Shown: positions 1 through 64,000 of the stretch, piece after piece
Layout: the number at the start of each line of letters is the position of its first letter
How positions within the stretch are numbered: position 1 is the stretch's first letter
DNA from: Halobacteriovoraceae bacterium
GTDB lineage: Bacteria; Bdellovibrionota; Bacteriovoracia; Bacteriovoracales; Bacteriovoracaceae
NCBI GenBank assembly: GCA_002713145.1
Contig: PAVS01000014.1
Span: forward strand, 62,001 to 126,000
Direction of reading: 5' to 3'
DNA length: 64,000 bases
Translations under genes and position numbers: made by a program
The notes under the pieces: generated by a model
Databases searched by the model: none
Seen by the model: only the letters and a program-made list of their open reading frames with translations
What the model was told of the DNA's origin: nothing

Positions 1-1
1 A

Positions 2-1093
2 AAAATTGGTGATGAAAGAGATAAATCTGCTCGTTATTCGGTAGAAGTCACAGCGAAGATGATCGATAAAAAGCTAGCTGCACAATTTTATGTTTATGAT
101 GTCAAAAAAAAAGAAGAGCTGCTCTCTACGGAAGCATTGGTCAATACCAGCGATTTAAGAACATTTGCTCACGATCAGGCTAATAATATTTATAAGTCTA
201 TCACAGGTAAGGACTCAATCTTTAAAAGTCGAATTGTCTTTGTATCGGACAGAACATCGACTAAAAACGAAATCAGAAAAGAGCTCTATATCATGGATTT
301 TGATGGAGAAAGAAAACAAAGACTCACTTATCAAAACTCAATTGTGATCTCTCCTGCCATCTCTCCAGATAATGAAAAAATTATTTTCACCCTCGTTGAT
401 GATATGCCTACTCGTAATGCTAAGACAGGTGTGATGATGAAAACGGTTAACCTCAATTTGTATATGCTGACTCTAGGAAATAAAAGATTGCAACGAATTT
501 CAAGCTTGCCTGGAATCAATTCTGGGGCGGTCTTTAATAAAGCAGGGGATCATGTTTATTTGACCTTAAGTTTGGGAAAAAATGCAGATATCTATAAGCT
601 CAATCTTCAAACCAAGGCCCGAAGAAAAATTACCAACCATTTCGCGGAAGATGTTGACCCCCATATTAATTTTGATGAGAGTTTAATGACTTTCTTATCC
701 AATAGACCGGGGAAGGCCATGATTTATGTGATGGATCCTAATCAAACCGAAAAAAATGTAAAAAGAATTTCGTTTGTAGGGGATTATAATGCAGCTCCTA
801 GGTTTAACCCTGCCGGTACTGAGATTGCCTTTTCTTCTTGGGTAGACAATCGTTTTGATATCTATCGCATTGATAGCAATGGCTCCAATCTCGTTCGTTT
901 GACTAAGAACTTCGGTTCTAACGAGGAGCCTTGGTATTCACCAGATGGGGAATTCATTGTTTTTTCCTCTCAAAGAGTGATTTCACGTAAAAAAGCCGAC
1001 CAAGATTTATACATAATGAACCGTAACGGGGAGATTATTAAGAAAATCACAGATGGGTATGGCAAAGTTTTTACACCTAGGTGGTCTAACTAA
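2..1093 (+). CDS. tolB: TolB-like beta-propeller protein, 5' end outside the window
   Basis: The frame is open to the window edge, so the gene begins upstream and the ATG at 59 is internal. The visible part starts in a TolB N-terminal domain (segment ending TFAHDQANNIYKSITG) and continues as WD40-like propeller blades with repeated SPDG-type motifs (AISPDNEKI, FNPAGTEIAF, YSPDGEFIVF). TolB is the periplasmic partner of Pal and TolA in the Tol-Pal envelope system that works at cell constriction. No signal peptide is visible because the start is missing. The ORF ends about 140 bases before the next gene. Family assignment is secure; tol-pal linkage upstream cannot be seen. Confidence 0.88.
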   Translation, partial: KIGDERDKSARYSVEVTAKMIDKKLAAQFYVYDVKKKEELLSTEALVNTSDLRTFAHDQANNIYKSITGKDSIFKSRIVFVSDRTSTKNEIRKELYIMDFDGERKQRLTYQNSIVISPAISPDNEKIIFTLVDDMPTRNAKTGVMMKTVNLNLYMLTLGNKRLQRISSLPGINSGAVFNKAGDHVYLTLSLGKNADIYKLNLQTKARRKITNHFAEDVDPHINFDESLMTFLSNRPGKAMIYVMDPNQTEKNVKRISFVGDYNAAPRFNPAGTEIAFSSWVDNRFDIYRIDSNGSNLVRLTKNFGSNEEPWYSPDGEFIVFSSQRVISRKKADQDLYIMNRNGEIIKKITDGYGKVFTPRWSN

Positions 1094-1144
1094 TTGTAGT
1101 TATTAGCATTTTTTATAATTCTCTAAAGCCTGAGTAATTTAATC

Positions 1145-1172
1145 TTGTAAAAAATTCATACGGTGTTATACT
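1145..1172 (+). promoter_or_regulatory. sigma-70 type promoter, extended -10
   Basis: TTGTAA at 1145-1150, a 16-base spacer, and TATACT at 1167-1172 preceded by TG at 1164-1165 (extended -10). It lies about 65 bases before the start at 1236 and would begin transcription near 1179, just before the palindrome at 1190-1204. Confidence 0.5.
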
Positions 1173-1189
1173 GGAAATGTAATGCGATG

Positions 1190-1204
1190 TGTCAAATTTA
1201 GACA
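1190..1204 (+). promoter_or_regulatory. palindrome in the leader of the GAF-AAA+-Fis gene
   Basis: TGTCAAATTTAGACA, an imperfect inverted repeat. It shares the TGTC and TTAGACA arms with the site at 41567-41583 upstream of a sigma-54 promoter. It sits just downstream of the predicted start of transcription (near 1179), the place expected for an autorepression operator. The regulatory role is inference. Confidence 0.4.
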
Positions 1205-1235
1205 ATTGAATATTTCAGTGTAAAGGAGTTAAACA

Positions 1236-2735
1236 ATGAAGAGTGCTTTAGATGTGAGTAAAGTTTCAACACTAGAAACCGAGTTACTACAAAACCTAGA
1301 TGAGAGAGTCTTTTTTGGGAAACTATCTATATTTCTACAAGATTTATTTAATGAATATAAAGTACAAGTTTTTGAAGCTTACCCAGATGGAGCAAGTGAA
1401 CTGGTAGCTGAAAATGGAGAAGAAATCCATAATGGGATCTTCTATCAAAAAGGCCAAGGGCTCGCTGGTTATGTAATTCGTACTAAAAGAGCTTATTACT
1501 CTAATTCTCCAAGAGATCCGCTATTGGCTTCTACAAAAAGAGATGATTGTGTTCACTCTGAAATTTGTGTTCCCCTCATTTCAGAAGGTGCGATTATAGG
1601 TACAGTTAATATTCAGAGTAAAGATGAAGACAGAAAGTTCTCTGAAGATGATATCACTGTGGTGAACGAATTAACTGAAAAACTTAAATCTCCACTTAAT
1701 AATATTAGACTCTACCTTATTGCTAAAAATCTTAATCGTGAATTAGAGCTAAAAATAAAAGAAAAAGAAGAAGAGCTTCTTCACAGAGGGCCTTCTGTTA
1801 ATAAAACTTCTCAAAGCTTAGGCAAGATTGAAATGGTTGGGACTTCTCATGCATTTCTTGAAATCGTAAACATTGCTAAAAAAGTAGCTAAAGAAGATTT
1901 TCCGGTTCATATTTCTGGAGAAGCTGGAACGGGTAAGAAGATGCTTGCGAAAAAAATCCACTCTATTAGTGAGAGAAAAGAGTCAAGCTGTCTAACTGTT
2001 CACTGTGCTTCTATAGATGAAAAACAATTAGAGTTAGAGCTTTTTGGTTCAACCCAAAGACCAGGCGCCATTCAGAGAGCAAATGGTGGAACGCTTATCT
2101 TAAATGGGGTTGAGCATATGACTGAAGCCAGCCAAAGAAAATTACTAAGATTCTTAGTTAGTGGTGAACTCTACAATATTGATTCAAGTGCCCCTCTGCC
2201 GGTGAATGTGAGAATGATCACAACCACAAAAGCAGATATCGCAAAGCTTGCTGACGAAGGTGAGTTTAATGAAGAGCTTCTTTACCGTCTCAATATCATG
2301 AGCATCAAAATGCCTTCGCTAAGAGAGAGAAAAGACGATGTTAAAATTCTCTCTGAGAAATTTATCAATGAAATGAGCAAGAATTCTGGTAAGATGCTAA
2401 CGAACAAAGCAGTGGATAAACTAAAAGCCTACTCATGGCCTGGCAATATTCATGAACTGAAAAACCTCATGGAGAGAACAGCTATTTTAGTAAGCGAGCA
2501 ATTTATTGACGAGGCTCATCTTCCTGAACTTGAAGCAGAAATTGAAGTTCAAGAAGAAGTGATTGAAGATTTCTCTGAAATGACACTTCATGACTTAGAG
2601 AGAATCCATATCTGTAAAACACTTGATCATCTAGGTGGTAATAAAACCAGAGCGGCTAAGTCTTTAGGTATTACAGTAAAAACCCTCTATAACAAGCTGC
2701 ACAGTTACGGATTAGTTAATCCTAAAAGTGAATAA
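1236..2735 (+). CDS. GAF-AAA+-Fis regulator, degenerate sigma-54 activator type
   Basis: Domain order is that of a bacterial enhancer-binding protein: N-terminal GAF sensor (about residues 20-150), a charged helical linker, an AAA+ domain (about 195-420) and a Fis-type HTH (about 450-495, GGNKTRAAKSLGIT). Walker A is present (GEAGTGKK, 228-235), as is an RLN arginine motif. The GAFTGA loop that contacts sigma-54 is absent: LFG at 269-271 is followed by only a short segment before GGTL. Walker B reads TLILNG, with the usual D and E replaced by N and G. It therefore probably binds DNA but neither hydrolyses ATP normally nor remodels sigma-54 polymerase. The SD AAAGGAG is well placed. A leader palindrome resembles sites near two sigma-54 promoters in this window. 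Confidence 0.85.
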   Translation: MKSALDVSKVSTLETELLQNLDERVFFGKLSIFLQDLFNEYKVQVFEAYPDGASELVAENGEEIHNGIFYQKGQGLAGYVIRTKRAYYSNSPRDPLLASTKRDDCVHSEICVPLISEGAIIGTVNIQSKDEDRKFSEDDITVVNELTEKLKSPLNNIRLYLIAKNLNRELELKIKEKEEELLHRGPSVNKTSQSLGKIEMVGTSHAFLEIVNIAKKVAKEDFPVHISGEAGTGKKMLAKKIHSISERKESSCLTVHCASIDEKQLELELFGSTQRPGAIQRANGGTLILNGVEHMTEASQRKLLRFLVSGELYNIDSSAPLPVNVRMITTTKADIAKLADEGEFNEELLYRLNIMSIKMPSLRERKDDVKILSEKFINEMSKNSGKMLTNKAVDKLKAYSWPGNIHELKNLMERTAILVSEQFIDEAHLPELEAEIEVQEEVIEDFSEMTLHDLERIHICKTLDHLGGNKTRAAKSLGITVKTLYNKLHSYGLVNPKSE

Positions 2736-2790
2736 AGGTTGTTTAACTAGAGATAAAAAAGTAATATAAAACAAATTTTGGAGATATAAA

Positions 2791-3006
2791 ATGGCAAGAA
2801 CAGCAAAAAATACAACTAAAAACACTGAAGCCAATAAAGAAGCTTCACTCGCTTTGAAGAGTTTTAAAACCAGTTCTGAAGTAGAAAGCTTTTATACTTT
2901 TATCTATGAAAATGGTCTACGCTCAGAAGCTCACAAATTAATGGAAGTGGTACTTAAGCGTATTACTCCTGCTAAGAAACGTGGAAGAAAGAAAGTTCTT
3001 CAATAA
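2791..3006 (+). CDS. small basic protein with AT-hook-like tail
   Basis: A 71-residue lysine-rich protein, preceded by a good SD (GGAG) and followed by an intrinsic terminator, so it looks real. The N-terminal 20 residues are Ala/Thr/Asn/Lys rich. The middle (about 25-58) is predicted helical. The C-terminus KKRGRKK resembles the basic core of an AT-hook but lacks the classical RGRP proline. A DNA- or RNA-binding role is possible but unproven. It follows the GAF-AAA+-Fis gene by 55 bases and may share its transcript. Confidence 0.65.
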   Translation: MARTAKNTTKNTEANKEASLALKSFKTSSEVESFYTFIYENGLRSEAHKLMEVVLKRITPAKKRGRKKVLQ

Positions 3007-3037
3007 AATTTCTTTTCAAATTATAATGAAATATTCT

Positions 3038-3065
3038 AGGCCCATAAAATTGTGGGCCTTTTTTT
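3038..3065 (+). terminator. intrinsic terminator after the small basic protein
   Basis: Stem AGGCCCA / TGGGCCT (3038-3044 with 3053-3059), 8-base loop, then a run of T to 3065. Confidence 0.85.
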
Positions 3066-3090
3066 ATGATCTTTATTAAATGGAATTGGC

Positions 3091-4518
3091 ATGGATGCTC
3101 AAAGCAAAAACAACTTAATTTTTGATCCCTTATACGGATTTATTTATTTAACAGAATTAGAATGGGAAATAATCCATAGTCCTTTTTATCAACGACTGCG
3201 TTGGATAAAACAAATAGGTTTTTCACTTTACACTTTCCCTGGAGCCGAACACTCAAGGTTTGGTCACTCTATCGGAGTTATGAATAATGCCCATGCCATC
3301 CTTCAGTCCATCGGCATGGCAGTGAGTGACAAAGTCCTTTTTAATCCAGAAAAAAAGACACCGGAGAAAATGTGGCACCAAAATATAAGATTAGCCGCTC
3401 TTTTACATGATTTAGGAACGTTCTGTTTTTCTCACACCACCGAGATGGCCTATATTCGCTACGGTGAAACCACAAATGCAAAAAATTCAAAAGGTCACCC
3501 AGATGATCACGAACATCTAGGCTCATGGATTATAAAGAACACTCAATCTCCCCATGGGATCACTGATATTCTGAATCGGCATGGAATAGACCCCCAGGTG
3601 ATAAGTGATTTAGTCAAAGGGATCTCAGATGATGTTCTGGCCAATCAAATACTTCATTCTGAAATTGATTGTGACCGAATGGATTATCTCCTAAGAGATG
3701 CTCACTATACCGGATTAAATTACGGTACCTATGATAGACATTATCTGCTTCATCACTTTAGAACAGTGAATGTAGGGGAGACAAAAATTTTAGCGATCAA
3801 ACATAATGCGCTTCACTGTGCAGAGGATTTTCTCAACGCGAGATTTGCTTGGTACTCTCAAGTTGTTCGTTCAGCCAGGGGAGCTAAATTTGATGCCCTG
3901 GCTGAAGAGATGACTTTTTATCTACTAGAGAAAAATAAAATTTATAGCTATTCTGATTTACTAGATATGGCCAAAAATGATCCTATAAAGTTTTATGGAT
4001 TCAATGACCAATATTTTATGACCTTGTTACATAATTTATATCTAGAAGGATTTTTTAATAAAAATGTCAGGATGCAAGAAATCGCAGAGTGTCTGCTTTT
4101 TGCGAGATCGCCTAGGACTATTCGGATTGAAGAGTTTAAACAACGAATCTTGAACCAGGATAATAAAGATGAAAACGAAAAGATCCAAAGAAGGGCCTTA
4201 GAGAAAGTTGATGAAATTAGAAAGATATTAAAAAACAAAGGGTCTGAAAAAGATTGGATTGTTGAAGACATCCCTAAAAAGAATATTGTGTTCACAAAAA
4301 GTAAAAAGCGGATTATCAAAGACCAAAAAGGGCCCAATGTGCTTTTAGAGCGTGATCCAACTAAGATTTTAACAGATAATGGGGAAGTGCAGTTGCTTGT
4401 TGATGTAGAAAACTCAATTATTTCGCAAATTCAAAACACTTTTAACTTTGTCCCCAATGTTTATTGCTCTCAATCCGCCTATGATTTACTCGTCAAAGAG
4501 GGAATAATTGCCGAGTGA
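3091..4518 (+). CDS. HD-domain phosphohydrolase (COG1078, dNTPase/SAMHD1-like)
   Basis: A 475-residue soluble protein. The N-terminal half holds a metal-binding HD domain: HSRFGHS at about residue 54, LLHDLG with the HD pair at 106-107, FSHTTE, and SEIDCDRMDYLLRDA further on. This pattern is typical of the COG1078 branch of HD hydrolases, related to dGTP triphosphohydrolases and SAMHD1, which remove triphosphate from deoxynucleotides. The substrate here is not known. The C-terminal third is charged and less conserved. No strong SD precedes the ATG. A role in dNTP control would fit an organism with an active nucleoside salvage pathway, but that link is inference. Confidence 0.82.
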   Translation: MDAQSKNNLIFDPLYGFIYLTELEWEIIHSPFYQRLRWIKQIGFSLYTFPGAEHSRFGHSIGVMNNAHAILQSIGMAVSDKVLFNPEKKTPEKMWHQNIRLAALLHDLGTFCFSHTTEMAYIRYGETTNAKNSKGHPDDHEHLGSWIIKNTQSPHGITDILNRHGIDPQVISDLVKGISDDVLANQILHSEIDCDRMDYLLRDAHYTGLNYGTYDRHYLLHHFRTVNVGETKILAIKHNALHCAEDFLNARFAWYSQVVRSARGAKFDALAEEMTFYLLEKNKIYSYSDLLDMAKNDPIKFYGFNDQYFMTLLHNLYLEGFFNKNVRMQEIAECLLFARSPRTIRIEEFKQRILNQDNKDENEKIQRRALEKVDEIRKILKNKGSEKDWIVEDIPKKNIVFTKSKKRIIKDQKGPNVLLERDPTKILTDNGEVQLLVDVENSIISQIQNTFNFVPNVYCSQSAYDLLVKEGIIAE

Positions 4519-4655
4519 ATTACGCTGGTTTAGGCCTTAGCTTTTGAAATCATTAAAGAATTTAGGACTAAGCTTTACTTTATATTTGTTTGTGCGTTAA
4601 AATATAAGAGCAGATGGATCTGCCCATATACATGGAACTGAAGGTGGACGTTCAG

Positions 4656-5363
4656 ATGAAGAGCTTGTTTCAAGGATTTAACAAACATAATCAATTTGCT
4701 AGAAAATCAGCACAACAATTTTTATTTCATTTAGATGATGTTTGTGTCAGTTTTGGCAAAATCAAAGCTCTTAACTCCGTTTCTCTCACTATTAATCCAA
4801 AAGAAATTGTTTTTGTGACAGGTAAGTCAGGCGCAGGAAAATCGACTTTGCTCAATATCCTCGCAGGGGACTTAAGACCAGATAAAGGCCGAGTTTTAGG
4901 ACTGGGAGGTTCTCAGTTATTTGTTTCTCAGGTTTTCCAAGACTTAAAACTTCTAGAAGACCTAAGTGTTGAAGAAAATCTTTGGTACGCCTATGACAAA
5001 AGTATTTATAAAAATAAAAAAGAGTTTCAAGAAGATCTCCATGAGTTAGCAAACGTATTAGGACTTTCTCGTTTCATGCACTTAAGGGTGATGGATGCCA
5101 ATGGGGGTCTTAAACAAAAAGTTGCCATGATTAGGGCCCTCCTCACCAGACCAAATGTGCTGATTGCTGATGAGCCCACATGTGCCCTTGATAGAGAGAG
5201 TGCACAAAAGATGTTTGAAGTACTTAATTTTTATAATCTCAAGAGAAACTTAACCGTTATTTGGGCGTCTCACAATCGTGAACTCGTCAAAGACTTTCCA
5301 GGAAAAATCATTCATTTAGAAAATGGAAAGCTTATCTATTCAGGACATGCATGTTTTATTTAA
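4656..5363 (+). CDS. ftsE: FtsE-like cell-division ABC ATPase
   Basis: ABC ATPase of FtsE type: Walker A GKSGAGKST, Walker B NVLIADEPT, H-loop ASHNREL. With FtsX it forms the inner-membrane complex that drives EnvC and thereby septal amidases. The signature motif is unusual: NGGLKQK stands where LSGGEQQ is expected, so the signature Ser is Asn. An upstream ATG at 4614 is possible. I prefer 4656 because AAGGTGG at 4641-4647 is correctly spaced, and because the FtsE core begins about 25 residues later. The ORF overlaps ftsX by 13 bases, and ftsX overlaps the EnvC gene by 4, so the three are almost certainly translated together. Confidence 0.85.
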   Translation: MKSLFQGFNKHNQFARKSAQQFLFHLDDVCVSFGKIKALNSVSLTINPKEIVFVTGKSGAGKSTLLNILAGDLRPDKGRVLGLGGSQLFVSQVFQDLKLLEDLSVEENLWYAYDKSIYKNKKEFQEDLHELANVLGLSRFMHLRVMDANGGLKQKVAMIRALLTRPNVLIADEPTCALDRESAQKMFEVLNFYNLKRNLTVIWASHNRELVKDFPGKIIHLENGKLIYSGHACFI

Positions 5364-6148
5364 ATGAATTTTTAAAATTATTTAAATCACACTTTCTACT
5401 TTTTACTCTTTTTGTCGTAGGGATCGCTGGCATGCAGACCATCGTTATGCAAGAGGAGTGGATTCAAGAAAAAACCGCTCAGTTTCAACAAAAAGATATT
5501 CGTTCTTATTTTAATGCTTTGGTTTCAGGTGATTTAAATATCAATGGTGTTCAAAGAAAGATGAGTAAGTTACCTGGGGTTGCCTTGGTGAATATTGCGA
5601 ATGCTAAAAATTTAAACCAAGAAATTAGCTATTTAAAAGATAGTTTTGGCGCGGATACCGTTGATAAATTAGCAGCTCTTAAATATCAAAAGATTAAAAT
5701 CGTTTTAGAAAATAAGATTTCAAGTAAAAATCAAAATCTGATCAGAGAATATTTAGAAAGATTGATTGGAAAAGATAATGTGACTATGGGGGCGGTTAAA
5801 TCACCTCGGTCTCTCATGGAGAAAGACAAGCAAAACCTCAGTCAGTTCTTTTCTTACAGTGTTTACTATGGCTTTGTTTTCTTTTTTGGGCTTTTTCTTT
5901 TTTCTGTTCTGCTTTTAAGGAAAAGTGTAACCAATAGATCATTTATTATTAGAAAGTTTCAACGTAGAAAATATGTAAGTTTTAAAATCTTTGTCAGTGG
6001 GGCTTGCTCTCTTCTGGTTCTTTTTTGTGTAGTGAACCTCCTGATGAAGGGAGAAATGAATACCTTGAACCTCTTGCCTTTCGTTTGCTCTCTGGGAGCG
6101 ATCATGCTGATTTCTCAAAGTGATTTTACTTCTCAGGGGAGAAGATGA
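5351..6148 (+). CDS. ftsX: FtsX-like cell-division permease subunit
   Basis: A 265-residue membrane protein with FtsX topology: a first membrane segment at about 14-32, a periplasmic domain of about 130 residues, then three further segments near 170-190, 213-231 and 238-255. Sequence conservation in FtsX is low, and the call rests on topology, length and position between ftsE and an EnvC-like gene. It overlaps ftsE by 13 bases and the next gene by ATGA. The periplasmic domain would bind the EnvC-like coiled coil. Confidence 0.8.
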   Translation: MFYLNEFLKLFKSHFLLFTLFVVGIAGMQTIVMQEEWIQEKTAQFQQKDIRSYFNALVSGDLNINGVQRKMSKLPGVALVNIANAKNLNQEISYLKDSFGADTVDKLAALKYQKIKIVLENKISSKNQNLIREYLERLIGKDNVTMGAVKSPRSLMEKDKQNLSQFFSYSVYYGFVFFFGLFLFSVLLLRKSVTNRSFIIRKFQRRKYVSFKIFVSGACSLLVLFCVVNLLMKGEMNTLNLLPFVCSLGAIMLISQSDFTSQGRR

Positions 6149-7179
6149 GAATTTCTTCTTTTGTTATTTTCTCCCTCGTCCTGATTTCTTGGAGTTGTTT
6201 AGGGGCAACAAAAATCACTAAACTGAACCAAAAACTGGATGATCAAAGAGCAAAAGTTTATAAGTTTGCAGCAGAAATCAAGCACCTTGAAAAAAAATTA
6301 GGCGAGACAAATAACACTTACTTAGAAAAAGTGGAGCTCATTGAAAAACTAGAAAAAAAAATACAAGTCTTTCAAGTCGATTTAGAGAAATCGGCCAGTA
6401 GTATTTCTCGAGATTATCTCAACTCTAAAAAAGCACTTAATCTGTATTTATTAGAGGCTACGGATGAAAGCAATCAAGATCAAATTCATCATAAAAAAAT
6501 TTACTTAGAGATACTTAGTAAAAATCTCAAGGAGTATGAGCAGGCGCAAAGTAAATCTAATAAGCTTCTAGAGATGATTAATCTTTATGAGCAAAAGCTA
6601 ACTCAAACCAGAGCCTCAGAAGAAGAGGTTTATAATCTCATTGTGGAGATGGAGAATCGTAAAAAAGAAATGAGTCAGACTTACATCAATCAACTTGAAA
6701 GCAAAAATGAGCTCGAGGCTCAGCTGGATAAATACAGAGCGAAGCAAAAGGCTTATAAAAAAGTTTATCCTAAAAAATCTAAGTCGAAAAAGATTGATAA
6801 GAGTATTCTGGCTATGCAGCTACCCATTAAAAACTTCTCAGGTGTGACTAAAAGCAAAAAAGGTCTCTCTTTTAAGTTTAAAGAAATGACTGACGTGCTG
6901 GCCCCCTCGGCGGGGAAGGTTGCTTATGCAGGGGAGCTTGCGAGCTATGGGAACGTCATCATTATTGATCATGGACGAGGGATTAAAAGTGTTCTCCTTG
7001 GGGATATGAAGATCAAAGCCCGTAAAGGAGATGTTGTCAAAGAAGCTCAAGTTTTGGCCTACACGTTAACAGAACCAGGAATTCAGAAATCTCTTTATTA
7101 TGAAATAAGGAAAAAAGATATTGTTCAAAATACCTTGCAATGGATCTCAAAGAATAATAAAAATAATCTAGTGCTTTAA
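6145..7179 (+). CDS. envC: EnvC-like murein hydrolase activator (degenerate LytM)
   Basis: Signal peptide at 1-20, then a long coiled coil (about 22-210, rich in Lys, Glu and Leu) and a C-terminal LytM/M23 domain (about 235-344). The zinc ligands of active M23 peptidases are missing: the HxH position reads YYEIRKK, as in E. coli EnvC, and no HxxxD pair is seen. It is therefore expected to activate septal amidases rather than cut peptidoglycan itself. The ATGA overlap with ftsX supports one FtsEX-EnvC unit. Length (344) is slightly shorter than E. coli EnvC. Confidence 0.85.
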   Translation: MRISSFVIFSLVLISWSCLGATKITKLNQKLDDQRAKVYKFAAEIKHLEKKLGETNNTYLEKVELIEKLEKKIQVFQVDLEKSASSISRDYLNSKKALNLYLLEATDESNQDQIHHKKIYLEILSKNLKEYEQAQSKSNKLLEMINLYEQKLTQTRASEEEVYNLIVEMENRKKEMSQTYINQLESKNELEAQLDKYRAKQKAYKKVYPKKSKSKKIDKSILAMQLPIKNFSGVTKSKKGLSFKFKEMTDVLAPSAGKVAYAGELASYGNVIIIDHGRGIKSVLLGDMKIKARKGDVVKEAQVLAYTLTEPGIQKSLYYEIRKKDIVQNTLQWISKNNKNNLVL

Positions 7180-7197
7180 TTTATAAAGGTTTAATTG

Positions 7198-8559
7198 ATG
7201 AAATCACTAAAGATCTTAACATTCTTCATGAGTGTTTGTTTTATACCACTCTCTCACGCAGTAGATAAATCTCGTTACGAGGAGCTCGAGCTTTTTAATA
7301 AAGTTCTCTACCTTATAGAGAGTCAATACTACAGGCCTGTTGATACCAATAAATTAGTCGAAGGCGCCATTAAAGGTATGATGGACACTCTAGATCCACA
7401 CTCTGCTTTTTTAAATAAAGAATTTTTTAAAAAGATGCAAAATGATACTGACGGAGAGTTTGGTGGACTCGGCATTGAAGTGACTCAAAAAGATGGATTG
7501 ATTTATGTCGTCACTCCTATAGATGATACTCCTGCCTTTGAAGCAGGCATTCAGCCAAAAGATAAAATCGTTGAAATTAACCATGAATCTATTCTAGGTT
7601 TAACTTTGGATGAAGCCATAGATAAGATGAAAGGCAAAGAAGGCTCAAAAATACATCTCGGTATTGTGCGTGAAGGAGAAAAAGGCATTAAGCATTTTGA
7701 GATGAAGCGCAGGAAAATTAAAATCTCTCCGGTGAAGCAATTCTTAGTCGAAGATCAATATGCTTTTATTCGATTGACCCAGTTTACTCGTAATGCTTCT
7801 AAGGCAGTGGCTAAGGCTTTAGATAATCTCACTAAAAAAGCCAAGAAGAACGGAGGGCTTAGAGGTATCGTTCTCGATTTACGTTCTAACCCAGGTGGGC
7901 TATTAGATGAAGCAGTAAAAATCACTTCTCTCTTTGTAAAAGAAGGAATTGTTGTTTCCACTGAATCACGAGATCCAAATAATAAGAATATTCATTATGT
8001 GATCAAAAGCATGACAAAAGATGCTAAAACTCCGATGGTCGCACTTGTGAATGGAGCTTCCGCTTCAGCTTCAGAGATTGTCGCCGGAGCTCTTCAAGAT
8101 CATAAGCGGGCCATTGTGATGGGAAGCCAGACGTTTGGCAAGGGATCAGTGCAAACAGTTGCCCAGATTGATGACCAAAATGGAGTAAAGCTAACCATTG
8201 CTCAATACATGACTCCTAAGAATAGAAAAATTCAAGCTCTTGGGATTGTTCCTGATATCGCCGTAGATAACCTTGATTTGGAATGGGTGGAAGAAAAAAC
8301 CATCAATGATAATTTTATTAGAGAGAAAGATCTAAGAAATCATCTTACGGCAACAATTGAGACCAAAGAGGAAGCCAAGCAAAGAAGAGAAGAAGAGCGA
8401 AAGAAGAGAATTGAAAGAGCACGAGCGCTCAAGAATAAAGACAAGAAGTCATCTAAAAAAGATATATTTGCTAAGTATCATCCAAAAAATGACTATCAAG
8501 TTTTACAAGCTATAAACTATATAGATTCATTTAATTTTTATAAGCAATTTGTGAAGTGA
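7198..8559 (+). CDS. ctpA: C-terminal processing peptidase, S41 family
   Basis: Periplasmic serine protease of the CtpA/Prc family: a signal peptide (to about residue 21), a PDZ domain (about 90-165) and an S41 catalytic domain with NGASASASEI (Ser nucleophile) and FGKGSVQ (Lys base). The C-terminal tail (about 385-430) is highly charged. ATG 7198 is chosen over TTG 7195 because AAAGG at 7185-7189 is better spaced. These proteases trim or degrade envelope proteins and often act on peptidoglycan enzymes, which fits its position directly after FtsEX-EnvC. The stop overlaps the GTG start of xseA. Confidence 0.92.
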   Translation: MKSLKILTFFMSVCFIPLSHAVDKSRYEELELFNKVLYLIESQYYRPVDTNKLVEGAIKGMMDTLDPHSAFLNKEFFKKMQNDTDGEFGGLGIEVTQKDGLIYVVTPIDDTPAFEAGIQPKDKIVEINHESILGLTLDEAIDKMKGKEGSKIHLGIVREGEKGIKHFEMKRRKIKISPVKQFLVEDQYAFIRLTQFTRNASKAVAKALDNLTKKAKKNGGLRGIVLDLRSNPGGLLDEAVKITSLFVKEGIVVSTESRDPNNKNIHYVIKSMTKDAKTPMVALVNGASASASEIVAGALQDHKRAIVMGSQTFGKGSVQTVAQIDDQNGVKLTIAQYMTPKNRKIQALGIVPDIAVDNLDLEWVEEKTINDNFIREKDLRNHLTATIETKEEAKQRREEERKKRIERARALKNKDKKSSKKDIFAKYHPKNDYQVLQAINYIDSFNFYKQFVK

Positions 8560-9827
8560 TAGAGAAGCCTCAAGCTTATTCAATTTCTGAAATAGTCAAA
8601 GAGATCAAAAGCTCTCTCGAAGGAGAGTTTTTTAATATTACCATTCAAGGGGAAGTGACCAATCTCTCTTACTCTTCAGCTGGTCATATCTATTTTACTC
8701 TCTCTGATGATCAAGCAGCTCTCAGTTGTGCTTTGTTTCGAGGAGATGCTCTTCGAAATCCCATGATCAGAAAGGTAAATGAAGGAGACAAGCTGATTGT
8801 TTCTGGCTCTATAAGTGTTTATTTAAAAAGAGGAACCTTTCAACTTATAGCTAAGAAATTAAGTTTCTTTGGTAAAGGTGATCTCAAAGCACAGTTTGAA
8901 CAACTCAAGTTAAAATTAGGCCAAGAAGGTCTTTTTGATATCGAAGTTAAAAAAGAAATACCAAAGTTTCCTAAAAAAATAGCGATCATCACCGCACCTG
9001 GGGGAGCCGCCCTGCAAGACTTTTTGAATATTATGAAAAGACGTGCTTTTGATTTTCATATCACAATCGTAGGAAGTCTTATGCAGGGAGATAAATGTGC
9101 TGCCTCCGTTGTTCAGGCGCTTAATAAAATCCAAAAAGTAGGTGACTTCGATGTGGTGGTCATAACCAGAGGAGGAGGGGCGATTGAAGATCTCTGGGGA
9201 TTTAACGATGAAAAACTAGTGCGAAAAATATTTGAATTTTCTATCCCTGTTATCAGTGCCATTGGTCATCAAACAGATTATACCTTATGTGATTATGTGA
9301 GCGATATGAGATGTGAAACACCTTCGAGTGCTGCGGAGGTCTTGAGTTCACCTCAAGTTGAAATTCAAAGGCAGCTTAATACCATAGGAAGAAGATTAAA
9401 GTCAGCGGCCCTAGAGGTTAAATCTCAACTCAGCCATTTAATGGTCAATCTTAACCCTAAAAATAGCATTTCCCATCTCAAAGAACTTTTTTCAGACTAT
9501 AAATATCGTCTTAAATCCGCTTCATTGGTGGATAAAATTGATGCCATTGGTTTAAACCAATATCATCAAGAATTAGATGACCTCCAAGAACGAATGCTGA
9601 GGGCGATAGTGAAAAAAGAGCAAGGTGAAAGAGAAAAGATTCATTTGTTTAAAGCCGTTTTAGACAATATCTCTCCTTACAGAGTCCTTGCAAGAGGCTA
9701 CACTATGATCACAACAGAAGAAAATCAAGTGTTAACGAGTAGTAAAAACTTTGATAAACTTGAGAGTGATACTTCACTCTCTGTTCATTTTAAAGATGGA
9801 GTAAGAGAAGTCTTTAAAAAGGATTAA
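8556..9827 (+). CDS. xseA: exodeoxyribonuclease VII large subunit
   Basis: A 423-residue protein matching XseA throughout: N-terminal OB fold (about 8-105), then the catalytic domain with ITRGGGAIEDLWGFND, ISAIGHQTDYTLCD and ETPSSAAE. The enzyme degrades single-stranded DNA in both directions together with the small subunit XseB, which is not encoded next to it here. It starts with GTG overlapping the ctpA stop (GTGA), so it is translationally coupled, and ends 1 base before the next gene. Confidence 0.95.
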   Translation: MIEKPQAYSISEIVKEIKSSLEGEFFNITIQGEVTNLSYSSAGHIYFTLSDDQAALSCALFRGDALRNPMIRKVNEGDKLIVSGSISVYLKRGTFQLIAKKLSFFGKGDLKAQFEQLKLKLGQEGLFDIEVKKEIPKFPKKIAIITAPGGAALQDFLNIMKRRAFDFHITIVGSLMQGDKCAASVVQALNKIQKVGDFDVVVITRGGGAIEDLWGFNDEKLVRKIFEFSIPVISAIGHQTDYTLCDYVSDMRCETPSSAAEVLSSPQVEIQRQLNTIGRRLKSAALEVKSQLSHLMVNLNPKNSISHLKELFSDYKYRLKSASLVDKIDAIGLNQYHQELDDLQERMLRAIVKKEQGEREKIHLFKAVLDNISPYRVLARGYTMITTEENQVLTSSKNFDKLESDTSLSVHFKDGVREVFKKD

Positions 9828-9828
9828 A

Positions 9829-10722
9829 ATGAAAGTTTTTCTAATTCTGCTTATGGTTTCCTGTACTCAAATAAAACCGTTGGAGCGTAAAGAACAGCCG
9901 GCCACGCCAGCACCCCCTGCCTTTAATTATCAGCTGAAAAATGTTGATATTTATAATGGAAAAGTAAAGTTTATTCAGTTTGCGACTGATAAAGCAGATG
10001 GAGTCGCTGAAATTCTTTGCGACACTCCCAAAAAAGAAAAGAAGCGAAAATTTAGAGGCCAGGTTAAAAATCGAGTCTTTAGATTTTATTTTGCTGAATC
10101 TTATTTTAGTGATCCCTATCTTGCAAAATGTTTTTTTGAGGGGCAGCATGTTTTAAACGTTAATGTGCGTGAATATAATTATCCAAGAGAATCATTAAAT
10201 GTACCGAAGCGAAAGGTTGATCTGAATAAAAAAGATCTTGAGCGTGTACTGAAAGAGATGGAGGTGAAAAAAACTCTGTATCAGGATTCAGCAGATCACT
10301 TTTTATTTTTAACTCCATTCAAAATACCACTAAAAAGTAAAATCACTAGCTACTATGGAAACCAGAGAATTTTCAATGATAAAAAGAAATCACAGCATTT
10401 GGGGAATGACCTTCGTGCTGGAGTAGGTGTCAAGATTCCTGCGACCAATAGAGGTCGAGTGAGTTTTGTAGGAGATTTCTTTTTTTCAGGAAAGTTGGTC
10501 ATTATTGATCACGGACTTGATATCTATACTGTATATATGCATCTTTCTAAAATTCTAGTTAAGCCTGGGGATATTGTTGCTGCCGGGGATATTGTCGCTC
10601 TTGCAGGACGTACCGGAAGAGTCTCTGGTCCACACCTTCACTGGGGAGTAAAAATTAACGACAGCTGGGTTGATGGGTTTACTTTAGTCGAAGAATCCAA
10701 AAAACACTTTGTCCTAGAATAA
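9829..10722 (+). CDS. M23 (LytM) peptidase lipoprotein
   Basis: A 297-residue lipoprotein with a very short signal sequence and lipobox LMVSC (Cys12). The C-terminal M23 domain (about 175-290) has the full zinc site: SQHLGNDLRA (His and Asp) and GPHLHWGV (HxH). Unlike the EnvC-like protein three genes upstream, it should be an active peptidoglycan endopeptidase. The N-terminal part (about 30-150) resembles no domain I recognise. It begins 1 base after xseA, so it is in the same operon as the division and envelope genes. Confidence 0.85.
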   Translation: MKVFLILLMVSCTQIKPLERKEQPATPAPPAFNYQLKNVDIYNGKVKFIQFATDKADGVAEILCDTPKKEKKRKFRGQVKNRVFRFYFAESYFSDPYLAKCFFEGQHVLNVNVREYNYPRESLNVPKRKVDLNKKDLERVLKEMEVKKTLYQDSADHFLFLTPFKIPLKSKITSYYGNQRIFNDKKKSQHLGNDLRAGVGVKIPATNRGRVSFVGDFFFSGKLVIIDHGLDIYTVYMHLSKILVKPGDIVAAGDIVALAGRTGRVSGPHLHWGVKINDSWVDGFTLVEESKKHFVLE

Positions 10723-10726
10723 AAGT

Positions 10727-12295
10727 ATGTATGTCTATATCAGCCCTCAAGTGCAACAAAAATATAAGTCAATGCTCGGGCAAATCAATAGCTACTTAGA
10801 AAAAGAATCTGTCTTTTGTATAGAAAATCGAGATGATATTGCTATTGAAGATATTCCCGTTCTTGCTATTTTGTCATCAGAAGAGTCTCATGATCAATCA
10901 CATCAACTCAGCTTTGTGATTAGAATTGAAGATTCCAATCTCGATCTCTTTAATTCAAAAGAAGAAGCAAAATCAGGTGTTATTGTGACAAACACTGAGC
11001 AACTCGAAAGAGAGTTTTTAAATGTGCTTGCTCTCTACGTGCCTTATATACGACAAATCTTAAATTCTTTATTTCAGCAATCTTTTGAGACCCTCACCGG
11101 TGCGAGGGCCATTCGTTACTCAAAAATAGGCGAAGATAGCTGGAGAGAGCTCGCCCAATTAGAGCAGGAACTCTACACTGAGGCTCATGAGAATTTTTGT
11201 GAAACACTTGCTACGCATGATTGGCTCCGTTCACAAGATGTTCAAGTGAGAAAGTTCAGAGGCCAAAGGGATCCTCTTGGGGCAGAGACACTTTATATTT
11301 ATGATCGAGATGAGCAATTATTGGAAATCGTCTCTATGAAAGAGACAAGTGTTGGGCGTGTCCTTTGGCTCATGCTTTATCAGAATCATTCACGTTTCTC
11401 TCAACTAGAAGAATCACGAGATGTGAAATTGATGTTTGAGCAACTTTTCTCGGAAATAACTTATCCCATGGCCTATTTTGATGAGCACTCACATTTGGTC
11501 ATATCAAATAATAGCTTTTTGAAGTTAAACTTAACCAGCTCTCGCTGTGAAGAGTATGCAACTTTACCTCAATTTGAACTGGAACAAAAACTTTATAAAT
11601 GTGTGAAAATCTCTGATCAGGCGATGTCTCTCTATCTCTTACTTCCTCTCACCAATTTTTTACAAAATAATAAAAAACCTTCAGGCCATGAATTAGGTAT
11701 TATTAGCTCTTCCATTGCCCATGAAATTAATAACCCTCTAGCAGGAATATTGGCGGCTCTTGATTATTTATTGCTCGACTGTGAAAACGATGAAGTTAGA
11801 GCTGAGTTCTTAGAGATGAAAAAGGGAGTTTTTAGATGTAAGAAACTTGTGGATCTTTTTCTCGGGTTCTCGAATTTAAAAAAAGATCAACAGACAAGTC
11901 TTGTGGACCCAGCGGAGAGTCTTATGCAGGCGATAGAGATGACGAGGTTTAGACTAGTGGAGAATAATTTAAATCTCAAAGTCGTCAATATTGGGAATAA
12001 GAACTTTAAAGTGAAAATGAATCATAATATTTTTACGATGATTAACTATTTGGTATTGGGAGAGCTTTTAACTTATATTTCTCATCACAAACTTATTCAA
12101 GGAAGCTCATTAAGCCAATTTGAGATACAGATGGAGAGCCGCAGTGGTGAGCTCGTTTTGCAGTTTCCTTTTGAAGTCGAGTTTTTACAAAAAACTCTAG
12201 ATTCAAAACTGGTCAAACACCTTATGGGGATCTCTCAACTTTCACTAAAAATACAAAAGAAATATTTAACTTTTCTTTTTACAAATGATCAGTAG
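10727..12295 (+). CDS. histidine kinase-like protein lacking a recognisable ATPase core
   Basis: A 522-residue cytoplasmic protein. A clear dimerisation and phosphoacceptor H-box is present near residue 332 (IAHEINNPLAGI), followed by a second helix (RCKKLVDLFLGFSNL). The C-terminal 140 residues occupy the place of the HATPase domain, but I see no N-box Asn pattern, DxGxG or GxG lid. A PAS-like stretch may lie at about 245-315. It could be a phosphotransfer or pseudokinase protein, or a very diverged kinase. It starts 4 bases after the M23 gene and overlaps the convergent exonuclease gene by 17 bases at its 3' end. No response regulator is adjacent. Confidence 0.65.
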   Translation: MYVYISPQVQQKYKSMLGQINSYLEKESVFCIENRDDIAIEDIPVLAILSSEESHDQSHQLSFVIRIEDSNLDLFNSKEEAKSGVIVTNTEQLEREFLNVLALYVPYIRQILNSLFQQSFETLTGARAIRYSKIGEDSWRELAQLEQELYTEAHENFCETLATHDWLRSQDVQVRKFRGQRDPLGAETLYIYDRDEQLLEIVSMKETSVGRVLWLMLYQNHSRFSQLEESRDVKLMFEQLFSEITYPMAYFDEHSHLVISNNSFLKLNLTSSRCEEYATLPQFELEQKLYKCVKISDQAMSLYLLLPLTNFLQNNKKPSGHELGIISSSIAHEINNPLAGILAALDYLLLDCENDEVRAEFLEMKKGVFRCKKLVDLFLGFSNLKKDQQTSLVDPAESLMQAIEMTRFRLVENNLNLKVVNIGNKNFKVKMNHNIFTMINYLVLGELLTYISHHKLIQGSSLSQFEIQMESRSGELVLQFPFEVEFLQKTLDSKLVKHLMGISQLSLKIQKKYLTFLFTNDQ

Positions 12296-13574
12296 GGAAG
12301 TTGGAATCATTTTGGTAAGCTGCCACAAATGACTCCACCATTTTCATGGTTGAATCTTTATTCTTTTTGACGTCTTTCCTATTAATATAGAGATGTCTTT
12401 GCTCATTACGATTAAGCTCCAAATAAGACTCTATCAGAGGGATCACTTCAGGGTGAAGGAGAACTTTTCTTTTTCCTTTTTGATTCCCTTCAAAACGATT
12501 CACTTGTGAATTTAAATACTGAATAAGCTTTTTCTTTTGAGCAGGTATCTTAAATAACGCCTTTTTATTGGTATTTAAACTGAGAAAAGAATAGGCCATG
12601 ACTTGATCTTCAATAAGGTGATGGGCCAAGATAAAATCAAGTTGTTCAAGTTTCTGTGTTACTTTTTCCACTTTATATCTATCTTTAAGATAATTTAAAA
12701 TTTCAAAACGTATTTCCTCTGGATACTTTAGAAAATGATTATTAAATTGGAAGAGACCTTCCAATAGAGGTTTAATCAACCTCACAGTCACTATTTTCCA
12801 GGGAAGTTTATCAAGAATCTTTTTTACAAATTGTCCTTCATCATGAGGGTCCTGAATGGGAAGAACTGCGAGGATTAGTCCTCTGGTTCCCTTGACGGTG
12901 ATCAGCATGGAAGACTTTTGCTTCTGAATAAGATCGATAATAGAGTCGACTTGAGTTTCTTGATCGAAATGAATCCGGTCGAGCTCAAATTTATTGCGTG
13001 GATAATAAAGTTGATTAACTTTTTTAATCCCTTTTTCTTTAAAGATATCTAGGTAAATTTTTAATAACTCAGCTGTGGCCAGGGCATCATCATGGGCACG
13101 GTGAGCTTTTGAATGAGAGATCTTAAAAAGTTTACTCATATAGTTTAAGTTTGAGTTTAAGATTTCTGGTATAAGATGCTTGGTCATAACATTGGTGCAT
13201 ATCACCTTATTTTCCAATTCATCTCGATCTAGAGTTTTAAGAATTCCATTGAGAAAAGGCACATCAAAGGAAGTGTTATGGGCCACGATAATATCATCCC
13301 CGATAAAGTCGATGACTTCATCAATAACCGCTTCAATCTTTGGAGCATCTTTCACATCTTTTTGGCTGATATTGGTTAGCTTTTGAATAAAGTCAGGAAT
13401 CTGCATCTCTGGGTTAATGAGAAAACTTTTTTCACCCTCTATTTTATTAGCACGAAGCTTAACCATTCCAATCTCAATGATTTTATCTTTTTTGTAGTTT
13501 CCCCCAGTTGTTTCTAAGTCGATGATACAAAAAGAGAGATCATTAACAATTTCTTCGGGGCTTAACTCACTCAT
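12279..13574 (-). CDS. DnaQ-like 3'-5' exonuclease (DEDDh) with long C-terminal region
   Basis: The N-terminal about 170 residues are a DEDDh exonuclease domain: IIDLETTGG (Exo I), VAHNTSFDVPFL (Exo II) and HRAHDDALATAELL (Exo III), as in DNA polymerase III epsilon and PolC exonucleases. The remaining about 260 residues contain no recognised domain; no GIY-YIG motif is seen. Its start lies 8 bases inside the end of the purine phosphorylase gene, so it is third in a minus-strand operon after the two nucleoside phosphorylases. A role in DNA repair or in degrading DNA ends is possible. Confidence 0.82.
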   Translation of the reverse strand: MSELSPEEIVNDLSFCIIDLETTGGNYKKDKIIEIGMVKLRANKIEGEKSFLINPEMQIPDFIQKLTNISQKDVKDAPKIEAVIDEVIDFIGDDIIVAHNTSFDVPFLNGILKTLDRDELENKVICTNVMTKHLIPEILNSNLNYMSKLFKISHSKAHRAHDDALATAELLKIYLDIFKEKGIKKVNQLYYPRNKFELDRIHFDQETQVDSIIDLIQKQKSSMLITVKGTRGLILAVLPIQDPHDEGQFVKKILDKLPWKIVTVRLIKPLLEGLFQFNNHFLKYPEEIRFEILNYLKDRYKVEKVTQKLEQLDFILAHHLIEDQVMAYSFLSLNTNKKALFKIPAQKKKLIQYLNSQVNRFEGNQKGKRKVLLHPEVIPLIESYLELNRNEQRHLYINRKDVKKNKDSTMKMVESFVAAYQNDSNFPTDHL

Positions 13575-14385
13575 GGCTTACCCTTGAAACAAATTCGAGA
13601 ACAAGTTTGCTAAATTTTTGCATGGCCTGGTTAGCCACTTCTTTAACTTCAGAATGGTCTAGTTTCTCTGAGTTTATTCCCGCTGCTAAATTTGTTATAC
13701 ATGAAACTCCACACACATTGATCCCAACATGGTTCGCAGCAATGACTTCTGGAACTGTGCTCATTCCGACCATATCCGCTCCCATGATTTTTGCCATTTG
13801 TACTTCTGCTGGTGTTTCATAGGTCGGTCCTAAAAAGCCAGCATAAACTCCAGCTTTTAAGTCTACATCTATAGCTTTGGCACTTTCTTCAAGCACAAGG
13901 TTAAGTTTATGGTTATAAGCTTCACTCATATCGGGAAAGCGAGGACCCACTTCATTATGGCCAATAAGAGGATTTCCTCCCGTTAAATTAATATGATCTT
14001 TGATAAGAACTAAATCTGCTGGAGAAAAGTTTTGATTGATTCCTCCGGCTGCATTGGTTACCAATAAGCTTTTAGCTCCAATAAGAGCACTGACTCTAGT
14101 AGGCAGGCAAACTATTTCCCAGTCATGACCTTCGTAGGCGTGAAAGCGACCTTGAAAAATAAGAACTTTTTTTCCTTTTAGTTCTCCATAAACAAGTTTG
14201 CCTGCATGACCCACCACTGAGGTTTTATGAAAGTGGGGGATGTCTTCATAAGAAATTGTTTTTGGGTTTTCGACATGGCCGGCAAAGTCTCCTAGACCAG
14301 ATCCTAGAATCATGGCCAATTCAGGTTGAAAACCATCCATATGTTTGCTTATAAATTGAGTCGCTTCTTTTGCTTTTGAAAACAT
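13567..14385 (-). CDS. punA: purine nucleoside phosphorylase
   Basis: A 272-residue trimeric-type PNP (PunA/DeoD2 family): ILGSGLGDF, QGRFHAYEGH, VTNAAGGI (phosphate and base binding), MVGMSTVPEVIAANH and ITNLAAGI. It splits inosine, guanosine and their deoxy forms into base and (deoxy)ribose 1-phosphate. It lies 8 bases after the pyrimidine phosphorylase gene and overlaps the exonuclease gene downstream. With the nearby NupC transporter it forms a nucleoside uptake and salvage set. Confidence 0.93.
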   Translation of the reverse strand: MFSKAKEATQFISKHMDGFQPELAMILGSGLGDFAGHVENPKTISYEDIPHFHKTSVVGHAGKLVYGELKGKKVLIFQGRFHAYEGHDWEIVCLPTRVSALIGAKSLLVTNAAGGINQNFSPADLVLIKDHINLTGGNPLIGHNEVGPRFPDMSEAYNHKLNLVLEESAKAIDVDLKAGVYAGFLGPTYETPAEVQMAKIMGADMVGMSTVPEVIAANHVGINVCGVSCITNLAAGINSEKLDHSEVKEVANQAMQKFSKLVLEFVSRVSHE

Positions 14386-14393
14386 ATTTTCCT

Positions 14394-15710
14394 TTAATGA
14401 ATAACTTTGTAGATCGTTTGTGGCATTTCCAGGGGCTCTTTTTTAACAGTCACATACTCATAAGACATACGCTCTGAAATCTTCGCAACGAGATCTTGTT
14501 GATCTTTATTATGATAAATGGTGAGAAGCTCTTCACCTTTTTTGACTTGTTCTCCAAGTTTTTTATGAAAAATAAAACCAACTCCATAATCAATTTTATC
14601 CGACTTTACTTTTCGACCTCCGCCCAGTTCTGTGCATTGAAATCCAATTTGATCTGTCACAAATTCATGTATCGTGCCATCTTGGGAAGCCAGCACTTGA
14701 GTCTTTTCACTGGCCAGAGGGAGAAGATCGTAATTTTCTACAACTTGGTCATTGCCTTCTTGAGCCGCAATGAGTTTTTTGAACTCTTGCAAAGCACTTC
14801 CGTTGGCAATAGCTTGAGTGGCCATATCTCTCGCCTGATCGATACTCTCGCATACTTCTGCGAGCACAATCATATGAGCTGCCAATTCAACTGAAATTTC
14901 AGTGAGATCTTTAGGACCTTTTCCTTTGAGAGTTTCAATGCATTCAATAATCTCTAAGCTATGGCCTACTGCTTGCCCCAGGGGCTGAGACATATTAGTG
15001 AGTAAGCAAGCCGACTTTTTCTTAAATCTTTTGGCGGTGGCATTAATACTTTTGGCAAGCTCTGACGCCTGCTCCATATCACGCATAAAAGCCCCATTAC
15101 CAACTTTAATATCTAGAACGATCCCGTTAGCTCCTTCCGCAAGTTTTTTACTCATAATTGATGCGGTAATCAGTGGAATGGAATCAATGGTTGCGGTGAC
15201 ATCTCTGAGCGCATAGATTTTTTTATCTGCAGGGGCAATTTCATCAGTTTGTCCCATAAGAACAATATTGTTTTCTATAAGCCTTTTTTCAAATTGCTCA
15301 AGAGTCAGGTCAGTATTAAAGCCAGGAATGGCTTCGACTTTATCAACAGTTCCTCCGGTAAATCCTAGTCCTCGTCCTGCAATCATGGGAACTTTAACAC
15401 CACAGGCACTGGCAATAGGGGCCAGTATGAAAGAGGTCTTATCCCCAATTCCTCCGGTGGAGTGTTTATCCACAATATTCTTTTCGCTAAAACTTAATGT
15501 CTTTCCGGAGTAGAGCATGGCATCGGTAAGCGCTGCGGTTTCTGCGTCATCCATGCCTTGACAATAACAGGCCATAAGAAAGGCTGCAATTTGATAGTCT
15601 TTGATGGTGTCATCCATCATCTCTTGAATCACAAATTGGATTTCATCATCTTGAAGCGCCTGTCGGTGTTTCTTTTTTTCTAATATATTGTACATACTAT
15701 ACTGCGTCAT
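14394..15710 (-). CDS. deoA: thymidine / pyrimidine nucleoside phosphorylase
   Basis: A 438-residue member of the thymidine phosphorylase family: KHSTGGIGDKTSF, GRGLGFTGGTVDK, MSKKLAEGANGIVLDIKVG, and a C-terminal barrel-sandwich domain with GGGRKVKSD. It converts thymidine, deoxyuridine (and uridine if Pdp-type) to base plus sugar 1-phosphate. Sequence alone does not let me separate DeoA from Pdp. It is the first gene of the minus-strand salvage operon. A 100-base divergent region separates it from the small exported protein gene at 15811. Confidence 0.9.
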   Translation of the reverse strand: MTQYSMYNILEKKKHRQALQDDEIQFVIQEMMDDTIKDYQIAAFLMACYCQGMDDAETAALTDAMLYSGKTLSFSEKNIVDKHSTGGIGDKTSFILAPIASACGVKVPMIAGRGLGFTGGTVDKVEAIPGFNTDLTLEQFEKRLIENNIVLMGQTDEIAPADKKIYALRDVTATIDSIPLITASIMSKKLAEGANGIVLDIKVGNGAFMRDMEQASELAKSINATAKRFKKKSACLLTNMSQPLGQAVGHSLEIIECIETLKGKGPKDLTEISVELAAHMIVLAEVCESIDQARDMATQAIANGSALQEFKKLIAAQEGNDQVVENYDLLPLASEKTQVLASQDGTIHEFVTDQIGFQCTELGGGRKVKSDKIDYGVGFIFHKKLGEQVKKGEELLTIYHNKDQQDLVAKISERMSYEYVTVKKEPLEMPQTIYKVIH

Positions 15711-15810
15711 ATAGAGCCTTAATAAAATTGCCTAATTCGAATGTAGAATTTATCATATTAATAATTACTTAGCTTGAAAATGAGTTTTCACTTTTTTCTA
15801 GAGGACAAAT

Positions 15811-16251
15811 ATGAGGAATGTAAAAATCACACTCTCTCCATGGATCATATCCATTGTTTTAATCAGCCTACTGGCCGGGCAAAGCTCTTACGCTCAGAAC
15901 AACGAAGACTTAGATGGACTGGTTAAAGACACTAAAAGTGATCTTATGATGGTTATTGCTGGGGGACTTGCTGGTGCAGTGCTGGGATTATCGACTCTCT
16001 CCTTTGTAGAAGAGCCAAAAGAGCATACTAGAAATATTGTTGTGGGTGCTTCACTCGGAATTATAGCGGGGGTAGCTTATGTCGCTTTTAGTCAAGCTAA
16101 TCGAACGCAAACTATGCTTTATGAAGATGAGCAAGCTTCTCTGCGTTTTGATACTCGAGAGAGAGCTAGATGGCATACGCAACAAGTGGCCATTGATACT
16201 CATCCCAAAGAGATCAGTCCCTACAGTTTTGCGGTGTCATTTCGCTACTAG
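15811..16251 (+). CDS. small exported/membrane protein with glycine-rich hydrophobic segments
   Basis: A 146-residue protein with a signal-like N-terminus ending near SSYAQ (about residue 28), then two hydrophobic glycine-rich segments (about 47-66 and 78-94) that resemble a glycine zipper, and a short hydrophilic C-terminus. The SD AGAGGA is well placed. I recognise no family. It lies between the divergent nucleoside phosphorylase operon and nupC. A 6-base-arm palindrome TGAAAATGAGTTTTCA sits at 15775-15790 just upstream. Confidence 0.65.
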   Translation: MRNVKITLSPWIISIVLISLLAGQSSYAQNNEDLDGLVKDTKSDLMMVIAGGLAGAVLGLSTLSFVEEPKEHTRNIVVGASLGIIAGVAYVAFSQANRTQTMLYEDEQASLRFDTRERARWHTQQVAIDTHPKEISPYSFAVSFRY

Positions 16252-16343
16252 CTTCCAAAAAATTTACAAAGAATATTTCTTTGATTGAATTTCTACACTT
16301 TAAATAATACAAGAAAGTACGACACATATAATCGGAGAAATAA

Positions 16344-17564
16344 ATGGAAAAAATCATGTCCCTCGTTGGCTTATTGGTTATGGTTGCAATTGCCTACGGA
16401 TTGAGTACGTCTCGAAAGCATATTAAATGGAAGACGGTACTTGTGGGGATTTTTCTTCAAGCTCTCTTTGCTGTTCTTATTTTAAAAACTGATTTTGGGA
16501 ATATGATTTTTAGTGAAGCCAAAGATGCATTCAATGCCATTCTTGCTTTCACTAACGAGGGCTCTCGTTTTGTATTTGGTGACTTAACCAAGCCAGCAAA
16601 GTTTGGTTGGATTTTTGCGACAATGGTTCTCCCTACGATTATCTTTATGAGCTCGCTGATGAGTGTAATGTACCATATTGGTATTATGCAAAAGATTGTT
16701 GAGTGGACCGCAAAAATAATGATGAAAACCATGGGAACAAGTGGAGCGGAATCACTTTCAGCTGCGGCGAATATATTTGTTGGGCAAACGGAAGCTCCTC
16801 TCGTTATAAAACCTTTTGTTGATGGCATGACTCGCTCGGAGCTCATGGCGCTGATGACAGGAGGGATGGCCACTGTTGCAGGGGGAGTGCTTGCAGCATA
16901 CGTCGGAATGGGCGTGGATGCTGGTCACTTACTTGCTGCTTCTGTTATGTCAGCACCAGCTGCCCTTGCCATTGCGAAACTGATGGTGCCTGAAACAGAA
17001 ACCTCTCAAACTGAGGGGATGGTGAAAGTCGATCTTCCTAAAACTCATGCCAATATTATTGACGCCGCTGCTGGTGGAGCGGCCGAAGGACTCACTCTTG
17101 CCCTTAATGTTGGAGCGATGTTACTCGCTTTTATCGCACTGGTGGCCATGGCCAACGGAATTCTTGGTGGAGTTGGGGGATGGTTTGGATTCCCACAGCT
17201 GAGTATTGAACTGATCATGGGTTATCTTTTTTATCCTTTCGCTTTTCTTCTAGGTGTCTCCCTTGATGATTGTTTTGCCGTTGGAGTTATGCTGGGTAAG
17301 AAAACTGTTCTGAATGAATTTGTAGCATACCTTGATTTACAACAGGCTATTGAAGCCGGAACAATTAGTGAGCGTAGTAAAACCATAGCCACGTACGCCC
17401 TTTGTGGTTTTGCTAACTTTTCTTCTATTGCCATTCAGCTCGGAGGAATCGGTGGAATCGCGCCTAATCGCAGACAAGATTTGGCCAGACTAGGAATTAA
17501 ATCTCTCATCGGCGGAACCCTGGCTTGTTTTATGACCGCGGCGATTGCTGGGTTGTTGATTTAA
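16344..17564 (+). CDS. nupC: concentrative nucleoside transporter, NupC/CNT family
   Basis: A 406-residue polytopic inner-membrane protein with CNT-family signatures: GQTEAPLVIKPF, MTGGMATVAGGVLAAYVGMG and ALCGFANFSSIAIQLGGIG. It imports nucleosides by proton or sodium symport. Together with the nucleoside phosphorylases on the opposite strand it makes a complete uptake and cleavage route. SD CGGAGA is close to the ATG. It ends 3 bases from the end of the convergent membrane-protein gene. Confidence 0.93.
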   Translation: MEKIMSLVGLLVMVAIAYGLSTSRKHIKWKTVLVGIFLQALFAVLILKTDFGNMIFSEAKDAFNAILAFTNEGSRFVFGDLTKPAKFGWIFATMVLPTIIFMSSLMSVMYHIGIMQKIVEWTAKIMMKTMGTSGAESLSAAANIFVGQTEAPLVIKPFVDGMTRSELMALMTGGMATVAGGVLAAYVGMGVDAGHLLAASVMSAPAALAIAKLMVPETETSQTEGMVKVDLPKTHANIIDAAAGGAAEGLTLALNVGAMLLAFIALVAMANGILGGVGGWFGFPQLSIELIMGYLFYPFAFLLGVSLDDCFAVGVMLGKKTVLNEFVAYLDLQQAIEAGTISERSKTIATYALCGFANFSSIAIQLGGIGGIAPNRRQDLARLGIKSLIGGTLACFMTAAIAGLLI

Positions 17565-17567
17565 ATC

Positions 17568-18566
17568 TTACACCGCCTGATTTTTTCGAACCGACCACAT
17601 AAAACCATCATACCAAAAATGTATGAGGGAACAGGTGAGCCAGAACGCGCCCCAAATGGGAAGAGTTTCAGTTTTATATCTTGTGGCTCCTAGAATGAGA
17701 GAAATAAAACAAAGGGAGATGAGTAAAAACCAAGGACTGGCTTTTTTAAAAATCTTATTTAAATTCTTTCCTTCTGAATACCAAATGATTCCGTAGTACT
17801 GAATCGAGTGATAAATATTATTAATGATCAGTGCTTCTACTAAAGTGTAGTAGGTCACGGCCACGACGTTAACAAAGCCAGTGAGGGTAAACAGTATCAT
17901 CTTATTTCGAGAGGGAAGGTAGCCGGTCTTTTTAAACAAACGGATATAATATCCAATATAAAAAAGGATATAGGCGACACCTAAAAGTGTGAGCGGAAGG
18001 GTGGTATGTTGCACCATCCGAAACACCCAGTCTATGCTGATATAATCTGAGTATTCAATCGCCCTCGTCATCTCTTTGAGATCAAGAGTGGTGAGCCTCA
18101 CAATATGAGGGTAGAACTCAAGCACGAAGCATAAAATAATATCAAATCTTCTCCCTACTTTCGGAGGATTTCCGGCTTTCGCATCATAGATCCGGCCAAA
18201 GCCAAAAGTTTGCATAAAAGAATGAATTTCATCCCAAATGGGAGTGAAAGCAAAAGCGATGAGATAAATATTATTTTGAAATAAAAAGAGCAGAACAATA
18301 AATAGGGGAATCACGGTAAAGCGCAAGGGAAAACGCTTATACACATCCCGGTTGAGGTGACTGCGAGTGAAACCAATAGTGAGGTGTGCAAGTATAAAGA
18401 CATTGGCCAGCAGGATTAACCAAACTGGAGAGTTATAGTCTAAGATTTGAGATTGATCCGGTGTCCTAGGGGAAGAGAAGGCGAGGACCAAGATAAAGCC
18501 TATGAGGGGGCTAAATACAATCAATGGGTAATCGTATTTTTTACTGCTAATAAATTGTGAACTCAT
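17568..18566 (-). CDS. multi-pass membrane protein with conserved-looking His motifs, unknown
   Basis: A 332-residue protein with about eight hydrophobic segments. Three His-containing motifs stand out: DEIHSFMQTFGFGRIYD (about 116-132), IYHSIQYYGIIWY (about 250-262) and IHFWYDGFMW (near the C-terminus). Such spaced His and aromatic residues in membrane helices could bind a metal or cofactor, but I do not recognise the family. It is divergent from the RNase gene, with a 10-base perfect inverted repeat in the shared upstream region. Confidence 0.7.
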   Translation of the reverse strand: MSSQFISSKKYDYPLIVFSPLIGFILVLAFSSPRTPDQSQILDYNSPVWLILLANVFILAHLTIGFTRSHLNRDVYKRFPLRFTVIPLFIVLLFLFQNNIYLIAFAFTPIWDEIHSFMQTFGFGRIYDAKAGNPPKVGRRFDIILCFVLEFYPHIVRLTTLDLKEMTRAIEYSDYISIDWVFRMVQHTTLPLTLLGVAYILFYIGYYIRLFKKTGYLPSRNKMILFTLTGFVNVVAVTYYTLVEALIINNIYHSIQYYGIIWYSEGKNLNKIFKKASPWFLLISLCFISLILGATRYKTETLPIWGAFWLTCSLIHFWYDGFMWSVRKNQAV

Positions 18567-18570
18567 GGTG

Positions 18571-18630
18571 TTAGTTTAGCAGGCAGTTACCTCCGCGTCT
18601 TTAATTCATGAGTTTTTAACGCTAAACTAA
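18571..18630. repeat. 10-base perfect inverted repeat in divergent promoter region
   Basis: TTAGTTTAGC at 18571-18580 and GCTAAACTAA at 18621-18630, exact reverse complements separated by 40 bases. It fills most of the 98-base gap between the divergent membrane-protein gene and rng. It could be a pair of operator half-sites or a leader stem of the RNase transcript. Confidence 0.5.
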
Positions 18631-18664
18631 TTGGGTATTAATTTAAACTTAAGGTAAGACATTC

Positions 18665-20260
18665 ATGGCAAAAGAACTGGTCATCAGCCAGACTCATAAT
18701 GAGAGTCGAGTCGTGCTGATTGAAAACGGTGATATATTAGATTTTCTAATCGATCGTTCATCACCCAATACTCAACACCCCTCTGTTGGAAATATTTATT
18801 TAGGACGCGTTTTAAGGGTTTTACCTGGAATGCAGTCGGCTTTTATTGATATCGGTCATGAGCGAGCCGCCTTTCTTTACGTAGATGATGCGTATATTCC
18901 AACTTTAGAAGAGCAAAGGGATATGGCCAAAAGATTGGCCGAAAAAGAAGAAAAAGAAAAAGCAGAGAAGATCAGTCAAGCGAAAATGGGGCAGACGATT
19001 CCTGATGAATTTAGCACTTTATCTGATACGGTGGATTTAAAATACAGACCTGATATTAAAATCCAAGATGTTATTAAAGAGGGTGATGAAATCGTAGTGC
19101 AGATCGCAAAGGAGCCTATTGCCACCAAAGGGCCGCGAGTCACCAGACATATCACCTTGGCCGGAAGACATGTGGTTTATATGCCTCTGATTGAGCACGT
19201 TGGTGTCTCAAGACGAATTGAAGAGGAAGAGGAAAGAGAAAGGCTTATGGGAATTCTTGAGTCTATTCGTCCCGATGGTAAAGGAATTATCGCAAGAACC
19301 GTAGCTGAAGGTCAGTCCCATAAAACCTTAAAAAATGATTACAATTTTCTTGTCAAAATTTGGAAAGACGCTGGTAAGATTGTAGAAAAGCGCAAAGCTC
19401 CCAGCCTCATTTATCAAGATTTAAATTTTATTCAAAGGTCTCTGAGAGATATTACAGATGAAGATGTCACCAAAATCATTGTTGATAATAAAAATAATTT
19501 AAAGATGGTGGATAAATTTGTGAACCGCTATCTTCCTAACTTCTCAGGAAAGACCCAGCTTTATGATAAGGGGCAGCCTATATTTGAATACTTTAATATC
19601 AATGTGGAAATAGAGCGGGCGTTAAGCAATAAAGTCTATCTTAAATCTGGGGGAGCCCTCAATATTGATCAAACGGAAGCTCTTGTTTCTATTGATGTGA
19701 ACACGGGGAAATTTGTCGGTAAAAGAAGTTTAGAAGAGACCATTTTTAAAACAAATTTAGAAGCGGTCAAAGAGATTGCTTATCAATTAAGAGTGAGAAA
19801 CTGCGGTGGGATTATCATTATAGATTTCATTGATATGGAAAAAGAAGAGCATCGCGAGCAAGTCTATAGCGCACTTTTGGAAGCGCTTAAAAAAGATCGC
19901 GCCAAAACAAATGTTTTGCCTATTTCTGGACTTGGACTGGTTGAGATGACGAGAAAGAGAACCAGAGATACACTTTCTCGCATTATGTGTGAGCCATGTC
20001 AGTACTGTGAAGGCACCGGAAGAGTGAAAACAGTAGAAACGGTTTGTTATGAGATTTTAAGAGAGTTGCCTAAATTTATGAAAAAAAATAAAGCAGGAAA
20101 GATATCTGTTTTTGCTCATCCTGAAGTCTGTGCCAACCTCACTAGCGATGATTTTGAAGTGATCGAATCACTGGAAGAACGTTATGGAAAACAACTAGGT
20201 ATCAGAGCAGACAACTCTTATCATGTAGAACAATACGAAATCTTTGTTCAAGAAAATTAG
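18665..20260 (+). CDS. rng: ribonuclease G/E
   Basis: A 531-residue protein of the RNase E/G catalytic core: N-terminal S1 domain (about 35-135, interrupted by a charged insertion at 80-115), then the catalytic part with EALVSIDVNTGKFVG and GGIIIIDFIDM (metal-binding Asp), and the zinc link CEPCQYC. There is no long C-terminal degradosome scaffold, so it is RNase G-like in size. It processes rRNA and starts mRNA decay at 5'-monophosphate ends. SD TTAAGG lies before the ATG. The 3' end overlaps the convergent gene by 4 bases. Confidence 0.93.
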   Translation: MAKELVISQTHNESRVVLIENGDILDFLIDRSSPNTQHPSVGNIYLGRVLRVLPGMQSAFIDIGHERAAFLYVDDAYIPTLEEQRDMAKRLAEKEEKEKAEKISQAKMGQTIPDEFSTLSDTVDLKYRPDIKIQDVIKEGDEIVVQIAKEPIATKGPRVTRHITLAGRHVVYMPLIEHVGVSRRIEEEEERERLMGILESIRPDGKGIIARTVAEGQSHKTLKNDYNFLVKIWKDAGKIVEKRKAPSLIYQDLNFIQRSLRDITDEDVTKIIVDNKNNLKMVDKFVNRYLPNFSGKTQLYDKGQPIFEYFNINVEIERALSNKVYLKSGGALNIDQTEALVSIDVNTGKFVGKRSLEETIFKTNLEAVKEIAYQLRVRNCGGIIIIDFIDMEKEEHREQVYSALLEALKKDRAKTNVLPISGLGLVEMTRKRTRDTLSRIMCEPCQYCEGTGRVKTVETVCYEILRELPKFMKKNKAGKISVFAHPEVCANLTSDDFEVIESLEERYGKQLGIRADNSYHVEQYEIFVQEN

Positions 20261-21144
20261 TCTTGGGATGTCTCTCTTGCACTTAAGGACACAGGGTAGC
20301 GACCTTTTTCATGACAGATAATTTGTTTATCTGTGGTATTTGATCCAAAGTCAAAAAAGCCTAAGAGATTAAACCACGGCTCATACACTTGATCGTGAAA
20401 AAACTCTGCATGATAAAATTCACCTTTTTTATTCTCAAATAATGAAAATCTCTGAGTGGACTCATCTTCAAGAGTTGTAAAATAATTAATAATGACTTTC
20501 TGTTTTACGCCGAGATGATTTCCACTGTCATAGCGAGTAGAGAGATAACCATTTTCAATTTGATCTTTACTAACGCTATAGCGGGTCTCAACTTCTTTGC
20601 CCTTCGTATCGACTCCTCTGATTAAAAATTCTACGGATTGAGTGGATTCATTTATTTTAGGATTGAGCAGTTGGCAACGGCCAGGAAGCTCAGCGCTTTC
20701 TAGTTTTTTGTAGAAAGCTGTCAGAGTTGGCTTTGCTGTAAGCTTTTCTTTAAATTCCTCGTAACGTTTATTCACTTCATCTTTTCTCGTATTGAGAATG
20801 ATTCGTCTGGCATATTCAACACTGGTCAGAAGTTTATCTGCTTGCTCTGGAGTGAGCTCACCTTTAAAAACTTTCTTTTCTAAAGATTGCTCTATTTCAA
20901 AAAGTCCGTTCTCGGCAGTATAAAAAACTTTTTTTTGCTCAAGAAACTTATCTTCTAACAGCTGACCATATTTAATTTGGTGTTTAGGATTAAATGAATT
21001 TCTATGTTCTCTAGGCACGCTAAAGCTAAACTCCTTAATGACAGAGTTCTCAAAGAAATTCACCTTCGATTTCAAGTTTGAGTAAGTATCTGCGTGAACA
21101 AGTTGAGTTAAAATAAGAGTCGTAAGTAGGGTCAGTAATTTCAT
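20257..21144 (-). CDS. exported protein of unknown function
   Basis: A 295-residue protein with a clear signal peptide (MKLLTLLTTLILTQLVHA), so periplasmic or outer surface. The mature part is hydrophilic with many Glu and Lys and has two Cys far apart (in PGRCQLL and IICHEKG). No domain recognised. It overlaps the RNase gene by 4 bases tail to tail and is read from a short divergent region near 21145-21190. Confidence 0.7.
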   Translation of the reverse strand: MKLLTLLTTLILTQLVHADTYSNLKSKVNFFENSVIKEFSFSVPREHRNSFNPKHQIKYGQLLEDKFLEQKKVFYTAENGLFEIEQSLEKKVFKGELTPEQADKLLTSVEYARRIILNTRKDEVNKRYEEFKEKLTAKPTLTAFYKKLESAELPGRCQLLNPKINESTQSVEFLIRGVDTKGKEVETRYSVSKDQIENGYLSTRYDSGNHLGVKQKVIINYFTTLEDESTQRFSLFENKKGEFYHAEFFHDQVYEPWFNLLGFFDFGSNTTDKQIICHEKGRYPVSLSARETSQD

Positions 21145-21224
21145 ACCTAAATTATCGGTTAAGATGAAATTATATTGACCGTTTTTCTTGTGTATTGATT
21201 GATTTCAGTAACTTATCAAATGTT

Positions 21225-21252
21225 AAAAAGGTGGGGGCTAAAGCCCACCACC
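21225..21252 (-). terminator. intrinsic terminator of the acyltransferase gene
   Basis: On the minus strand, a 9-pair GC-rich stem with one bulge (21230-21252, loop TTTA) is followed by TTTTT. It begins 12 bases after the stop at 21264. Confidence 0.8.
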
Positions 21253-21263
21253 AAAATTATTTG

Positions 21264-21947
21264 TTAAAGTTTAGGGCAATTCGTTTTCAGTCTATGATTG
21301 AGGTCGGCGACAACAGCTTTTCTAAAAGGTATTCCCGTGGTTTGTTCGAACTGATTTTTATAAGCGGAGATCTCCATAATTTCTATATTCATAGCGATCT
21401 TTTTAAAGACTCTGGGGAAGAACTGACCTGGATGTTGCACATGATGAAGGCCTCCCGAGTAGGCAATCATGACTCGACCATCGTCCATTTGTTCTAAAAT
21501 TTCTGCTACTCCAGAACGAACATCCATTGGTTTTCCATGCTTGTCTAAACCATTTCCGCGCATCATTCGGCCTTCCGGTAAGATGAGAATGATATGTCTC
21601 TCTTTAATAAGTTTTAAAAAATGAAACCAGGTTTTATCTCTTTTTCGGGTGATAGGCACAAACTTGGGGCCCAGCAATTTAAAAAATAGCCCAACGAGTG
21701 GACGGTTCATGGTGACATCAGCAGCGGGGGCCACCATCTTTTTCGCCATTTGATAGAGAAAGCTTACCGGGGCAGCATCCGCATAAATGGGTTCATAGAG
21801 TGAAGTATGATTTAAGAAAATGATAAGACGAATTTGAGAAAAATCATTTTTGATCGGTCCAATCCATTCCAACTTAAGAGTGTAGAAGCATTTTGCTAGT
21901 AATTTTAACCAGAGCATGAGAATAAAGCTTATCAGGGTTCGCATCAT
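21264..21947 (-). CDS. lysophospholipid acyltransferase-like (PlsC family) with HX4E
   Basis: A 227-residue membrane-associated protein with PlsC-type motifs: FLNHTSLYEP (motif I), PITRKRD (motif II region) and LILPEGRMMRGNG (motif III). The catalytic motif HX4D is here HX4E (His, then Glu five residues on), which is unusual for the family. It probably transfers acyl chains to a lysophospholipid or related acceptor at the inner membrane. An N-terminal hydrophobic segment (about 4-22) anchors it. It has its own terminator and is divergent from the ribosomal operon at 22120. Confidence 0.75.
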   Translation of the reverse strand: MMRTLISFILMLWLKLLAKCFYTLKLEWIGPIKNDFSQIRLIIFLNHTSLYEPIYADAAPVSFLYQMAKKMVAPAADVTMNRPLVGLFFKLLGPKFVPITRKRDKTWFHFLKLIKERHIILILPEGRMMRGNGLDKHGKPMDVRSGVAEILEQMDDGRVMIAYSGGLHHVQHPGQFFPRVFKKIAMNIEIMEISAYKNQFEQTTGIPFRKAVVADLNHRLKTNCPKL

Positions 21948-22079
21948 TTAATGATGAGGGGAGTTGAACAAAAAATCAAGCTCTTAATGCACTGCAAATT
22001 TTTGTTTTTTATATTTGGTTTGCATTCATTTTTCGATGTGTTAAAAGATTCTACATTTTTAAAATCAGTATTTTAACTC

Positions 22080-22096
22080 GCTCCGCTCAGCGGGGC
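22080..22096 (+). promoter_or_regulatory. leader hairpin before rpsF-rpsR
   Basis: GCTCCGC TCA GCGGGGC forms a 7-pair stem (one G-U) with a 3-base loop, ending 24 bases before the start codon, with no T run after it. S6-S18 genes of many bacteria carry a leader RNA bound by the S6:S18 complex. This hairpin is a candidate for that role, but I cannot confirm the known motif. Confidence 0.35.
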
Positions 22097-22119
22097 TTAA
22101 TTATAACCCAGGAGAAAAT

Positions 22120-22716
22120 ATGATTTATGAACTCGCGTACGTGTTGCGCACAGAAGCTAATGAGCAAGTTCAAACGACTCTCGCTCAAGCTGTCAAAGAT
22201 GCCGTTGCAAGTGTTAACGGTGAAGTCCTTGTTGAAGATAGTTGGGGAGTGAAGTCTTTTGCTCAACCGACTCAAAACGGAACAAGAAAAGGTCAATACT
22301 TCTACGTTATGTATAAGTCTGACGGAACATCAAACCAAGAAATTGAAAGAAGAATGAGAATCTCTGAAGATGCTCTTAAATTCATGGTTGTTAATCTAGG
22401 TTTAGATCGTGATCAAGAAGCTATTGTTAAAGCTTACAAAAACCCTAACCATGATTCTGGAGAATCAGGTATGGACACTGAAAAAGAAAAGAAAATTTTC
22501 TCTAAGAGAAAGTCTTGTTGGTTTTCAGCGAAAAAAACATCTCCCGATTGGAAAGACCCTAGTACTTATTCTTGGCTTGTAAATGAGTTTGGAAAAATTT
22601 CTCCAGCTCGTGTGACTGGTCTTAGACCTAAGTACCAAAGAATGGCCACAACAGCGATAAAGCGTGGACGTTGTATGGGTCTTATCAGTTATATGTCTAA
22701 TCAAACAGCAAGATAA
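22120..22716 (+). CDS. rpsF-rpsR: fused ribosomal proteins bS6 and bS18 (with internal start for S18)
   Basis: One uninterrupted 198-codon frame encodes S6 and then S18. Residues 1-about 115 match S6 (MIYELAYVL, WGVKSFAQPTQNG, RISEDALKFMVV). Residues from about 118 match S18 (KRKSCWF, GKISPARVTGLRPKYQR, TAIKRGRCMGL). S6 and S18 are neighbours on the 30S platform, so a tethered form is structurally possible. An in-frame ATG at 22471 is preceded by TGGAG (22458-22462) with 8-base spacing and would give a normal-sized 81-residue S18, so free S18 may also be made. The first SD, CAGGAG, is strong. The order S6-S18-membrane protein-L9-DnaB matches the common operon. Confidence 0.9.
   Translation: MIYELAYVLRTEANEQVQTTLAQAVKDAVASVNGEVLVEDSWGVKSFAQPTQNGTRKGQYFYVMYKSDGTSNQEIERRMRISEDALKFMVVNLGLDRDQEAIVKAYKNPNHDSGESGMDTEKEKKIFSKRKSCWFSAKKTSPDWKDPSTYSWLVNEFGKISPARVTGLRPKYQRMATTAIKRGRCMGLISYMSNQTAR
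22471..22716 (+). CDS. rpsR: possible separate bS18 from an internal start
   Basis: Same frame as the fusion. ATG at 22471 with TGGAG 8 bases upstream gives an 81-residue protein (MDTEKEKKIF...), close to the usual S18 length of about 75-85. Whether it is used, or only the fusion is made, cannot be told from sequence. Confidence 0.4.
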   Translation: MDTEKEKKIFSKRKSCWFSAKKTSPDWKDPSTYSWLVNEFGKISPARVTGLRPKYQRMATTAIKRGRCMGLISYMSNQTAR

Positions 22717-22722
22717 TAAACT

Positions 22723-23715
22723 GTGAACCAAACTGGGCCAACTCCAAAATTTCAAACTAGTATTGGAAGACTCTTTTTTATGGGAGTTCTCTCCATTCTT
22801 TTTTGTTTAAGTGGCTTTTTGTCCGTTTTTACACCGCTGCCTGTGGGGATTTCGTCTCTTCTTTTTGGTAGAGGTATGGCCATTGGCCTTGCTCTCGTGG
22901 CCAGTGCTGTGTTTTTTACAATTATACAAAAGTTAAGTAGCGATATGACTGTTGGAAATTTATCTTTTGGATATTTTTTCATGCTCTATATGATTGTAGG
23001 TGTTTCTCTCTCTGAAATTATCCATAGAAAACTCCATCCTATTCGAGGAGTTCTTTGGGTCGGAGGATTAATTATTGCTTTCATAGGGCTTTGTCTTTGG
23101 GGTTATTTAGCGTCTCAAAATTTAAGCTTACATGAGTTTGTTCTGGGACATGTACAGGAGTTTTCAAAAACATTGGAAGGCTCACTCGCGGAAGTAAAAA
23201 AGACAAATTATGAAGGTGCTCAAGAAATTGAAACTTTGATTAAACAACCAGAGATTCTGGTTAATAAGATTATTACCACAGGGCCTGGATACTTTATCGT
23301 GGGTATTTATGCACTGACATGGATTAATATGTATTTAATGTTGCTCTTCAGAAGAATTCTTGCCCCTCAAAAAGCAGGGTATTCTGAGAAATCATTGTTG
23401 AAGTTTAAAGTGCCTGAAAAATTTATTTTTGGAGTCATACTTGGTTTAGTCATGGTTGTTCTTGGTGGACAGATTGGTCAAAACGTTGTTGATCTAGGTT
23501 ATTTCTTATTAATGGTCTTGGGTGTGTTCTATTTTTTCCATGGTATTGGAATATATTTAGAGTTTCTCGACTATGTAAGGATCACTGGTTTTTTAAGATC
23601 AATTTTAATCGTTTTAACCTTGTTAACGGCTTATCAACTTATAGCGCTTATTGGTGTTTTTGATATGTTCGTTAATTTTAGAAAGTTTTTCAAAAGAAAA
23701 AACAATAATAATTAA
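22723..23715 (+). CDS. DUF2232-like (YybS) membrane protein
   Basis: A 330-residue protein with about eight hydrophobic segments (first at about 18-40). A multi-pass DUF2232/YybS-type protein is often found between rpsR and rplI, and size, topology and position all fit. The GTG start at 22723 lies 7 bases after the S6-S18 stop with no clear SD, so translation may be coupled. An ATG at 22780 would be an alternative. Function unknown. Confidence 0.7.
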   Translation: MNQTGPTPKFQTSIGRLFFMGVLSILFCLSGFLSVFTPLPVGISSLLFGRGMAIGLALVASAVFFTIIQKLSSDMTVGNLSFGYFFMLYMIVGVSLSEIIHRKLHPIRGVLWVGGLIIAFIGLCLWGYLASQNLSLHEFVLGHVQEFSKTLEGSLAEVKKTNYEGAQEIETLIKQPEILVNKIITTGPGYFIVGIYALTWINMYLMLLFRRILAPQKAGYSEKSLLKFKVPEKFIFGVILGLVMVVLGGQIGQNVVDLGYFLLMVLGVFYFFHGIGIYLEFLDYVRITGFLRSILIVLTLLTAYQLIALIGVFDMFVNFRKFFKRKNNNN

Positions 23716-23725
23716 GGAGAAAAAT

Positions 23726-24304
23726 ATGAAAGTAATACTAACAGAAAGGGTAAAGGCATTAGGAAATATTGGTGAAATCGTAAATGTTTCTGAAGGATAT
23801 GCTCGTAACTTTCTTATTCCTAAAAGAATGGCAAAGCTTGCTGATGAAGGAAATTCTAAGCAAATGGCAGATTATCAAAAAATGCTTGCGAAAAGAATTG
23901 AAGAAGAAAAAGCAGCTGCTCAAGCTATGAAAAAAGAACTTGATGGGATGAAAATAACTGTTTTCAAAAAAATCGGTGGAAACGGAAGACTATTTGGTAC
24001 AGTAACAAATACTGAAATTGCTAAAGAGTTGGAAAAGCAAAACATCGTTATTGAAAGAAGAGTGATTCATATCCCAACTCCCATTAAAACTCTGGGAGAG
24101 TTTGAAGTTGTTGCGAAACTTTTCAGCGATGTAGAGGCAAGCTTTACTGTTAATGTTGAAATGGATCCAAAGCAGGTTGAAGAGCAACAAAAAAAGCAAG
24201 CTGCTGCAGAGAAGAAAGCTAAAGCTAAAGAAGCGAAAGCTGCTGAAGAAGCAACTGCTGAAACTGAAGAAGGTTCTTCAGAAGAAACAACTGAACAAGC
24301 ATAA
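23726..24304 (+). CDS. rplI: ribosomal protein bL9 with Ala/Glu/Lys-rich tail
   Basis: Starts at ATG 23726 after the strong SD AAGGAG. The N-domain begins MKVILTERVKALGNIGEIV with EGYARNFLIPK, and the C-domain contains KKIGGNGRLFGTVTNTEIA. The total is 192 residues against about 150 in most species: the last about 45 residues are a low-complexity Lys/Ala then Glu/Thr tail. L9 binds 23S rRNA and helps reading-frame fidelity. A terminator follows the stop by 10 bases. Confidence 0.94.
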   Translation: MKVILTERVKALGNIGEIVNVSEGYARNFLIPKRMAKLADEGNSKQMADYQKMLAKRIEEEKAAAQAMKKELDGMKITVFKKIGGNGRLFGTVTNTEIAKELEKQNIVIERRVIHIPTPIKTLGEFEVVAKLFSDVEASFTVNVEMDPKQVEEQQKKQAAAEKKAKAKEAKAAEEATAETEEGSSEETTEQA

Positions 24305-24314
24305 GTTTATACCG

Positions 24315-24352
24315 ATCTAGTCTTCTCTTATGAGGGGACTAGATTTTTTTTT
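24315..24352 (+). terminator. strong intrinsic terminator between rplI and dnaB
   Basis: A 13-pair stem (24315-24327 with 24332-24344, two G-U pairs), loop TTAT, then nine T to 24352. It ends 10 bases before the dnaB start, so dnaB is expressed either by read-through or from another promoter. Confidence 0.85.
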
Positions 24353-24362
24353 AAGGATGAAT

Positions 24363-25703
24363 ATGACTTCAAATAGAGAACTTCCTCACGATTTATTAGC
24401 AGAAAAAGCCTTTATTGGCTGTTTACTTGTGGATAATAGATCATTTGATGAGGTGGTTGATCTTGGTATTGAAGAGGGAGATTTCTACCATCCAAGCTAT
24501 GGAATTATCTTCAAGGGAATCTTTGAGCTAGCCTCCGATAGTAAGCCATTTGATTTAGTCAGTATCTGCTCAAAGCTGACTGACAATGGAAAGCTTGAAG
24601 CCGTAGGTGGACAGTCTGCTGTTTTAGAGTTGATCGAAGATACGGCCAGTTCTGCCAATATCTACCATTATGGAAAAATCATAAAAAATAAATCCATCCT
24701 CCGAAACATTGTTCGGACCTCTATGCGAATCACTGATCAAGGAATGAATTTTATTGGGGATGTAGAAGAGTTTATTGATGATGTGGAATCAAGCTTTTTT
24801 AATCTTGCAAGTAAAAGTAAAACTAACTTTGTCGTTACTCTGAAAGAATCTTTAAAAGAAAACTTGAAGCGTCTTGAAGAAGGAAAAAGAGAAGAAGGAG
24901 AAATCCTTGGTCTTTCTACTGGCTTTGATCAACTTGATCAAAGACTTCTTGGAATGCAAGCAGGACAGATGATTATTATCGCTGCTCGTCCGGGGATGGG
25001 GAAAACTGCTTTCGTACTCAATATTGCTGTGAACTCAGTCAAGCGCTCTGGGCTTCCGGCCATGATTTATTCTTACGAGATGCTCGCACCGGAATTATCG
25101 GGACGTATTCTATCGAGTGAAGCTAATATCGATTCTCGTAAGATTAGAACCAATGATTACACCGATACGGACCTTCGTAATCTCGGTTTTGCCGTGCAAG
25201 AGTTATCCAAGCACCCCATTTTTATTAATGATAGTGCGGGAACAAATCTACTTGATATCAAATCACAAGCTCGAAAAGTAAAAACAGAACAAGGTCTCGG
25301 CTTAATTGTAATTGATTATCTTCAGCTGATGCAGCCCCATGTGAAGAAGAGTTCAAGGGAGCAAGAGATTGCTGAAATTTCAAGAGGGATTAAAGAACTG
25401 GCAAAAGAATTGAAGTGTCCTATCATCGCCCTTTCTCAGCTTAACCGTTCCGCAACATCAAGAACAGATCGCAGACCCCAACTGCAAGACCTGAGAGAGT
25501 CTGGATCGATCGAGCAAGATGCCGATGTTGTTATGCTTATCCATCGGGAAGATTATTACGACGAAAATACACCTGAGAGGGGAGTGGCAGAAATAATTGT
25601 GGCCAAAAACCGTGCCGGAGAACCAGGAACCACTAAGCTGGCTTGGATTGCAGCTCAAACGAAATTTGCTCCGCTTCAGTTTGACCCTTCCGCTAATCAA
25701 TAG
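24363..25703 (+). CDS. dnaB: replicative DNA helicase DnaB
   Basis: Hexameric 5'-3' replicative helicase. The N-terminal domain begins LPHDLLAEKAFIGCLLVD. The RecA-like C-domain has Walker A RPGMGKTAF, Walker B GLIVIDYLQLM, SQLNRS and EQDADVVMLIHRE. No intein. ATG 24363 is chosen because AAGG at 24353-24356 lies 6 bases before it; an in-frame ATG at 24330 falls inside the terminator stem and is unlikely. Length (446 from this start) is normal. Confidence 0.95.
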   Translation: MTSNRELPHDLLAEKAFIGCLLVDNRSFDEVVDLGIEEGDFYHPSYGIIFKGIFELASDSKPFDLVSICSKLTDNGKLEAVGGQSAVLELIEDTASSANIYHYGKIIKNKSILRNIVRTSMRITDQGMNFIGDVEEFIDDVESSFFNLASKSKTNFVVTLKESLKENLKRLEEGKREEGEILGLSTGFDQLDQRLLGMQAGQMIIIAARPGMGKTAFVLNIAVNSVKRSGLPAMIYSYEMLAPELSGRILSSEANIDSRKIRTNDYTDTDLRNLGFAVQELSKHPIFINDSAGTNLLDIKSQARKVKTEQGLGLIVIDYLQLMQPHVKKSSREQEIAEISRGIKELAKELKCPIIALSQLNRSATSRTDRRPQLQDLRESGSIEQDADVVMLIHREDYYDENTPERGVAEIIVAKNRAGEPGTTKLAWIAAQTKFAPLQFDPSANQ

Positions 25704-25711
25704 ATGTTAAA

Positions 25712-26902
25712 ATGATCAATGAAAGTTTTAGCTCATTTTATTTGCAAGCTGAGCATAAAGAACTTTATTGTCATGATCCTTCCCAAGCTTTTTATTATTT
25801 TAAAAACTTCCGCATAAATTTACTTACGGGAAAAAAAGAGAAGATAGGGTGGACTCATATTCTTAAGACATTGCGCCGTTATTCGGTATCGTCTTATCTT
25901 GAAAAGCCCATTGTATTCCATTTCTTTTTTGAGTTTGGCTATTTATGTCAGGGGCTTTTTGATCTTGTGGATGAGCAAACTCCACTCGCTCTTATGTTTG
26001 AATATGAAGAAGTTAAAAAAAGAAAACTCTTTACAGAGAGCCATAACTCTTTTCATTTTGAAAATGTGAGTTTTTCTTCTTTTGAAGAATACGAAGAAAA
26101 ATTCAAACAAGTTTATGATCACTTACTCGCAGGGAACTGTTATCAAGTAAATCTCACGTCTCCTTTTTATTTCAAATACTCAGAAGACCTTAGCGCCCAA
26201 GAAATCATGAGGCTTCTTTGGAAAAACCAAATGCAGTTGGGGGCTTATGCTGCGGCTACTTATTGCGACAGTTTGGGGAAATTATTTTTAAGTAATTCTC
26301 CTGAGTGCTTATTTCAATTAAGAGAAAAAAAGAATCAATGGGAAGTCCTTTCTTTTCCTATTAAAGGAACTCTACCTGTCAGTGATGAAAGTCAAAGAGA
26401 TGAGATTTGGCAGGAGCTTATCGCCTCCAAAAAAAATCAAGCTGAACTCTTTATGATCTCTGATTTAATAAGTCATGACTTAACTAAACTCACTCGCAAT
26501 CCCACTTATGCAATGTTTGATAAATACCCTCTCCATGTCCCAGGACTCATTCATCAATTTTCTGCTCTGAAATCAAAAATAGACGAGACGACTTATATGG
26601 ATGAAATCATCCTGCATTTATTCCCTGGAGGAAGTATTACAGGAGCTCCTAAGAAAAGAGTGCTCACCTACATCAAAAATATAGAGAAATATAAGCGGGG
26701 TTTTTACTGTGGCTCAACGCTTTTGATGTATAAGAAATTAAAAACGAGCTCTATCAATATTAGATCAGCTGAAGTGGAGCTGGATATTCGTGAACTCAAA
26801 TATGGATCAGGTGGGGGGATCACCCTGGAGAGCTCTGCTCAAGAAGAATTTGAAGAAATGCAGAAAAAATTAAAAAGTTTTATGAGTCTTTTGAAAAAAT
26901 AA
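25712..26902 (+). CDS. pabB: chorismate-utilising enzyme, aminodeoxychorismate synthase component I-like
   Basis: A 396-residue member of the anthranilate/aminodeoxychorismate synthase I family: SFPIKGTLP, LFPGGSITGAPKKR, FYCGSTL and SINIRSAEV. The motif usually written VDLxRNDL appears as SDLISHDLTKL. The N-terminal region is short, as in PabB. It would make aminodeoxychorismate for folate using ammonia from a PabA partner not seen here. It starts 8 bases after dnaB, so it is probably cotranscribed. TrpE or isochorismate synthase is less likely from the short N-terminus. Confidence 0.75.
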   Translation: MINESFSSFYLQAEHKELYCHDPSQAFYYFKNFRINLLTGKKEKIGWTHILKTLRRYSVSSYLEKPIVFHFFFEFGYLCQGLFDLVDEQTPLALMFEYEEVKKRKLFTESHNSFHFENVSFSSFEEYEEKFKQVYDHLLAGNCYQVNLTSPFYFKYSEDLSAQEIMRLLWKNQMQLGAYAAATYCDSLGKLFLSNSPECLFQLREKKNQWEVLSFPIKGTLPVSDESQRDEIWQELIASKKNQAELFMISDLISHDLTKLTRNPTYAMFDKYPLHVPGLIHQFSALKSKIDETTYMDEIILHLFPGGSITGAPKKRVLTYIKNIEKYKRGFYCGSTLLMYKKLKTSSINIRSAEVELDIRELKYGSGGGITLESSAQEEFEEMQKKLKSFMSLLKK

Positions 26903-26928
26903 TAAAAACTTACATTTTAAAACCATGT

Positions 26929-26958
26929 TTGACAGGTTTTTTTCTTAATAGATATGCT
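26929..26958 (+). promoter_or_regulatory. sigma-70 promoter
   Basis: Perfect -35 TTGACA (26929-26934), 18-base spacer, -10 TATGCT (26953-26958). Transcription would start near 26965, which rules out the upstream ATG at 26954 for the next gene and supports 27032. Confidence 0.6.
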
Positions 26959-27031
26959 CAATGTCATAGACACACACAGGTTTAATCAAGCTTTCATGGA
27001 AGGAAAGTTTTGTATTCAAGGAGAAGATGAG

Positions 27032-27214
27032 ATGAGTGAAGCATTAGAAACACAAAAAGTTGATATAACTGAATTTGCCAATATGGTCGGATTTCCAGTT
27101 GAGCTGATCAAAAAAGAGCTTTTCATTGATGAAGCCAACCAAGAAGATTTCACTATGGCCGATCTGAGGACCGCCATGATGAAATACCTCGATAAGACGA
27201 TGCTAGATAAATAA
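27032..27214 (+). CDS. small acidic protein, unknown
   Basis: A 60-residue protein starting MSEALETQ. The start is set by AAGGAG at 27018-27023 (8-base spacing) and by the promoter at 26929-26958, which places the first ATG of the frame (26954) before the transcript start. The sequence is acidic and probably helical (EFANMVGFPVELIKKEL, then DLRTAMMKYLDK). No family recognised. It has its own promoter, and a separate one follows it. Confidence 0.65.
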   Translation: MSEALETQKVDITEFANMVGFPVELIKKELFIDEANQEDFTMADLRTAMMKYLDKTMLDK

Positions 27215-27235
27215 AATTTAGTTCTAAAGTAATTA

Positions 27236-27264
27236 TTGCGCAGAGCGATAAGGTCTGGTATAAT
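27236..27264 (+). promoter_or_regulatory. promoter with extended -10
   Basis: Consensus TATAAT at 27259-27264 with TG at 27256-27257 (extended -10). The -35, TTGCGC at 27236-27241, is weak at 17-base spacing. It drives the 462-residue protein gene, 60 bases downstream. Confidence 0.6.
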
Positions 27265-27323
27265 AGTCTAGCCTTTTAAAATCATTCAAAATTCTATGGA
27301 CTAGCAATTAGCGAGGACACTCT

Positions 27324-28712
27324 ATGTCTCATTACTGGCATAAGCCTAGAATTTTTGAAAGAGTTTCTAATATTTATACTTTTTCACAAAATCCCCTTTT
27401 CAAAAAGAATGTGGATCAACATTTTTTTATGCCTTGGAATGAAGTCGATGAACCTGAGCTGATGTTTAAACTCAAAGCTCAAATAGGGGATAAAAAATAC
27501 GCTTATTTCCCCCTCTTTAAAGGTCATGGTCGTCCCTGGCAAGTGCAAGAAGAAAGCCTAGAGCAAATCAAAAAACAGTTAGAGAGCTTTAGAGAAACTC
27601 ATCTTATTATGACAAATCTCCAATCCATTCATGTCTTTCGGGTGGCAGCTATTGTGGAGTACCAAGAGCTAGCTGATGATACGACACAATGTTTTCATCC
27701 TTTTAAATCGAAAAAAAGTAAATTTACTCATTGGTTAAAAATCGATGATATGTTTGTTCTGGAAGCAAATCATAATAATATCACCGGGACGATCGAAGAT
27801 GAATTAGAGAAGTTTATCTCTTCCCCTCAGACACAGAATATTTTTATTCCTTCTAAAAAACAGCTTTCTGATAATTATGAAGATGAAATTAACCTCGCTG
27901 ATAGAGAGCGGTGGGTAGATACCAATAGAAATCTTACTTATGATTATTTTGTGCGCAGTAGTGAACTTAAAGATAATATCTACCAAGAAAGTTGGGAGTA
28001 TTTATCTCGAAAAACTCAGCATGAACTCATCACCAGTGACCTTGAGCGCTACTCAGGGATTTTTTATCGAGACATTAAAAAATGGCGCCATCTGAAACAT
28101 TCATTCGATCATTATCTTAATGCTCTTTATAATGAATTAAATGAAGTCTATATGTTTCCACTTATAAATGCCATTACCGATTACAAATGTTTGAAAGAAG
28201 CTTGGTTTGATTTAGATGACAGTCTTGTGAACCCAAGAGTAAAGGCGATGGTAAGATCTCTTCTTATAGGGGAGAGAAAGCAAGTCGACTCCTTAGAAGA
28301 TTTTTTATTTTATACCAAGAGTGCAAAAAGCTTTTTATTCACTCTAAAAAATAGATTCACTAAGAAAATCCACAAAGAAGAATTTTTACTGGTTGAAAAC
28401 TTTCTCTGCCGCCAAGAAAGCTTAGTCGAGTCTCTGATTTGTCATAAGATTGTCCATAAAATTGAGGCGATTATGCATATCAATAATTGGATGAATAAAA
28501 TGGATCAAAATATTGAGAAGGTTTCCTCTCAGACATTGAATAACTGTAATCTTAAATTATCTCATCTTATGAGCATCATGACCTCAGCCAGTTATGAAGA
28601 TAATATCTTTTTTAAACTCATAGAGGAAAAAGCTGCCCGTGGAGTTTCCAAGAAATCATTTGAGGATGAAGTCAAAACCCTTTTGAGCATTGATTTTGAT
28701 GAATCAGCCTAA
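27324..28712 (+). CDS. soluble protein of unknown function, 462 residues
   Basis: No signal peptide or membrane segment; rich in His, Trp and Phe in the first 200 residues and helical and charged in the C-terminal half. Notable stretches are MPWNEVDEPELM, KYAYFPLFKGHGRPWQ and HKIVHKIEAIMHINNWMNKM. I recognise no domain. It has its own extended -10 promoter and SD GCGAGG, and is single between the small acidic protein and motA. It may be a lineage-specific cytoplasmic protein. Confidence 0.7.
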   Translation: MSHYWHKPRIFERVSNIYTFSQNPLFKKNVDQHFFMPWNEVDEPELMFKLKAQIGDKKYAYFPLFKGHGRPWQVQEESLEQIKKQLESFRETHLIMTNLQSIHVFRVAAIVEYQELADDTTQCFHPFKSKKSKFTHWLKIDDMFVLEANHNNITGTIEDELEKFISSPQTQNIFIPSKKQLSDNYEDEINLADRERWVDTNRNLTYDYFVRSSELKDNIYQESWEYLSRKTQHELITSDLERYSGIFYRDIKKWRHLKHSFDHYLNALYNELNEVYMFPLINAITDYKCLKEAWFDLDDSLVNPRVKAMVRSLLIGERKQVDSLEDFLFYTKSAKSFLFTLKNRFTKKIHKEEFLLVENFLCRQESLVESLICHKIVHKIEAIMHINNWMNKMDQNIEKVSSQTLNNCNLKLSHLMSIMTSASYEDNIFFKLIEEKAARGVSKKSFEDEVKTLLSIDFDESA

Positions 28713-28761
28713 TTAACTGACCATTCGGCTTCGGAAAAAAATGTACTCCAATACATTTATT

Positions 28762-28789
28762 TAAAGCTAGTCCAGTAAGTTACCGAATA
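28762..28789 (+). promoter_or_regulatory. sigma-28 (FliA) type promoter before motAB
   Basis: TAAAG at 28762-28766, 15 bases, then ACCGAATA at 28782-28789, compared with the flagellar consensus TAAAG-N14/15-GCCGATAA. It lies 38 bases before motA. Motor genes are commonly under sigma-28. Confidence 0.45.
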
Positions 28790-28826
28790 TTTATTCAAGG
28801 GAATTAAATTTCAAAGGGATAGTTAT

Positions 28827-29591
28827 ATGGATATAGCTACAATTATAGGTTTAGTGCTGGCCATCGCTGCTATTTTAGGTTCAATTTTAGCAGGGGGCTC
28901 AATTGCAGCATTTATTGATGTTGCCTCTATTTTAGTTGTAGGAGGAGGGGTTCTTGCAGCTGTATTTATTAAGTGGCCCCTCGCTCAAGTCAAAATGGTT
29001 GTACCTATTTATATGAAAGCCATTTTTAACACTGCCACAGATCCAAAAATAATGATTGAAGAAATTCAACAACTCGCTGAGACGGCCAGAAGAGAATCCG
29101 TTTTTGCCTTAGAGAAAGTTCCAGTTGAAGATCCCTTTCTTAAAAAAGCGGTCACTCTTGCTGCAGATAATAGACCACCTGAAGTGATCACTTCTATTTT
29201 ACAGTTAGAAATTGATTCACTCACAGAAAGACATAAATTAGGGGCCAATATTATTTCCAATGTAGGGGACGATGGTCCTGCCTTTGGGATGATTGGAACT
29301 CTTATCGGACTTGTTATCATGCTTCAAAACCTCTCCGGAGGGCCTGAAGAATTAGGGAAAGCTATGGCGGTTGCGATTTTGACGACCTTTTACGGTGCCG
29401 TTCTTGCTAACGTTTTTATGCTTCCCGTAGCAAACAAATTAAAATTTTATTCAGAAAATGAAGCACTTGTTATGAATATTATAGTTGCAGGTGTGTTAGG
29501 AATCGTAGCCGGTGAAAACCCAAGGGTTATACGTGAAAAGCTAGACTCCTTTCTCCCACCATCACAGAGAAATGTTGAAGAGGATCTGTAG
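28827..29591 (+). CDS. motA: flagellar motor stator protein MotA
   Basis: A 254-residue MotA/PomA protein with four membrane segments (about 3-22, 30-50, 148-170, 180-203) and the family motif DDGPAFGMIGTLIGLV. The cytoplasmic loop between segments 2 and 3 would contact FliG. SD AAAGGGAT is strong. It overlaps motB by one base (TAGTG). It forms the ion channel of the stator with MotB. Confidence 0.95.
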   Translation: MDIATIIGLVLAIAAILGSILAGGSIAAFIDVASILVVGGGVLAAVFIKWPLAQVKMVVPIYMKAIFNTATDPKIMIEEIQQLAETARRESVFALEKVPVEDPFLKKAVTLAADNRPPEVITSILQLEIDSLTERHKLGANIISNVGDDGPAFGMIGTLIGLVIMLQNLSGGPEELGKAMAVAILTTFYGAVLANVFMLPVANKLKFYSENEALVMNIIVAGVLGIVAGENPRVIREKLDSFLPPSQRNVEEDL

Positions 29592-30400
29592 TGGAAGAAG
29601 AAAACGAATGTCCTGAGTGTCCACCCGTTCCAGAATGTCCACCACCGGGAGCCCCCGCATGGATGGCCACATTCTCAGATCTGGTCACACTTTTACTTAC
29701 ATTTTTTGTCCTCCTCTATGCTATGAGTAAGACAGATGAATCTAAATTTTTATCTGTAGCTGGTTCTATCAGAAAGGCTTTCGCTGGAAACGCTATGAAA
29801 ATTGGAGAGACGATTCAATTAGGTAAATCACCTGATGATTCACCCACTATGATTGAATCACAAGATCCAGTGGAGCCATTTCCTATAGACCTGCTAACAA
29901 CAGAAGGTATTTTAGATAAAAGAGAAATTAACAGAGAATCTGATGAAGATCTAGAGCAGATGCAAAAAGTGATTAAGTCTTATGATTTGCAAGACTCAGT
30001 CAATGTTTATCAAATGAAGGAAGGAGTTAAAATTCGCCTTAAAGATCGAATTACTTTTGCTGCTGGTACAACAAAAATGAATAATGCCTCTGTGATTCCA
30101 GTTTTTCAAAAAGTCATTAATTTGATGCAAGATAATGACTGGACCATTTTTGTAGAAGGTTATGCAGGAAAAGGTGAGACTCTTAAGGGGAATAAAGATG
30201 TAGATGCCTACCAACTAAGTTCAATGAGAGCTGCTGAAGTGACCACGGCATTGATGCGAAGAGGGGTGAGACCTGAGAAAATAACCACTCTTTTTTATGG
30301 TGACTCAAGAGCAGTGGAAGGTGATACCAATCAAAAAGTTGAATTTGTTCTCAGAAAAAGAGATCTTCGTACAGAAGGAAAACGAGCTCGCTCTCAATAA
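29591..30400 (+). CDS. motB: flagellar motor stator protein MotB
   Basis: A 269-residue protein: a short cytoplasmic N-terminus with a Cys-Pro pattern (CPECPPVPECPPPG), one membrane segment containing the ion-carrying Asp (MATFSDLVTLLL, Asp30), and a C-terminal OmpA-like peptidoglycan-binding domain (about 150-262). The GTG start overlaps the motA stop by one base, giving coupled translation. Whether protons or sodium drive it cannot be told with certainty. Confidence 0.94.
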   Translation: MEEENECPECPPVPECPPPGAPAWMATFSDLVTLLLTFFVLLYAMSKTDESKFLSVAGSIRKAFAGNAMKIGETIQLGKSPDDSPTMIESQDPVEPFPIDLLTTEGILDKREINRESDEDLEQMQKVIKSYDLQDSVNVYQMKEGVKIRLKDRITFAAGTTKMNNASVIPVFQKVINLMQDNDWTIFVEGYAGKGETLKGNKDVDAYQLSSMRAAEVTTALMRRGVRPEKITTLFYGDSRAVEGDTNQKVEFVLRKRDLRTEGKRARSQ

Positions 30401-30402
30401 CG

Positions 30403-31275
30403 ATGAATCACGAAGTAGAGATCACTTTATTAGCAGACTATGACTCGGTTGAATTGGCCATCATCGATTTAACTGGTACAACAAAGTCTCAACTTAAAAA
30501 ATATTCTTTTTCTAAAAGTTTTCTGAGTAAAGATGCACATACAAGAATGTTGCTAAAAATTCCTATCGACTTAATGAACTATTTAAAAATCTCTCCTCTT
30601 TATACAGGAGATAAAAAACCAAAAATCCTAGGAGAGACTGACCATATCCTGGCTTTGAGTAAGCCAGCTAAAATTCACTCTCATCCTCATTGCTATAGTG
30701 ATACTGAAAATCTTCTCAGTGGTTTTTATGCTTTGGGGATCCAGCAGTATTTAGCTCTCAATTTAGATCGCTATGATAGAGGGCTTCTCTATAGGCTAGA
30801 CTATGAGACAAGTGGTTTGATCCTCTACGCTAAAACGAAAGAGGCTTATGAAAGTATACGAACAAAGTACTCTGACTCAGCTTTGGAAAAAGTCTATAGG
30901 GCCGTAGTTCCCGCAGGAGTTCCGCAAGGTGAGCACGAGCATTATATTCGCCCCACCGGTTCACGAGGTTCAAAAATGACAGAGGCTCAAAGGGATGGAG
31001 AAAAAGTTAATATCAAAGTCAAAGAGATCAAGTCTCACTCGAAATATTCACTCATAGAAGTCAAACTTAAACAGGGGAAAAGACATCAAATCAGGGCCCA
31101 ACTCTCGATATTGGGTTTCCCCATTGTAGGCGATCCTTTGTACGGAGGAGACAGTCACGATAGACTGCTTCTGCACTGTTTTGAGTACAGCATAGAATAT
31201 AAGCATTCAATATCTACTTTTAAAGATGAAGAGACTGGGGAGTTAGAGGATTTTCTCTTGAGTTCTCACGAGTGA
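30403..31275 (+). CDS. RluA-family pseudouridine synthase
   Basis: A 290-residue protein with the RluA-type catalytic motif YRLDYETSGL (Asp nucleophile), then KVYRAVV and GKRHQIRAQLSILGFPIVGDPLYGG. An S4 domain is not evident; the first 80 residues are unlike RluD. It isomerises uridine in rRNA or tRNA, target unknown. It starts 2 bases after motB and overlaps the convergent gene by 33 bases at the 3' end. Confidence 0.85.
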   Translation: MNHEVEITLLADYDSVELAIIDLTGTTKSQLKKYSFSKSFLSKDAHTRMLLKIPIDLMNYLKISPLYTGDKKPKILGETDHILALSKPAKIHSHPHCYSDTENLLSGFYALGIQQYLALNLDRYDRGLLYRLDYETSGLILYAKTKEAYESIRTKYSDSALEKVYRAVVPAGVPQGEHEHYIRPTGSRGSKMTEAQRDGEKVNIKVKEIKSHSKYSLIEVKLKQGKRHQIRAQLSILGFPIVGDPLYGGDSHDRLLLHCFEYSIEYKHSISTFKDEETGELEDFLLSSHE

Positions 31276-31875
31276 TTTTAAAAGCCTAGGAAAGTCTTTT
31301 AGGTTCTTTTGCACTTTATCTTCTCTCATTTTTTTAGCGGCATTTTCAATAAATTCTTCTCTTGCAGCTTCTGAGGAAAACCTTTGTTCACGGGCCAGAG
31401 CTTCAGCTCTTAAAGTGACTTCTTTGATATCATACTCATAAACTTCTTTACGCATTTTAACGATGGCTGCACCATCTGTTTGTCCGAGTATATGCAGTCG
31501 GTTGCTATAAAGAGAAAGTTTTATATTTTTCACCTTTTCCATGGTTTCTGGATTAGCGATTTTACCCAGCTCCAAAATTGAGTTGGCCAAAAGCCGGTAC
31601 ATCTTCACTTTACTCACGGGAAAGGTATCTCCTTCAACTTCTTGGTATTGAATACGAATCAAGAGAAAACTATTCTCAGGGCAATGAATACTCCAGTTCT
31701 CTGGCATTTTATCTTTTATTCTTTGGGTGATAGCGGTACAGGTATAACGATCTGGATAAAATCTCGTTTTAAACTTATTCCAGAAATCTTTAGTTTTAGG
31801 GTCACTAAGATAGATGGCAAATAAAATGATACCAACCGTAAGCATTGGATATTTAAGTGTTTTTCTCCAAATCAT
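31243..31875 (-). CDS. membrane-anchored protein of unknown function
   Basis: A 210-residue protein with an N-terminal hydrophobic segment (about 10-26) that should anchor it with the rest outside the cytoplasm. The C-terminal half is helical and rich in Arg, Lys and Glu (EALAREQRFSSEAAREEF). Two Cys (YTCTA, IHCPE) could form a disulfide. No family recognised. The 3' end overlaps the pseudouridine synthase gene by 33 bases. Confidence 0.65.
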   Translation of the reverse strand: MIWRKTLKYPMLTVGIILFAIYLSDPKTKDFWNKFKTRFYPDRYTCTAITQRIKDKMPENWSIHCPENSFLLIRIQYQEVEGDTFPVSKVKMYRLLANSILELGKIANPETMEKVKNIKLSLYSNRLHILGQTDGAAIVKMRKEVYEYDIKEVTLRAEALAREQRFSSEAAREEFIENAAKKMREDKVQKNLKDFPRLLKSLVRTQEKIL

Positions 31876-31953
31876 ACTCCTATTATGCCTAAGATAGGGG
31901 AAAATTGCACTAAAGTTTTACCTGAGTGAATCCGACAAGTATGTATAGGGAAT

Positions 31954-32937
31954 ATGAGAGGTATTATGACCAAAAGTTCAGTGTTAGATCAGGAAAAGTT
32001 TTGGACCATCGTGAGATACTTGGTCGAGTTAGAAAGTGATAAAAGCTTTGAAGATATTTGCTTGGAGTTAACTCTCACCAAAAAGCAGCTCCATTCATTT
32101 ATCAACTTTTTAAAAGAAGTTGACTGTCATCTCGAAACCTATCAAAAAGAATCCAAAAAGATTCTAAGCCCTGCTAAAGAATTACCACAAATTGAAATGA
32201 ATTTCACGCTGCTTGAGTGGTTACAATTCCAGGCGCATTTTCCGGCGATAACAAGTATGCACGCCAAGCCCTTTCATGAGGACGTAAAAAAGAAACTTAT
32301 AGATGTAGAACAAGAATACGCAAACCATGATTTGTTCTCGCCTCTTGAAACTTTTTCTAAGCTCTATTCTGAAAAGCATTTATCGCTAGTGGGGAAAGCC
32401 GGACTGACAGATTCTGTCGTTGAAAAAGTGGAGCAGGCATTAGTGGATCACAAAGCTCTTATCGTTCAAGTCGAACAAAAGACTATGGAAATTTACCCTC
32501 GGAAAATTGTTTATTTTGACGGTGATTTTAACCTCATTGGCGAAAGTCTTGAAGATCAGTCACTTTTAAATATAAAAATAGAGTCTGTCTCAGAAATTAG
32601 TTTAAGAAAAATTCAATGGAAACCCAGATTTTCTAAATTTGAGATAAATGAATTTGTCTCCTCTCTTAGGCAGATGAATGAAAATAGTGTCAGGCTTGTC
32701 TTGAAAATTTATGATCATCAAAACTTCAATCTCAATCTCAAATATCAATTTTTCGAAAACCCATGTGTCTTTACAAATTCTCATGGAGAATATATTTGGG
32801 CCGCGACCATTGAGCCCAATAAAAAAATCTTTCAATGGCTCTATGAATTAGGAAGTGACGTTGAAATTCTAGATCCCAAAGAGTTTAAATTAGAGTTTTT
32901 AAGATATTGCGAGACTAAGGTTAATAAGCTGGCTTAA
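31954..32937 (+). CDS. WYL-domain-like transcriptional regulator
   Basis: A 327-residue protein. An N-terminal helix-turn-helix-like region (about 18-55) is followed by a WYL-type core (about 160-225: IYPRKIVYFDGDFNLIGES, in which the eponymous WYL is FNL) and a C-terminal extension ending IFQWLYELGSDVEILDP, the typical WCX end. Such proteins bind DNA and sense small ligands or nucleic acid. The start may be 31954 or the ATG at 31966. It is followed closely by two membrane-protein genes. Confidence 0.65.
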   Translation: MRGIMTKSSVLDQEKFWTIVRYLVELESDKSFEDICLELTLTKKQLHSFINFLKEVDCHLETYQKESKKILSPAKELPQIEMNFTLLEWLQFQAHFPAITSMHAKPFHEDVKKKLIDVEQEYANHDLFSPLETFSKLYSEKHLSLVGKAGLTDSVVEKVEQALVDHKALIVQVEQKTMEIYPRKIVYFDGDFNLIGESLEDQSLLNIKIESVSEISLRKIQWKPRFSKFEINEFVSSLRQMNENSVRLVLKIYDHQNFNLNLKYQFFENPCVFTNSHGEYIWAATIEPNKKIFQWLYELGSDVEILDPKEFKLEFLRYCETKVNKLA

Positions 32938-32951
32938 CTGTCTGCAAGGCC

Positions 32952-33530
32952 ATGGCTAATAAAAAATCTTTTTTTCTTATCTCCTTTCTTCCTGCGATTG
33001 CTTATATGCTGCTGGAGGAGTTTTACTCCCTGCAGGTGGCCCTCATTGGTGGGCTCGTGCTCGCTGTCATAGAAATCAGTCTGGAGAAAATTCTTACCAA
33101 GCATGTTCATAGTATTTCTAAGTTTAATTTCTACCTCATTGCTGTACTAGGAGGTATTGCACTTATTGGACAAGATGGAATATGGTTTAAGCTTCAGCCT
33201 TTTTTTACGGGAATATTAATGGGTGGGTATCTGCTCGTCAGAGTGCTTCAAAATAACGGACTCTTACTTGAAACCATGGAAAGTTTTGGACAAGCGATTC
33301 CTAATAAAAAAATTATGCGTTCTCTAGAACGAGATTTATCCATTTTTATGATCCTGTATGGGCTTTTTATGGCCTACGTCGCTTTTGAGCTGACGACCAA
33401 ACAATGGGTTTTTTATAAAACTATTGGATTTTATCTTTCGAGTCTAGTATTTTTTATTTTGGAGTTCGTATTACTCAGAATTCAAATGAGAAGAGAAATA
33501 AAAAAAATAAGAAGTAAGAATGCTAAATAA
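32952..33530 (+). CDS. YciB/IspZ-like inner-membrane protein
   Basis: A 192-residue protein with five or six membrane segments. The pattern FLPAIAYMLLEEFYS near the start, a Lys-containing IWFKLQPFFTGILMG segment and overall size resemble the YciB/septation protein A family, which acts in envelope and division functions. The match is by eye and moderate. It overlaps the following CPBP gene by 11 bases. Confidence 0.5.
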   Translation: MANKKSFFLISFLPAIAYMLLEEFYSLQVALIGGLVLAVIEISLEKILTKHVHSISKFNFYLIAVLGGIALIGQDGIWFKLQPFFTGILMGGYLLVRVLQNNGLLLETMESFGQAIPNKKIMRSLERDLSIFMILYGLFMAYVAFELTTKQWVFYKTIGFYLSSLVFFILEFVLLRIQMRREIKKIRSKNAK

Positions 33531-34146
33531 AGAGTTAAAACTTGTCCTTGCTGGAGTGATCCCACTGAGCTACTTTGCTCTTTTATGGGGAATTCCTTGG
33601 GGGGAATTTTCTCTTTTTGAAGGAAAACTATCCCTCTCTTATTTTTTTGATCTTTTTTTTGCTCTCACCGTACTTTATCTTTATGATAAAAAAAATATTC
33701 TAGGACAGTTAAAATTTCCTGGAACTCTGGTCAGAGTGATTATAGTTTTATTGCTCGCTTATTTATGCAATCTAGCTATGACGAAGATGTCAGCGATAGA
33801 ATCTCCCTTTGCTTTTTTGGACAACCCCGCCTTGAAATTACTTATTTTGGCTCCTCTGCTAGAAGAACTTATTTTTAGAGCTGCTCTCTTTGAATGTTTT
33901 GCGCACTTTGGTTTGAAACCTAAAATACAAATACTGATTAATGCCGTACTTTTTAGTCTCTCCCATGGATTTGCTTTACTCATTTTATCCGAGATGTTCC
34001 ATGGGTTTATCTATTTTCAAGTGTTCTACACTTTTCTGTTAGGATGGATTTGCTCGAAATCTAGAATAAGCTCAGGAGGGATTCTTGAGCCAATTCTATT
34101 GCATTTTTGTTTTAATGGGGTTTTTTATTATTATATCACTCAGTAA
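33520..34146 (+). CDS. CPBP-family intramembrane metalloprotease
   Basis: A 208-residue polytopic protein with the CPBP/Abi motifs: APLLEELIFRAALF (EExxxR), LFSLSHGF (FxxxH) and EPILLHFCFNG (HxxxN). The family includes Rce1-like proteases and bacteriocin-immunity proteins; the substrate here is unknown. It overlaps the previous gene and ends about 100 bases before a small exported protein gene. Confidence 0.85.
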   Translation: MLNKELKLVLAGVIPLSYFALLWGIPWGEFSLFEGKLSLSYFFDLFFALTVLYLYDKKNILGQLKFPGTLVRVIIVLLLAYLCNLAMTKMSAIESPFAFLDNPALKLLILAPLLEELIFRAALFECFAHFGLKPKIQILINAVLFSLSHGFALLILSEMFHGFIYFQVFYTFLLGWICSKSRISSGGILEPILLHFCFNGVFYYYITQ

Positions 34147-34247
34147 TTTGTCTATAATTTGAACGGCCTTAGTAATTTCTTCACTTATACATGAATCAAA
34201 TTCATATTTCTTATATCCTAAATCAAAGATTTAAAAAGGATAAAAAT

Positions 34248-34529
34248 ATGAAAAAACTCATGCTTTTAGTTTGTTTAATGTTAGGCACATCTGTTATGGC
34301 CAACGATAAAATTGCTTATATTGTCAATGAATTGGACCAAAACGGAAGTTACGTGCTTTGTGAAAATAGTTATGAAGATTTTAAAATGACTTCTTATCTG
34401 GTTATGAAAAGTGTGATTGATCAAGAGATAGCAAACTGGCTCGATATGGAAAAAATAGAGGCAGAAGACGAAGATCAGGTCTGCGCTAAATTATCTCTCG
34501 CTGAAATGCCAGATAAAAAAATTAAATAG
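34248..34529 (+). CDS. small exported protein
   Basis: A 93-residue protein starting at ATG 34248, chosen because AAAAAGGA lies just upstream and because a signal peptide (MKKLMLLVCLMLGTSVMA) follows at once. The mature part is about 75 residues, acidic, with two Cys (YVLCENS, QVCAKL) that could pair. No family recognised. It ends 2 bases from the end of the convergent dehydrogenase gene. Confidence 0.7.
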   Translation: MKKLMLLVCLMLGTSVMANDKIAYIVNELDQNGSYVLCENSYEDFKMTSYLVMKSVIDQEIANWLDMEKIEAEDEDQVCAKLSLAEMPDKKIK

Positions 34530-34531
34530 AA

Positions 34532-35698
34532 TTATTCAAAGGCCGCGAGTCCTGTGACTTGGCGGCCAATAACTAATCTATGAATATCTTCTGTTCCTTC
34601 ATAGGTATTCACCGTTTCCAGATTCAGCATATGACGAATCACTGGGTACTCATCGATTATTCCATTTGCTCCTAACATATCTCTGGCATCCCGAGCGCAA
34701 TCAAGTGCCATGCGACAGTTATTCATTTTAGCGAGAGACACCATATGATGCCCAAGTTTCCCTTGCTCTTTTAATTTAGATAAATGCAAAAGAAGGGCTT
34801 GCGCCATGGAAATCCCTTGCACCATTTTAGCTAGTTTTGCTTGGGCCAGTTGGTAGCCAGCAAGAGGCTTACTAAAAATTTGTCGCTCGAGTGAATAATT
34901 AAGAGCAGCATCATAACAAGCGTTTGCCGCGCCAACGACTCCCCATGCAATTCCAAAGCGTGCTTGGTTGAGACAGCTCAGCGGTCCTTTGAGTCCTTCA
35001 ATATCAGGAAGAATATTTTCTGCGGGAATTTCACAGTTTTCAAAATGCAGCTCTGCTGTGGGTGAAACACGTAGTGAAAACTTTCCCTTCATCTCACTCA
35101 CTGTAAAACCAGGTGTTCCTTTATCAACGATAAAACCTCGAACCTTACCATCAAGCTTTGCCCAAACCACAGCAAGATCCGCAATGAGACCGTTAGTGAT
35201 CCACATTTTATTTCCGTTGAGAACATAACCTTTATCAGTTTTCTTGGCCGTAGTAATCATACCACCCGGATTGGAACCATAGTCTGGTTCAGTTAAACCA
35301 AAACATCCAATCATTTCACCAGTAGCCATTTTAGGGAGATATTTTTCTTTTTGAGCCTCAGAGCCATAAGTATAAATAGGCCACATACAAAGTGCCCCTT
35401 GCACTGAAACAAAAGAGCGCAATCCCGAATCAGCTCGCTCAATTTCTTGCATGACCAACCCATAAGACACAGTATCAATTCCTGCACAGCCATAACCTTT
35501 TAAGTTGGCACCTAGCAGTCCTAGGCTTCCAATTTTTGGAATAAGATGGTCAGGAAATTTTTCATCACGAAAGGCTTGTTGTAAGGTGGGGAGTACATCA
35601 GTGTCTACAAATTGTCTGACACTATCACGTATGCCTTTTTGTTCCGCCGTGTATTCTGATTCAATATCAATATAATTAAGTGACTCATACTTTGCCAT
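34532..35698 (-). CDS. gcdH: glutaryl-CoA dehydrogenase-type acyl-CoA dehydrogenase
   Basis: A 388-residue flavoprotein of the acyl-CoA dehydrogenase family. The C-terminal NTYEGTEDIHRLVIGRQVTG, with the catalytic Glu, is typical of glutaryl-CoA dehydrogenase, as are IGCFGLTEPDYGSNPG and WITNG. It would convert glutaryl-CoA to crotonyl-CoA in lysine and tryptophan breakdown. The start at 35698 is set by AAGGAG just upstream; the frame extends further but has no better signal. It is divergent from the fused E1 gene, with only about 50 bases between the starts. Confidence 0.88.
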   Translation of the reverse strand: MAKYESLNYIDIESEYTAEQKGIRDSVRQFVDTDVLPTLQQAFRDEKFPDHLIPKIGSLGLLGANLKGYGCAGIDTVSYGLVMQEIERADSGLRSFVSVQGALCMWPIYTYGSEAQKEKYLPKMATGEMIGCFGLTEPDYGSNPGGMITTAKKTDKGYVLNGNKMWITNGLIADLAVVWAKLDGKVRGFIVDKGTPGFTVSEMKGKFSLRVSPTAELHFENCEIPAENILPDIEGLKGPLSCLNQARFGIAWGVVGAANACYDAALNYSLERQIFSKPLAGYQLAQAKLAKMVQGISMAQALLLHLSKLKEQGKLGHHMVSLAKMNNCRMALDCARDARDMLGANGIIDEYPVIRHMLNLETVNTYEGTEDIHRLVIGRQVTGLAAFE

Positions 35699-35749
35699 GG
35701 GGTTTCTCCTTACGTACAATTGTGAGTAGATTAGCACAAGTTGAAAAAT

Positions 35750-37969
35750 ATGCATAATAGAGCTGTTGTCATTGAAGAGAATTTGAAAGCTTGTCTCACA
35801 AATGGTGAGCTGCCCCAGAGCTATGCTCAAGTCAAAGCTAATTTACAAGCCATTTCCGCTGAAAAATTAATAGAAATTTTTGAGTCAGGTATTCTCTCCC
35901 GGATTCTCGATCTTAAAACTCGGGAACTCAGAAATACTGGAGATTCTTTTTACACCATTGGAAGTTCTGGCCATGAGCTTAACGCTGTTTTAGGTCATGT
36001 GCTAAGAGTGGACGATATGGCTTTTCTCCATTATCGAGATGCAGCTTTTATGATTCAACGGTCAAAAGAATTGCCCAGACAAACAATTCTCTATGATATG
36101 CTTTTGTCCTTTGTGGCCAGCAGCCTTGATCCTATTTCTGGGGGAAGGCATAAAGTTTTAGGCTCTAAGGAACTATTTATTCCGCCGCAGACTTCTACTA
36201 TTGCTTCTCATCTCCCTAAGGCGATAGGAGCAGCTCTTTCTATTCCTAGAAACACTGACTTAAAACTTAAAGGTTTCATGAAAAAAGACGGGATTATTAT
36301 GTGCTCTTTTGGGGACGCTTCGCTTAATCACGCTTCAGCGCAAAGTGCCGTGAATACCGCAGGGCTCGTTAGTTTTCAAAATATCCCCTTGCCCCTTTTA
36401 TTCGTCTGCGAAGATAACGGAACGGGGATCTCGGTTAGAACACCGGATGGATGGGTAAAGGCCAATATGCAATTCAAACCCGGGATTAAATATTTTTCCT
36501 GTGATGGATTAAATATCTGTGACACTTATCAAACCGCAAAAGCTGCGAGTGAATATGTCCGCAAAATGAAAAAGCCGGCTTTTCTCCATATTAAACTGGT
36601 AAGGTTACTTGGACATGCAGGAAGTGATATAGAGCTAAATTATCGCACTCAATCTGAAGTAGAGAGTGCTGAAGCAAATGATCCTCTTCTCCATACCGCC
36701 ACTATACTTGTGGAGAACAAATTACTTACCAAAGCTCAAATACTCTCTCTGTATCAACAGCTAAGACAGCGGGTTGATAGAGTGGCCAAAGAAGTCGTGC
36801 CTCTGAGAAAACTAGAAACGGCTCAAGAAATAAAAGCAAGTTTGATTCCTAGTGGAAAATTAAGAGAGACCCAGGTTCCTGTGCAGAAAGAAGTGAGAGA
36901 AAAAAGTTTTGGGCGAGAGTGGAAAAAATTATCAAACAAATGGCAAATGAATAAGCTCATCAATTTTGCGCTGAGAGATATTTTATTGCAGTATCCACAC
37001 TCTCTCATTTTTGGGGAAGATGTCGCTAGAAAAGGTGGGGTTTACAACGTCACCCATGGACTCTCAAAATCATTCTCTCAAAAAAGAGTTTTTAATAGTC
37101 CGTTGGATGAGACAAATATTTTAGGGACCGCTATTGGTTTTGCTCATAATGGTTTTATTCCTATCCCAGAAATTCAATTCTTGGCCTATGTGCATAATGC
37201 TGAAGATCAGATTCGTGGTGAAGCAGCGACATTAAGCTTTTTTTCAAAAGGGCAATTCACGAACCCTATGGTGATTCGAATTGCAGGGCTGGCTTATCAA
37301 AAAGGTTTTGGTGGTCATTTTCATAACGATAATTCCATTACTGTTTTTAGAGATTTACCTGGTGTTGTGCTGGCCTGTCCCTCTAATGGAAGAGATGCTG
37401 TGTTGATGCTTAGAGAGTGTATTAGGCTTGCCCATGAAGAGGGGAGAGTCTGTATTTTTCTAGAACCGATTGCCCTTTATCAAACAAAAGACTTGCTAGA
37501 ACCAGGAGATGAACTTTGGGCTTCATCATATCCGGAAGATACAAAAGAGATGATCCCTTTTGGCGAGATGAATATTGTTGATGAAAAAGATCATGAGCTT
37601 TGTATTGTCAGCTATGGAAACGGTTTTTATATGTCCATGCAAGCAAAGAAAATTTTAGAAAATAAATACAATAAAAAAATTAAAGTGATTGATTTAAGAT
37701 GGCTTACTTTGATTGATCATAAAAAATTAGTATCAGAATTAGAGAAATCTAAAAATGTGTTGGTTGTTGATGAGTGTAGAAAAAGTGGCTCTCTCTCTGA
37801 AGAGATTATGACGGCCATGATTGAAAATGCTACGAAGCTCCCCAAAATGGCTCGGCTCACGGGGGAAGATTGTTTTATCCCCCTCGCTGATGCGGCTAAT
37901 TTGGTTCTCATTCAAACACCAGATATTGTAACGAAAGTGCTTGATATGTTGGGAGCAAGTGATGAATAA
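35750..37969 (+). CDS. fused branched-chain 2-oxoacid dehydrogenase E1 (alpha plus beta)
   Basis: A thiamine-diphosphate E1 with both subunits in one chain. The alpha half (to about residue 380) has GSSGHELNAV and CSFGDASLNHASAQS (thiamine diphosphate-Mg motif). The beta half begins near MNKLINFALRDIL and contains FGEDVARKGGVYNVT and GFIPIPEIQF. It decarboxylates branched-chain 2-oxo acids, feeding iso/anteiso acyl-CoA. A TTG three codons upstream is also possible. No E2 or E3 gene is nearby. It overlaps the FabD-like gene by 8 bases. Confidence 0.87.
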   Translation: MHNRAVVIEENLKACLTNGELPQSYAQVKANLQAISAEKLIEIFESGILSRILDLKTRELRNTGDSFYTIGSSGHELNAVLGHVLRVDDMAFLHYRDAAFMIQRSKELPRQTILYDMLLSFVASSLDPISGGRHKVLGSKELFIPPQTSTIASHLPKAIGAALSIPRNTDLKLKGFMKKDGIIMCSFGDASLNHASAQSAVNTAGLVSFQNIPLPLLFVCEDNGTGISVRTPDGWVKANMQFKPGIKYFSCDGLNICDTYQTAKAASEYVRKMKKPAFLHIKLVRLLGHAGSDIELNYRTQSEVESAEANDPLLHTATILVENKLLTKAQILSLYQQLRQRVDRVAKEVVPLRKLETAQEIKASLIPSGKLRETQVPVQKEVREKSFGREWKKLSNKWQMNKLINFALRDILLQYPHSLIFGEDVARKGGVYNVTHGLSKSFSQKRVFNSPLDETNILGTAIGFAHNGFIPIPEIQFLAYVHNAEDQIRGEAATLSFFSKGQFTNPMVIRIAGLAYQKGFGGHFHNDNSITVFRDLPGVVLACPSNGRDAVLMLRECIRLAHEEGRVCIFLEPIALYQTKDLLEPGDELWASSYPEDTKEMIPFGEMNIVDEKDHELCIVSYGNGFYMSMQAKKILENKYNKKIKVIDLRWLTLIDHKKLVSELEKSKNVLVVDECRKSGSLSEEIMTAMIENATKLPKMARLTGEDCFIPLADAANLVLIQTPDIVTKVLDMLGASDE

Positions 37970-38975
37970 AAAAACAGCTCTCGTCATCTGTCCTGGAAGA
38001 GGAGTTTATAATAGTCCTGAGCTAGGTTATTTAGCTAAGTATCATAAAGACCAAAAAGATTTTATACAAAAGATTGATCAAATGAGAGGCATGGGAGGAG
38101 AAGTCACCGTTTCTGAGCTTGACTCCATGGAAAAATTTAAGCCCTCTATTCATACGAAGGGGGAGAATGCGGCGAGTTTGATATACACCTGCAGTTATTG
38201 CGACTATCAAGCTATGAGTGATCAATATGAGATTGTGGCCGTCACGGGAAATTCGATGGGTTGGTATACGGCACTGGCCTGTGGCGAAGTGCTGGATTAT
38301 GCTGGTAGTTTTCATCTCATCAATACCATGGGAGGGATGCTTAAAGACGGTTTGATTGGTGGTCAAATGATTTACCCTATTGTAAATGAAAATTGGGTGA
38401 GAGACAGAGAGAAAGAAAATTTTGTCAAAAACAAAGTCAATGAGATGGGAGCTTTTATATCCATCGAATTTGGCGGTTATTTAGTTATTGGTGGCGAAGA
38501 CACTGTCTTAAAAAAACTGATGAGCGAGCTTCCAGAGATAGATCGCTTTCCTATGAAACTTTCAGGAAATGGTGCTTTCCATACACCTTTATTCGGTGAG
38601 ATCTCAGCTAAGGCAAAAGAGCTTATAAGTAGAGATAGTTTTCAAAAACCGACACTTCCTCTGATAGATGGACAGGGAAAAATTTGGCAGCCCCTGAGTA
38701 CAGATATCAATGCTCTTTACCATTACACCCTTGAGACCCAAGTTTGTGAGACTTATGATTTTACCAAAGCTGTAGAAGTGGGGCTCAAAGAATTTGCTCC
38801 AGATCACATCATCATTTTAGGCCCGGGAACAACCATGGGGGGAGCTGTGGCCCAAATTTTAATTGAAAATAAATGGAGAGGGCTAAGCTCAAAAACAGAC
38901 TTTGTAACTACTCAAAATGACGAGCCTTTTGTCCTTAGTATGGGGCTGGAGCAGCAAAGAAAGCGAGTCATCTAA
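37962..38975 (+). CDS. FabD-like acyltransferase
   Basis: About 337 residues with an acyltransferase fold like malonyl-CoA:ACP transacylase: PGRGVY near the start, VTGNSMGWYTAL (GxSxG nucleophile Ser) and SGNGAFHTPLF (His). The family moves acyl groups from CoA to ACP or another carrier. ATG 37962 lies inside the end of the E1 gene (ATGAATAA), so it is translationally coupled to a branched-chain acyl-CoA producer. The link to branched-chain lipid or polyketide-like synthesis is inference. Confidence 0.78.
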   Translation: MNKKTALVICPGRGVYNSPELGYLAKYHKDQKDFIQKIDQMRGMGGEVTVSELDSMEKFKPSIHTKGENAASLIYTCSYCDYQAMSDQYEIVAVTGNSMGWYTALACGEVLDYAGSFHLINTMGGMLKDGLIGGQMIYPIVNENWVRDREKENFVKNKVNEMGAFISIEFGGYLVIGGEDTVLKKLMSELPEIDRFPMKLSGNGAFHTPLFGEISAKAKELISRDSFQKPTLPLIDGQGKIWQPLSTDINALYHYTLETQVCETYDFTKAVEVGLKEFAPDHIIILGPGTTMGGAVAQILIENKWRGLSSKTDFVTTQNDEPFVLSMGLEQQRKRVI

Positions 38976-39028
38976 ACTCAAAAAAATCTATTTTTATCCG
39001 ATAAGTTCCTTACGAGGGGATAGCTATT

Positions 39029-40054
39029 TTGAAAATATTCATCATGATTTTTTCACTAATGAGTATCAATATACATGCAGATGAAATATTGTGCTTGCGT
39101 AAAATACAGGTAGAGAATAAAGCTATCGGAGAAGTGAAAAGTCTTTTGCAACTTTTTCAAGCCAGTTGTGAGAGCCAGGTTCAAAATGCTTGTGAGAGTC
39201 TTGATCCCAACATTCCTATCGTTCATACTTATGAAAATGGAACCGTATTATTTAATCCTCGTTATGTGCTCCCCGAAAATCCTCCTCAGCCTATAGCTAA
39301 GATGTTAGATCCAAATCAGATTAATATTGCCAATTATGAAGGTTCACATAATGGAAACTTATTGGCCGATAGTCTGACCACGCCAGCAGGAGAGGGGAAA
39401 ATTACAGTTTTGTTTCATGAGTTAAAATCAATCTTGGTTAAGAGAATAGAGAAATCTCTTGGGGCGAATATAGGGGAGACAAGCTTTTCTCATCTTGAAT
39501 ATATGGGAATTGAAATTTTAGATCGAGAAAGATGTCGACGTCCAAATAGAACTCCTATTGTTGCGAGTATAGATCCACAAAATAATAGATTAGTTATTTG
39601 TCCCTTGATGACCCATTTGAATGCAACAAGTCTCGTGGCTATTTTGGCCCATGAATTAGGTCACGCTATTGACCCTTGCCGCTATAAACTGAGTGAGTCA
39701 GAAAGGGTTCATCATCCTTATCAAAATATACATAATTGTCTTGCTCAAAACCGAAGCAGTGCTAATCAATGCCCACGAGCTATCGAGACCGAAGAGGAAG
39801 AAATCTATGCTGACTTAACGGGAGCAGCACTTGCAGATGAATTTTTGCGAATAGGTCACCCGATTTTAGAGTTTTCATCAGATCATAATCAAAGAATTAT
39901 AGAATTTATGAACTTTAGAATGGTGGGATGTGAAGAACAAATAAACCATGAGTTTTACCAAGGGGAACAAGCGCAAAGCTTATTGAATTGCTCTGATGAA
40001 ACAAATGATGATTCAAGCCTTCCCCCCCATAGACAGTGTAGGATTAATGAATGA
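39029..40054 (+). CDS. exported zinc metalloprotease-like protein
   Basis: A 341-residue protein with a signal peptide (to about residue 18) and the zinc motif ILAHELGHAID; a third ligand may be the Glu in EEEIYADLTGAALADE. At least ten Cys suggest disulfides. TTG at 39029 is chosen because GAGGGG at 39013-39018 is 10 bases upstream; an ATG at 39044 would leave too short a signal peptide. Substrate unknown. It overlaps the following gene by ATGA. Confidence 0.78.
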   Translation: MKIFIMIFSLMSINIHADEILCLRKIQVENKAIGEVKSLLQLFQASCESQVQNACESLDPNIPIVHTYENGTVLFNPRYVLPENPPQPIAKMLDPNQINIANYEGSHNGNLLADSLTTPAGEGKITVLFHELKSILVKRIEKSLGANIGETSFSHLEYMGIEILDRERCRRPNRTPIVASIDPQNNRLVICPLMTHLNATSLVAILAHELGHAIDPCRYKLSESERVHHPYQNIHNCLAQNRSSANQCPRAIETEEEEIYADLTGAALADEFLRIGHPILEFSSDHNQRIIEFMNFRMVGCEEQINHEFYQGEQAQSLLNCSDETNDDSSLPPHRQCRINE

Positions 40055-40422
40055 AAGTTTTAGCAAACTTACTGGTCGCTTTTGTGGCCATTCAACATAT
40101 TGGCTTTATGTTATTAGAGATGTTTTTTTGGACAAAGCCAATCGGTCAAAAAGTTTTTAAGATCACTCCTGAATTTGCGGTGCAGACCCAGGCGCTGGCT
40201 GCCAATCAAGGTCTTTATAATGGATTTTTAGTGGCGGGGCTAATCTGGTCACTGCTGCACTCCAACCCAAGCATGAGTTTTCAGTTAAAGATTTTCTTTC
40301 TCTGCTGTGTAGTGGTGGCAGGAATTTATGGAGCTATGACAGTGAGTAAGGGGATTCTCTTTGTGCAGGCACTACCGGCTTTGCTCGCTCTTATCATTTG
40401 CGTGATGGCTTTTAAAAAGTAA
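40051..40422 (+). CDS. DUF1304-family small membrane protein
   Basis: A 123-residue protein with four membrane segments and the family pattern AIQHIGFMLLEMFFW ... NQGLYNGFLVAGLIW. Function unknown across the family. The ATGA overlap with the metalloprotease gene indicates coupled expression. Confidence 0.82.
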   Translation: MKVLANLLVAFVAIQHIGFMLLEMFFWTKPIGQKVFKITPEFAVQTQALAANQGLYNGFLVAGLIWSLLHSNPSMSFQLKIFFLCCVVVAGIYGAMTVSKGILFVQALPALLALIICVMAFKK

Positions 40423-40431
40423 TTTCTACAA

Positions 40432-40452
40432 CACTGTATATTAATTAGTCAT
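40432..40452 (+). promoter_or_regulatory. putative activator site (UAS) upstream of sigma-54 promoter
   Basis: CACTGTATATTAATTAGTCAT matches the element at 41564-41584 in 15 of 21 positions, including CACTGT, TTAG and CAT. It begins 61 bases before the -24 GG of the sigma-54 promoter, the same distance as the other copy. Confidence 0.5.
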
Positions 40453-40490
40453 TTCTACTTCAATAAACTACCAGAATTGTATTTATTTTT

Positions 40491-40507
40491 CTGGCATGAT
40501 CTTTGCT
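40491..40507 (+). promoter_or_regulatory. sigma-54 promoter (-24/-12)
   Basis: CTGGCATGATCTTTGCT agrees with the sigma-54 consensus YTGGCACGrNNNTTGCW except for T in place of the second C. GG (40493-40494) and GC (40505-40506) are separated by exactly 10 bases. It lies 48 bases before the start at 40539. Confidence 0.8.
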
Positions 40508-40538
40508 TGATAAGAGTCAAAATTATCAGGAGAGAGTT

Positions 40539-41498
40539 ATGAAAAAATCATTATTATGTTCGATGGCAGTTATGTCATTGTCTGTATTTGCTACGAGTCC
40601 TATTTACCCACAAATTGAAGGTGTGGCAGAGATTGATGAAACTATAAGATGTGTAAATAACTTAGAAATATCAGCACAAGTTTCGATGACTCAAAGTATG
40701 CATCTCCAAACACATGTCAGTAATTTAACGGGATATAAAGTTAATAAACTCATAAATGATACTCCTAAAATTAAAGAGCTATCTCAAAAGCTTTCTCAAG
40801 ATTATGGTATCGATGTCGATTTCTCAATATATGGATTAGGTGCTGATACAACAATGGCGATGTTGGAACATGAGAAAAATGAAGAAATCTTTGCACTTTA
40901 TAATGCTGTCAAATCTGAAATAGATAGTGAAAGAAAAAGTGTTATGAAATTGATCAATAGAAATATATATACAAATATGGGAATTGGTTATCCTGGTTAT
41001 GCTGGGTATAACACCAGCTTTACTGGAGGCTTTCCAGGTAATGGTGGCTTTGGTCTCAATATAGGGACATTAGATGTTTACTATGACCTTCATGCAGATG
41101 AAAATGAGAACAATATTGAATTACAGTATAATGCATATTTTAATGACTTTGTCGTTCAATCAGCTGCTGATGCCAATGACGAAATGGAGGGGCAAGCAAC
41201 AGTTTCCTCAGTTATTGATGTTAAGAGTGTGAATTTTGAAATCAAAATGAATAATCCCTATATGAGCGGTAACACAGGTGGATGGGGAAGTTTCAATAAG
41301 TATCAAGTTGTAGACGCTGATACTGGAGAGGAAGTATCTAATACAAACGACCCCTACGAAGTTTGTAGGGCCATTGCCGCTAAAAAATCACGTGTTTTTG
41401 ATGCGAGCATTTCAACCACTGAGCTCACTCCGGAAAAAGATGGAGAATTCATACTTACTGGTGGCGATGCAGCAGGAGCAAGTGTTACTCTAGAATAA
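40539..41498 (+). CDS. exported protein of unknown function under sigma-54
   Basis: A 319-residue protein with a signal peptide (MKKSLLCSMAVMSLSVFA). ATG 40539 follows the SD CAGGAGAG; an in-frame TTG start at 40503 would lie inside the promoter. The middle holds a Gly/Tyr-rich stretch (YPGYAGYNTSFTGGFPGNGGFG) that looks like a flexible or surface segment. The C-terminus is rich in Asp and Thr. Two Cys. No family recognised. It is preceded by a sigma-54 promoter and followed by a strong terminator, so it is a single-gene unit. Confidence 0.75.
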   Translation: MKKSLLCSMAVMSLSVFATSPIYPQIEGVAEIDETIRCVNNLEISAQVSMTQSMHLQTHVSNLTGYKVNKLINDTPKIKELSQKLSQDYGIDVDFSIYGLGADTTMAMLEHEKNEEIFALYNAVKSEIDSERKSVMKLINRNIYTNMGIGYPGYAGYNTSFTGGFPGNGGFGLNIGTLDVYYDLHADENENNIELQYNAYFNDFVVQSAADANDEMEGQATVSSVIDVKSVNFEIKMNNPYMSGNTGGWGSFNKYQVVDADTGEEVSNTNDPYEVCRAIAAKKSRVFDASISTTELTPEKDGEFILTGGDAAGASVTLE

Positions 41499-41523
41499 AT
41501 AAAAAGTCATATAAGTCTTTACG

Positions 41524-41549
41524 AGCCGGCTCTTTAGAGCTGGCTTTTT
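41524..41549 (+). terminator. intrinsic terminator
   Basis: Stem AGCCGGCTC / GAGCTGGCT (one G-U), loop TTTA, then a short T run to 41549. It ends the unit of the 40539 gene, 26 bases after its stop. Confidence 0.85.
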
Positions 41550-41563
41550 CTATAAAAAGTTCA

Positions 41564-41584
41564 CACTGTCTAAATCTTAGACAT
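41564..41584 (+). promoter_or_regulatory. putative activator site (UAS): perfect palindrome upstream of second sigma-54 promoter
   Basis: Contains TGTCTAA ATC TTAGACA (41567-41583), a perfect inverted repeat with 7-base arms. The 21-base element begins 61 bases before the -24 GG (41625), exactly as in the copy at 40432. Confidence 0.6.
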
Positions 41585-41622
41585 AATAATCAATATAACT
41601 TATTGAAAGTATGATCTCTCCC

Positions 41623-41639
41623 TTGGCATAACCCTTGCT
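41623..41639 (+). promoter_or_regulatory. sigma-54 promoter (-24/-12)
   Basis: TTGGCATAACCCTTGCT; GG at 41625-41626 and GC at 41637-41638 are 10 bases apart, with TTGGCA and TTGCT boxes near consensus. It lies 33 bases before the start at 41672. Confidence 0.8.
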
Positions 41640-41671
41640 TTATAAAGCCTATAATTTTTCAAGGGGAATTT

Positions 41672-42247
41672 ATGAAAACATTTTTAAACTTAGCTGTACT
41701 TTTTTTTACTATGAATGCCTTAGCTGACTTTCAATATCGTACCTGTGAAGGTGTAATGCGCATGCAAGAAGGTTTGAATACATCAAATCCTACTTCAACC
41801 GCGAAAGCAGTCAATTTGAGCCTGATGGCAGATGGTACTCAAAACTCTATTACTTTTGCGGGTAAGAACGAAGATGATCAATCTTTTGATTCGCAAATTG
41901 GAGAAATAAGTGAAGATGGAAATTCCATTGTATTTAATCTTGAAGGTGGAGCAAAAGCCGTTATGGAAGTTATAGAAATTAACCAGCAAGGTAATAATGC
42001 AGTTAATGATGTGACTTTATCTTATTATGATAATGATGGTCAGATTATTGTCAGATCAACAGGACTATTAGATTGCAACTATGAACCGGAGTATGCTGAA
42101 GCCTTCGAAAATATTTTTAATAAAAACTTTGGACAACAACCCACTCAAGACTGTACAGCAGGAGTCAATCAAAATGAGATTGAAGCAGTTATTGCTGGAG
42201 CGGAAGCAGCTTCTACTGAAGCAACATCAAATGTAACTCGGGAATAG
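41672..42247 (+). CDS. exported protein of unknown function under sigma-54
   Basis: A 191-residue protein with a signal peptide ending near NALA (about residue 18) and SD AAGGGG. The mature part looks like beta-structure (alternating polar and hydrophobic stretches from 40 to 130) with a Glu/Ala/Thr-rich C-terminus. Three Cys (RTCEG, LLDCNY, QDCTAG). No family recognised. It carries the same promoter and upstream-site arrangement as the preceding exported-protein gene, so the two are probably coregulated. Confidence 0.75.
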   Translation: MKTFLNLAVLFFTMNALADFQYRTCEGVMRMQEGLNTSNPTSTAKAVNLSLMADGTQNSITFAGKNEDDQSFDSQIGEISEDGNSIVFNLEGGAKAVMEVIEINQQGNNAVNDVTLSYYDNDGQIIVRSTGLLDCNYEPEYAEAFENIFNKNFGQQPTQDCTAGVNQNEIEAVIAGAEAASTEATSNVTRE

Positions 42248-42264
42248 TGTCTAAAATTTTGACA
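42248..42264 (+). promoter_or_regulatory. third copy of the TGTCTAA palindrome
   Basis: TGTCTAAAATTTTGACA matches the perfect palindrome at 41567-41583 in 14 of 17 positions. It begins directly after the stop codon of the previous gene and 84 bases before the start at 42332. No sigma-54 promoter is seen at the matching distance. Its right end contains TTGACA, which could be a -35 box. Confidence 0.45.
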
Positions 42265-42309
42265 TATAAATACTACTTAAAAACTTAAAGTTTCTTCAAA
42301 ATAAAATTG

Positions 42310-42355
42310 AATAAGAGATAATAGCATCATTATGAAAAAGTTATTATCTCTTATT
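42310..42355 (+). repeat. 14-base perfect inverted repeat around the start codon
   Basis: AATAAGAGATAATA (42310-42323) and TATTATCTCTTATT (42342-42355) are exact reverse complements. The 18-base loop contains the ATG at 42332. In the mRNA the stem would hold the region upstream of the start and codons 4-8, so it may control translation of the 702-residue protein. Confidence 0.6.
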
Positions 42356-44440
42356 TTAGTTATAAGTACCGCTAGTATGGCGGCCAATCATCAACCCCTT
42401 ACCATTCATGATCTTGAATTGAATTTAGAGCAAGCGGATAAATGTGCTCTCATTGGATCCAGGTTTGAAGATATTGTAGCCGAGCTTAAAGCGGTGACTG
42501 AGTCCTATGATGGAAAATGTGTCTCAAGAGCAGAAACAGCTATCACAAATATTCAAGCCGATATGCAAAGTTTAGAAGAGGCGCGAGCTGAACTTGAGCT
42601 AGGGCAAGATGATACCGAGCTTGTGATGTCAGATGATCAGAGAGTGCGCTTTCAATCGACCCTCAACACTATTGGCTCTATGCTTAGTGAGAAGCAGTGT
42701 CGAAGTGAATTTAAGGATAAAGGTTTTCTTCCTATCCTTGCTAATACCGTGAATTCCATCTCTCAAATTGCCATGCTTAGCACTTCTCCCACAGGAATTG
42801 CTGTGGGTGTAGGGGGCTCTATTTTGTCTGTCACCCTTAAGGCCATCACAGATATTTTCACTCCTAAATTTAAATGGACTAATGAAGCTGATCGAAAAGC
42901 TTTTTTAACTTTTAACTGCTCCTACCAAACAGTCAAAAAGAAAATCAAGGATCAAGGTGTATATAATTTAAAAGACTATGAATTAGAAAACTTGATCTCT
43001 CAAACAGCAAAAGAGTTAGACGAACTTAAAAAAATAAAATTTGCAGAAGGCTCTATCCATAAACAGCTGGAAGAGATCAATCAAGAAGAACAAAAAGCTC
43101 TGGCAGAAGCTGAGCTTGCTAGGACTTCTATTGTAGTTGAACACGCAGTAGGACAGGATTATTATTTAGCTCATAAAGATGTAGTGAGGGCTTTAGAGAA
43201 AATGAATGAGCAAGCGGGCTTATTAGATCCCAGTCTTACTCAAGCCCAGCTAGATGTGCGTAAGGCCCAGGTTTTCTCAAAAATTCTCGCTGAGTACCAA
43301 ACCATTCAGACAAGAATTCCACTTATTAAGCCTAATGAGTCTAATATTTTTGACACCATCTTGTATCAAAACACGAAAGATAAATTAAGAATATTCACCG
43401 CAGATAATGCCTTAAAGCTCATGCAAATTAAAAGTGAAGAGATCGCTCAGCTTAAAAATGATCTCGCTTATAGTTTAGATGTGGTGAAGTCACTTCAACA
43501 AAACCTCTATGATAAAAATGTGGCATTACTCACTCCAGTGGAAATCACTCATTTACAAAATAAAATTGCCAGTGAACAAGAAATTAAAGCAAAGTATGAT
43601 CTCAAGCGCCAAGCTTTGATTAACACCGATCAAAATAAATATCAGCAAGAAGAAGATTATTACACAGACGTGGTTAATAAAGTGGCCGAGCTTGAAGTCA
43701 CCTTGGCAGAACTTAAGGCCCAAAAAACAACTATTGTCGGACAAGAACGTTACACCCTCAATAATGCAGGTGTAGAAAATGATGTAACGATTTACAATCT
43801 AGATAGGCTTAATTCTGAAAGAATCTATGGCCCTATTGGTTATAGTTTTATTCGTTATCTCGTGAGTCAGTCAAAAGAATCCTTACAAGATTTTGAGAAT
43901 AATAAAGAGAGACTTAGCTCTCGTATGAATTATCTAGGGTTTGAAGGACTGAGTGAGCAAGGAAAAATATCCTATTGTATCAATATGCGTGAGATGCAAA
44001 AAACATATACCAGCTCAGCTTTTCCCTCAGAGATGGGGTATGATTTTGTGGTGACAAATATGAACCTCTTCCATAATTTATTAAAAGATGATTTTGTTTT
44101 AAGTAGTGAGAGAAAAGAATTAAGAGATCATGCGTTCTCTGCTCTCTATGCTCGCTCACTTATTATGAAATATTATTCAAAAGAATATGCTGAATTACAA
44201 ACTCCGGATCAACTTTTGAGTTTTGCGGAAAACTTAAAATATGAAATTAATCCAACGGAATGTGTTGAGTCGAGCGGTCTACTTTCTAAAATCTTTGGAT
44301 CAAAAAAGAAATGCGGTTTTAAGCATGAGCATGTCTTTTTTAGAAACTCTATAGGAAGGGAGATGATCAAGTCCGTGGTGGCTGAGCGTTTTGCTCTAGA
44401 TATTCAGCGTAAAGTGGCAAAGTATTGTACTGAGTATTAA
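42332..44440 (+). CDS. large exported protein with coiled-coil, unknown
   Basis: A 702-residue protein with a signal peptide (MKKLLSLILVISTASMAA). A hydrophobic Gly/Ser-rich segment (about 140-170) could insert in a membrane. Long helical, probably coiled-coil stretches follow (about 225-480), rich in Glu, Lys, Gln and Leu. The C-terminus has Cys residues in KKCGFKH and AKYCTEY. No family recognised. It is the third exported-protein gene in a row after the two sigma-54 genes and carries a related palindrome upstream. No good SD is visible. Confidence 0.75.
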   Translation: MKKLLSLILVISTASMAANHQPLTIHDLELNLEQADKCALIGSRFEDIVAELKAVTESYDGKCVSRAETAITNIQADMQSLEEARAELELGQDDTELVMSDDQRVRFQSTLNTIGSMLSEKQCRSEFKDKGFLPILANTVNSISQIAMLSTSPTGIAVGVGGSILSVTLKAITDIFTPKFKWTNEADRKAFLTFNCSYQTVKKKIKDQGVYNLKDYELENLISQTAKELDELKKIKFAEGSIHKQLEEINQEEQKALAEAELARTSIVVEHAVGQDYYLAHKDVVRALEKMNEQAGLLDPSLTQAQLDVRKAQVFSKILAEYQTIQTRIPLIKPNESNIFDTILYQNTKDKLRIFTADNALKLMQIKSEEIAQLKNDLAYSLDVVKSLQQNLYDKNVALLTPVEITHLQNKIASEQEIKAKYDLKRQALINTDQNKYQQEEDYYTDVVNKVAELEVTLAELKAQKTTIVGQERYTLNNAGVENDVTIYNLDRLNSERIYGPIGYSFIRYLVSQSKESLQDFENNKERLSSRMNYLGFEGLSEQGKISYCINMREMQKTYTSSAFPSEMGYDFVVTNMNLFHNLLKDDFVLSSERKELRDHAFSALYARSLIMKYYSKEYAELQTPDQLLSFAENLKYEINPTECVESSGLLSKIFGSKKKCGFKHEHVFFRNSIGREMIKSVVAERFALDIQRKVAKYCTEY

Positions 44441-44673
44441 TAAGTTGCCAGGGCAAAGCCAATTTTACTGACTAAAATCATGGTTATAATCATAAAGACC
44501 ATTGTGCTGATTCGCATTGTTCTCCCCAAAAATAAAATTGCAGCTCACAATAATTAAAGGATGAGGTTTTGCGAAGCCTCTTAGTAATTTTTACCCGATA
44601 GAGGGTATTGTGCGATGAGTTGAATACAGTTTTACTGGCTAGACCGAGACAGCTATTCCAAGTAAAATTGGGC

Positions 44674-46071
44674 ATGATCATTAATTCAGAAAAACTCTAT
44701 GATTTCATAATAATAGGCTCCGGTGTGTCTGGTTCAATTATGGCCCATGATCTTTTGGATCAAGGTTATAGTTGTCTGCTCTTAGAAGCTGGTGAGTTCT
44801 TTAGCCGTTCTAATTTCCCTCGAAAAGAGATTGATGCCAACTCAAAACTTTATTGGTCAGGGGGAGCTGAATTTAATAAGACGACAAATATTGCTTTCTT
44901 GCGGCCTAAAGTTGTCGGCGGCGGCTCCATCGTGAACCAGGCTTTGCTTGATCGCTTTGATGATATTGCTCTTAATGATTTTCAAAAAACGTCACAGATC
45001 AACTTCTTTAATCAAGAAGCAATGTCCCCATGGTATGAAAAAGCAGAAGCAGGAATTCATCAAGAAACCATTGATCCAAAATATAGAAATCGTAATGCTG
45101 AGATTTTTGCAAAGGGCTTTGCGGCTAATGGTTATAACTGTGCATCTCTGACCCGGGCACAAAATAATTGCAGATATGAAGAGGGCAATGATTGTATTGA
45201 ATGCCTAGGGGGCTGCCGAGCAGATAGTAAACAAAGTATGCTCATCACATATCTTAAAAAAGCTTTGAATAACGGACTTGAGATGATGTCGTTATTTGAA
45301 GCAAAAAGTATTGAAGAAAAACCAGAGTATATTTTAGTCAACGGAGTCTATAATAAGTTTGCTCATAAAACTTTTAAGGCGAGAAAAGTTGTCCTTGCCA
45401 GTGGGGCCATAGGAAATACCAAGCTCTTAAAGAGCAGTGGTTTTGATAAAGACTACCCAGCTCTGGGAAAAAACTTTTACACCCACCCGCAATTTATGGT
45501 GCTCGCTGAATTTAAAGATCAAATCAACTCGCACAAGGGGCCTTTTCAGTCTATGAAGTCTGCGGATAGCGGTTTTAGACAAAAAGGATTTAAACTCGAA
45601 AATGTATTTGCCCCTCCGGTGGCGCTGTCTATGCTGTTTAAAGGTTTTGGTAAAGAGCATATGGCGCTTATGAAAAAAATCTCTCATATGGGGTGTATAG
45701 AAGTGGCCGTTCGAGACACTCATCCAGGAGAAATAAAATTACGGAGAGGAAAACTCAGTATTTATAAAACATTAAACGAGGAAGATAAAAAAAGAAGAGC
45801 CGCAGGAATTGAAGCGATTTATAATATTTTCGAATCCCAAGGGGCTCTTAATATCATGGAAGGGAATTTACCCATTGGGCTCCATTTGATGGGGGGCTGT
45901 AGTGTGGGCAGTGATTCAGAAAAATCTGTGGTGAGCCCAGATTTTCATTTGCATGAACATAAAAATATTATTTGCGCTGATAGCTCTATTTTTCCCAACG
46001 CTCCTGGAATCAATCCCTCGTTAACTATCATGGCTTTGTCCAAGATGGCAGCAGCTAAGGTGGGGTTTTAA
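44674..46071 (+). CDS. GMC-family FAD-dependent oxidoreductase
   Basis: A flavoprotein with the FAD fingerprint DFIIIGSGVSGS at the start, VVGGGSIVNQALL, a Cys-containing segment (NDCIECLGGCRADSKQS) and the GMC C-terminal signature GLHLMGGCSVGSD ... FPNAPGINPSLTI. The family oxidises alcohols or sugars to aldehydes or ketones. The start is uncertain: ATG 44674 fits the domain but lacks an SD; TTG codons at 44608 and 44620 are possible. It overlaps the aldehyde dehydrogenase gene by one base (TAATG), suggesting that alcohol and then aldehyde oxidation are coupled. Confidence 0.85.
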   Translation: MIINSEKLYDFIIIGSGVSGSIMAHDLLDQGYSCLLLEAGEFFSRSNFPRKEIDANSKLYWSGGAEFNKTTNIAFLRPKVVGGGSIVNQALLDRFDDIALNDFQKTSQINFFNQEAMSPWYEKAEAGIHQETIDPKYRNRNAEIFAKGFAANGYNCASLTRAQNNCRYEEGNDCIECLGGCRADSKQSMLITYLKKALNNGLEMMSLFEAKSIEEKPEYILVNGVYNKFAHKTFKARKVVLASGAIGNTKLLKSSGFDKDYPALGKNFYTHPQFMVLAEFKDQINSHKGPFQSMKSADSGFRQKGFKLENVFAPPVALSMLFKGFGKEHMALMKKISHMGCIEVAVRDTHPGEIKLRRGKLSIYKTLNEEDKKRRAAGIEAIYNIFESQGALNIMEGNLPIGLHLMGGCSVGSDSEKSVVSPDFHLHEHKNIICADSSIFPNAPGINPSLTIMALSKMAAAKVGF

Positions 46072-48029
46072 TGGGAACGTTTATTTTATCAAGCCTTCAA
46101 TACAAAGGACTGTTAAAGCTAGGTGATGTGGTGATTCCGGGAGATGGTGAGCTACCGAAGTTTTCTGATACAGAACAAGCTCGCTATGCAGATAAAATGT
46201 TGAAGTATATGAACCAAGAGGATCTTGATGGGTTGAAGTTAGTGCTTATTGTCTTTGCCATCATCCCTAAGTTTTTCATAGCTCTCATTTTAAAGCTTTC
46301 GGAGAAAGCCCAAGGGGAGGGCTTTGTCGCTTCCCAACTAAGACTGGTCAATATTGGTCTCAAAGGCGTACCGCTCACACTTTATTATTCAAACTTAAAC
46401 GATAACGGACAACAAATTCATAATATTTTAAAATGGGATAGCGAAATAAAAAGTATCCCCAAAGGAGTTGATGAGATGGAACAGTACACGGATAGCTATG
46501 CGAAGAACAAAGTTCAAAACCTAGTCATAAATGCTGATCATTCAGAAGTAGATATTGCTGGCAAAGTTTTTAAACGTGCTCGTCAAAACCAAGTGGAAGT
46601 GACTCAAATGAGTATCGAAGAAAGATTAACTTTTATCACGAGGCTCAAAGAAGTTATCCTTGAGCGCAGAGAGTGGATCATTGAGCGCATTCAAAAAGAT
46701 AACGGAAAAACCAAAACAGATGCCCTGGTCTCTGAAATCTTTGGCGTCCTCGATCATCTTCATTGGTTAGAGAAAAATACAAAAAAAGCCCTTAAGGATG
46801 AAACCGTCGCCACTCCCATTGCACTGATGGGGAAGAAATCGAAAATTTATTACGATGCCCTGGGAACCATTCTCGTCATTAGTCCTTGGAACTATCCTTT
46901 CTATCAAGCTATTGTTCCTATCACGGCTGCTTTTGTTGCGGGGAATACTGTGGTTTATAAGCCTTCTGAATTCACTCCACTTGAAGGTGTGTTAGAAGAA
47001 CTTATGGAATTAAGTGGAATAAAATCGGAATGGGTTCAAGTTGTTTATGGAACTGGAAAAATGGGGACGGCTTTAATCGATCAGCGTCCGGATAAAATCT
47101 TTTTTACAGGTTCTGTGGCAACTGGAAAAAAAATCATGCGCCAAGCTTCCGAGCAGCTCATCCCTGTTGAGTTAGAGTTGGGGGGAAAAGACCCTGCGAT
47201 TGTTTTTGAAGATGCAAATATTGAGAGAGCTGCCAGAGGAGTTGTTTGGGGAGCACTGACGTGTACCGGACAAAGCTGTACATCTGTTGAGCAAGTGTAT
47301 GTTCATGAAAGTATTTATGAAAAATTTAAAGCTGTTGTTTTAAGTGAAGTCCAAAAAATTCGTCTCGGTGAAGAAACTGATGGAGAAGGGGAGTTGGGGC
47401 TTATGACCACAGAAGGGCAAGTTCAAATTGTCGCTGATCATATGCAAGATGCAACTTCTAAAGGCGCGAGCGTTCTCAGTGGAGCGGATTGGGATGGAAA
47501 GTCTCGTGCTATTCCGCCGCTTGTTTTTGAAAATCTAAGGGATGATATGAAAATCACCAATGAAGAAACTTTTGGACCTATCTTACCGCTAATGAAATTT
47601 ACCAGTGAGCAAGATCTGGTCGATAAACTCAACCAATCTGAATACGGTTTATCCGCTTCTATTTGGTCAGGGGACAAGAACCGATGCGAGCGAGTTGCCC
47701 ATGCCCTGCATACAGGAAATGTTTCTATTAACAATGTGATGCTTACCGAAGGAAATCCAAACCTTCCTTTTGGTGGGGTGAAGAATTCTGGAATTGGACG
47801 CTATAAAGGAGTGCATGGACTTCGTGGCTTTACCAATATGAAATCCATTATTTTTGATAGCAATAGTTCAAAATGTGAAGTGATTTGGTATCCCTATACA
47901 GCAAAAAAATATCGCTCTTTTGATAAGATGATGGTGGCCCTGTTTACCGGGGGAATTATGAACTTTATCAAATTTGCTTTAACAGGAATTGGACTTGAGT
48001 CGTATAGTGATAAGATCGCTAAAAAATAG
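46071..48029 (+). CDS. aldehyde dehydrogenase with N-terminal GMC-subunit-like domain
   Basis: A 652-residue protein. Residues about 1-125 (GDVVIPGDGELPKF, and a hydrophobic helix at 56-74) resemble the small membrane-associated subunit found next to some GMC oxidoreductases. From about 140 it is a full aldehyde dehydrogenase: SPWNYPFYQ, ELGGKDP (catalytic Glu) and GQSCTS (catalytic Cys). An in-frame ATG at 46476 (Met136) is preceded by AAAGGAG at 46461-46467 with 8-base spacing and would give a free 517-residue dehydrogenase. The gene overlaps the GMC oxidase by one base, so the pair may oxidise an alcohol to an acid through a tethered intermediate. Confidence 0.85.
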   Translation: MGTFILSSLQYKGLLKLGDVVIPGDGELPKFSDTEQARYADKMLKYMNQEDLDGLKLVLIVFAIIPKFFIALILKLSEKAQGEGFVASQLRLVNIGLKGVPLTLYYSNLNDNGQQIHNILKWDSEIKSIPKGVDEMEQYTDSYAKNKVQNLVINADHSEVDIAGKVFKRARQNQVEVTQMSIEERLTFITRLKEVILERREWIIERIQKDNGKTKTDALVSEIFGVLDHLHWLEKNTKKALKDETVATPIALMGKKSKIYYDALGTILVISPWNYPFYQAIVPITAAFVAGNTVVYKPSEFTPLEGVLEELMELSGIKSEWVQVVYGTGKMGTALIDQRPDKIFFTGSVATGKKIMRQASEQLIPVELELGGKDPAIVFEDANIERAARGVVWGALTCTGQSCTSVEQVYVHESIYEKFKAVVLSEVQKIRLGEETDGEGELGLMTTEGQVQIVADHMQDATSKGASVLSGADWDGKSRAIPPLVFENLRDDMKITNEETFGPILPLMKFTSEQDLVDKLNQSEYGLSASIWSGDKNRCERVAHALHTGNVSINNVMLTEGNPNLPFGGVKNSGIGRYKGVHGLRGFTNMKSIIFDSNSSKCEVIWYPYTAKKYRSFDKMMVALFTGGIMNFIKFALTGIGLESYSDKIAKK

Positions 48030-48103
48030 AATAATGCTGTACATTATCACCCGGCTTTGCTAGATTGCTGATTCTTCATAAGACCATTAAATAAGGAGCC
48101 CTT

Positions 48104-49531
48104 GTGAACGTAGAATCAGAAACTCAAGCGAGTGAGATGCCCGACATTGTAAAAGTGGGGGAACTCGAATTTCCTAAAAGAAAAGTCTGGGTTAAAACCT
48201 ATGGCTGTCAGATGAATTATCATGACACTGAGAGAATCCTCTCTCATCTTAAACCCATGAATTTTACCCTTACAGAAAGCCAAGATGATGCTGATCTGCT
48301 TTTGTTTAATACTTGTGCTATTCGCGACTTGGCCAATCAGAAATTTTATTCTCATTTAGGCAATACGAAGCATCAAAAAAAATCAGAGACCAGAGATGTG
48401 AAAATTGCGGCCGGTGGTTGTATTGCTCAAACCGAATCAAAAGAATTATTAAAAAAATACCCTCAACTTGATTTCGCTTTTGGGACAGATGTGATTGATA
48501 ATATCGGAGAGCTGGTTTATCGCGCCTACAGCGGGGATAAAAAATTCGCTGTCACCAGCTGGGACCGCACTGATAATTATTCTATCGAAACGAAGATCAA
48601 CCATGGCTCCCCTCAAGCTTTTGTAAATATCATTAAAGGCTGTGATAAATTTTGTTCTTACTGTATTGTACCTTTTACCAGAGGGCGTGAAAAATCTAGA
48701 AGCATCTCTGAGATTGTGAATGATGTGGCAAGACTCGTAAAATACCAAGGCGTGCAAGAAGTCACTCTACTAGGGCAAAACGTAAACTCCTTTGGAAAGA
48801 AAAATGGAGAGTCTCTCGCTCAGTTGATTATGGAGCTAGAGAAAATTGAAGGCCTTGCACTCATTCGCTACACCACTTCCCATCCCTACGATATTTCTGA
48901 TGAGCTCATTGAAGCCCATGGAAAAAGTAAAAAATTGGCCAACCACCTCCACCTTCCGGTGCAAAGTGGATCCAATACTGTTTTACAAAGAATGCTTAGA
49001 CAATACTCTATTGAGCATTATTTAGAGCGACTTGAGAGACTGCGAGAGGCAAATCCGAATATCACCATCTCAACGGATATTATTGCAGGTTTTCCAAATG
49101 AGACTGAAGCTGAACATCAAAAAACTTTGGAGCTATTAGATAAAGCCCAGTATGATTTTATCTATTCCTATAATTTTTCTGCAAGAAAAGGGACGAAGGC
49201 CGCTCGCATGAATGATGTTCTCTCTGATGATATTCGAGGCAGGCGCTTACGTGAAATTCAGGCCTATCAATTAAAAATTCAAGAAAAACTTCGCCAAGAC
49301 ATGGTGGGGAAGAATTACCGGGTGTTGGTCGAATCCCAAGGCTCAATGAAAGGTGAGTTGAAGTGGAAAGGGAGAACCAGTTGCTACCGCATCGTTCACT
49401 TCAAACCAGAGCAAGAGGACAAAAATTATATGTGGCATTGGGTTGATGTGAAAATTACCAGTTCAACTGCTCTTTCAGCTCAAGGTGAAATTGTCCAAGA
49501 CTATGGAAGATTTCCCCCTAAAGACCAATAG
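48104..49531 (+). CDS. miaB: tRNA-2-methylthio-N6-dimethylallyladenosine synthase MiaB
   Basis: A 475-residue radical-SAM methylthiotransferase. The N-terminal UPF0004 domain has KTYGCQMN and FNTCAIRD. The radical-SAM cluster motif is GCDKFCSYCIVPFTRG, and a C-terminal TRAM domain follows (about 385-460). It adds a methylthio group to i6A37 of tRNAs. The GTG start follows AAGGAG. GQNVNSFG and IAGFPNETE are typical of MiaB rather than MtaB or RimO. It is followed 9 bases later by a YbaN-like gene. Confidence 0.93.
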   Translation: MNVESETQASEMPDIVKVGELEFPKRKVWVKTYGCQMNYHDTERILSHLKPMNFTLTESQDDADLLLFNTCAIRDLANQKFYSHLGNTKHQKKSETRDVKIAAGGCIAQTESKELLKKYPQLDFAFGTDVIDNIGELVYRAYSGDKKFAVTSWDRTDNYSIETKINHGSPQAFVNIIKGCDKFCSYCIVPFTRGREKSRSISEIVNDVARLVKYQGVQEVTLLGQNVNSFGKKNGESLAQLIMELEKIEGLALIRYTTSHPYDISDELIEAHGKSKKLANHLHLPVQSGSNTVLQRMLRQYSIEHYLERLERLREANPNITISTDIIAGFPNETEAEHQKTLELLDKAQYDFIYSYNFSARKGTKAARMNDVLSDDIRGRRLREIQAYQLKIQEKLRQDMVGKNYRVLVESQGSMKGELKWKGRTSCYRIVHFKPEQEDKNYMWHWVDVKITSSTALSAQGEIVQDYGRFPPKDQ

Positions 49532-49540
49532 GAGAGAGCA

Positions 49541-49918
49541 GTGGAGGAAAATTTTGCCTACCGCTATTTACTCTTTGGCCTTGGCTGGATCTGTGTTGTT
49601 TTGGGGGTTATAGGCGCGCTTTTGCCCGTAGTGCCCACCACTCCTTTTTTATTAGTGGCGGCCTATTGTTTTTCTAAAAGCTCTCCCAAAGTGCATTCTT
49701 GGCTCACTAGATTACCCTACTTTGGTAATGCTATAATAGATTGGGAAACGAATAAGGTGATCAGACCCAAAGCTAAAGTCATGTCTGTTTTCACTATTAT
49801 TCTTATTTTTGGAATGAGCCTTGGCTTCGCTCCTATCAATGAGTATTTAAAAGCCATGTTGGTGCTCATAGGACTTGGGTGCATCGTTTTTATTTTGACT
49901 CGTAAATCAGCACCCTAA
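49541..49918 (+). CDS. DUF454 (YbaN)-family membrane protein
   Basis: A 125-residue inner-membrane protein with the family pattern GVIGALLPVVPTTPFLLVAAYCFSKSSP near the N-terminus and further membrane segments after residue 78. Function unknown. It starts with GTG 9 bases after miaB and is probably cotranscribed. Confidence 0.82.
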   Translation: MEENFAYRYLLFGLGWICVVLGVIGALLPVVPTTPFLLVAAYCFSKSSPKVHSWLTRLPYFGNAIIDWETNKVIRPKAKVMSVFTIILIFGMSLGFAPINEYLKAMLVLIGLGCIVFILTRKSAP

Positions 49919-49938
49919 ATTATATTCAAGGACTGAGT

Positions 49939-50562
49939 ATGAAATTATTCATTTTATTTTTGTTCGTTATATCAACCAGCAGCTGGGCTTATGTGGATTT
50001 AAGTCTGAACTACACTAAGTCTATTCGAAAAGTTGAAGGAATCGAGACGGATGAGAATCCTAACCCCGGTGCTGCAGTGACTACGTCTGAGGGTGTTTCG
50101 GTTAACTGGGCATGGTTTATGTGGGAGTACACTGCCTTAGAACTTAACTATTCTCAATCGGAAGAAACGCTTGTGGATGATAGAAAAGTCCAAATTGATG
50201 ATACAACTATTCATGAAATACAAAATATTGTTGTCACAGAAGTAACCGGGGTGGGGATCAGACAAGCTTTTGCCAGTCGAAAAGCGGCGATTATTCCTAC
50301 GCTTTCCATCGGTTATGCTCAATTTGCAACTTCAGGGAGAACTCTATATGACGCAGAAAATGCATCAGGCACACGCTCTGATATAGAAGTCACCCAAGAT
50401 CGAGAAGTCTTTTCATCAAGTTATGCTGCTTTCAGTCTAAGATTTCGCTTTACTGAACTGCTAGGTCTCACTCTTGGGGCCAAAACTGTTATGCCAGAAT
50501 TTGAGACCAAAGAAGCTGAAAACAATCTCACCTATACGGCGGGATTATCCTGGATATTTTAA
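49939..50562 (+). CDS. outer-membrane beta-barrel protein, OmpW-like
   Basis: A 207-residue protein with a signal peptide (to about residue 17) and alternating beta-strand patterns ending in an aromatic residue (TYTAGLSWIF at the C-terminus), typical of small outer-membrane barrels. A loop at about 70-90 is rich in Asp and Thr. The exact family is uncertain. It lies in the run between miaB and the aminopeptidase. Confidence 0.65.
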   Translation: MKLFILFLFVISTSSWAYVDLSLNYTKSIRKVEGIETDENPNPGAAVTTSEGVSVNWAWFMWEYTALELNYSQSEETLVDDRKVQIDDTTIHEIQNIVVTEVTGVGIRQAFASRKAAIIPTLSIGYAQFATSGRTLYDAENASGTRSDIEVTQDREVFSSSYAAFSLRFRFTELLGLTLGAKTVMPEFETKEAENNLTYTAGLSWIF

Positions 50563-50586
50563 GCCATATTCAACTAAGATAGAGAG

Positions 50587-51621
50587 ATGAAATTTGTTCT
50601 CTTTTTATGCTTATTTTCCTGCGCCAAAATTTCTTATATCTATGAGCAAGGCACAGGACAAATAGCCTTAGAATACAAAGGCCGAGCGAACGAAAAAGTT
50701 CTGGCCGACAAAGACGTCTCTCAAGAGCATAAAGAAAAAATAAAACTCATTCAGAAAGCAAAAGCTTATTTTCATCAATACTTTGACATCAAAGCCACCA
50801 ATATTTATGAACAGACGACTTTTTTAGACCAAGATGCTGTAAGTTATCTCGTGATTCATTCCCCGGATAATAAAATCCAAGCACTTCCCTCTTGTTTTCC
50901 TATCGCCGGATGTTTTCCCTACTTAGGGTTTTTTAGAAAAAGCTCTGCAATGAATTTTAAAGCTGAAAAAGAAGAGGAGGGCTTTCATACTTATATGCGA
51001 CCGGTTTATGCTTACTCCACTTTGAATCACCCAATGATTCCTTTTGACGATAATATCCTAAGTAGTTTCTTTCATTTTAACGACGAACAATTAGTCGCAC
51101 TCATTTTTCATGAGCTGATACACACTATCTTCTTTGTCAAAAACCAAACACAATTTAATGAAAACCTTGCAGAATTTGTCGCCCAAAAGCTTCAAAGAGA
51201 GTATCTCAACTTAAATGAGGACTACTACCAAAAAAGAAGTCAACGCAAGTTGCAGGGGAGGCTTATGAATAATGAAATTGTAAAGCTCTCAGAGATTTTG
51301 GCACAGAAGTATAAAACAGCACAAAATAAACCAAGCTTTATTTTTGAAAACTTTATGCGCAATACCTTTGAGCCAAGCATTCGGCTTTATTGTAAACAAA
51401 ATAATATTGAGACACCGAAGTGCTGGCCTCTCAAAGTAAAATGGAATAACGCACGTTTTGCGGCTTTAAGAACTTATGAAGCTAAACAAAACCAAATTGA
51501 AGAATTATATAAAAAGATGAATCTAAATTTAAAAGATTTTATGCATAAACTTATTAAACTGGAAAATGAATATACTGGTGAGATGAGTTTTCTAGAATTT
51601 GTAAAAAAGAAGGAATTATAA
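50587..51621 (+). CDS. predicted aminopeptidase lipoprotein (COG4324-like)
   Basis: A 344-residue lipoprotein with a short signal and lipobox ending FSC (Cys12). The gluzincin motif LIFHELIHTIFF is followed by NENLAEFVA, giving the HExxH plus downstream Glu zinc site. Segments such as GCFPYLGFF and AYSTL match the predicted aminopeptidases of COG4324. It would trim peptides in the periplasm. Its stop is immediately followed by the ATG of the ATP-grasp gene. Confidence 0.78.
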   Translation: MKFVLFLCLFSCAKISYIYEQGTGQIALEYKGRANEKVLADKDVSQEHKEKIKLIQKAKAYFHQYFDIKATNIYEQTTFLDQDAVSYLVIHSPDNKIQALPSCFPIAGCFPYLGFFRKSSAMNFKAEKEEEGFHTYMRPVYAYSTLNHPMIPFDDNILSSFFHFNDEQLVALIFHELIHTIFFVKNQTQFNENLAEFVAQKLQREYLNLNEDYYQKRSQRKLQGRLMNNEIVKLSEILAQKYKTAQNKPSFIFENFMRNTFEPSIRLYCKQNNIETPKCWPLKVKWNNARFAALRTYEAKQNQIEELYKKMNLNLKDFMHKLIKLENEYTGEMSFLEFVKKKEL

Positions 51622-52581
51622 ATGGCACATATATTTTTTATCGACCCCTTAGAAAAATTAAATATTAAAAAAGACTCAACCTTAATGATGGCCCTCAGCT
51701 TTCAAGCGAAGGGAATAAAATCATATCTTCTTTTTGAGAAAGACTTTTCTATCTCCAATCTGGGTGAAGCAGAACTGGTTCTTTATGAATTTTCTGGGGA
51801 ATTTAAAGAGGATGGTTACTATCTCAATCAAGTTGAACTTGGCCGTGAGATTCGTTATCAGCTTCAGCGCGAAGATGTTCTCCATATGCGTGTGGATCCT
51901 CCTTATGACACTCGTTACCAGCGTTATCTTTGGATGCTTGATTTTTTACAACATCGAGTAGGACTTGAGGTGTGTAATCCTCCTTTAAAGATTATGCAGT
52001 ATAATGAGAAACTCGTGGCCTTTCGGGATCTGGCCCATTCCCATCCCAGCTTTGTGGGAAGTTCTCTCACTGAGTTTCGTTTATTTTTGGATAAACTGAA
52101 AGCCCAAGGAGTAGAAGAGCTTATTTTAAAACCTCTTGATCTCTACTCAGGCATAGGTGTTGAGAAATGTGCGATCGATTCCAACTTAGAGAAGAAGTTT
52201 TTAAATAAAGTAGAAGCTTTTCATGGTGCTATCGTGGCTCAACCTTTTGTTAAAGATGTGTATCAAGGAGAGTTGCGCTCTATTTATTTTGATGGGCAAG
52301 AGTTGGGAACGATCATTAAAACTCCCAATGCAGGAGAGTATTTAGCCAATATTGCCCAAGGAGCTCAGTTTAAGGAGTTTAGACTAGAGGGAGAGTTAAA
52401 AAATATATGTGATGAAATTGCACAGGAACTTTATGAGGACGATGTGCGCTTTATTGCTTTTGATCTGCTCGGTGGTAAAATAAACGAAATAAATATTACT
52501 TGTCCTGGTTTAATGGTGGAGGTCTCCTATGCTTGTAAAAAAAATCTATGCGATCTTATTGCTGACGCTTATCTCAACTAG
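51622..52581 (+). CDS. glutathione synthetase-like ATP-grasp protein
   Basis: A 319-residue protein with the GshB layout: N-terminal domain ending VLHMRVDPPYDTRYQR (substrate Arg and Asp), then the ATP-grasp fold with ELILKPLDLYSGIGVEK, QPFV and KINEINITCPG. GshB joins glycine to gamma-glutamylcysteine. No gshA is seen here, so the true substrate could differ. It overlaps the DUF2147 gene by 53 bases. Confidence 0.75.
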   Translation: MAHIFFIDPLEKLNIKKDSTLMMALSFQAKGIKSYLLFEKDFSISNLGEAELVLYEFSGEFKEDGYYLNQVELGREIRYQLQREDVLHMRVDPPYDTRYQRYLWMLDFLQHRVGLEVCNPPLKIMQYNEKLVAFRDLAHSHPSFVGSSLTEFRLFLDKLKAQGVEELILKPLDLYSGIGVEKCAIDSNLEKKFLNKVEAFHGAIVAQPFVKDVYQGELRSIYFDGQELGTIIKTPNAGEYLANIAQGAQFKEFRLEGELKNICDEIAQELYEDDVRFIAFDLLGGKINEINITCPGLMVEVSYACKKNLCDLIADAYLN

Positions 52582-52999
52582 CGGTTTTGCTAAAGACTAT
52601 AAAGCAGATGATATTCTAGGTTTTTGGCTGGCCGAAAGTGGAAGCGGAGTTATAGAAATTTATAAAAAAGGTGATGAATACCTTGGAAAACTTGTTTGGA
52701 TCAAAGACATCCATGAAGGCAAAGTTAAAGAAAAATTAGATGAAAATAACCCGGATAAAGATAAAAGATCTCGCTCACTCATTGGACTGGTTAATCTCAA
52801 AGGCTTTGAGTTTAAAGATAATGAATGGAGTGGGGGGGAAATCTATGATCCCAAAAAAGGTAAGACCTATTCTGCCTTTATGAAACTTGATGGCAAAGAC
52901 ACTCTTAAGCTTCGAGGCTATGTAGGGGTCTCTCTCTTTGGACGAACCACCGAATGGAGTCGTCAAAAACAGGCCATCCCTGATAAATATAATAAGTAA
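52529..52999 (+). CDS. DUF2147-family exported protein
   Basis: A 156-residue protein with a signal peptide (to about residue 21) and the DUF2147 pattern DILGFWLAESGSGVIEIYKKGDEY, GLVNLKGF, and GGEIYDPKKGKTYSAFMKL. The family is periplasmic and probably a lipocalin-like beta-barrel of unknown ligand. The SD GGTGGAGG lies inside the end of the GshB-like gene, so the 53-base overlap is real rather than a start error. Confidence 0.83.
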   Translation: MLVKKIYAILLLTLISTSGFAKDYKADDILGFWLAESGSGVIEIYKKGDEYLGKLVWIKDIHEGKVKEKLDENNPDKDKRSRSLIGLVNLKGFEFKDNEWSGGEIYDPKKGKTYSAFMKLDGKDTLKLRGYVGVSLFGRTTEWSRQKQAIPDKYNK

Positions 53000-53024
53000 A
53001 AAAAAAGGGCGATTTCCATCGCCC
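52998..53024 (-). terminator. intrinsic terminator, minus strand (possibly shared)
   Basis: Stem GGGCGAT / ATCGCCC with loop GGAA (minus strand) at 53007-53024, followed on the minus strand by nine T (52998-53006). It ends the Cys-repeat lipoprotein gene and may also stop + strand transcription less well. Confidence 0.8.
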
Positions 53025-53059
53025 CCTATGCCTTTTTAAATCACTCAAAATTCTAAAGT

Positions 53060-53995
53060 TTATTTAAAATCTTGGGTGTAATCTGTCACAATTTGTAATG
53101 TCATATGCCAGCAGCTCGCTGTCCTTACATAATCTTCTGAAGGACAATGAGTATCATTATACTGGCAAGTACTATCTGATTTAACGTCAGACACTTCAAT
53201 AACTGTTCCGTATGGTGTGTTATTTCTCATGCTGCCTAAATCAATTTGGTTAGAACAATTATTTTCTCCAATAGGTCCAATGATCTGTCTACGGTAACGA
53301 GGTCCAAGATACCATCCGCTTAAACAATTATTTGGATTGGTGGAATCAATATTGTCACATTTCACATCTCTAAGATGCACTTCATATTTAAGTTTGGTGT
53401 AATTAAAAGCATCGGCAACAGAGCCAGTATTTCGTCCATAGCAGTATTCATCGTCTTTCGCAGGATAAGGCTGAGGATTTACTTTCATTCTTACTTTTAA
53501 TCTATTATCAGATCTAAAGAGATACATGGATTCTTGTACCGTTGGCATGGTTGAGCTGGCCAGTGGGTCGCTATAAGTTCCAGGTTTCCAAGACTGGTGT
53601 CCTGCTAAGAGCATATCAAAATGGTGAATCGCAGTTCCCGCACCTGTCCCATCAGAAGTTGTGCCGGTACAATTACCACCGCCACCAGTTGAGCCTGGGT
53701 TGTATGTTCCGTTACATGTACCACCTACACCGTTTGAGCAAGTTTGCCCGATGGGAGTAGAAGAGGCACAAGCACAATTCCCACCTGCGGGAAGAGTTCC
53801 ACTACATTGAGTCGTCCCATCTGTTCCAGTACATGTAGAGCCTTGGGGGGTGTTGGCCGCACATCCGCAGATGCCAAAACCTGTTCCACCGCCACTATTA
53901 TCATCGCCGCCATTCGATTGGTCACTGGTTTGAGTACAACTCGCCATGGCCAGCAATAAGAATGTCAAAAGGCTAAAGTGTTTAATCGTTTTCAT
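53060..53995 (-). CDS. lipoprotein with tandem Cys-rich repeats
   Basis: A 311-residue lipoprotein, lipobox LAMASC (Cys20), followed by an acidic Gly/Asn linker. Residues 43-108 form two imperfect repeats of about 32 residues (pattern CxCAxxTPxGxTC...CxGTxxPxG), rich in Gly, Thr and Cys, probably disulfide-bonded. The rest (about 120-311) looks like one globular domain with several Cys pairs (YCYG, VKCDN, NNCLSG). No family recognised. It is divergent from the ECF sigma-like gene. Confidence 0.75.
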   Translation of the reverse strand: MKTIKHFSLLTFLLLAMASCTQTSDQSNGGDDNSGGGTGFGICGCAANTPQGSTCTGTDGTTQCSGTLPAGGNCACASSTPIGQTCSNGVGGTCNGTYNPGSTGGGGNCTGTTSDGTGAGTAIHHFDMLLAGHQSWKPGTYSDPLASSTMPTVQESMYLFRSDNRLKVRMKVNPQPYPAKDDEYCYGRNTGSVADAFNYTKLKYEVHLRDVKCDNIDSTNPNNCLSGWYLGPRYRRQIIGPIGENNCSNQIDLGSMRNNTPYGTVIEVSDVKSDSTCQYNDTHCPSEDYVRTASCWHMTLQIVTDYTQDFK

Positions 53996-54103
53996 AAGTT
54001 TCCCTTAAGTCATAAACCTCATAGATTTATCGGCTCTTTGACTCAAAAACTTAAAGATTTCAACAAATTCAGTAAGAAAACTTGGCTTCACTGGCTTTAA
54101 GTC

Positions 54104-54123
54104 CTTAATTTTACGAAATTAAG
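54104..54123. repeat. 8-base perfect hairpin with TACG loop upstream of the ECF-like gene
   Basis: CTTAATTT TACG AAATTAAG lies 46 bases before the start at 54169, in the region shared with the divergent lipoprotein gene. It could be an operator or a leader stem-loop. Confidence 0.4.
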
Positions 54124-54168
54124 TGGAAGGTTGTTTGCAAATCGCGATGGATTTCCTATCATTTTAGT

Positions 54169-54648
54169 ATGAATAAGAATCAACTCGAGATCTTTATAGA
54201 TAGTCTCATTCCCAAGTTTTACAGTTTTGCCTATGCCCTAAGCGCTGATCAAGTTCAGGCCGAGCAATTGGTGATTGATGCCTACACGGTTTATACTTTG
54301 CGAGAAAAAGACTATCTGATGCAATTGGAATTTGATTCGGATAATAAAAAGAGTCGAGTGGCCTTAAAGCGACTTCTCACTGTTGAGATTTATAATGAGA
54401 TTTATGAGCTGGCCCGTAAAAAATATAGAAAAATCAAACCTTCGACTCAAAATCTTTATGAGTACAAAAATTTTCATCAACTCACCATTCAGAAAAAAGC
54501 GATACTCTATTTAAAAGAAAAACAAAATCTAAGCATCGAAGAGTTGCAAGAAATCTTTGCTCTTAAAAGACATCAAGTTATTGAGCTCTATCATAACGCT
54601 AAACACTCACTTGTTTCTGATATGACAAACTCGGAGGCCTTAAGATGA
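54169..54648 (+). CDS. ECF-type sigma factor-like protein
   Basis: A 159-residue protein with the two-domain layout of an ECF sigma factor. The region-2-like part (about 10-60, LIPKFYSFAYALSADQVQAEQLV) and region-4-like helix-turn-helix (about 105-152, LSIEELQEIFALKRHQVIELYHNAKHSL) are joined by a linker. Both are diverged, so promoter recognition is uncertain. It overlaps the next gene by ATGA, the usual arrangement for a sigma and its anti-sigma factor. Confidence 0.65.
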   Translation: MNKNQLEIFIDSLIPKFYSFAYALSADQVQAEQLVIDAYTVYTLREKDYLMQLEFDSDNKKSRVALKRLLTVEIYNEIYELARKKYRKIKPSTQNLYEYKNFHQLTIQKKAILYLKEKQNLSIEELQEIFALKRHQVIELYHNAKHSLVSDMTNSEALR

Positions 54649-54956
54649 ATGCATCTAACTACGAATCTCTTGTCTCTTGCTATGTGAATGAAACTCTCAA
54701 GCCTCAAGACAGAGAAAAAGTAGAACAACTTATTGCAGGCCATGCAGACTTTAATGAAGTCTTTCAAAAAAAGAAATTAGAGCGAGATTTTATTAATGAG
54801 CTTATCCCAGATCAGAAGATTGAAGTGAATTCTCTTTCCAGATTGAAAAAAGAAATTCGCACTGTAGGAGAAGATGTTTTCCCCAAGGAAAAATTCGCTT
54901 TTTTTAAATCAGTGATAAATCATTTAAAAGAACCAGCGATCTCTATTGAGTTTTAG
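54645..54956 (+). CDS. soluble anti-sigma-like partner protein
   Basis: A 103-residue protein. Its first 45 residues (SLVSCYVNETLKPQDREKVEQLIAG) follow the pattern of anti-sigma domains of the ZAS type, but the zinc motif HxxxCxxC is absent and there is no membrane segment. It may bind the sigma-like protein encoded just before it. The 3' end overlaps the convergent TonB-like gene by 14 bases. Confidence 0.5.
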   Translation: MNASNYESLVSCYVNETLKPQDREKVEQLIAGHADFNEVFQKKKLERDFINELIPDQKIEVNSLSRLKKEIRTVGEDVFPKEKFAFFKSVINHLKEPAISIEF

Positions 54957-55791
54957 TGTCATTAACGGTTAAAACGAAATTTACAGTAAAGTAGTCCTTG
55001 TGGGTGAAAAAATCCTTAGGGGGATTGGGAAAGGCATCCATATTTTTGAGAACATCCATAAAGAAGTCTTGAAGCCTTGCGATCTGGGTGTATTTCAGGG
55101 TTTCAATCTTTAAGATATCACCGTTTTTATCATAAGTTATTCTTCCTGCAATTTCTTGTTTATCGCTTGTTAAGGGAAAACGAAGGTGAGGGTTACTGGT
55201 GCGAAATGAATTTAACTCCGAGACAAAGGAATTAAAATAAGCTCTCGCGGTTCTTTGGTAGAAACTATAAAAAACCATTTCTTTTTGATTCAGCTTATCG
55301 GGAGTCATTCCGTGGGGAAGGACCAAATCAAAATTGACACTTGTGGCTGCGAAAGCGCTGAGAATTTCAGCTGGAGCTTGCATAGAGTTATCGGATTTTA
55401 GAAAACTCTTTATTTTATTATTTGAAAGTTTTAATTTTGAGATGGCTTTTTCAGGGAGAAGTCCATCTTTGGTGTCGGGAGGATCAGACTTTTGAAGAGG
55501 ACTTTCTGCTAACTCAGTCACCGCCGGTAATTTTTGAGGCGATGGTTTGTTTCTCACTTGAGGTTTTTGAATCTTTACTTGATCCATACTTAAAGCGGGA
55601 AGGGAGCTTTTATACTTTGAGTTCTCATCTCCAATTCTTCTAATTTTAAGAGGATTGATTTTTTCTTTTTGTTTTTGATCAAACAACGCAGAAAGATTGT
55701 CATTCAATGAAAATTGAAACTTTTTGTTGAAAATTAAAAAGTGAAGGCCAATACTTAGGATGAGCCCCGCTATGAAAACATTCTTGCGCAT
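54943..55791 (-). CDS. TonB-like (energy transducer C-terminal) protein
   Basis: A 282-residue protein with an N-terminal membrane anchor (about 6-21), a long Pro/Lys/Ser-rich linker (about 45-135) and a C-terminal domain (about 180-275) like the TonB C-terminal fold (AGRITYDKNGDILKIE, NMDAFPNPP). It would span the periplasm and contact an outer-membrane partner. No ExbBD genes are adjacent, so the partner is unknown. Confidence 0.65.
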   Translation of the reverse strand: MRKNVFIAGLILSIGLHFLIFNKKFQFSLNDNLSALFDQKQKEKINPLKIRRIGDENSKYKSSLPALSMDQVKIQKPQVRNKPSPQKLPAVTELAESPLQKSDPPDTKDGLLPEKAISKLKLSNNKIKSFLKSDNSMQAPAEILSAFAATSVNFDLVLPHGMTPDKLNQKEMVFYSFYQRTARAYFNSFVSELNSFRTSNPHLRFPLTSDKQEIAGRITYDKNGDILKIETLKYTQIARLQDFFMDVLKNMDAFPNPPKDFFTHKDYFTVNFVLTVNDTKTQ

Positions 55792-55956
55792 AATCTCTCC
55801 GCTTCTCAGTATAGCTAAAATGGACTTGTTTGAACAAAGAGCAAGGTTGAAATTGTAATAATTTCAAGGCTTAAGTGAATTTGAGGTGCCTTAAGTGTTT
55901 GAAATTATATACAGAGAAATGTTCATCCTTGACGAAGATGAGCTGGTATTGAGAGA

Positions 55957-57399
55957 ATGAGCTGGGGAATCAATGAGGATGAACCTAAAGGACATGGAAT
56001 CAATATGAAAAGAATTGTGTTGTCGAGCAAATTTCTTATCGCTAGTTTTAGCTTATCACTTATAACCATCATTTCAGTCGCAACTTTTAATAACTCGCTT
56101 TCAGCGCAACAGACAAGTTATTATAAATTGGCCAATGGATTGGGGGTTTGTTTTCAAAGAGTGAATCAAAGCTTTACAGCTTTAATGGGGAGAGATCTCA
56201 ATTCACCTTTTTTATCCACTGACTTTAAAAGTATGACGGGAGAATGCTTTGGAGAAGTGATTTCTCAACTCAAAAGTTTGGATTCCACTCAAGCACTCAC
56301 CACCGGGATGAATAATCTTGTGAGTGATAATCATTGGTTTGGAGAAAAAATTGAGAAAGTGGCCAATATGGCAGAGACCAGTGAAGTGGATTTATTTCAA
56401 TCTAATGTCATTGGAAAATACCAAGATTTAGAAGCTTTAAAAATGGAGCTTGAAGAAGGTATGGTTCAAAGCGCCAGTGGAATTGAAACAACTCAATCAC
56501 TGATGGCCATTGCCTTTGTTCTAGCACAATTGACGCTCCTTTTAAGTGTCGTTGGAATGTTTATGAGAAGAAAGTTTCTTTCGCATAATATTTCTGAAGT
56601 AGAAAATATGGTAAAAGCGGAGAGTAAAAAATTAGACCATAATTTACTTGCGCAAAAAATAATCAAAAAAACATTTCAAAATTTAGATATGGATAAAACG
56701 CGTAATTTTTTAACAAATTATGTGAACACTATTATTGAAGAGAACTATCGGATTAAAGATCATTTGGTTAGGGCCAATACGATCGGAGATCGTTTTGAAA
56801 TCACGGCCAGTGGGGAAGAGATTGAAGTTCCTCTCACGCCTGCAGAGGTTTATGCGGATTTTAATGCATCAGTAAACGCTGTGTTAGAAAGAGTTCAAGA
56901 AAAAGCCTTTAATCATGGAATCATTGTCGACGCTAAAGTTGAAAATGACTTCTATGTAAAATCTGATGAAGAAGCTCTCGATCAATTTTTATTTTATATT
57001 CTCTCTTTTGCTATGGATTGCTCTTTAGTCCATAACACAGGTAGGAAGGTGATTATTAGTGGAAAGCCTCTCGGAGGGATAGGTTACTGCAAAGTAAAAA
57101 TCGCAGGTCATGCCTTTAGTGATGAGGAATTTGCTATCATTAATGGTAGAGATGCTAACCAGGATACGAATATCAATTTAGTCTTATTAAAAGAATTAGT
57201 GAAAGACTCAAATGCAAAACTTGCGGTTAAAAATAAGCAAAATCAAAGCACCGGTCATATTGAAAGCGAAGTAGAGCTTATTTTCGATCGAGCCAATATT
57301 GTTCAAGAGAAAAAAGCAAAACCTAGAGTGAATGTTTTGAAGGGAACGAAAAAAGAACTGAAAAGGTTTTTCGATACTAAGCAGACTGAGCTTTTTTAA
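55957..57399 (+). CDS. membrane sensor with degenerate kinase-like C-terminus
   Basis: A 480-residue protein with a membrane segment near residues 26-46, a periplasmic domain of about 130 residues, a second segment near 180-202, then a helical region and a C-terminal domain (about 300-455) that resembles a HATPase fold but lacks the N-box and G-box residues. No clear H-box His is seen. The start may be 55957 or the ATG at 56005. It is convergent with, and overlaps by 23 bases, a CheY-like gene. Confidence 0.6.
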   Translation: MSWGINEDEPKGHGINMKRIVLSSKFLIASFSLSLITIISVATFNNSLSAQQTSYYKLANGLGVCFQRVNQSFTALMGRDLNSPFLSTDFKSMTGECFGEVISQLKSLDSTQALTTGMNNLVSDNHWFGEKIEKVANMAETSEVDLFQSNVIGKYQDLEALKMELEEGMVQSASGIETTQSLMAIAFVLAQLTLLLSVVGMFMRRKFLSHNISEVENMVKAESKKLDHNLLAQKIIKKTFQNLDMDKTRNFLTNYVNTIIEENYRIKDHLVRANTIGDRFEITASGEEIEVPLTPAEVYADFNASVNAVLERVQEKAFNHGIIVDAKVENDFYVKSDEEALDQFLFYILSFAMDCSLVHNTGRKVIISGKPLGGIGYCKVKIAGHAFSDEEFAIINGRDANQDTNINLVLLKELVKDSNAKLAVKNKQNQSTGHIESEVELIFDRANIVQEKKAKPRVNVLKGTKKELKRFFDTKQTELF

Positions 57400-57841
57400 A
57401 GATAAATTTTTCTTTATATTTTTTTAACAGAACAGACTGTATCTGGTTCATAAACTGATTGGCTTCGCAAGGTTTTGTGAGAATATTCTTGACCCCAAAC
57501 TCGATTGCTTTCTTAAGCTCTTGGTTCGTGACATTGGCAGATAAAATGACGATAGGGGTTTCTTTGGCACATCTTATCCTATGCTCATAAGTTCTATAAT
57601 TTTTAACAAAATCTGCTCCTGTCATTTTAGGCATCACTAAATCCGTAATGATAAGATCAAATTTTTGAATTTGTGTTTTTTGCAGTGCTTCAGCGCCATT
57701 GCTTGCTTCTACTATAAAGGTAAATATTTCCATCATCTCAAGGAACATTCTGATAGTTTCTCTAATATCAGCTTCATCATCCACGATTAGTACGCTAAGC
57801 TTTTCATTGGGACGTAAATTAAAAACGGGATTATTACTCAT
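57377..57841 (-). CDS. CheY-like response regulator, single receiver domain
   Basis: A receiver domain with all key residues: VDDEAD (acidic pair), IITDLVMP (phosphoacceptor Asp), ILSAN (Ser) and TKPCEA (Lys). There is a short N-terminal extension and no output domain. ATG 57841 is preferred over 57856 because a consensus -10 lies at 57848-57853. The start would then be at or next to the first transcribed base, suggesting a leaderless mRNA. Its partner kinase is unknown; the convergent sensor is a candidate. Confidence 0.85.
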   Translation of the reverse strand: MSNNPVFNLRPNEKLSVLIVDDEADIRETIRMFLEMMEIFTFIVEASNGAEALQKTQIQKFDLIITDLVMPKMTGADFVKNYRTYEHRIRCAKETPIVILSANVTNQELKKAIEFGVKNILTKPCEANQFMNQIQSVLLKKYKEKFIFKKAQSA

Positions 57842-57847
57842 AGAATA

Positions 57848-57877
57848 ATTATACATTAAGAAAACTTAACGGATCAA
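57848..57877 (-). promoter_or_regulatory. promoter of the CheY-like gene (leaderless)
   Basis: On the minus strand, TTGATC (57877-57872), an 18-base spacer and TATAAT (57853-57848). The predicted transcript start is at about 57841-57842, at the ATG itself. Confidence 0.5.
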
Positions 57878-57920
57878 GAAGAAATTTAGTTCTCTTCATG
57901 TAAATTAAATTAATTTTAAT

Positions 57921-59264
57921 ATGAATCGACAACTGCTAGATGGCCATATAACTAAGAATCTGCTCAGTATGACCCTTTCTATGGGGGTGGGGATTTTCTC
58001 GGTCATCACATTTAACCTAGCAGATGCCTATTTTGTCGCTAAATTAGGCAAAATTGATTTGGCCGCTCTAAGTCTCACATTTCCCGTAGTTAATTTCTTT
58101 TTCAGCCTCGCCATGGGGGCGGGATTCGCAGTTACGGCAGTGGTCTCTAAAGCTATTGGGGAAGGGGACAGTGAGTCAGTTAAACGCTATACTTCCGATG
58201 GTCTCACCTTTGGAATGATTATAGTCTTAATATGCGTCACCTTTGGTTTTCTGTTTTTAAAACCCATCCTTAAATCTTTGGGGGCCACTGCTGAAACGAT
58301 GCCTCTGGCCTATGATTATATGTCTATTTGGCTGGCAGGTTTTGTGTTTCTCACCATTCCCATGGTGGGCAACGGAGCTATTAAAGCTAAGGGGCATATG
58401 AAAACTGCGGCGGGTTTAATGGTGGGGTCAGCATTTATGAATATAATTCTTGATCCTATCTTTATTTTTGGCTTCGGACCTCTACCTGCTATGGGCATGA
58501 AAGGCGCAGCGGTTGCCTCAGTGATAGCAAGAGCGGCCACCTTGGTGCTCTCCCTTGGAATATTGCATTTTAAATACCGAATGATTTCATTTAAAGTTCC
58601 AGAAATAGCTACGGCAATTGCGTCGTGGAAAAAGATCACTCATATCGCTATCCCTATTTCTTCGACCAATATTTTAAGTCCACTGGCCATTGCTGTCGCG
58701 ACGGGAATGATTGCTAGATTGGGAACCACTGAGTTGGCCACTTATGGCATCGTCAGTCGATTGGAGTCATTTGCTTTCATATTTTTCTTTGCCCTCTCCA
58801 ATGCCTTAGGTCCCTTTGTAGGACAAAACTTTGGGGCGAAACAATACCGCAGACTTTTTCTCTCTGTAAATATTAGCTTTAAGATGTGCTTTTTTTGGAG
58901 TGCAGCTGCATTTGTTATTCTCTATAGTTTTGGAAGAGGTTTAATTGGTTTGTTTACTCCTGATCTAGAGATGATGAACATGGGATGGATATACCTCTCA
59001 CTTGTGCCCCTTAGCTATCCTTTTTTTGGGATAAGAGTTCTAAGTTCTACCATCTTAAGCACCATAGGGGAGCCGATTAAAGCTGCCTATATTGCCATTG
59101 TGCACTTTATCTTTTTATTTATCCCTCTGATTAGCTATGGAACTTTCTACTATCAGTTTGAAGGTGTGGCCTACGCTTACTTCTTTACTTATTTAATCAT
59201 TGGTTTTCTCTGTATCTTTTATGTAAAATACCTTTTGACTAAAAAACTCTATGCAAGCAAATAG
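57921..59264 (+). CDS. MATE-family efflux transporter
   Basis: A 447-residue protein with twelve predicted membrane segments in two homologous halves. Typical MATE stretches are NLADAYFVAKLGKIDLAALSL and NFFFSLAMGAGFAVTAV in the first half, and GPFVGQNFGAKQY in the second. It exports drugs or organic cations by sodium or proton antiport; the substrate is unknown. No clear SD precedes the ATG. It overlaps the next gene by 14 bases. Confidence 0.9.
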   Translation: MNRQLLDGHITKNLLSMTLSMGVGIFSVITFNLADAYFVAKLGKIDLAALSLTFPVVNFFFSLAMGAGFAVTAVVSKAIGEGDSESVKRYTSDGLTFGMIIVLICVTFGFLFLKPILKSLGATAETMPLAYDYMSIWLAGFVFLTIPMVGNGAIKAKGHMKTAAGLMVGSAFMNIILDPIFIFGFGPLPAMGMKGAAVASVIARAATLVLSLGILHFKYRMISFKVPEIATAIASWKKITHIAIPISSTNILSPLAIAVATGMIARLGTTELATYGIVSRLESFAFIFFFALSNALGPFVGQNFGAKQYRRLFLSVNISFKMCFFWSAAAFVILYSFGRGLIGLFTPDLEMMNMGWIYLSLVPLSYPFFGIRVLSSTILSTIGEPIKAAYIAIVHFIFLFIPLISYGTFYYQFEGVAYAYFFTYLIIGFLCIFYVKYLLTKKLYASK

Positions 59265-61293
59265 AAATGATTTCACCTTTCACTATCTCAAACAATGGAT
59301 AAAGATTTATCTTCTCCATCTCTTTATCTTTTTTCTCGCCAGAGTATTTTTTGTCTTCTATTACGGAGAGAGCCAACTTCTTTTAAATAATTTAATGGAT
59401 GTCTTTTATTCCTTTTTTCTGGGATGGAAGTATGACACCTTAGTGATTTCTTATTTTCTCATACCGGCTTTTCTTCTCGGAGTGATGATCACCTTATTGA
59501 AAAGTTATACACTCAATAAAATAATGAATTCACTTTTAAGACTTTATTTTTTTATCACTCTTTTTCTTTCTTTATTTATACTCATATCAGACCTTGGTTT
59601 TTATTCTTATTTTCAAGATCATTTAAATATTTTGTTTTATGGACTGCTTGAAGATGACACTCAAGCTCTTTTTGAAACCCTTCAAAAAGATTACCCTTTG
59701 GTACCTATCCTAGGAGGAGCAGGCATATTTATAGTGGGAATAGCTTTCTCGCTGAGAAGAGTGCTCACTCCTTTGAATAGAAAAAAGTCTAAATTTCATT
59801 CAAATATGTTTGTAAGTCTGATCGTGACAGTCTTTGCCTTTGTTCTTCTCTTGGGGGGGGCACGAGGGGGCTACTCAAAATTTGTCATCTCTCCACAGTA
59901 TTCCGATTTTAGTGAACATGAATTTATCAACCAAATTTCTTTGAATGGATTTATCACTTTTGAAAGAGCGGTGAAACTCAGGCAGTCGAGAAGTAATCAA
60001 AACACTCCACTCTATAAACAATTTGGATATAAGAATATCGAAAGTGCGTTGAGTGATTACTTAGAACGTCCTATCACTCAGCAAAACATGACAGAGCTGA
60101 CTCATTTATTAACCCGTAAGACGGAAAAAAATGATTTACTAGAAGAACAAAAACCTCATGTCATTGTCTTAGTGATGGAGAGCTTTGGTGCTCATTGGAA
60201 TCAATTCTCCCAAGAACAGTTTAATTTTCTGGCAGGTCTGAGAGAGCATTTTGATCAAGACTATTATTTTCAACGCTTCGTTTCTGATGCTAATGGAACG
60301 ATAGGTTCTCTCATGGCCATCACATCGAACATTCCTCATCGCAGTGGGACTCGATTTTTAAACGAAAGCCGCTATATGCAAATGCCTCTGAACTCTGCTG
60401 GTCATATTCCTTTTAAACACAAGGGGTATGAATCAAGCTTTATCTATGGAGGAAAACTTGGTTGGAGGGATATCGGCAAGTATTATCGTTATCAAGGTTT
60501 TGATCATGTCATTGGCGAGAATGCCATTAAATCGACTTTAAACTTAGAAGGCAGAGTCGGGACTGAGTGGGGACTTTTTGATGAACATTTTTTCAAGGTC
60601 ATCGCTCAAAAAATAGAGAAGGCGCAAAAACCTCAAGTGATCATTGGTCTGTCCACCACCAACCACCCTCCTTTTGAAGTGCCTCAAGGTTACCCCACTG
60701 CTAAACTGCAATTACCCACGGTTTTATCAAAAAGAGTTTTAAGAGAACAACAAACTTTTCATGATAGGTTTTTAGCGTTTGAGTATTCCAACCGTAAACT
60801 GAGTGAGTTTATCAATAAAATAAAAACAAGTCCTCTCGGTGAAAATACAATTATTGCCGTTACAGGTGATCATAATTTTTGGGGCTTTATCAATTACAGT
60901 CGTCATGAAGCCTTTATGAAACATACTGTTCCTTTGTATTTTTATATCCCACCTCAATTAAGGCCAGAGACCTATAATCAAAATAAGTTAGGGTCACATA
61001 AAGATATATTTACCACTCTCTATCATCTTGCTTTGTCAGAGACTGAATATATAAGTTTTGGAAAAAATTTATTTGCCCAAGAACCAGGGGTGGCTTTTAA
61101 TGGAAGTGTTCTCGCTGATAAAAATCTTGTGAGATACAAAAATAATAACTTTGTTTGGGAAAATGAAGAGTCTTCGCTCATCAAGCCACAGAAAAAGCTC
61201 TCCCATAGAAATTTAGTGCGAAAATACCAATCGACTTTATCTGTAGCCGACTATTATTTAAGAGAGCTCTTTAAGAAATTTACTTCGCATTAA
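59251..61293 (+). CDS. LtaS-like phosphoglycerol/phosphoethanolamine transferase (sulfatase fold)
   Basis: A 680-residue membrane enzyme: five N-terminal membrane segments, then an extracytoplasmic sulfatase-type domain with VLVMESFG (metal-binding Glu), SDANGTIGSLMAIT (catalytic Thr) and AVTGDHNFWG (metal-binding Asp and His). Family members such as LtaS and OpgB transfer phosphoglycerol from phosphatidylglycerol. In a Gram-negative it may modify periplasmic glucans or a surface polymer. It overlaps the MATE gene by 14 bases and the convergent aroC by 14. Confidence 0.85.
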   Translation: MQANRNDFTFHYLKQWIKIYLLHLFIFFLARVFFVFYYGESQLLLNNLMDVFYSFFLGWKYDTLVISYFLIPAFLLGVMITLLKSYTLNKIMNSLLRLYFFITLFLSLFILISDLGFYSYFQDHLNILFYGLLEDDTQALFETLQKDYPLVPILGGAGIFIVGIAFSLRRVLTPLNRKKSKFHSNMFVSLIVTVFAFVLLLGGARGGYSKFVISPQYSDFSEHEFINQISLNGFITFERAVKLRQSRSNQNTPLYKQFGYKNIESALSDYLERPITQQNMTELTHLLTRKTEKNDLLEEQKPHVIVLVMESFGAHWNQFSQEQFNFLAGLREHFDQDYYFQRFVSDANGTIGSLMAITSNIPHRSGTRFLNESRYMQMPLNSAGHIPFKHKGYESSFIYGGKLGWRDIGKYYRYQGFDHVIGENAIKSTLNLEGRVGTEWGLFDEHFFKVIAQKIEKAQKPQVIIGLSTTNHPPFEVPQGYPTAKLQLPTVLSKRVLREQQTFHDRFLAFEYSNRKLSEFINKIKTSPLGENTIIAVTGDHNFWGFINYSRHEAFMKHTVPLYFYIPPQLRPETYNQNKLGSHKDIFTTLYHLALSETEYISFGKNLFAQEPGVAFNGSVLADKNLVRYKNNNFVWENEESSLIKPQKKLSHRNLVRKYQSTLSVADYYLRELFKKFTSH

Positions 61294-62278
61294 TTTGATA
61301 AGCATTTTGTTTTAAAAACTGATCTGCCATCACAACGCAGGCCATGCTTTCCACCACGGGAAGGACTCGCGGAAGGATACATGGATCATGACGACCCGCT
61401 TTTGCTTTTTCACCTACAGTTGAAGGAGCTTTAAAAGTGAGAGTGCACCAAATGATTTCACCATTTGAGATCCCCCCCTCGATACCTCCAAAATTTTGCG
61501 GATCACTTGAGATTTCACTTCCCAGTTTTTGAGAAAATTGATGTCCTAATCCAAATTCGACCGACATGCACGAGCCAATACTTAAAAAAGCATGGCCAAG
61601 AACAGCTTTTAATTTATCAAAAACAGGTTCGCCCAATCCTGCTGGACAATTTTGTATGGCCAGTAACACCTTACCACCTGCGGATTCACCTTTTTGTTTA
61701 AGCTCTAGTAAGTATTTCTCAATTTCTTGATCCCTAGCTTGATCAGCAAAGCCTAACTGAGACTCACTCTTGAGATAATTAAGTGGCCTCTCAACTGAAT
61801 AAGGACCAAGCTCAGTGATGATAGCTTTAAAACTTATCTCGGGAATAATAAGGGAGGCAAAATAGCCTGCAATGACCCGCGCAGCCGTTTCACGTCCAGA
61901 CGCTCGACCGCCCCCCCGGTGATCTCTGTATCCAAACTTGGCCATCGTCGTTTTATCAGCATGTCCTGGGCGATATTCATTTTTAAGCTGGGAGTAATCT
62001 TCTGATCTTTGATTGGTATTTTTGATCATAACGGCAATGGGAGTTCCCAAAGTTCTTCCTTCAAAAATACCTGATAAGATTTGAGCCTGATCGGCTTCGT
62101 TACGACTGGTGGAGACTTTTAATCTCCCTGGTCGGCGTCGATCGAGCTGGGCTTGCAGATCATCTCCAGAGACAACTAAACCAGCAGGCATTCCATCTAT
62201 AACCACTCCCATGGCTTCACCGTGAGATTCTCCAAAAGTTGTCATTGTAAAAATATCACCAAAACTATTTCCGCGCAT
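61280..62278 (-). CDS. aroC: chorismate synthase
   Basis: The last enzyme of the shikimate pathway, making chorismate from EPSP with reduced FMN. Signatures: FGESHGEAMGVVIDG, RPGHADKTTMAKFGYRDHRGGGRASGRETAARV and ISNGEIIW. ATG 62278 (MRGNSFGD) is preferred over TTG 62287 by comparison with the usual AroC N-terminus. It begins directly after the ABC ATPase gene, so they share a transcript. A PabB-like user of chorismate lies at 25712. Confidence 0.95.
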   Translation of the reverse strand: MRGNSFGDIFTMTTFGESHGEAMGVVIDGMPAGLVVSGDDLQAQLDRRRPGRLKVSTSRNEADQAQILSGIFEGRTLGTPIAVMIKNTNQRSEDYSQLKNEYRPGHADKTTMAKFGYRDHRGGGRASGRETAARVIAGYFASLIIPEISFKAIITELGPYSVERPLNYLKSESQLGFADQARDQEIEKYLLELKQKGESAGGKVLLAIQNCPAGLGEPVFDKLKAVLGHAFLSIGSCMSVEFGLGHQFSQKLGSEISSDPQNFGGIEGGISNGEIIWCTLTFKAPSTVGEKAKAGRHDPCILPRVLPVVESMACVVMADQFLKQNAYQINAK

Positions 62279-62287
62279 AAAATCCAA

Positions 62288-63301
62288 TTAACCTAAAAGG
62301 GGATAGAACCCCTGGGGATTGATATTAAATGAGTACACTTGATTTAATTGAGTATGATCCACACCTGGGTGAATAATACGAACAAGATTTGAATCAGAGC
62401 ATTCGAGCTCGAGTAAAGTAGAGCTTCCTTCAAAATATTTGTTTACAAGTCTTCCTTTGAGGGGACCACTTTTATCGAGATAAATAAACTCAGGTCTGAT
62501 CATCATAAGAAAATTTTCATAGGGGATTTGAGTTTCCTGAGAGCACTGCCACTTTGAGTTTAAAAGCTCAAAGCGAATATGAGAGTCTTGATTGTCTATG
62601 AGGCGAGCACTTAAAATATTATTTTCTCCAAAAAACTGAGCTGCAAAAATACTTTTTGGCTCGTAGTAGATGACTTGGGGAGTTGCGAGTTGCTCAAGTT
62701 GACCGTATTGCATAAGAAGAATTTGATCAGAGAATTTGAGCGCCTCATGGGTGTTATGGGTGACCCATAAGATAGTAATTTCTTTGTCTTTAAGAAGAGC
62801 AAAAAATTCTTTGAGAAGATTATCTCTGAGATTGTTATCTAAATTAGCAAAAGGTTCGTCTAGCAGAAGCACTGTCGGGTTATTGATCAATGTTTTAGCT
62901 ATGAGTAATCGCTGTTTTTGTCCACTGGAAAGGCTTGTGAGTTGACTGTCGATTTCATTCGTCAATTCTAAATCAGAGAGAATTGTTCTCACTCGATTGA
63001 GGTCTTTTTCTTCTTGATCAGAATGACTGATGGCCTTGAGTAAGAAATTGAGAACAGTTTCTTCAGCACTATCCAAGGATTCATTTTTTAAAAATCCAAG
63101 AGAGGCTTTTTCAGCAAATATGATTTCACCTTGATACTCAGTAATATCGCCAGAGAGACATTTTAAAAGAGTCGTTTTTCCTGCTCCCGAAGGTCCTATG
63201 ATCGCATGAACACTGTTCTTTGCAGCTTCAAAGTTGATCTCTTGGATACCATCTGTGGACCTTTTGCCATAGCGAAAAGAGAGATTTTTACAGGTGATCA
63301 T
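62288..63301 (-). CDS. ABC transporter ATP-binding protein with C-terminal TOBE-like domain
   Basis: A 337-residue ATPase of the PotA/FbpC type: Walker A GPSGAGKTT, signature LSSGQKQR, Walker B VLLLDEPFAN and H-loop WVTHNTHEA. The C-terminal about 110 residues look like the TOBE region of importers for polyamine, iron or sulfate. No permease or binding protein is visible in the window, so the substrate is unknown. The start overlaps the previous gene by TAATG. Confidence 0.85.
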   Translation of the reverse strand: MITCKNLSFRYGKRSTDGIQEINFEAAKNSVHAIIGPSGAGKTTLLKCLSGDITEYQGEIIFAEKASLGFLKNESLDSAEETVLNFLLKAISHSDQEEKDLNRVRTILSDLELTNEIDSQLTSLSSGQKQRLLIAKTLINNPTVLLLDEPFANLDNNLRDNLLKEFFALLKDKEITILWVTHNTHEALKFSDQILLMQYGQLEQLATPQVIYYEPKSIFAAQFFGENNILSARLIDNQDSHIRFELLNSKWQCSQETQIPYENFLMMIRPEFIYLDKSGPLKGRLVNKYFEGSSTLLELECSDSNLVRIIHPGVDHTQLNQVYSFNINPQGFYPLLG

Positions 63302-64000
63302 TATTTTTTAAGACCTACGAGATCGTCAATTTTTGAACTATTATCCGTTGTCTCTAAACTGGCAATAGTGTGAACGGTATGATCAATCATGCTGACACCA
63401 GCTGGATGAAAATTACCTGAATGCTTAAGACCTCCAAAAGGAAGTTTTGAGCTTGCTCCCACAGTTGAGCGATTTAAATTAATGATTCCAGAGTCAACTT
63501 CCATGAGGACTCTTTGATAAATTTCTTTGTCTTGAGTGAACACACTACTCGCCAGACCATAATCACTGATATTAGCAATTTGAATCGCTTGCTCAATATC
63601 TTCATAAGGCGTGAGTGTGCAGTTAGGACCAAAGATTTCTTCTTGAGTGAAGGGGTTATCTTTTTTCGCTTCTTTTAAATAATGTACGGTTGGATTAACG
63701 TAATGACCTTCAAATTCAATATCAATTTCACGGGGGGCAATGAGTGCTTCGGCGCCATTTTGCTCACCCAGACCTAAAGCCTGGAGATATTTATTAACTG
63801 CCATCTCATCAATAAGAGGGCCCATAAAAGGTGTTTCTTTAAATTTCGTGGGATGATCCACAATAATCTTTTTAGTTAATTCTATAAAACGATCAATAAA
63901 CTGTTGCTCTATATTTTTATGAACAGCCACCATAGAAGTAGAGGAGCATCTTTGTCCTGAAGACAAAAAGCAAGCTCTAAGCAGTTCAGGCAGAGCATGA
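63301..64000 (-). CDS. aldehyde dehydrogenase, 5' part outside the window
   Basis: The frame is open to the window end, so only the C-terminal 232 residues are visible. They begin just before the catalytic Cys motif SSGQRCSST and continue with TQEEIFGPNCTLTPY, NLNRSTVGASSKLPFGGLKHSGN. This is closest in pattern to succinylglutamate-semialdehyde dehydrogenase (AstD) and related enzymes, but the specificity cannot be fixed from this part. A TTG at 63966 is inside the domain and not the start. It is followed by the ABC ATPase gene with a one-base overlap. Confidence 0.85.
   Translation of the reverse strand, partial: HALPELLRACFLSSGQRCSSTSMVAVHKNIEQQFIDRFIELTKKIIVDHPTKFKETPFMGPLIDEMAVNKYLQALGLGEQNGAEALIAPREIDIEFEGHYVNPTVHYLKEAKKDNPFTQEEIFGPNCTLTPYEDIEQAIQIANISDYGLASSVFTQDKEIYQRVLMEVDSGIINLNRSTVGASSKLPFGGLKHSGNFHPAGVSMIDHTVHTIASLETTDNSSKIDDLVGLKK

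What the first reader, a model, noticed from the sequence alone, without database searches (positions are those of the whole stretch)
40432..41639. Two exported-protein genes with near-consensus sigma-54 promoters and an upstream element at the same 61-base distance
Sigma-54 promoters at 40491-40507 and 41623-41639 both keep GG-N10-GC. Each is preceded by a related 21-base element (CACTGT...TTAG.CAT, 15 of 21 identical), and in both cases the element begins 61 bases before the -24 GG. The copy at 41567-41583 is a perfect palindrome, TGTCTAA ATC TTAGACA. Sigma-54 promoters need an activator bound upstream. Identical spacing of a shared element beside two independent promoters is strong evidence for a real regulon of unknown exported proteins.
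Basis: partly seen in the sequence, partly recalled or inferred. Interest (0 to 1): 0.8.

Follow-up and report, generated by a model that had tools for sequence, protein, structure and literature searches.

The report
Sigma-54 switch for exported proteins
Two genes for exported proteins in a bacterium of the Halobacteriovoraceae carry the same DNA switch, and the same switch sits, turned to the same face of the DNA helix, in front of dozens of other exported-protein genes across this family of (mostly predatory) bacteria, so it marks an undescribed set of proteins made together for the cell's outside.

Summary
Both promoters and both 21-base elements are as stated (15/21 identical, 61 bases before the -24 GG). 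In the same genome the palindrome TGTYTAANNNTTARACA has 5 perfect copies (0.02 expected); 17 sigma-54 promoters carry it upstream, all before genes for proteins with signal-like N-termini. Across 37 related genomes, 62 palindrome-promoter distances cluster at about 55, 66, 74, 85, 95 and 105 bases: one face of the helix (period ~10, 0 of 5000 simulations). A third element, like an IHF site, lies at a fixed place near the promoter. Sigma-54 promoters without the palindrome rarely precede exported-protein genes. So 61 bases is one of several phased spacings, not unique. The most likely activator is a conserved enhancer-binding protein encoded outside the window (L059, 526 aa): intact GAFTGA, invariant DNA-binding domain, palindromes at its own promoter inside and outside the family. 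Its gene has a FliA-type promoter, suggesting FliA -> L059 -> sigma-54 -> exported proteins. The mechanism is classical; the regulon, its site, its activator and the family-wide link to exported proteins appear undescribed in the open-access papers searched. Binding, transcription and any role in predation are untested.

The parts
40432..40452 (+). Upstream activator element 1 (degenerate palindrome TGTATATTAATTAGTCA at 40435-40451)
   Evidence: PWM score 13.7 against a training 5th percentile of 13.3; in phase, distance 56 to the promoter 17-mer
40464..40476 (+). Position of the IHF-like element, weak here (TAAACTACCAGAA)
   Evidence: position; poor match
40491..40507 (+). Sigma-54 promoter 1, CTGGCATGATCTTTGCT
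40539..41498 (+). Gene 1: 319-aa protein with signal-peptide-like N-terminus, no known family, no homologue in 58 relatives
   Evidence: structure prediction uninformative, pLDDT 38
41564..41584 (+). Upstream activator element 2; 41567-41583 is the perfect palindrome TGTCTAAATCTTAGACA
41596..41608 (+). IHF-like element TAACTTATTGAAA at the conserved offset (-27 from the promoter 17-mer)
41623..41639 (+). Sigma-54 promoter 2, TTGGCATAACCCTTGCT
41672..42247 (+). Gene 2: 191-aa protein with signal-peptide-like N-terminus, no known family, no homologue in 58 relatives
   Evidence: pLDDT 46
42248..42264 (+). Third palindrome TGTCTAAAATTTTGACA, 84 bases before the ATG of gene 3; no recognisable -24/-12 promoter follows
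42332..44440 (+). Gene 3: 702-aa protein with signal-peptide-like N-terminus, no family found
1188..1204 (+). Weaker palindrome TGTGTCAAATTTAGACA, 48 bases before the start of the GAF-AAA+-Fis regulator gene
1236..2735 (+). GAF-AAA+-Fis regulator lacking GAFTGA and the Walker B acidic pair: considered and rejected as the sigma-54 activator

Best explanation
The two genes belong to a family-wide sigma-54 regulon for exported proteins. A dimeric Fis-type enhancer-binding protein (EBP) binds TGTYTAANNNTTARACA upstream. The DNA between it and the promoter is bent, probably by IHF or a similar protein at a fixed site, so that the activator, always on the same helical face, reaches the sigma-54 polymerase waiting at GG-N10-GC and opens it with ATP. 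The activator is most likely L059 (G000:C4:35087-36664, minus strand), a 526-aa protein with an uncharacterised N-terminal sensor. It probably also binds its own promoter, which is of the FliA (sigma-28) type. This suggests the order FliA -> L059 -> sigma-54 -> exported proteins, tied to the motile phase. Shown at sequence level: palindrome, promoter, phasing, fixed third element, exported-protein bias, conservation. Inferred: binding, looping, identity of activator (about 0.7) and bending protein (about 0.5), FliA control (about 0.75), timing.
For: Palindromes: 5 perfect against 0.02 expected. Combined pattern: 9 against 0 control in this genome; found in most of 37 family genomes with 1 control hit; a tighter pattern found mainly in the family and rarely elsewhere in the phylum, control 0. 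Phasing: R=0.61 at 9.9 bp, n=62, 0 of 5000 simulations; other genomes alone R=0.60, and this genome's sites fall on the same phase (-2.55 against -2.62 rad). Exported targets: 56 of 65 against 20 of 57 window ORFs by one heuristic; 17 promoters in this genome, all with signal-like N-termini. Of the 20 perfect own promoters, the 9 with a palindrome all precede exported-type genes, against 2 of 6 scorable ones without. IHF-like element at -28..-26: 28/186 against 46/2425, p=1e-14. One rpoN. L059: GAFTGA and invariant HTH; present in 33 of 37 family genomes, the four misses being at most 88% complete; palindrome-like sites upstream in 18 of 28 family orthologues, against 0-1 of 10-11 for three other EBP groups, and in 12 of 17 outside the family, p=1e-12; FliA-type promoter in 25 of 29, shuffle rate 0.3%.
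Against: No binding or transcript data. L059 is not adjacent to its targets, and in the family part of its palindrome-like signal overlaps the FliA promoter itself. L057 and L058 also have intact GAFTGA and invariant DNA-binding helices. Several of the best palindromes precede exported-type genes without a recognisable -24/-12 promoter, so the protein may also act at other promoters. One palindrome (L031) lies at 43 bases, out of phase. L059 is present across the phylum, yet the phased pattern is concentrated in one family. Assembly contamination is 8.3%.
Confidence: 0.85

Rival explanations
1. Same regulon, but the activator is another EBP, most plausibly L058 (response regulator with FleQ-like helix) or L057 (response regulator following a likely histidine-kinase gene), so the exported proteins answer a phosphorelay rather than L059's sensor.
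For: Both have GAFTGA and invariant DNA-binding helices in the 11 family genomes compared.
Against: No palindrome above chance upstream of L058 orthologues (0 of 11) and 1 of 11 for L057, against 18 of 28 for L059; the TGTC-N8-GACA upstream of L058 overlaps an ordinary TTGACA/TAGCAT promoter.
Confidence: 0.22
2. The palindrome is an operator for a repressor or for a sigma-54-independent regulator, for example the GAFTGA-less GAF protein of this window, and co-occurs with sigma-54 promoters because both serve exported-protein genes.
For: Palindromes without -24/-12 promoters also precede exported-type genes; the GAF regulator's gene has a palindrome at -48 here and similar ones in a few relatives.
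Against: Helical phasing relative to the sigma-54 promoter is expected of an activator touching that polymerase; many other GAF-gene hits proved to be coding sequence or the -35 region.
Confidence: 0.07
3. Chance: sigma-54-like and palindrome-like strings in AT-rich DNA.
For: In the window alone the first element is within chance; at up to 3 mismatches the genome holds no excess of palindromes over the reversed control.
Against: 5 perfect against 0.02 expected; 9 against 0 control; phasing in 62 sites, reproduced without this genome.
Confidence: 0.01

Closest known systems
NifA- and NtrC-type sigma-54 promoters with upstream activator site and IHF
   Same: 17-bp dyad bound by a Fis-type EBP, IHF-like site between it and the -24/-12 promoter, helical phasing (the known features are from general knowledge of the field).
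   Different: Different dyad (TGTYTAANNNTTARACA); targets are exported proteins; the best activator candidate has its own N-terminal domain and reaches no NCBIfam equivalog cut-off shown, NifA and NtrC included.
FliA (sigma-28) attack-phase regulon of Bdellovibrio bacteriovorus (PMC3627812)
   Same: A FliA-type promoter like TTAAG-N16-CCGATA precedes the L059 gene; that paper says about a third of attack-phase promoters lack the FliA site and may be served by further regulators.
   Different: There FliA acts directly; here a sigma-54 activator would stand in between. In the passages searched the paper describes no such site.
Sigma-54 as controller of the bacterial exterior (PMC3162934)
   Same: General theme: sigma-54 and surface components, lipoproteins included.
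   Different: Does not mention Bdellovibrio; a metabolic and comparative theme rather than a named site, activator or exported-protein regulon in these bacteria.

Membership tests
Sigma-54-dependent promoter | TTGGCAC-N5-TTGCW with invariant GG-N10-GC | tested here: met
   0 mismatches to YTGGCAYN5TTGCW at both promoters
Sigma-54-dependent promoter | Genome encodes RpoN | tested here: met
   single PF04963 match, E=6.5e-60
Sigma-54-dependent promoter | Transcription depends on RpoN | not testable with these tools
   needs 5'-end RNA-seq with and without rpoN
EBP-activated enhancer (UAS) promoter | Shared dyad upstream of several sigma-54 promoters | tested here: met
   17 promoters in this genome, 62 sites across the family
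EBP-activated enhancer (UAS) promoter | Helical phase between dyad and promoter | tested here: met
   R=0.61, 0 of 5000 simulations; same phase in independent genomes
EBP-activated enhancer (UAS) promoter | Bound by an EBP with GAFTGA and a Fis-type HTH | tested here: inconclusive
   L059 is the best candidate; binding not testable here
IHF-assisted sigma-54 promoter | IHF consensus site between UAS and promoter | tested here: inconclusive
   IHF-like element at a fixed offset, p=1e-14, clear at promoter 2 and weak at promoter 1; IHF genes were not searched for
NifA / NtrC regulon | Activator is NifA or NtrC | tested here: not met
   L059 scores 344 bits against a nifA cut-off of 529 and 332 against an ntrC cut-off of 559
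GAF-type EBP as the activator (window 1236-2735) | GAFTGA loop and Walker B acidic residues | tested here: not met
   ELFGSTQRPGAI in place of the GAFTGA loop and LILNGVEH in place of LFLDEIGD

The most novel reading that the evidence does not exclude
Halobacteriovoraceae have a three-tier program, FliA -> L059 (sensing an unknown signal) -> sigma-54, that switches on a rapidly turning-over set of lineage-specific exported proteins and hydrolases in the hunting phase; the phased palindrome then works as a sequence tag for finding predation factors among otherwise unannotatable genes in any genome of the family.
Probability: 0.4. Interest if true: 0.75.

Novelty: new member of a known kind. Interest (0 to 1): 0.62.

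Why it matters
Most targets are exported proteins without a recognised family; a few are secreted hydrolases or related enzymes such as subtilase, PLD-like and GH28. A phased site that marks them gives a way to list co-regulated, possibly predation-related proteins from sequence alone, names an activator to test, and offers a natural set of about 60 promoters for studying how enhancer distance and helical face act at sigma-54 promoters.

Tried and rejected
(1) GAF-EBP of the window as activator: rejected, no GAFTGA and no Walker B acidic pair. Its apparent upstream palindromes at about -225 to -240 read as coding sequence for DLYIMD, and those at about -92 as the -35 region and spacer of a conserved sigma-70-type promoter. 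(2) L061 as activator: its DNA-binding helix varies between species. L060 and L062: G015 has only seven EBPs, apparently none of these two groups, yet has two clear sites. (3) Exactly 61 bases as the rule: replaced by phased distances. (4) Structure prediction of the two window proteins: pLDDT 38 and 46, no fold search made. (5) Orthologues of the two window genes: none in 58 relatives. (7) Papers: no account of sigma-54 regulation or of this site in Bdellovibrio-like bacteria among nine searches; only open-access papers are held. The hit at L156 (DAHP synthase) is probably a false positive.

Full report
WHAT IS THERE. The sequence matches the finding base for base. The two promoters are the only perfect sigma-54 matches in the window. 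The two 21-base elements share 15 positions and start 61 bases before the -24 GG. Taken alone, the first element is weak: three mismatches to the palindrome, a class with about 4.7 chance matches per window. The case had to be decided outside the window.

THE GENOME. The window is C17:62001-126000 of a 3.75-Mb, 25-contig assembly. Its nearest named relative found is a MAG titled 'Halobacteriovoraceae bacterium' (66% identity over the window's GAF regulator). The palindrome TGTCTAANNNTTAGACA occurs 5 times perfectly and 14 times with one mismatch. A first-order Markov model of the window predicts 0.02 and 1.1. A pattern joining a relaxed palindrome to GGCA-N6-TTGC at 48-108 bases gives 9 hits and none for the reversed control. 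A weight-matrix scan of the stretches held gives 17 promoters with a palindrome, each before a gene whose product begins like an exported protein. The distances are 55, 56, 56, 57, 57, 65, 67, 67, 73, 73, 74, 75, 83, 84, 86, 86 and 94; two of these promoters have a second palindrome.

PHASING. In 37 family genomes the joint pattern recurs with one control hit. The 62 distances with good palindromes fall into clusters about 10 bases apart, with near-empty gaps: Rayleigh R=0.61 at 9.9 bp, none of 5000 uniform simulations as high. Leaving this genome out gives R=0.60, and this genome's distances fall on the same phase to within about 0.1 base. This is what a DNA-bound activator facing a polymerase across a short loop requires, and it is hard to produce by chance or by an unrelated operator. 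The 61-base spacing of the finding (56 in the start-to-start measure used here) is the commonest class of several.

A THIRD ELEMENT. Between palindrome and promoter an IHF-like sequence (TAACnnnTTGAAA on this strand) lies at -28 to -26 from the start of the promoter 17-mer: 28 of 186 positions match against 46 of 2425 elsewhere, p=1e-14. It is clear at promoter 2 (41596-41608) and weak at promoter 1. Whether IHF is the protein was not tested.

WHAT IT CONTROLS. A signal-sequence heuristic marks 56 of 65 target proteins against 20 of 57 window ORFs; by eye several of the rest also begin like exported proteins. Sigma-54 promoters in general do not show this. Among the 20 perfect promoters of this genome, the nine with a palindrome all precede exported-type genes, while of six scorable ones without it two do. 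Targets are mostly unclassified; those with a Pfam family include subtilase, PLD-like, GH28, S15 and C26 peptidases and peptidyl-arginine deiminase. The subtilase has orthologues in five genomes downstream of such promoters, with palindrome and promoter at 84-85 bases in each.

WHICH ACTIVATOR. The genome has one rpoN and nine EBP-like proteins. Three lack GAFTGA, among them the GAF protein encoded in this window at 1236-2735, which also lacks the acidic Walker B pair; it is unlikely to activate sigma-54. Of those with GAFTGA, L061 has a variable DNA-binding helix, and L060/L062-like proteins were not found in G015, which has two clear sites. That leaves L057, L058 and L059. Upstream of L059 orthologues palindrome-like sites exceed the shuffle threshold in 18 of 28; for L057, L058 and L061 the numbers are 1 of 11, 0 of 11 and 0 of 10. 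Inside the family much of this signal overlaps a FliA-type promoter (TMAAGTTT-N11/12-GCCGAWAA), so the test was repeated outside the family, where many of the genes have no such promoter: 12 of 17 exceed the threshold, p=1e-12. The L059 helix is nearly identical across the phylum. L059 is therefore the best candidate, at about 0.7.

CASCADE. 25 of 29 family L059 genes have a FliA-type promoter close upstream, with a shuffle rate of 0.3%. In Bdellovibrio bacteriovorus FliA is reported as a global attack-phase regulator with the consensus TTAAG-N16-CCGATA (PMC3627812). By analogy the regulon would follow entry into the motile phase, gated by L059's unknown signal. This is inference.

RANGE. A tight pattern restricted to the shortest spacing class finds the arrangement mainly in this family and in four genomes of other families of the phylum, with no control hits. 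L059 itself is phylum-wide, so the expansion of its targets appears to be a feature of the family.

LIMITS. Everything is sequence-level. Signal sequences were judged by a simple hydropathy rule. Only genomes in the held set were searched, and the window's assembly is listed with 8.3% contamination. Some palindromes before exported-type genes lack a recognisable -24/-12 promoter and remain unexplained, including the one at 42248 in this window. The literature check covers open-access papers only.

VERDICT. A real regulon of a known mechanistic kind, with a new site, a likely new activator and a family-wide link to exported proteins.

Noticed in passing
window 1236-2735: GAF-AAA+-Fis regulator without GAFTGA or the Walker B acidic pair, found in most genomes of the family and in others of the phylum; its promoter region TCTTGTAAAAAATTCAGACGCANTGTATTAT is very strongly conserved. 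A probable sigma-54-independent EBP relative of unknown role.
   Followed up: partly
L064 (G000:C3:115805-116254) and L065 (G000:C22:141135-141593): Two more EBP-like proteins without GAFTGA, with orthologues in relatives; L065 is encoded about 8 kb from the response regulator L058 and follows a gene for a TPR-like protein.
   Followed up: no
window 42248-42264; L003, L004, L013, L014, L296, L299: Near-perfect palindromes 78-114 bases before genes for exported-type proteins, with no recognisable -24/-12 promoter.
   Followed up: partly
L240-L269, upstream of the L059 orthologues: FliA-type promoters upstream of an enhancer-binding protein gene in 25 of 29 genomes, hinting at a sigma-28 to sigma-54 cascade, the reverse of the usual flagellar order.
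   Followed up: partly
window 39029-40054: Exported-type protein with an HELGH motif and weak M76/M48 peptidase matches below the curated cut-offs.
   Followed up: no
L031 (promoter G000:C17:4856-4872): Good palindrome only 43 bases before a perfect sigma-54 promoter of a lipoprotein-like gene: too close and out of phase.
   Followed up: no

Follow-up and report, generated by a model that had tools for sequence, protein, structure and literature searches.

The window, as we call the whole 64,000-nucleotide stretch of DNA analyzed here, contains a gene for a GMC-family flavoprotein followed without a gap by a gene that joins a small N-terminal domain (ND) to an aldehyde dehydrogenase (ALDH), and this arrangement raises the question of which alcohol such a pair would oxidize and to what end. 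The fusion gene seems to take part in a poorly known pathway for breaking down the sphingolipid backbone, a link that we draw because its relatives adjoin ceramide-splitting and amino-acid-splitting enzymes.

Gene order and domain architecture

All features given with coordinates lie on the forward strand. The open reading frame at 46071-48029 starts with ATG and encodes 652 amino acids, and its first base is also the last base of the TAA stop codon (46069-46071) of the GMC gene, which agrees with the one-base overlap described in an earlier, sequence-only reading of this DNA. That reading had also placed a complete aldehyde dehydrogenase behind the N-terminal part, and Pfam indeed identifies an Aldedh domain (PF00171) at residues 155-593 (46533-47849; E = 3.5e-116). 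Assignment to the ALDH superfamily follows from this match, which lies over the Pfam cut-off, and from the motifs of catalytic Glu369 (47175-47177) and Cys403 (47277-47279), both of which are present in 56/56 aligned ALDH rows. The C-terminal tail (residues 594-652, 47850-48026) is amphipathic, with a Kyte-Doolittle maximum of 1.54, and also occurs in the relatives examined. For residues 1-136, Pfam returned nothing beyond a subthreshold match to DUF6884 (E = 0.11). A search for the ND-ALDH fusion elsewhere recovered it in 38 nonredundant loci, which rules out an assembly artifact.

The upstream GMC protein

The GMC gene (44674-46071) encodes 465 amino acids when read from ATG 44674 and matches GMC_oxred_N (6e-28) and GMC_oxred_C (2e-15) in Pfam. 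The listed start, TTG 44608, is possible too but probably lies too early, because the Rossmann fold begins immediately after ATG 44674. No signal peptide was found in the protein. Its best sequence-profile matches in the PDB are glucose and fructose dehydrogenases (GDH/FDH), and the best PDB folds for its AF2 model (pLDDT 91.3) are fructose dehydrogenase, cholesterol oxidase, and glucose dehydrogenase. His426 and Asn469 (45883-46014), which we take from general knowledge of GMC enzymes to be the catalytic pair, are kept in 54/55 and 53/55 rows, respectively. Four clustered cysteines (Cys188/196/199/203, numbered from TTG 44608; 45169-45216) are invariant in 55/55 GMC rows, presumably form an Fe-S site, and align with the cysteine region of 6a2u/7w2j, the Fe-S ligands in the GDH/FDH-type comparison being Cys212/218/222 (PMC6719666). 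The protein had previously been read as a GMC oxidase; the family assignment stands, with both GMC domains present, while the term oxidase is doubtful because the four invariant cysteines align with the Fe-S ligands of GDH/FDH. Its sequence points instead to a probable Fe-S dehydrogenase of the cytoplasm.

The FAD glucose dehydrogenase of Burkholderia cepacia and the fructose dehydrogenase of Gluconobacter combine a GMC catalytic subunit with a small subunit and a cytochrome c. The system described here resembles them in its GMC fold, in a cysteine cluster aligned with their 3Fe-4S ligands, and in a small helical partner encoded next door. Unlike them, neither the GMC protein nor ND has a Tat signal, Foldseek did not match ND to their small subunit, and ND is fused to ALDH. 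Nor did we find a candidate multiheme cytochrome c subunit: no cytochrome family recurs in the flanks of the compared loci, and Pfam identified no cytochrome among the scanned neighbors in the window.

The N-terminal GMC partner domain

ND comprises residues 1-135 (46071-46475). Among 56 nonredundant ND loci, including those in which ALDH is separate or absent, the GMC gene lies directly upstream in every case, and the ND start codon falls between -4 and +5 of the GMC stop in 48. This gene order supports the proposal that the N-terminal part is a partner domain of GMC oxidoreductases. The AF2 model (pLDDT 89.6) has six helices, two of which (residues 49-64 and 67-78) form a hydrophobic helix-Pro-helix hairpin (residues 49-78, 46215-46304) with a Kyte-Doolittle value of 2.56 over 19 residues, and it is possible that this hairpin inserts into the membrane or contacts GMC. 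Residues P23, P66, G99, and Y105 are invariant in an alignment of 48 sequences (A1).

Neither Pfam nor NCBIfam matches ND above threshold, and ND constitutes a domain family without a model in either collection. The family of gluconate 2-dehydrogenase subunit 3 (PF13618), likewise a small GMC partner, is touched by 5/48 members, with a best single-member E value of 0.016 that does not reach the Pfam cut-off. Profile-profile comparison gave an hhalign probability of 58% (P = 9.6e-5) around a helix-IIP-D motif, with a score of 33.4 that none of 100 shuffles reached. This weak profile similarity, together with the very hydrophobic hairpin, is in line with the likeness to a GMC small subunit that had been noticed from the letters alone. 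Against solved structures, ND gave nothing by sequence at E <= 10 and no convincing PDB match by structure (best Foldseek E, 1.7; best VIA Z, 3.9), and these structure searches are evidence neither for a novel fold nor for a known one; the PF13618 profile itself had no match in the PDB. A Tat-like motif is present in 22 of 24 PF13618 proteins, whereas no credible one was seen among 55 ND proteins, where RR occurs only in the "MRRES" of L047 and L054. At the sequence level, ND seems distantly similar to gluconate 2-dehydrogenase subunit 3 minus the Tat signal. The L101 protein, which the scripted motif scan scored as lacking a Tat motif, has one as judged by eye.

Distribution of the partner domain and the fusion

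ND is fused to ALDH in 38 of the 56 loci and separate in the other 18, and placing the fused state on the ALDH tree requires 5 changes. It is present in 21 of the 240 genomes sampled from the phylum. Wide surveys recovered it in 1/398 genomes of Pseudomonadota, namely, the seed genome, and in 2/198 of Desulfobacterota, the seed being one of the two; none was found on plasmids. Long open frames that suggested a single-chain GMC-ND-ALDH triple fusion (1,141 amino acids in G311 and 609 in G214) were rejected because they merely reflect GC-rich DNA and run across the GMC gene in a different frame. Core gene spans were masked against antisense frames when neighboring genes were clustered.

Association with aldolase-like enzymes and ceramidases

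The module travels with a gene for a D-threonine-aldolase-like PLP enzyme (ALD), often together with a ceramidase, and this newly observed association, absent from the sequence-only reading, suggests a substrate and a pathway. ALD is found at 26/38 fused and 9/18 unfused loci, frequently translated beside GMC or the fusion. Across the 240 genomes, it occurs in 19 of the 21 with ND versus 15 of the 219 others (Fisher 5e-17, uncorrected for kinship). Strong ceramidase matches (PF04734, up to 4e-190) occur in 8 of the 21 ND genomes (5e-4, also uncorrected for kinship), leaving 13 without one at this threshold; ALD and a strong ceramidase co-occur in 14 genomes (3e-7, again with kinship uncorrected), in 13 of which they share a contig at a distance of 0.03 to 1.4 kb. 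The window's own genome has ALD adjoining a ceramidase 31 kb from the fusion, and neither gene was seen in the flanks examined for the nearest relatives (L020-L022). In L055 and L056, the ceramidase and the system's ALDH overlap by ATGA, and in Chitinimonas the genes for ceramidase, GMC, the fusion, and the aldolase form one cluster. Bacteriovoracaceae ceramidases with a visible start, including the own copy, showed no signal peptide.

Among solved structures, ALD is closest to 6qkb (2e-21), a D-3-hydroxyaspartate aldolase, and 7yqa (7e-21), a D-threonine aldolase, and the own copy contains the fold-type III PLP domain (PF01168, E = 3e-12). ALD shares this fold-type family and the PLP lysine, kept in 33/34 sequences, with BhcC and D-threonine aldolase, but unlike BhcC it scores only 70 bits against an NCBIfam equivalog cut-off of 690. 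The match to D-threonine aldolases is limited to the N-terminal two-thirds, and the diverged C-terminal region has an invariant Lys365 in an RHxK motif. Since other members of the family adjoin a different flavin oxidase with no ceramidase nearby, the family may serve other substrates too.

A proposed route of sphingoid-base oxidation

We hypothesize, with slightly better than even confidence, that GMC and the ND-ALDH fusion form an alcohol-to-acid complex that most likely acts on a sphingoid base at its C1 alcohol. This complex would be cytoplasmic and probably membrane attached. GMC would oxidize the primary alcohol with FAD, and electrons would exit through a surface Fe-S cluster capped by ND, as with the small subunit of bacterial glucose dehydrogenase. 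By keeping ALDH, which is NAD(P)-dependent, close to GMC, ND would let the reactive aldehyde be oxidized to the acid on site; the fusion is most naturally read as serving transfer of an aldehyde from GMC to ALDH, as envisaged earlier. In the pathway, the ceramidase would convert ceramide to a sphingoid base, GMC the C1 alcohol to the aldehyde, ALDH the aldehyde to a D-2-amino-3-hydroxy acid, and the aldolase this acid to glycine and a long-chain aldehyde. Oxidation at C1 of a (2S,3R) sphingoid base would turn C2 into that of a D-configured alpha-amino acid with a 3-hydroxyl, the type of substrate used by D-threonine and 3-hydroxy-D-aspartate aldolases, and the presence of a D-specific aldolase family beside the fusion fits this stereochemistry. 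We put it somewhat below an even chance that such a route operates in predatory Bacteriovoracaceae and their relatives, Chitinimonas, and Bacteroidota, with a related form in anaerobic Desulfobacterales, and that ND represents a new class of unexported GMC partner.

In Pseudomonas aeruginosa, SphC, SphD, and CerN are induced by sphingosine, and PMC3900636 predicts two steps, oxidation and then aldol cleavage, that yield glycine and an aldehyde. SphBCD and CerN (the SphR regulon) offer a parallel by description, rather than by sequence comparison, in combining a flavin oxidoreductase, a PLP threonine-aldolase-like enzyme, and a neutral ceramidase. They differ in that SphC is periplasmic, Tat exported, and paired with a cytochrome c (PMC11893366) and in having neither ND nor an ALDH fusion. 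Moreover, sphD was dispensable in P. aeruginosa (PMC11893366), and the 2025 work on Pseudomonas did not succeed in identifying the product or in deciding whether SphB/SphC act directly. Different enzymes from other phyla would here follow the same logic with one extra step, an ALDH fused to the flavoprotein's partner domain. In the eukaryotic sphingosine-1-phosphate lyase route, too, a PLP enzyme cleaves a sphingoid base by a retro-aldol reaction (PMC6148460); the present route would differ from it in dispensing with phosphorylation and oxidizing C1 to the acid, with glycine and an aldehyde as products versus phosphoethanolamine and hexadecenal. Neither the ND-ALDH fusion nor the acid intermediate was described in the literature searched, most subscription papers being out of reach. 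The module consists of specific enzymes that could be purified, and it predicts a particular intermediate to seek, a D-2-amino-3-hydroxy fatty acid.

The same pathway could instead use ALDH last, with GMC producing the amino aldehyde, the aldolase cleaving it or a derivative, and ALDH oxidizing the long-chain aldehyde to a fatty acid. L126, L131, and L136, which encode GMC-ND-ALD with no ALDH in the stretch read, would suit this order; however, the fusion joins ALDH to the GMC partner domain rather than to the aldolase, and D-threonine aldolases use amino acids, and not amino aldehydes, as substrates. We rather doubt this order, even though direct aldol cleavage, and this order for SphC/SphD, is what PMC3900636 predicts. 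A general module converting long-chain fatty alcohols to fatty acids, with the aldolase-like and ceramidase genes simply belonging to a wider lipid-salvage cluster, seems unlikely. Cholesterol oxidase among the closest GMC folds, the hydrophobic ND hairpin and ALDH tail, and the lack of ceramidase in the Desulfobacterales flanks and, at the strong threshold, in most ND genomes are all compatible with it, but it leaves unexplained why the commonest neighbor is a relative of D-hydroxy-amino-acid aldolases and why this gene is so often translated beside GMC or the fusion. It is very unlikely, in our view, that the module builds or remodels sphingolipids of the predator itself: serine palmitoyltransferase and sphingophosphonolipids do occur in B. 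stolpii (PMC6148460), yet the GMC and ALDH reactions run toward oxidation, ceramidase is degradative, and the P. aeruginosa analogues respond to sphingosine.

A possible internal start codon at the domain junction

The sequence-only reading had further suggested that one gene yields two proteins, with a pool of free dehydrogenase starting at Met136. The signal is present as reported, AAAGGAG (46461-46467) being followed after 8 bases by an in-frame ATG at 46476 (46461-46478 overall). Strong Shine-Dalgarno sequences (<= -6 kcal) precede 11/46 junction ATGs; for the 397 ATGs in the ALDH interior, the share is 8.6% (Fisher P = 0.003, uncorrected for kinship). Codon choice lends the idea no support, however: when synonymous codons are shuffled, neither the site in the window (P = 0.44) nor the set of 46 sites combined (P = 0.79) stands out, and the close relative L021 and most Desulfobacterales fusions have no Met at the junction. 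A second product is accordingly improbable, and the motif is probably left over from an ALDH gene that had its own start, or else a chance occurrence; the junction Met occupies the start position of separate ALDH genes.

Fusion of a GMC partner domain to an aldehyde dehydrogenase

The 652-aa open reading frame at 46071-48029 (plus strand) begins with an ATG inside the stop codon of the upstream GMC-family gene (TAATG), the one-base overlap pointed out in the sequence-only reading, and its residues 155-593 form, as also proposed there, a full aldehyde dehydrogenase (ALDH; Pfam PF00171, E = 3.5e-116). The catalytic residues are Cys403 and Glu369, and the motifs are present in 56/56 ALDH rows examined. 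The N-terminal domain (ND, residues 1-135) has no above-threshold match among Pfam or NCBIfam models. A second, unrelated aldehyde dehydrogenase gene (63304-63999, minus strand) runs past the right end of the window, and the genome holds nine ALDH-type matches in total.

The same fusion, which the earlier reading had suggested seeking in other genomes, recurs there. Searching GTDB species genomes once with the complete protein as query gave 80 loci, among them many full-length ND-ALDH fusions; after removal of duplicates 56 ND loci remained, 38 fused to ALDH and 18 unfused. They derive from Bacteriovoracaceae/Halobacteriovoraceae and other Bdellovibrionota, Desulfobacterales, Chitinimonas, Parachitinimonas, Bacteroidota, Sericytochromatia and single differently labelled MAGs. 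The window genome is closest to Halobacteriovoraceae, its ALDH being 71% identical to that of locus L020. Whole-genome surveys recovered ND from 22/240 genomes of the Bdellovibrionota phylum, 2/198 of the phylum of Desulfosarcina and 1/398 of the phylum of Chitinimonas, where the single hit is the seed itself. A maximum-likelihood tree of 74 ALDH rows requires 5 changes of the "fused" label (shuffled mean, 25), at least 4 of them forced by well-supported branches, which implies that fusion and fission both occurred or that fusion was repeated. In a Bacteroidales MAG (L074:4530-4640), ND and ALDH are separate genes that share a reading frame and are kept apart by one TAA, a fusion minus one codon.

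In all 56 loci ND directly follows a GMC gene of the same strand, and in 48 of them a start codon for ND is placed at -4 to +5 from the GMC stop (exactly -4 in 29). This adjacency is not built in, since loci were retrieved by ND or ALDH and not by GMC, and it is also found where ALDH is a separate downstream gene (L050, L058 and L074), lies upstream (L060-L062) or on the opposite strand (L055, L056 and L066), or is absent from the stretch (L126, L131 and L136). Gene order thus upholds the original assignment of the N-terminal part: ND is a GMC partner domain. Its predicted structure (AlphaFold2) has six helices (mean pLDDT 89.6), and P23, P66, G99 and Y105 are invariant in a 48-row alignment. 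The strongly hydrophobic stretch 55-76 (Kyte-Doolittle 2.56) is predicted as two short helices flanking Pro66 and resembles a hairpin more than a spanning helix.

An internal start had been proposed at the domain junction. The in-frame ATG (46476, Met136) behind AAAGGAG (46461-46467) is present in the sequence, but the codons around it are ordinary; this Met stands where separate ALDH genes begin and may have been left over from the fusion.

A probable GMC dehydrogenase with an unexported partner domain

The upstream gene carries both GMC domains (Pfam) and most likely starts at ATG 44674, directly after which comes the FAD Rossmann fold. Directly upstream of it, 42332-44440 encodes a protein of 702 aa that apparently has a signal peptide and finds no match in Pfam. 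Cysteines 188, 196, 199 and 203 are invariant in 55/55 GMC sequences. By profile, the closest proteins of known structure are the Burkholderia cepacia FAD-glucose dehydrogenase (9e-24) and Gluconobacter fructose dehydrogenase (4e-23); a fold comparison again ranks fructose dehydrogenase first, followed closely by cholesterol oxidase and glucose dehydrogenase. The CxxCxxxC part aligns onto the Fe-S-binding cysteine cluster of both dehydrogenases; in the glucose enzyme, Cys212, Cys218 and Cys222 ligate a 3Fe-4S cluster that receives electrons from FAD (PMC6719666). The earlier designation of this protein as an oxidase is therefore probably incorrect. Oxygen also seems unlikely as acceptor because family members occur in strictly anaerobic sulfate reducers. 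The flanks of the compared loci showed no recurrent cytochrome gene.

The small subunits known from GMC enzymes have two roles, helping the catalytic subunit to be exported and shielding its Fe-S cluster (PMC6719666). PF13618 (gluconate 2-dehydrogenase subunit 3) is touched by 5/48 ND members (best E, 0.016), and comparison with a profile of 24 PF13618 proteins taken from genomes scored 33.4 (P = 9.6e-5, probability 58%) across a helix-(I/V)IP-D motif. With shuffled columns the score stayed lower in all 100 trials (maximum, 19.5), and the reversed profile gave 14.4, so that a distant kinship is likely, though short of proof. A twin-arginine motif was found by script in 22/24 PF13618 proteins, and by eye in that of L101 too, whereas neither ND nor GMC has room for one, ND beginning 1-21 residues past the nearest Met in 55 proteins. 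Of the two roles, ND would retain the shielding but not the export.

Association with aldolase and ceramidase genes

With core genes masked, the commonest neighbor family of ND loci is a PLP enzyme of ~400 aa (PF01168), present in 26/38 fused and 9/18 unfused loci. Its best NCBIfam model is the 3-hydroxy-D-aspartate aldolase BhcC, with a score far under the cut-off (70 versus 690 bits). Among solved structures it comes closest, through its N-terminal part, to D-3-hydroxyaspartate aldolase (2e-21) and D-threonine aldolase (7e-21), and the PLP lysine is present in 33/34 rows. Neutral ceramidase (PF04734, E as low as 4e-190) ranks second, in 6/38 fused and 3/18 unfused loci; its stop codon overlaps the ALDH start as ATGA in L055 and L056. 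The third family, an Exo_endo_phos protein in 8 mapped stretches (duplicates counted), has sphingomyelin phosphodiesterase as its best NCBIfam model, below cut-off, in the two loci tested (L027 and L024). The flanks of Desulfobacterales loci showed no ceramidase. Eight Desulfobacterales-type loci (L037, L039, L043, L044, L049, L051, L064 and L065) have a TetR/BetI-type regulator, its Pfam assignment resting on L049, ahead of an aldolase-GMC-fusion operon.

In the genome containing the window, an aldolase-like gene (G000:C17:139704-140882, minus strand) is found beyond the window but on its contig, ~26 bases by match coordinates from a ceramidase (G000:C17:138149-139678, minus strand). The pair (G000:C17:138149-140903, equivalent to L174:5114-7901) lies 31 kb downstream of the fusion, flanked by glyA (serine hydroxymethyltransferase) and nrdR-nusB. 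Bacteriovoracaceae ceramidases with a visible start, this one included, have no signal peptide; those of Chitinimonas do.

Co-occurrence was assessed in the same 240 phylum genomes by Fisher tests that ignore kinship, counting ND in 21 genomes (E < 1e-10; one further match, at 7.7e-4, was left out), aldolase in 34 (E <= 1e-30) and ceramidase in 42 (26 strong, E < 1e-30). ND and aldolase occur together in 19 genomes (5e-17), aldolase and strong ceramidase in 14 (3e-7; 18 with all 42 ceramidase genomes, 2e-7), and ND and strong ceramidase in 8 (5e-4; 11 with all 42, 1e-4). Aldolase shares a contig with ceramidase in 13/14 genomes, 26-1400 bases apart, and with ND in 14/19. Seven of the 240 genomes have aldolase and ceramidase without ND; in one (G027, L179:4271-8026) a sphingomyelinase-like gene lies between the two.

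A candidate pathway for sphingoid bases

We hypothesize that ceramidase releases a sphingoid base whose C1 alcohol would be oxidized to the aldehyde by GMC and then to the acid by the ALDH held by ND, the acid being cleaved by the aldolase. By CIP rules, once C1 becomes a carboxylate the label of C2 switches from S to R with no bond moved, so that the (2S,3R) base would yield the (2R,3R) form of the acid, which is a 3-hydroxylated D-amino acid. D-threonine-type aldolases split such D-amino acids into glycine and an aldehyde, so the products here would be glycine and a long-chain aldehyde. In an alternative order of steps, the ALDH would work on the aldehyde that the aldolase releases.

The general idea of oxidation before aldol cleavage to glycine had already been predicted for Pseudomonas aeruginosa (PMC3900636), whose SphR sphingosine regulon includes the ceramidase gene cerN and sphBCD. 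Work from 2025 reports that sphBC are required for sphingosine metabolism, the product being unknown, and that sphD was dispensable in the conditions used (PMC11893366). The novelty lies in another set of enzymes, to which the idea applies better. It comprises a probable Fe-S GMC protein, a partner domain that is not exported and is joined to an ALDH, and a relative of D-aldolases that is itself linked to ceramidase in many genomes. Bacteriovorax stolpii produces sphingophosphonolipids (PMC6148460), so own, prey and environmental lipids are all possible sources.

The aldolase family extends beyond the GMC-ND-ALDH system, since members in Burkholderia, Mycobacterium, Arthrobacter and Tsukamurella adjoin a different flavoprotein type (PF04030). 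This supports the logic of flavin alcohol oxidation combined with an aldolase, and a parallel pathway using another flavin enzyme is possible. Such pairs, with a flavoprotein of the D-arabinono-1,4-lactone oxidase type, lie at L210:6767-9837 (Burkholderia), L211:5998-9759 (Mycobacterium riyadhense) and L212:5944-8546 (Arthrobacter).
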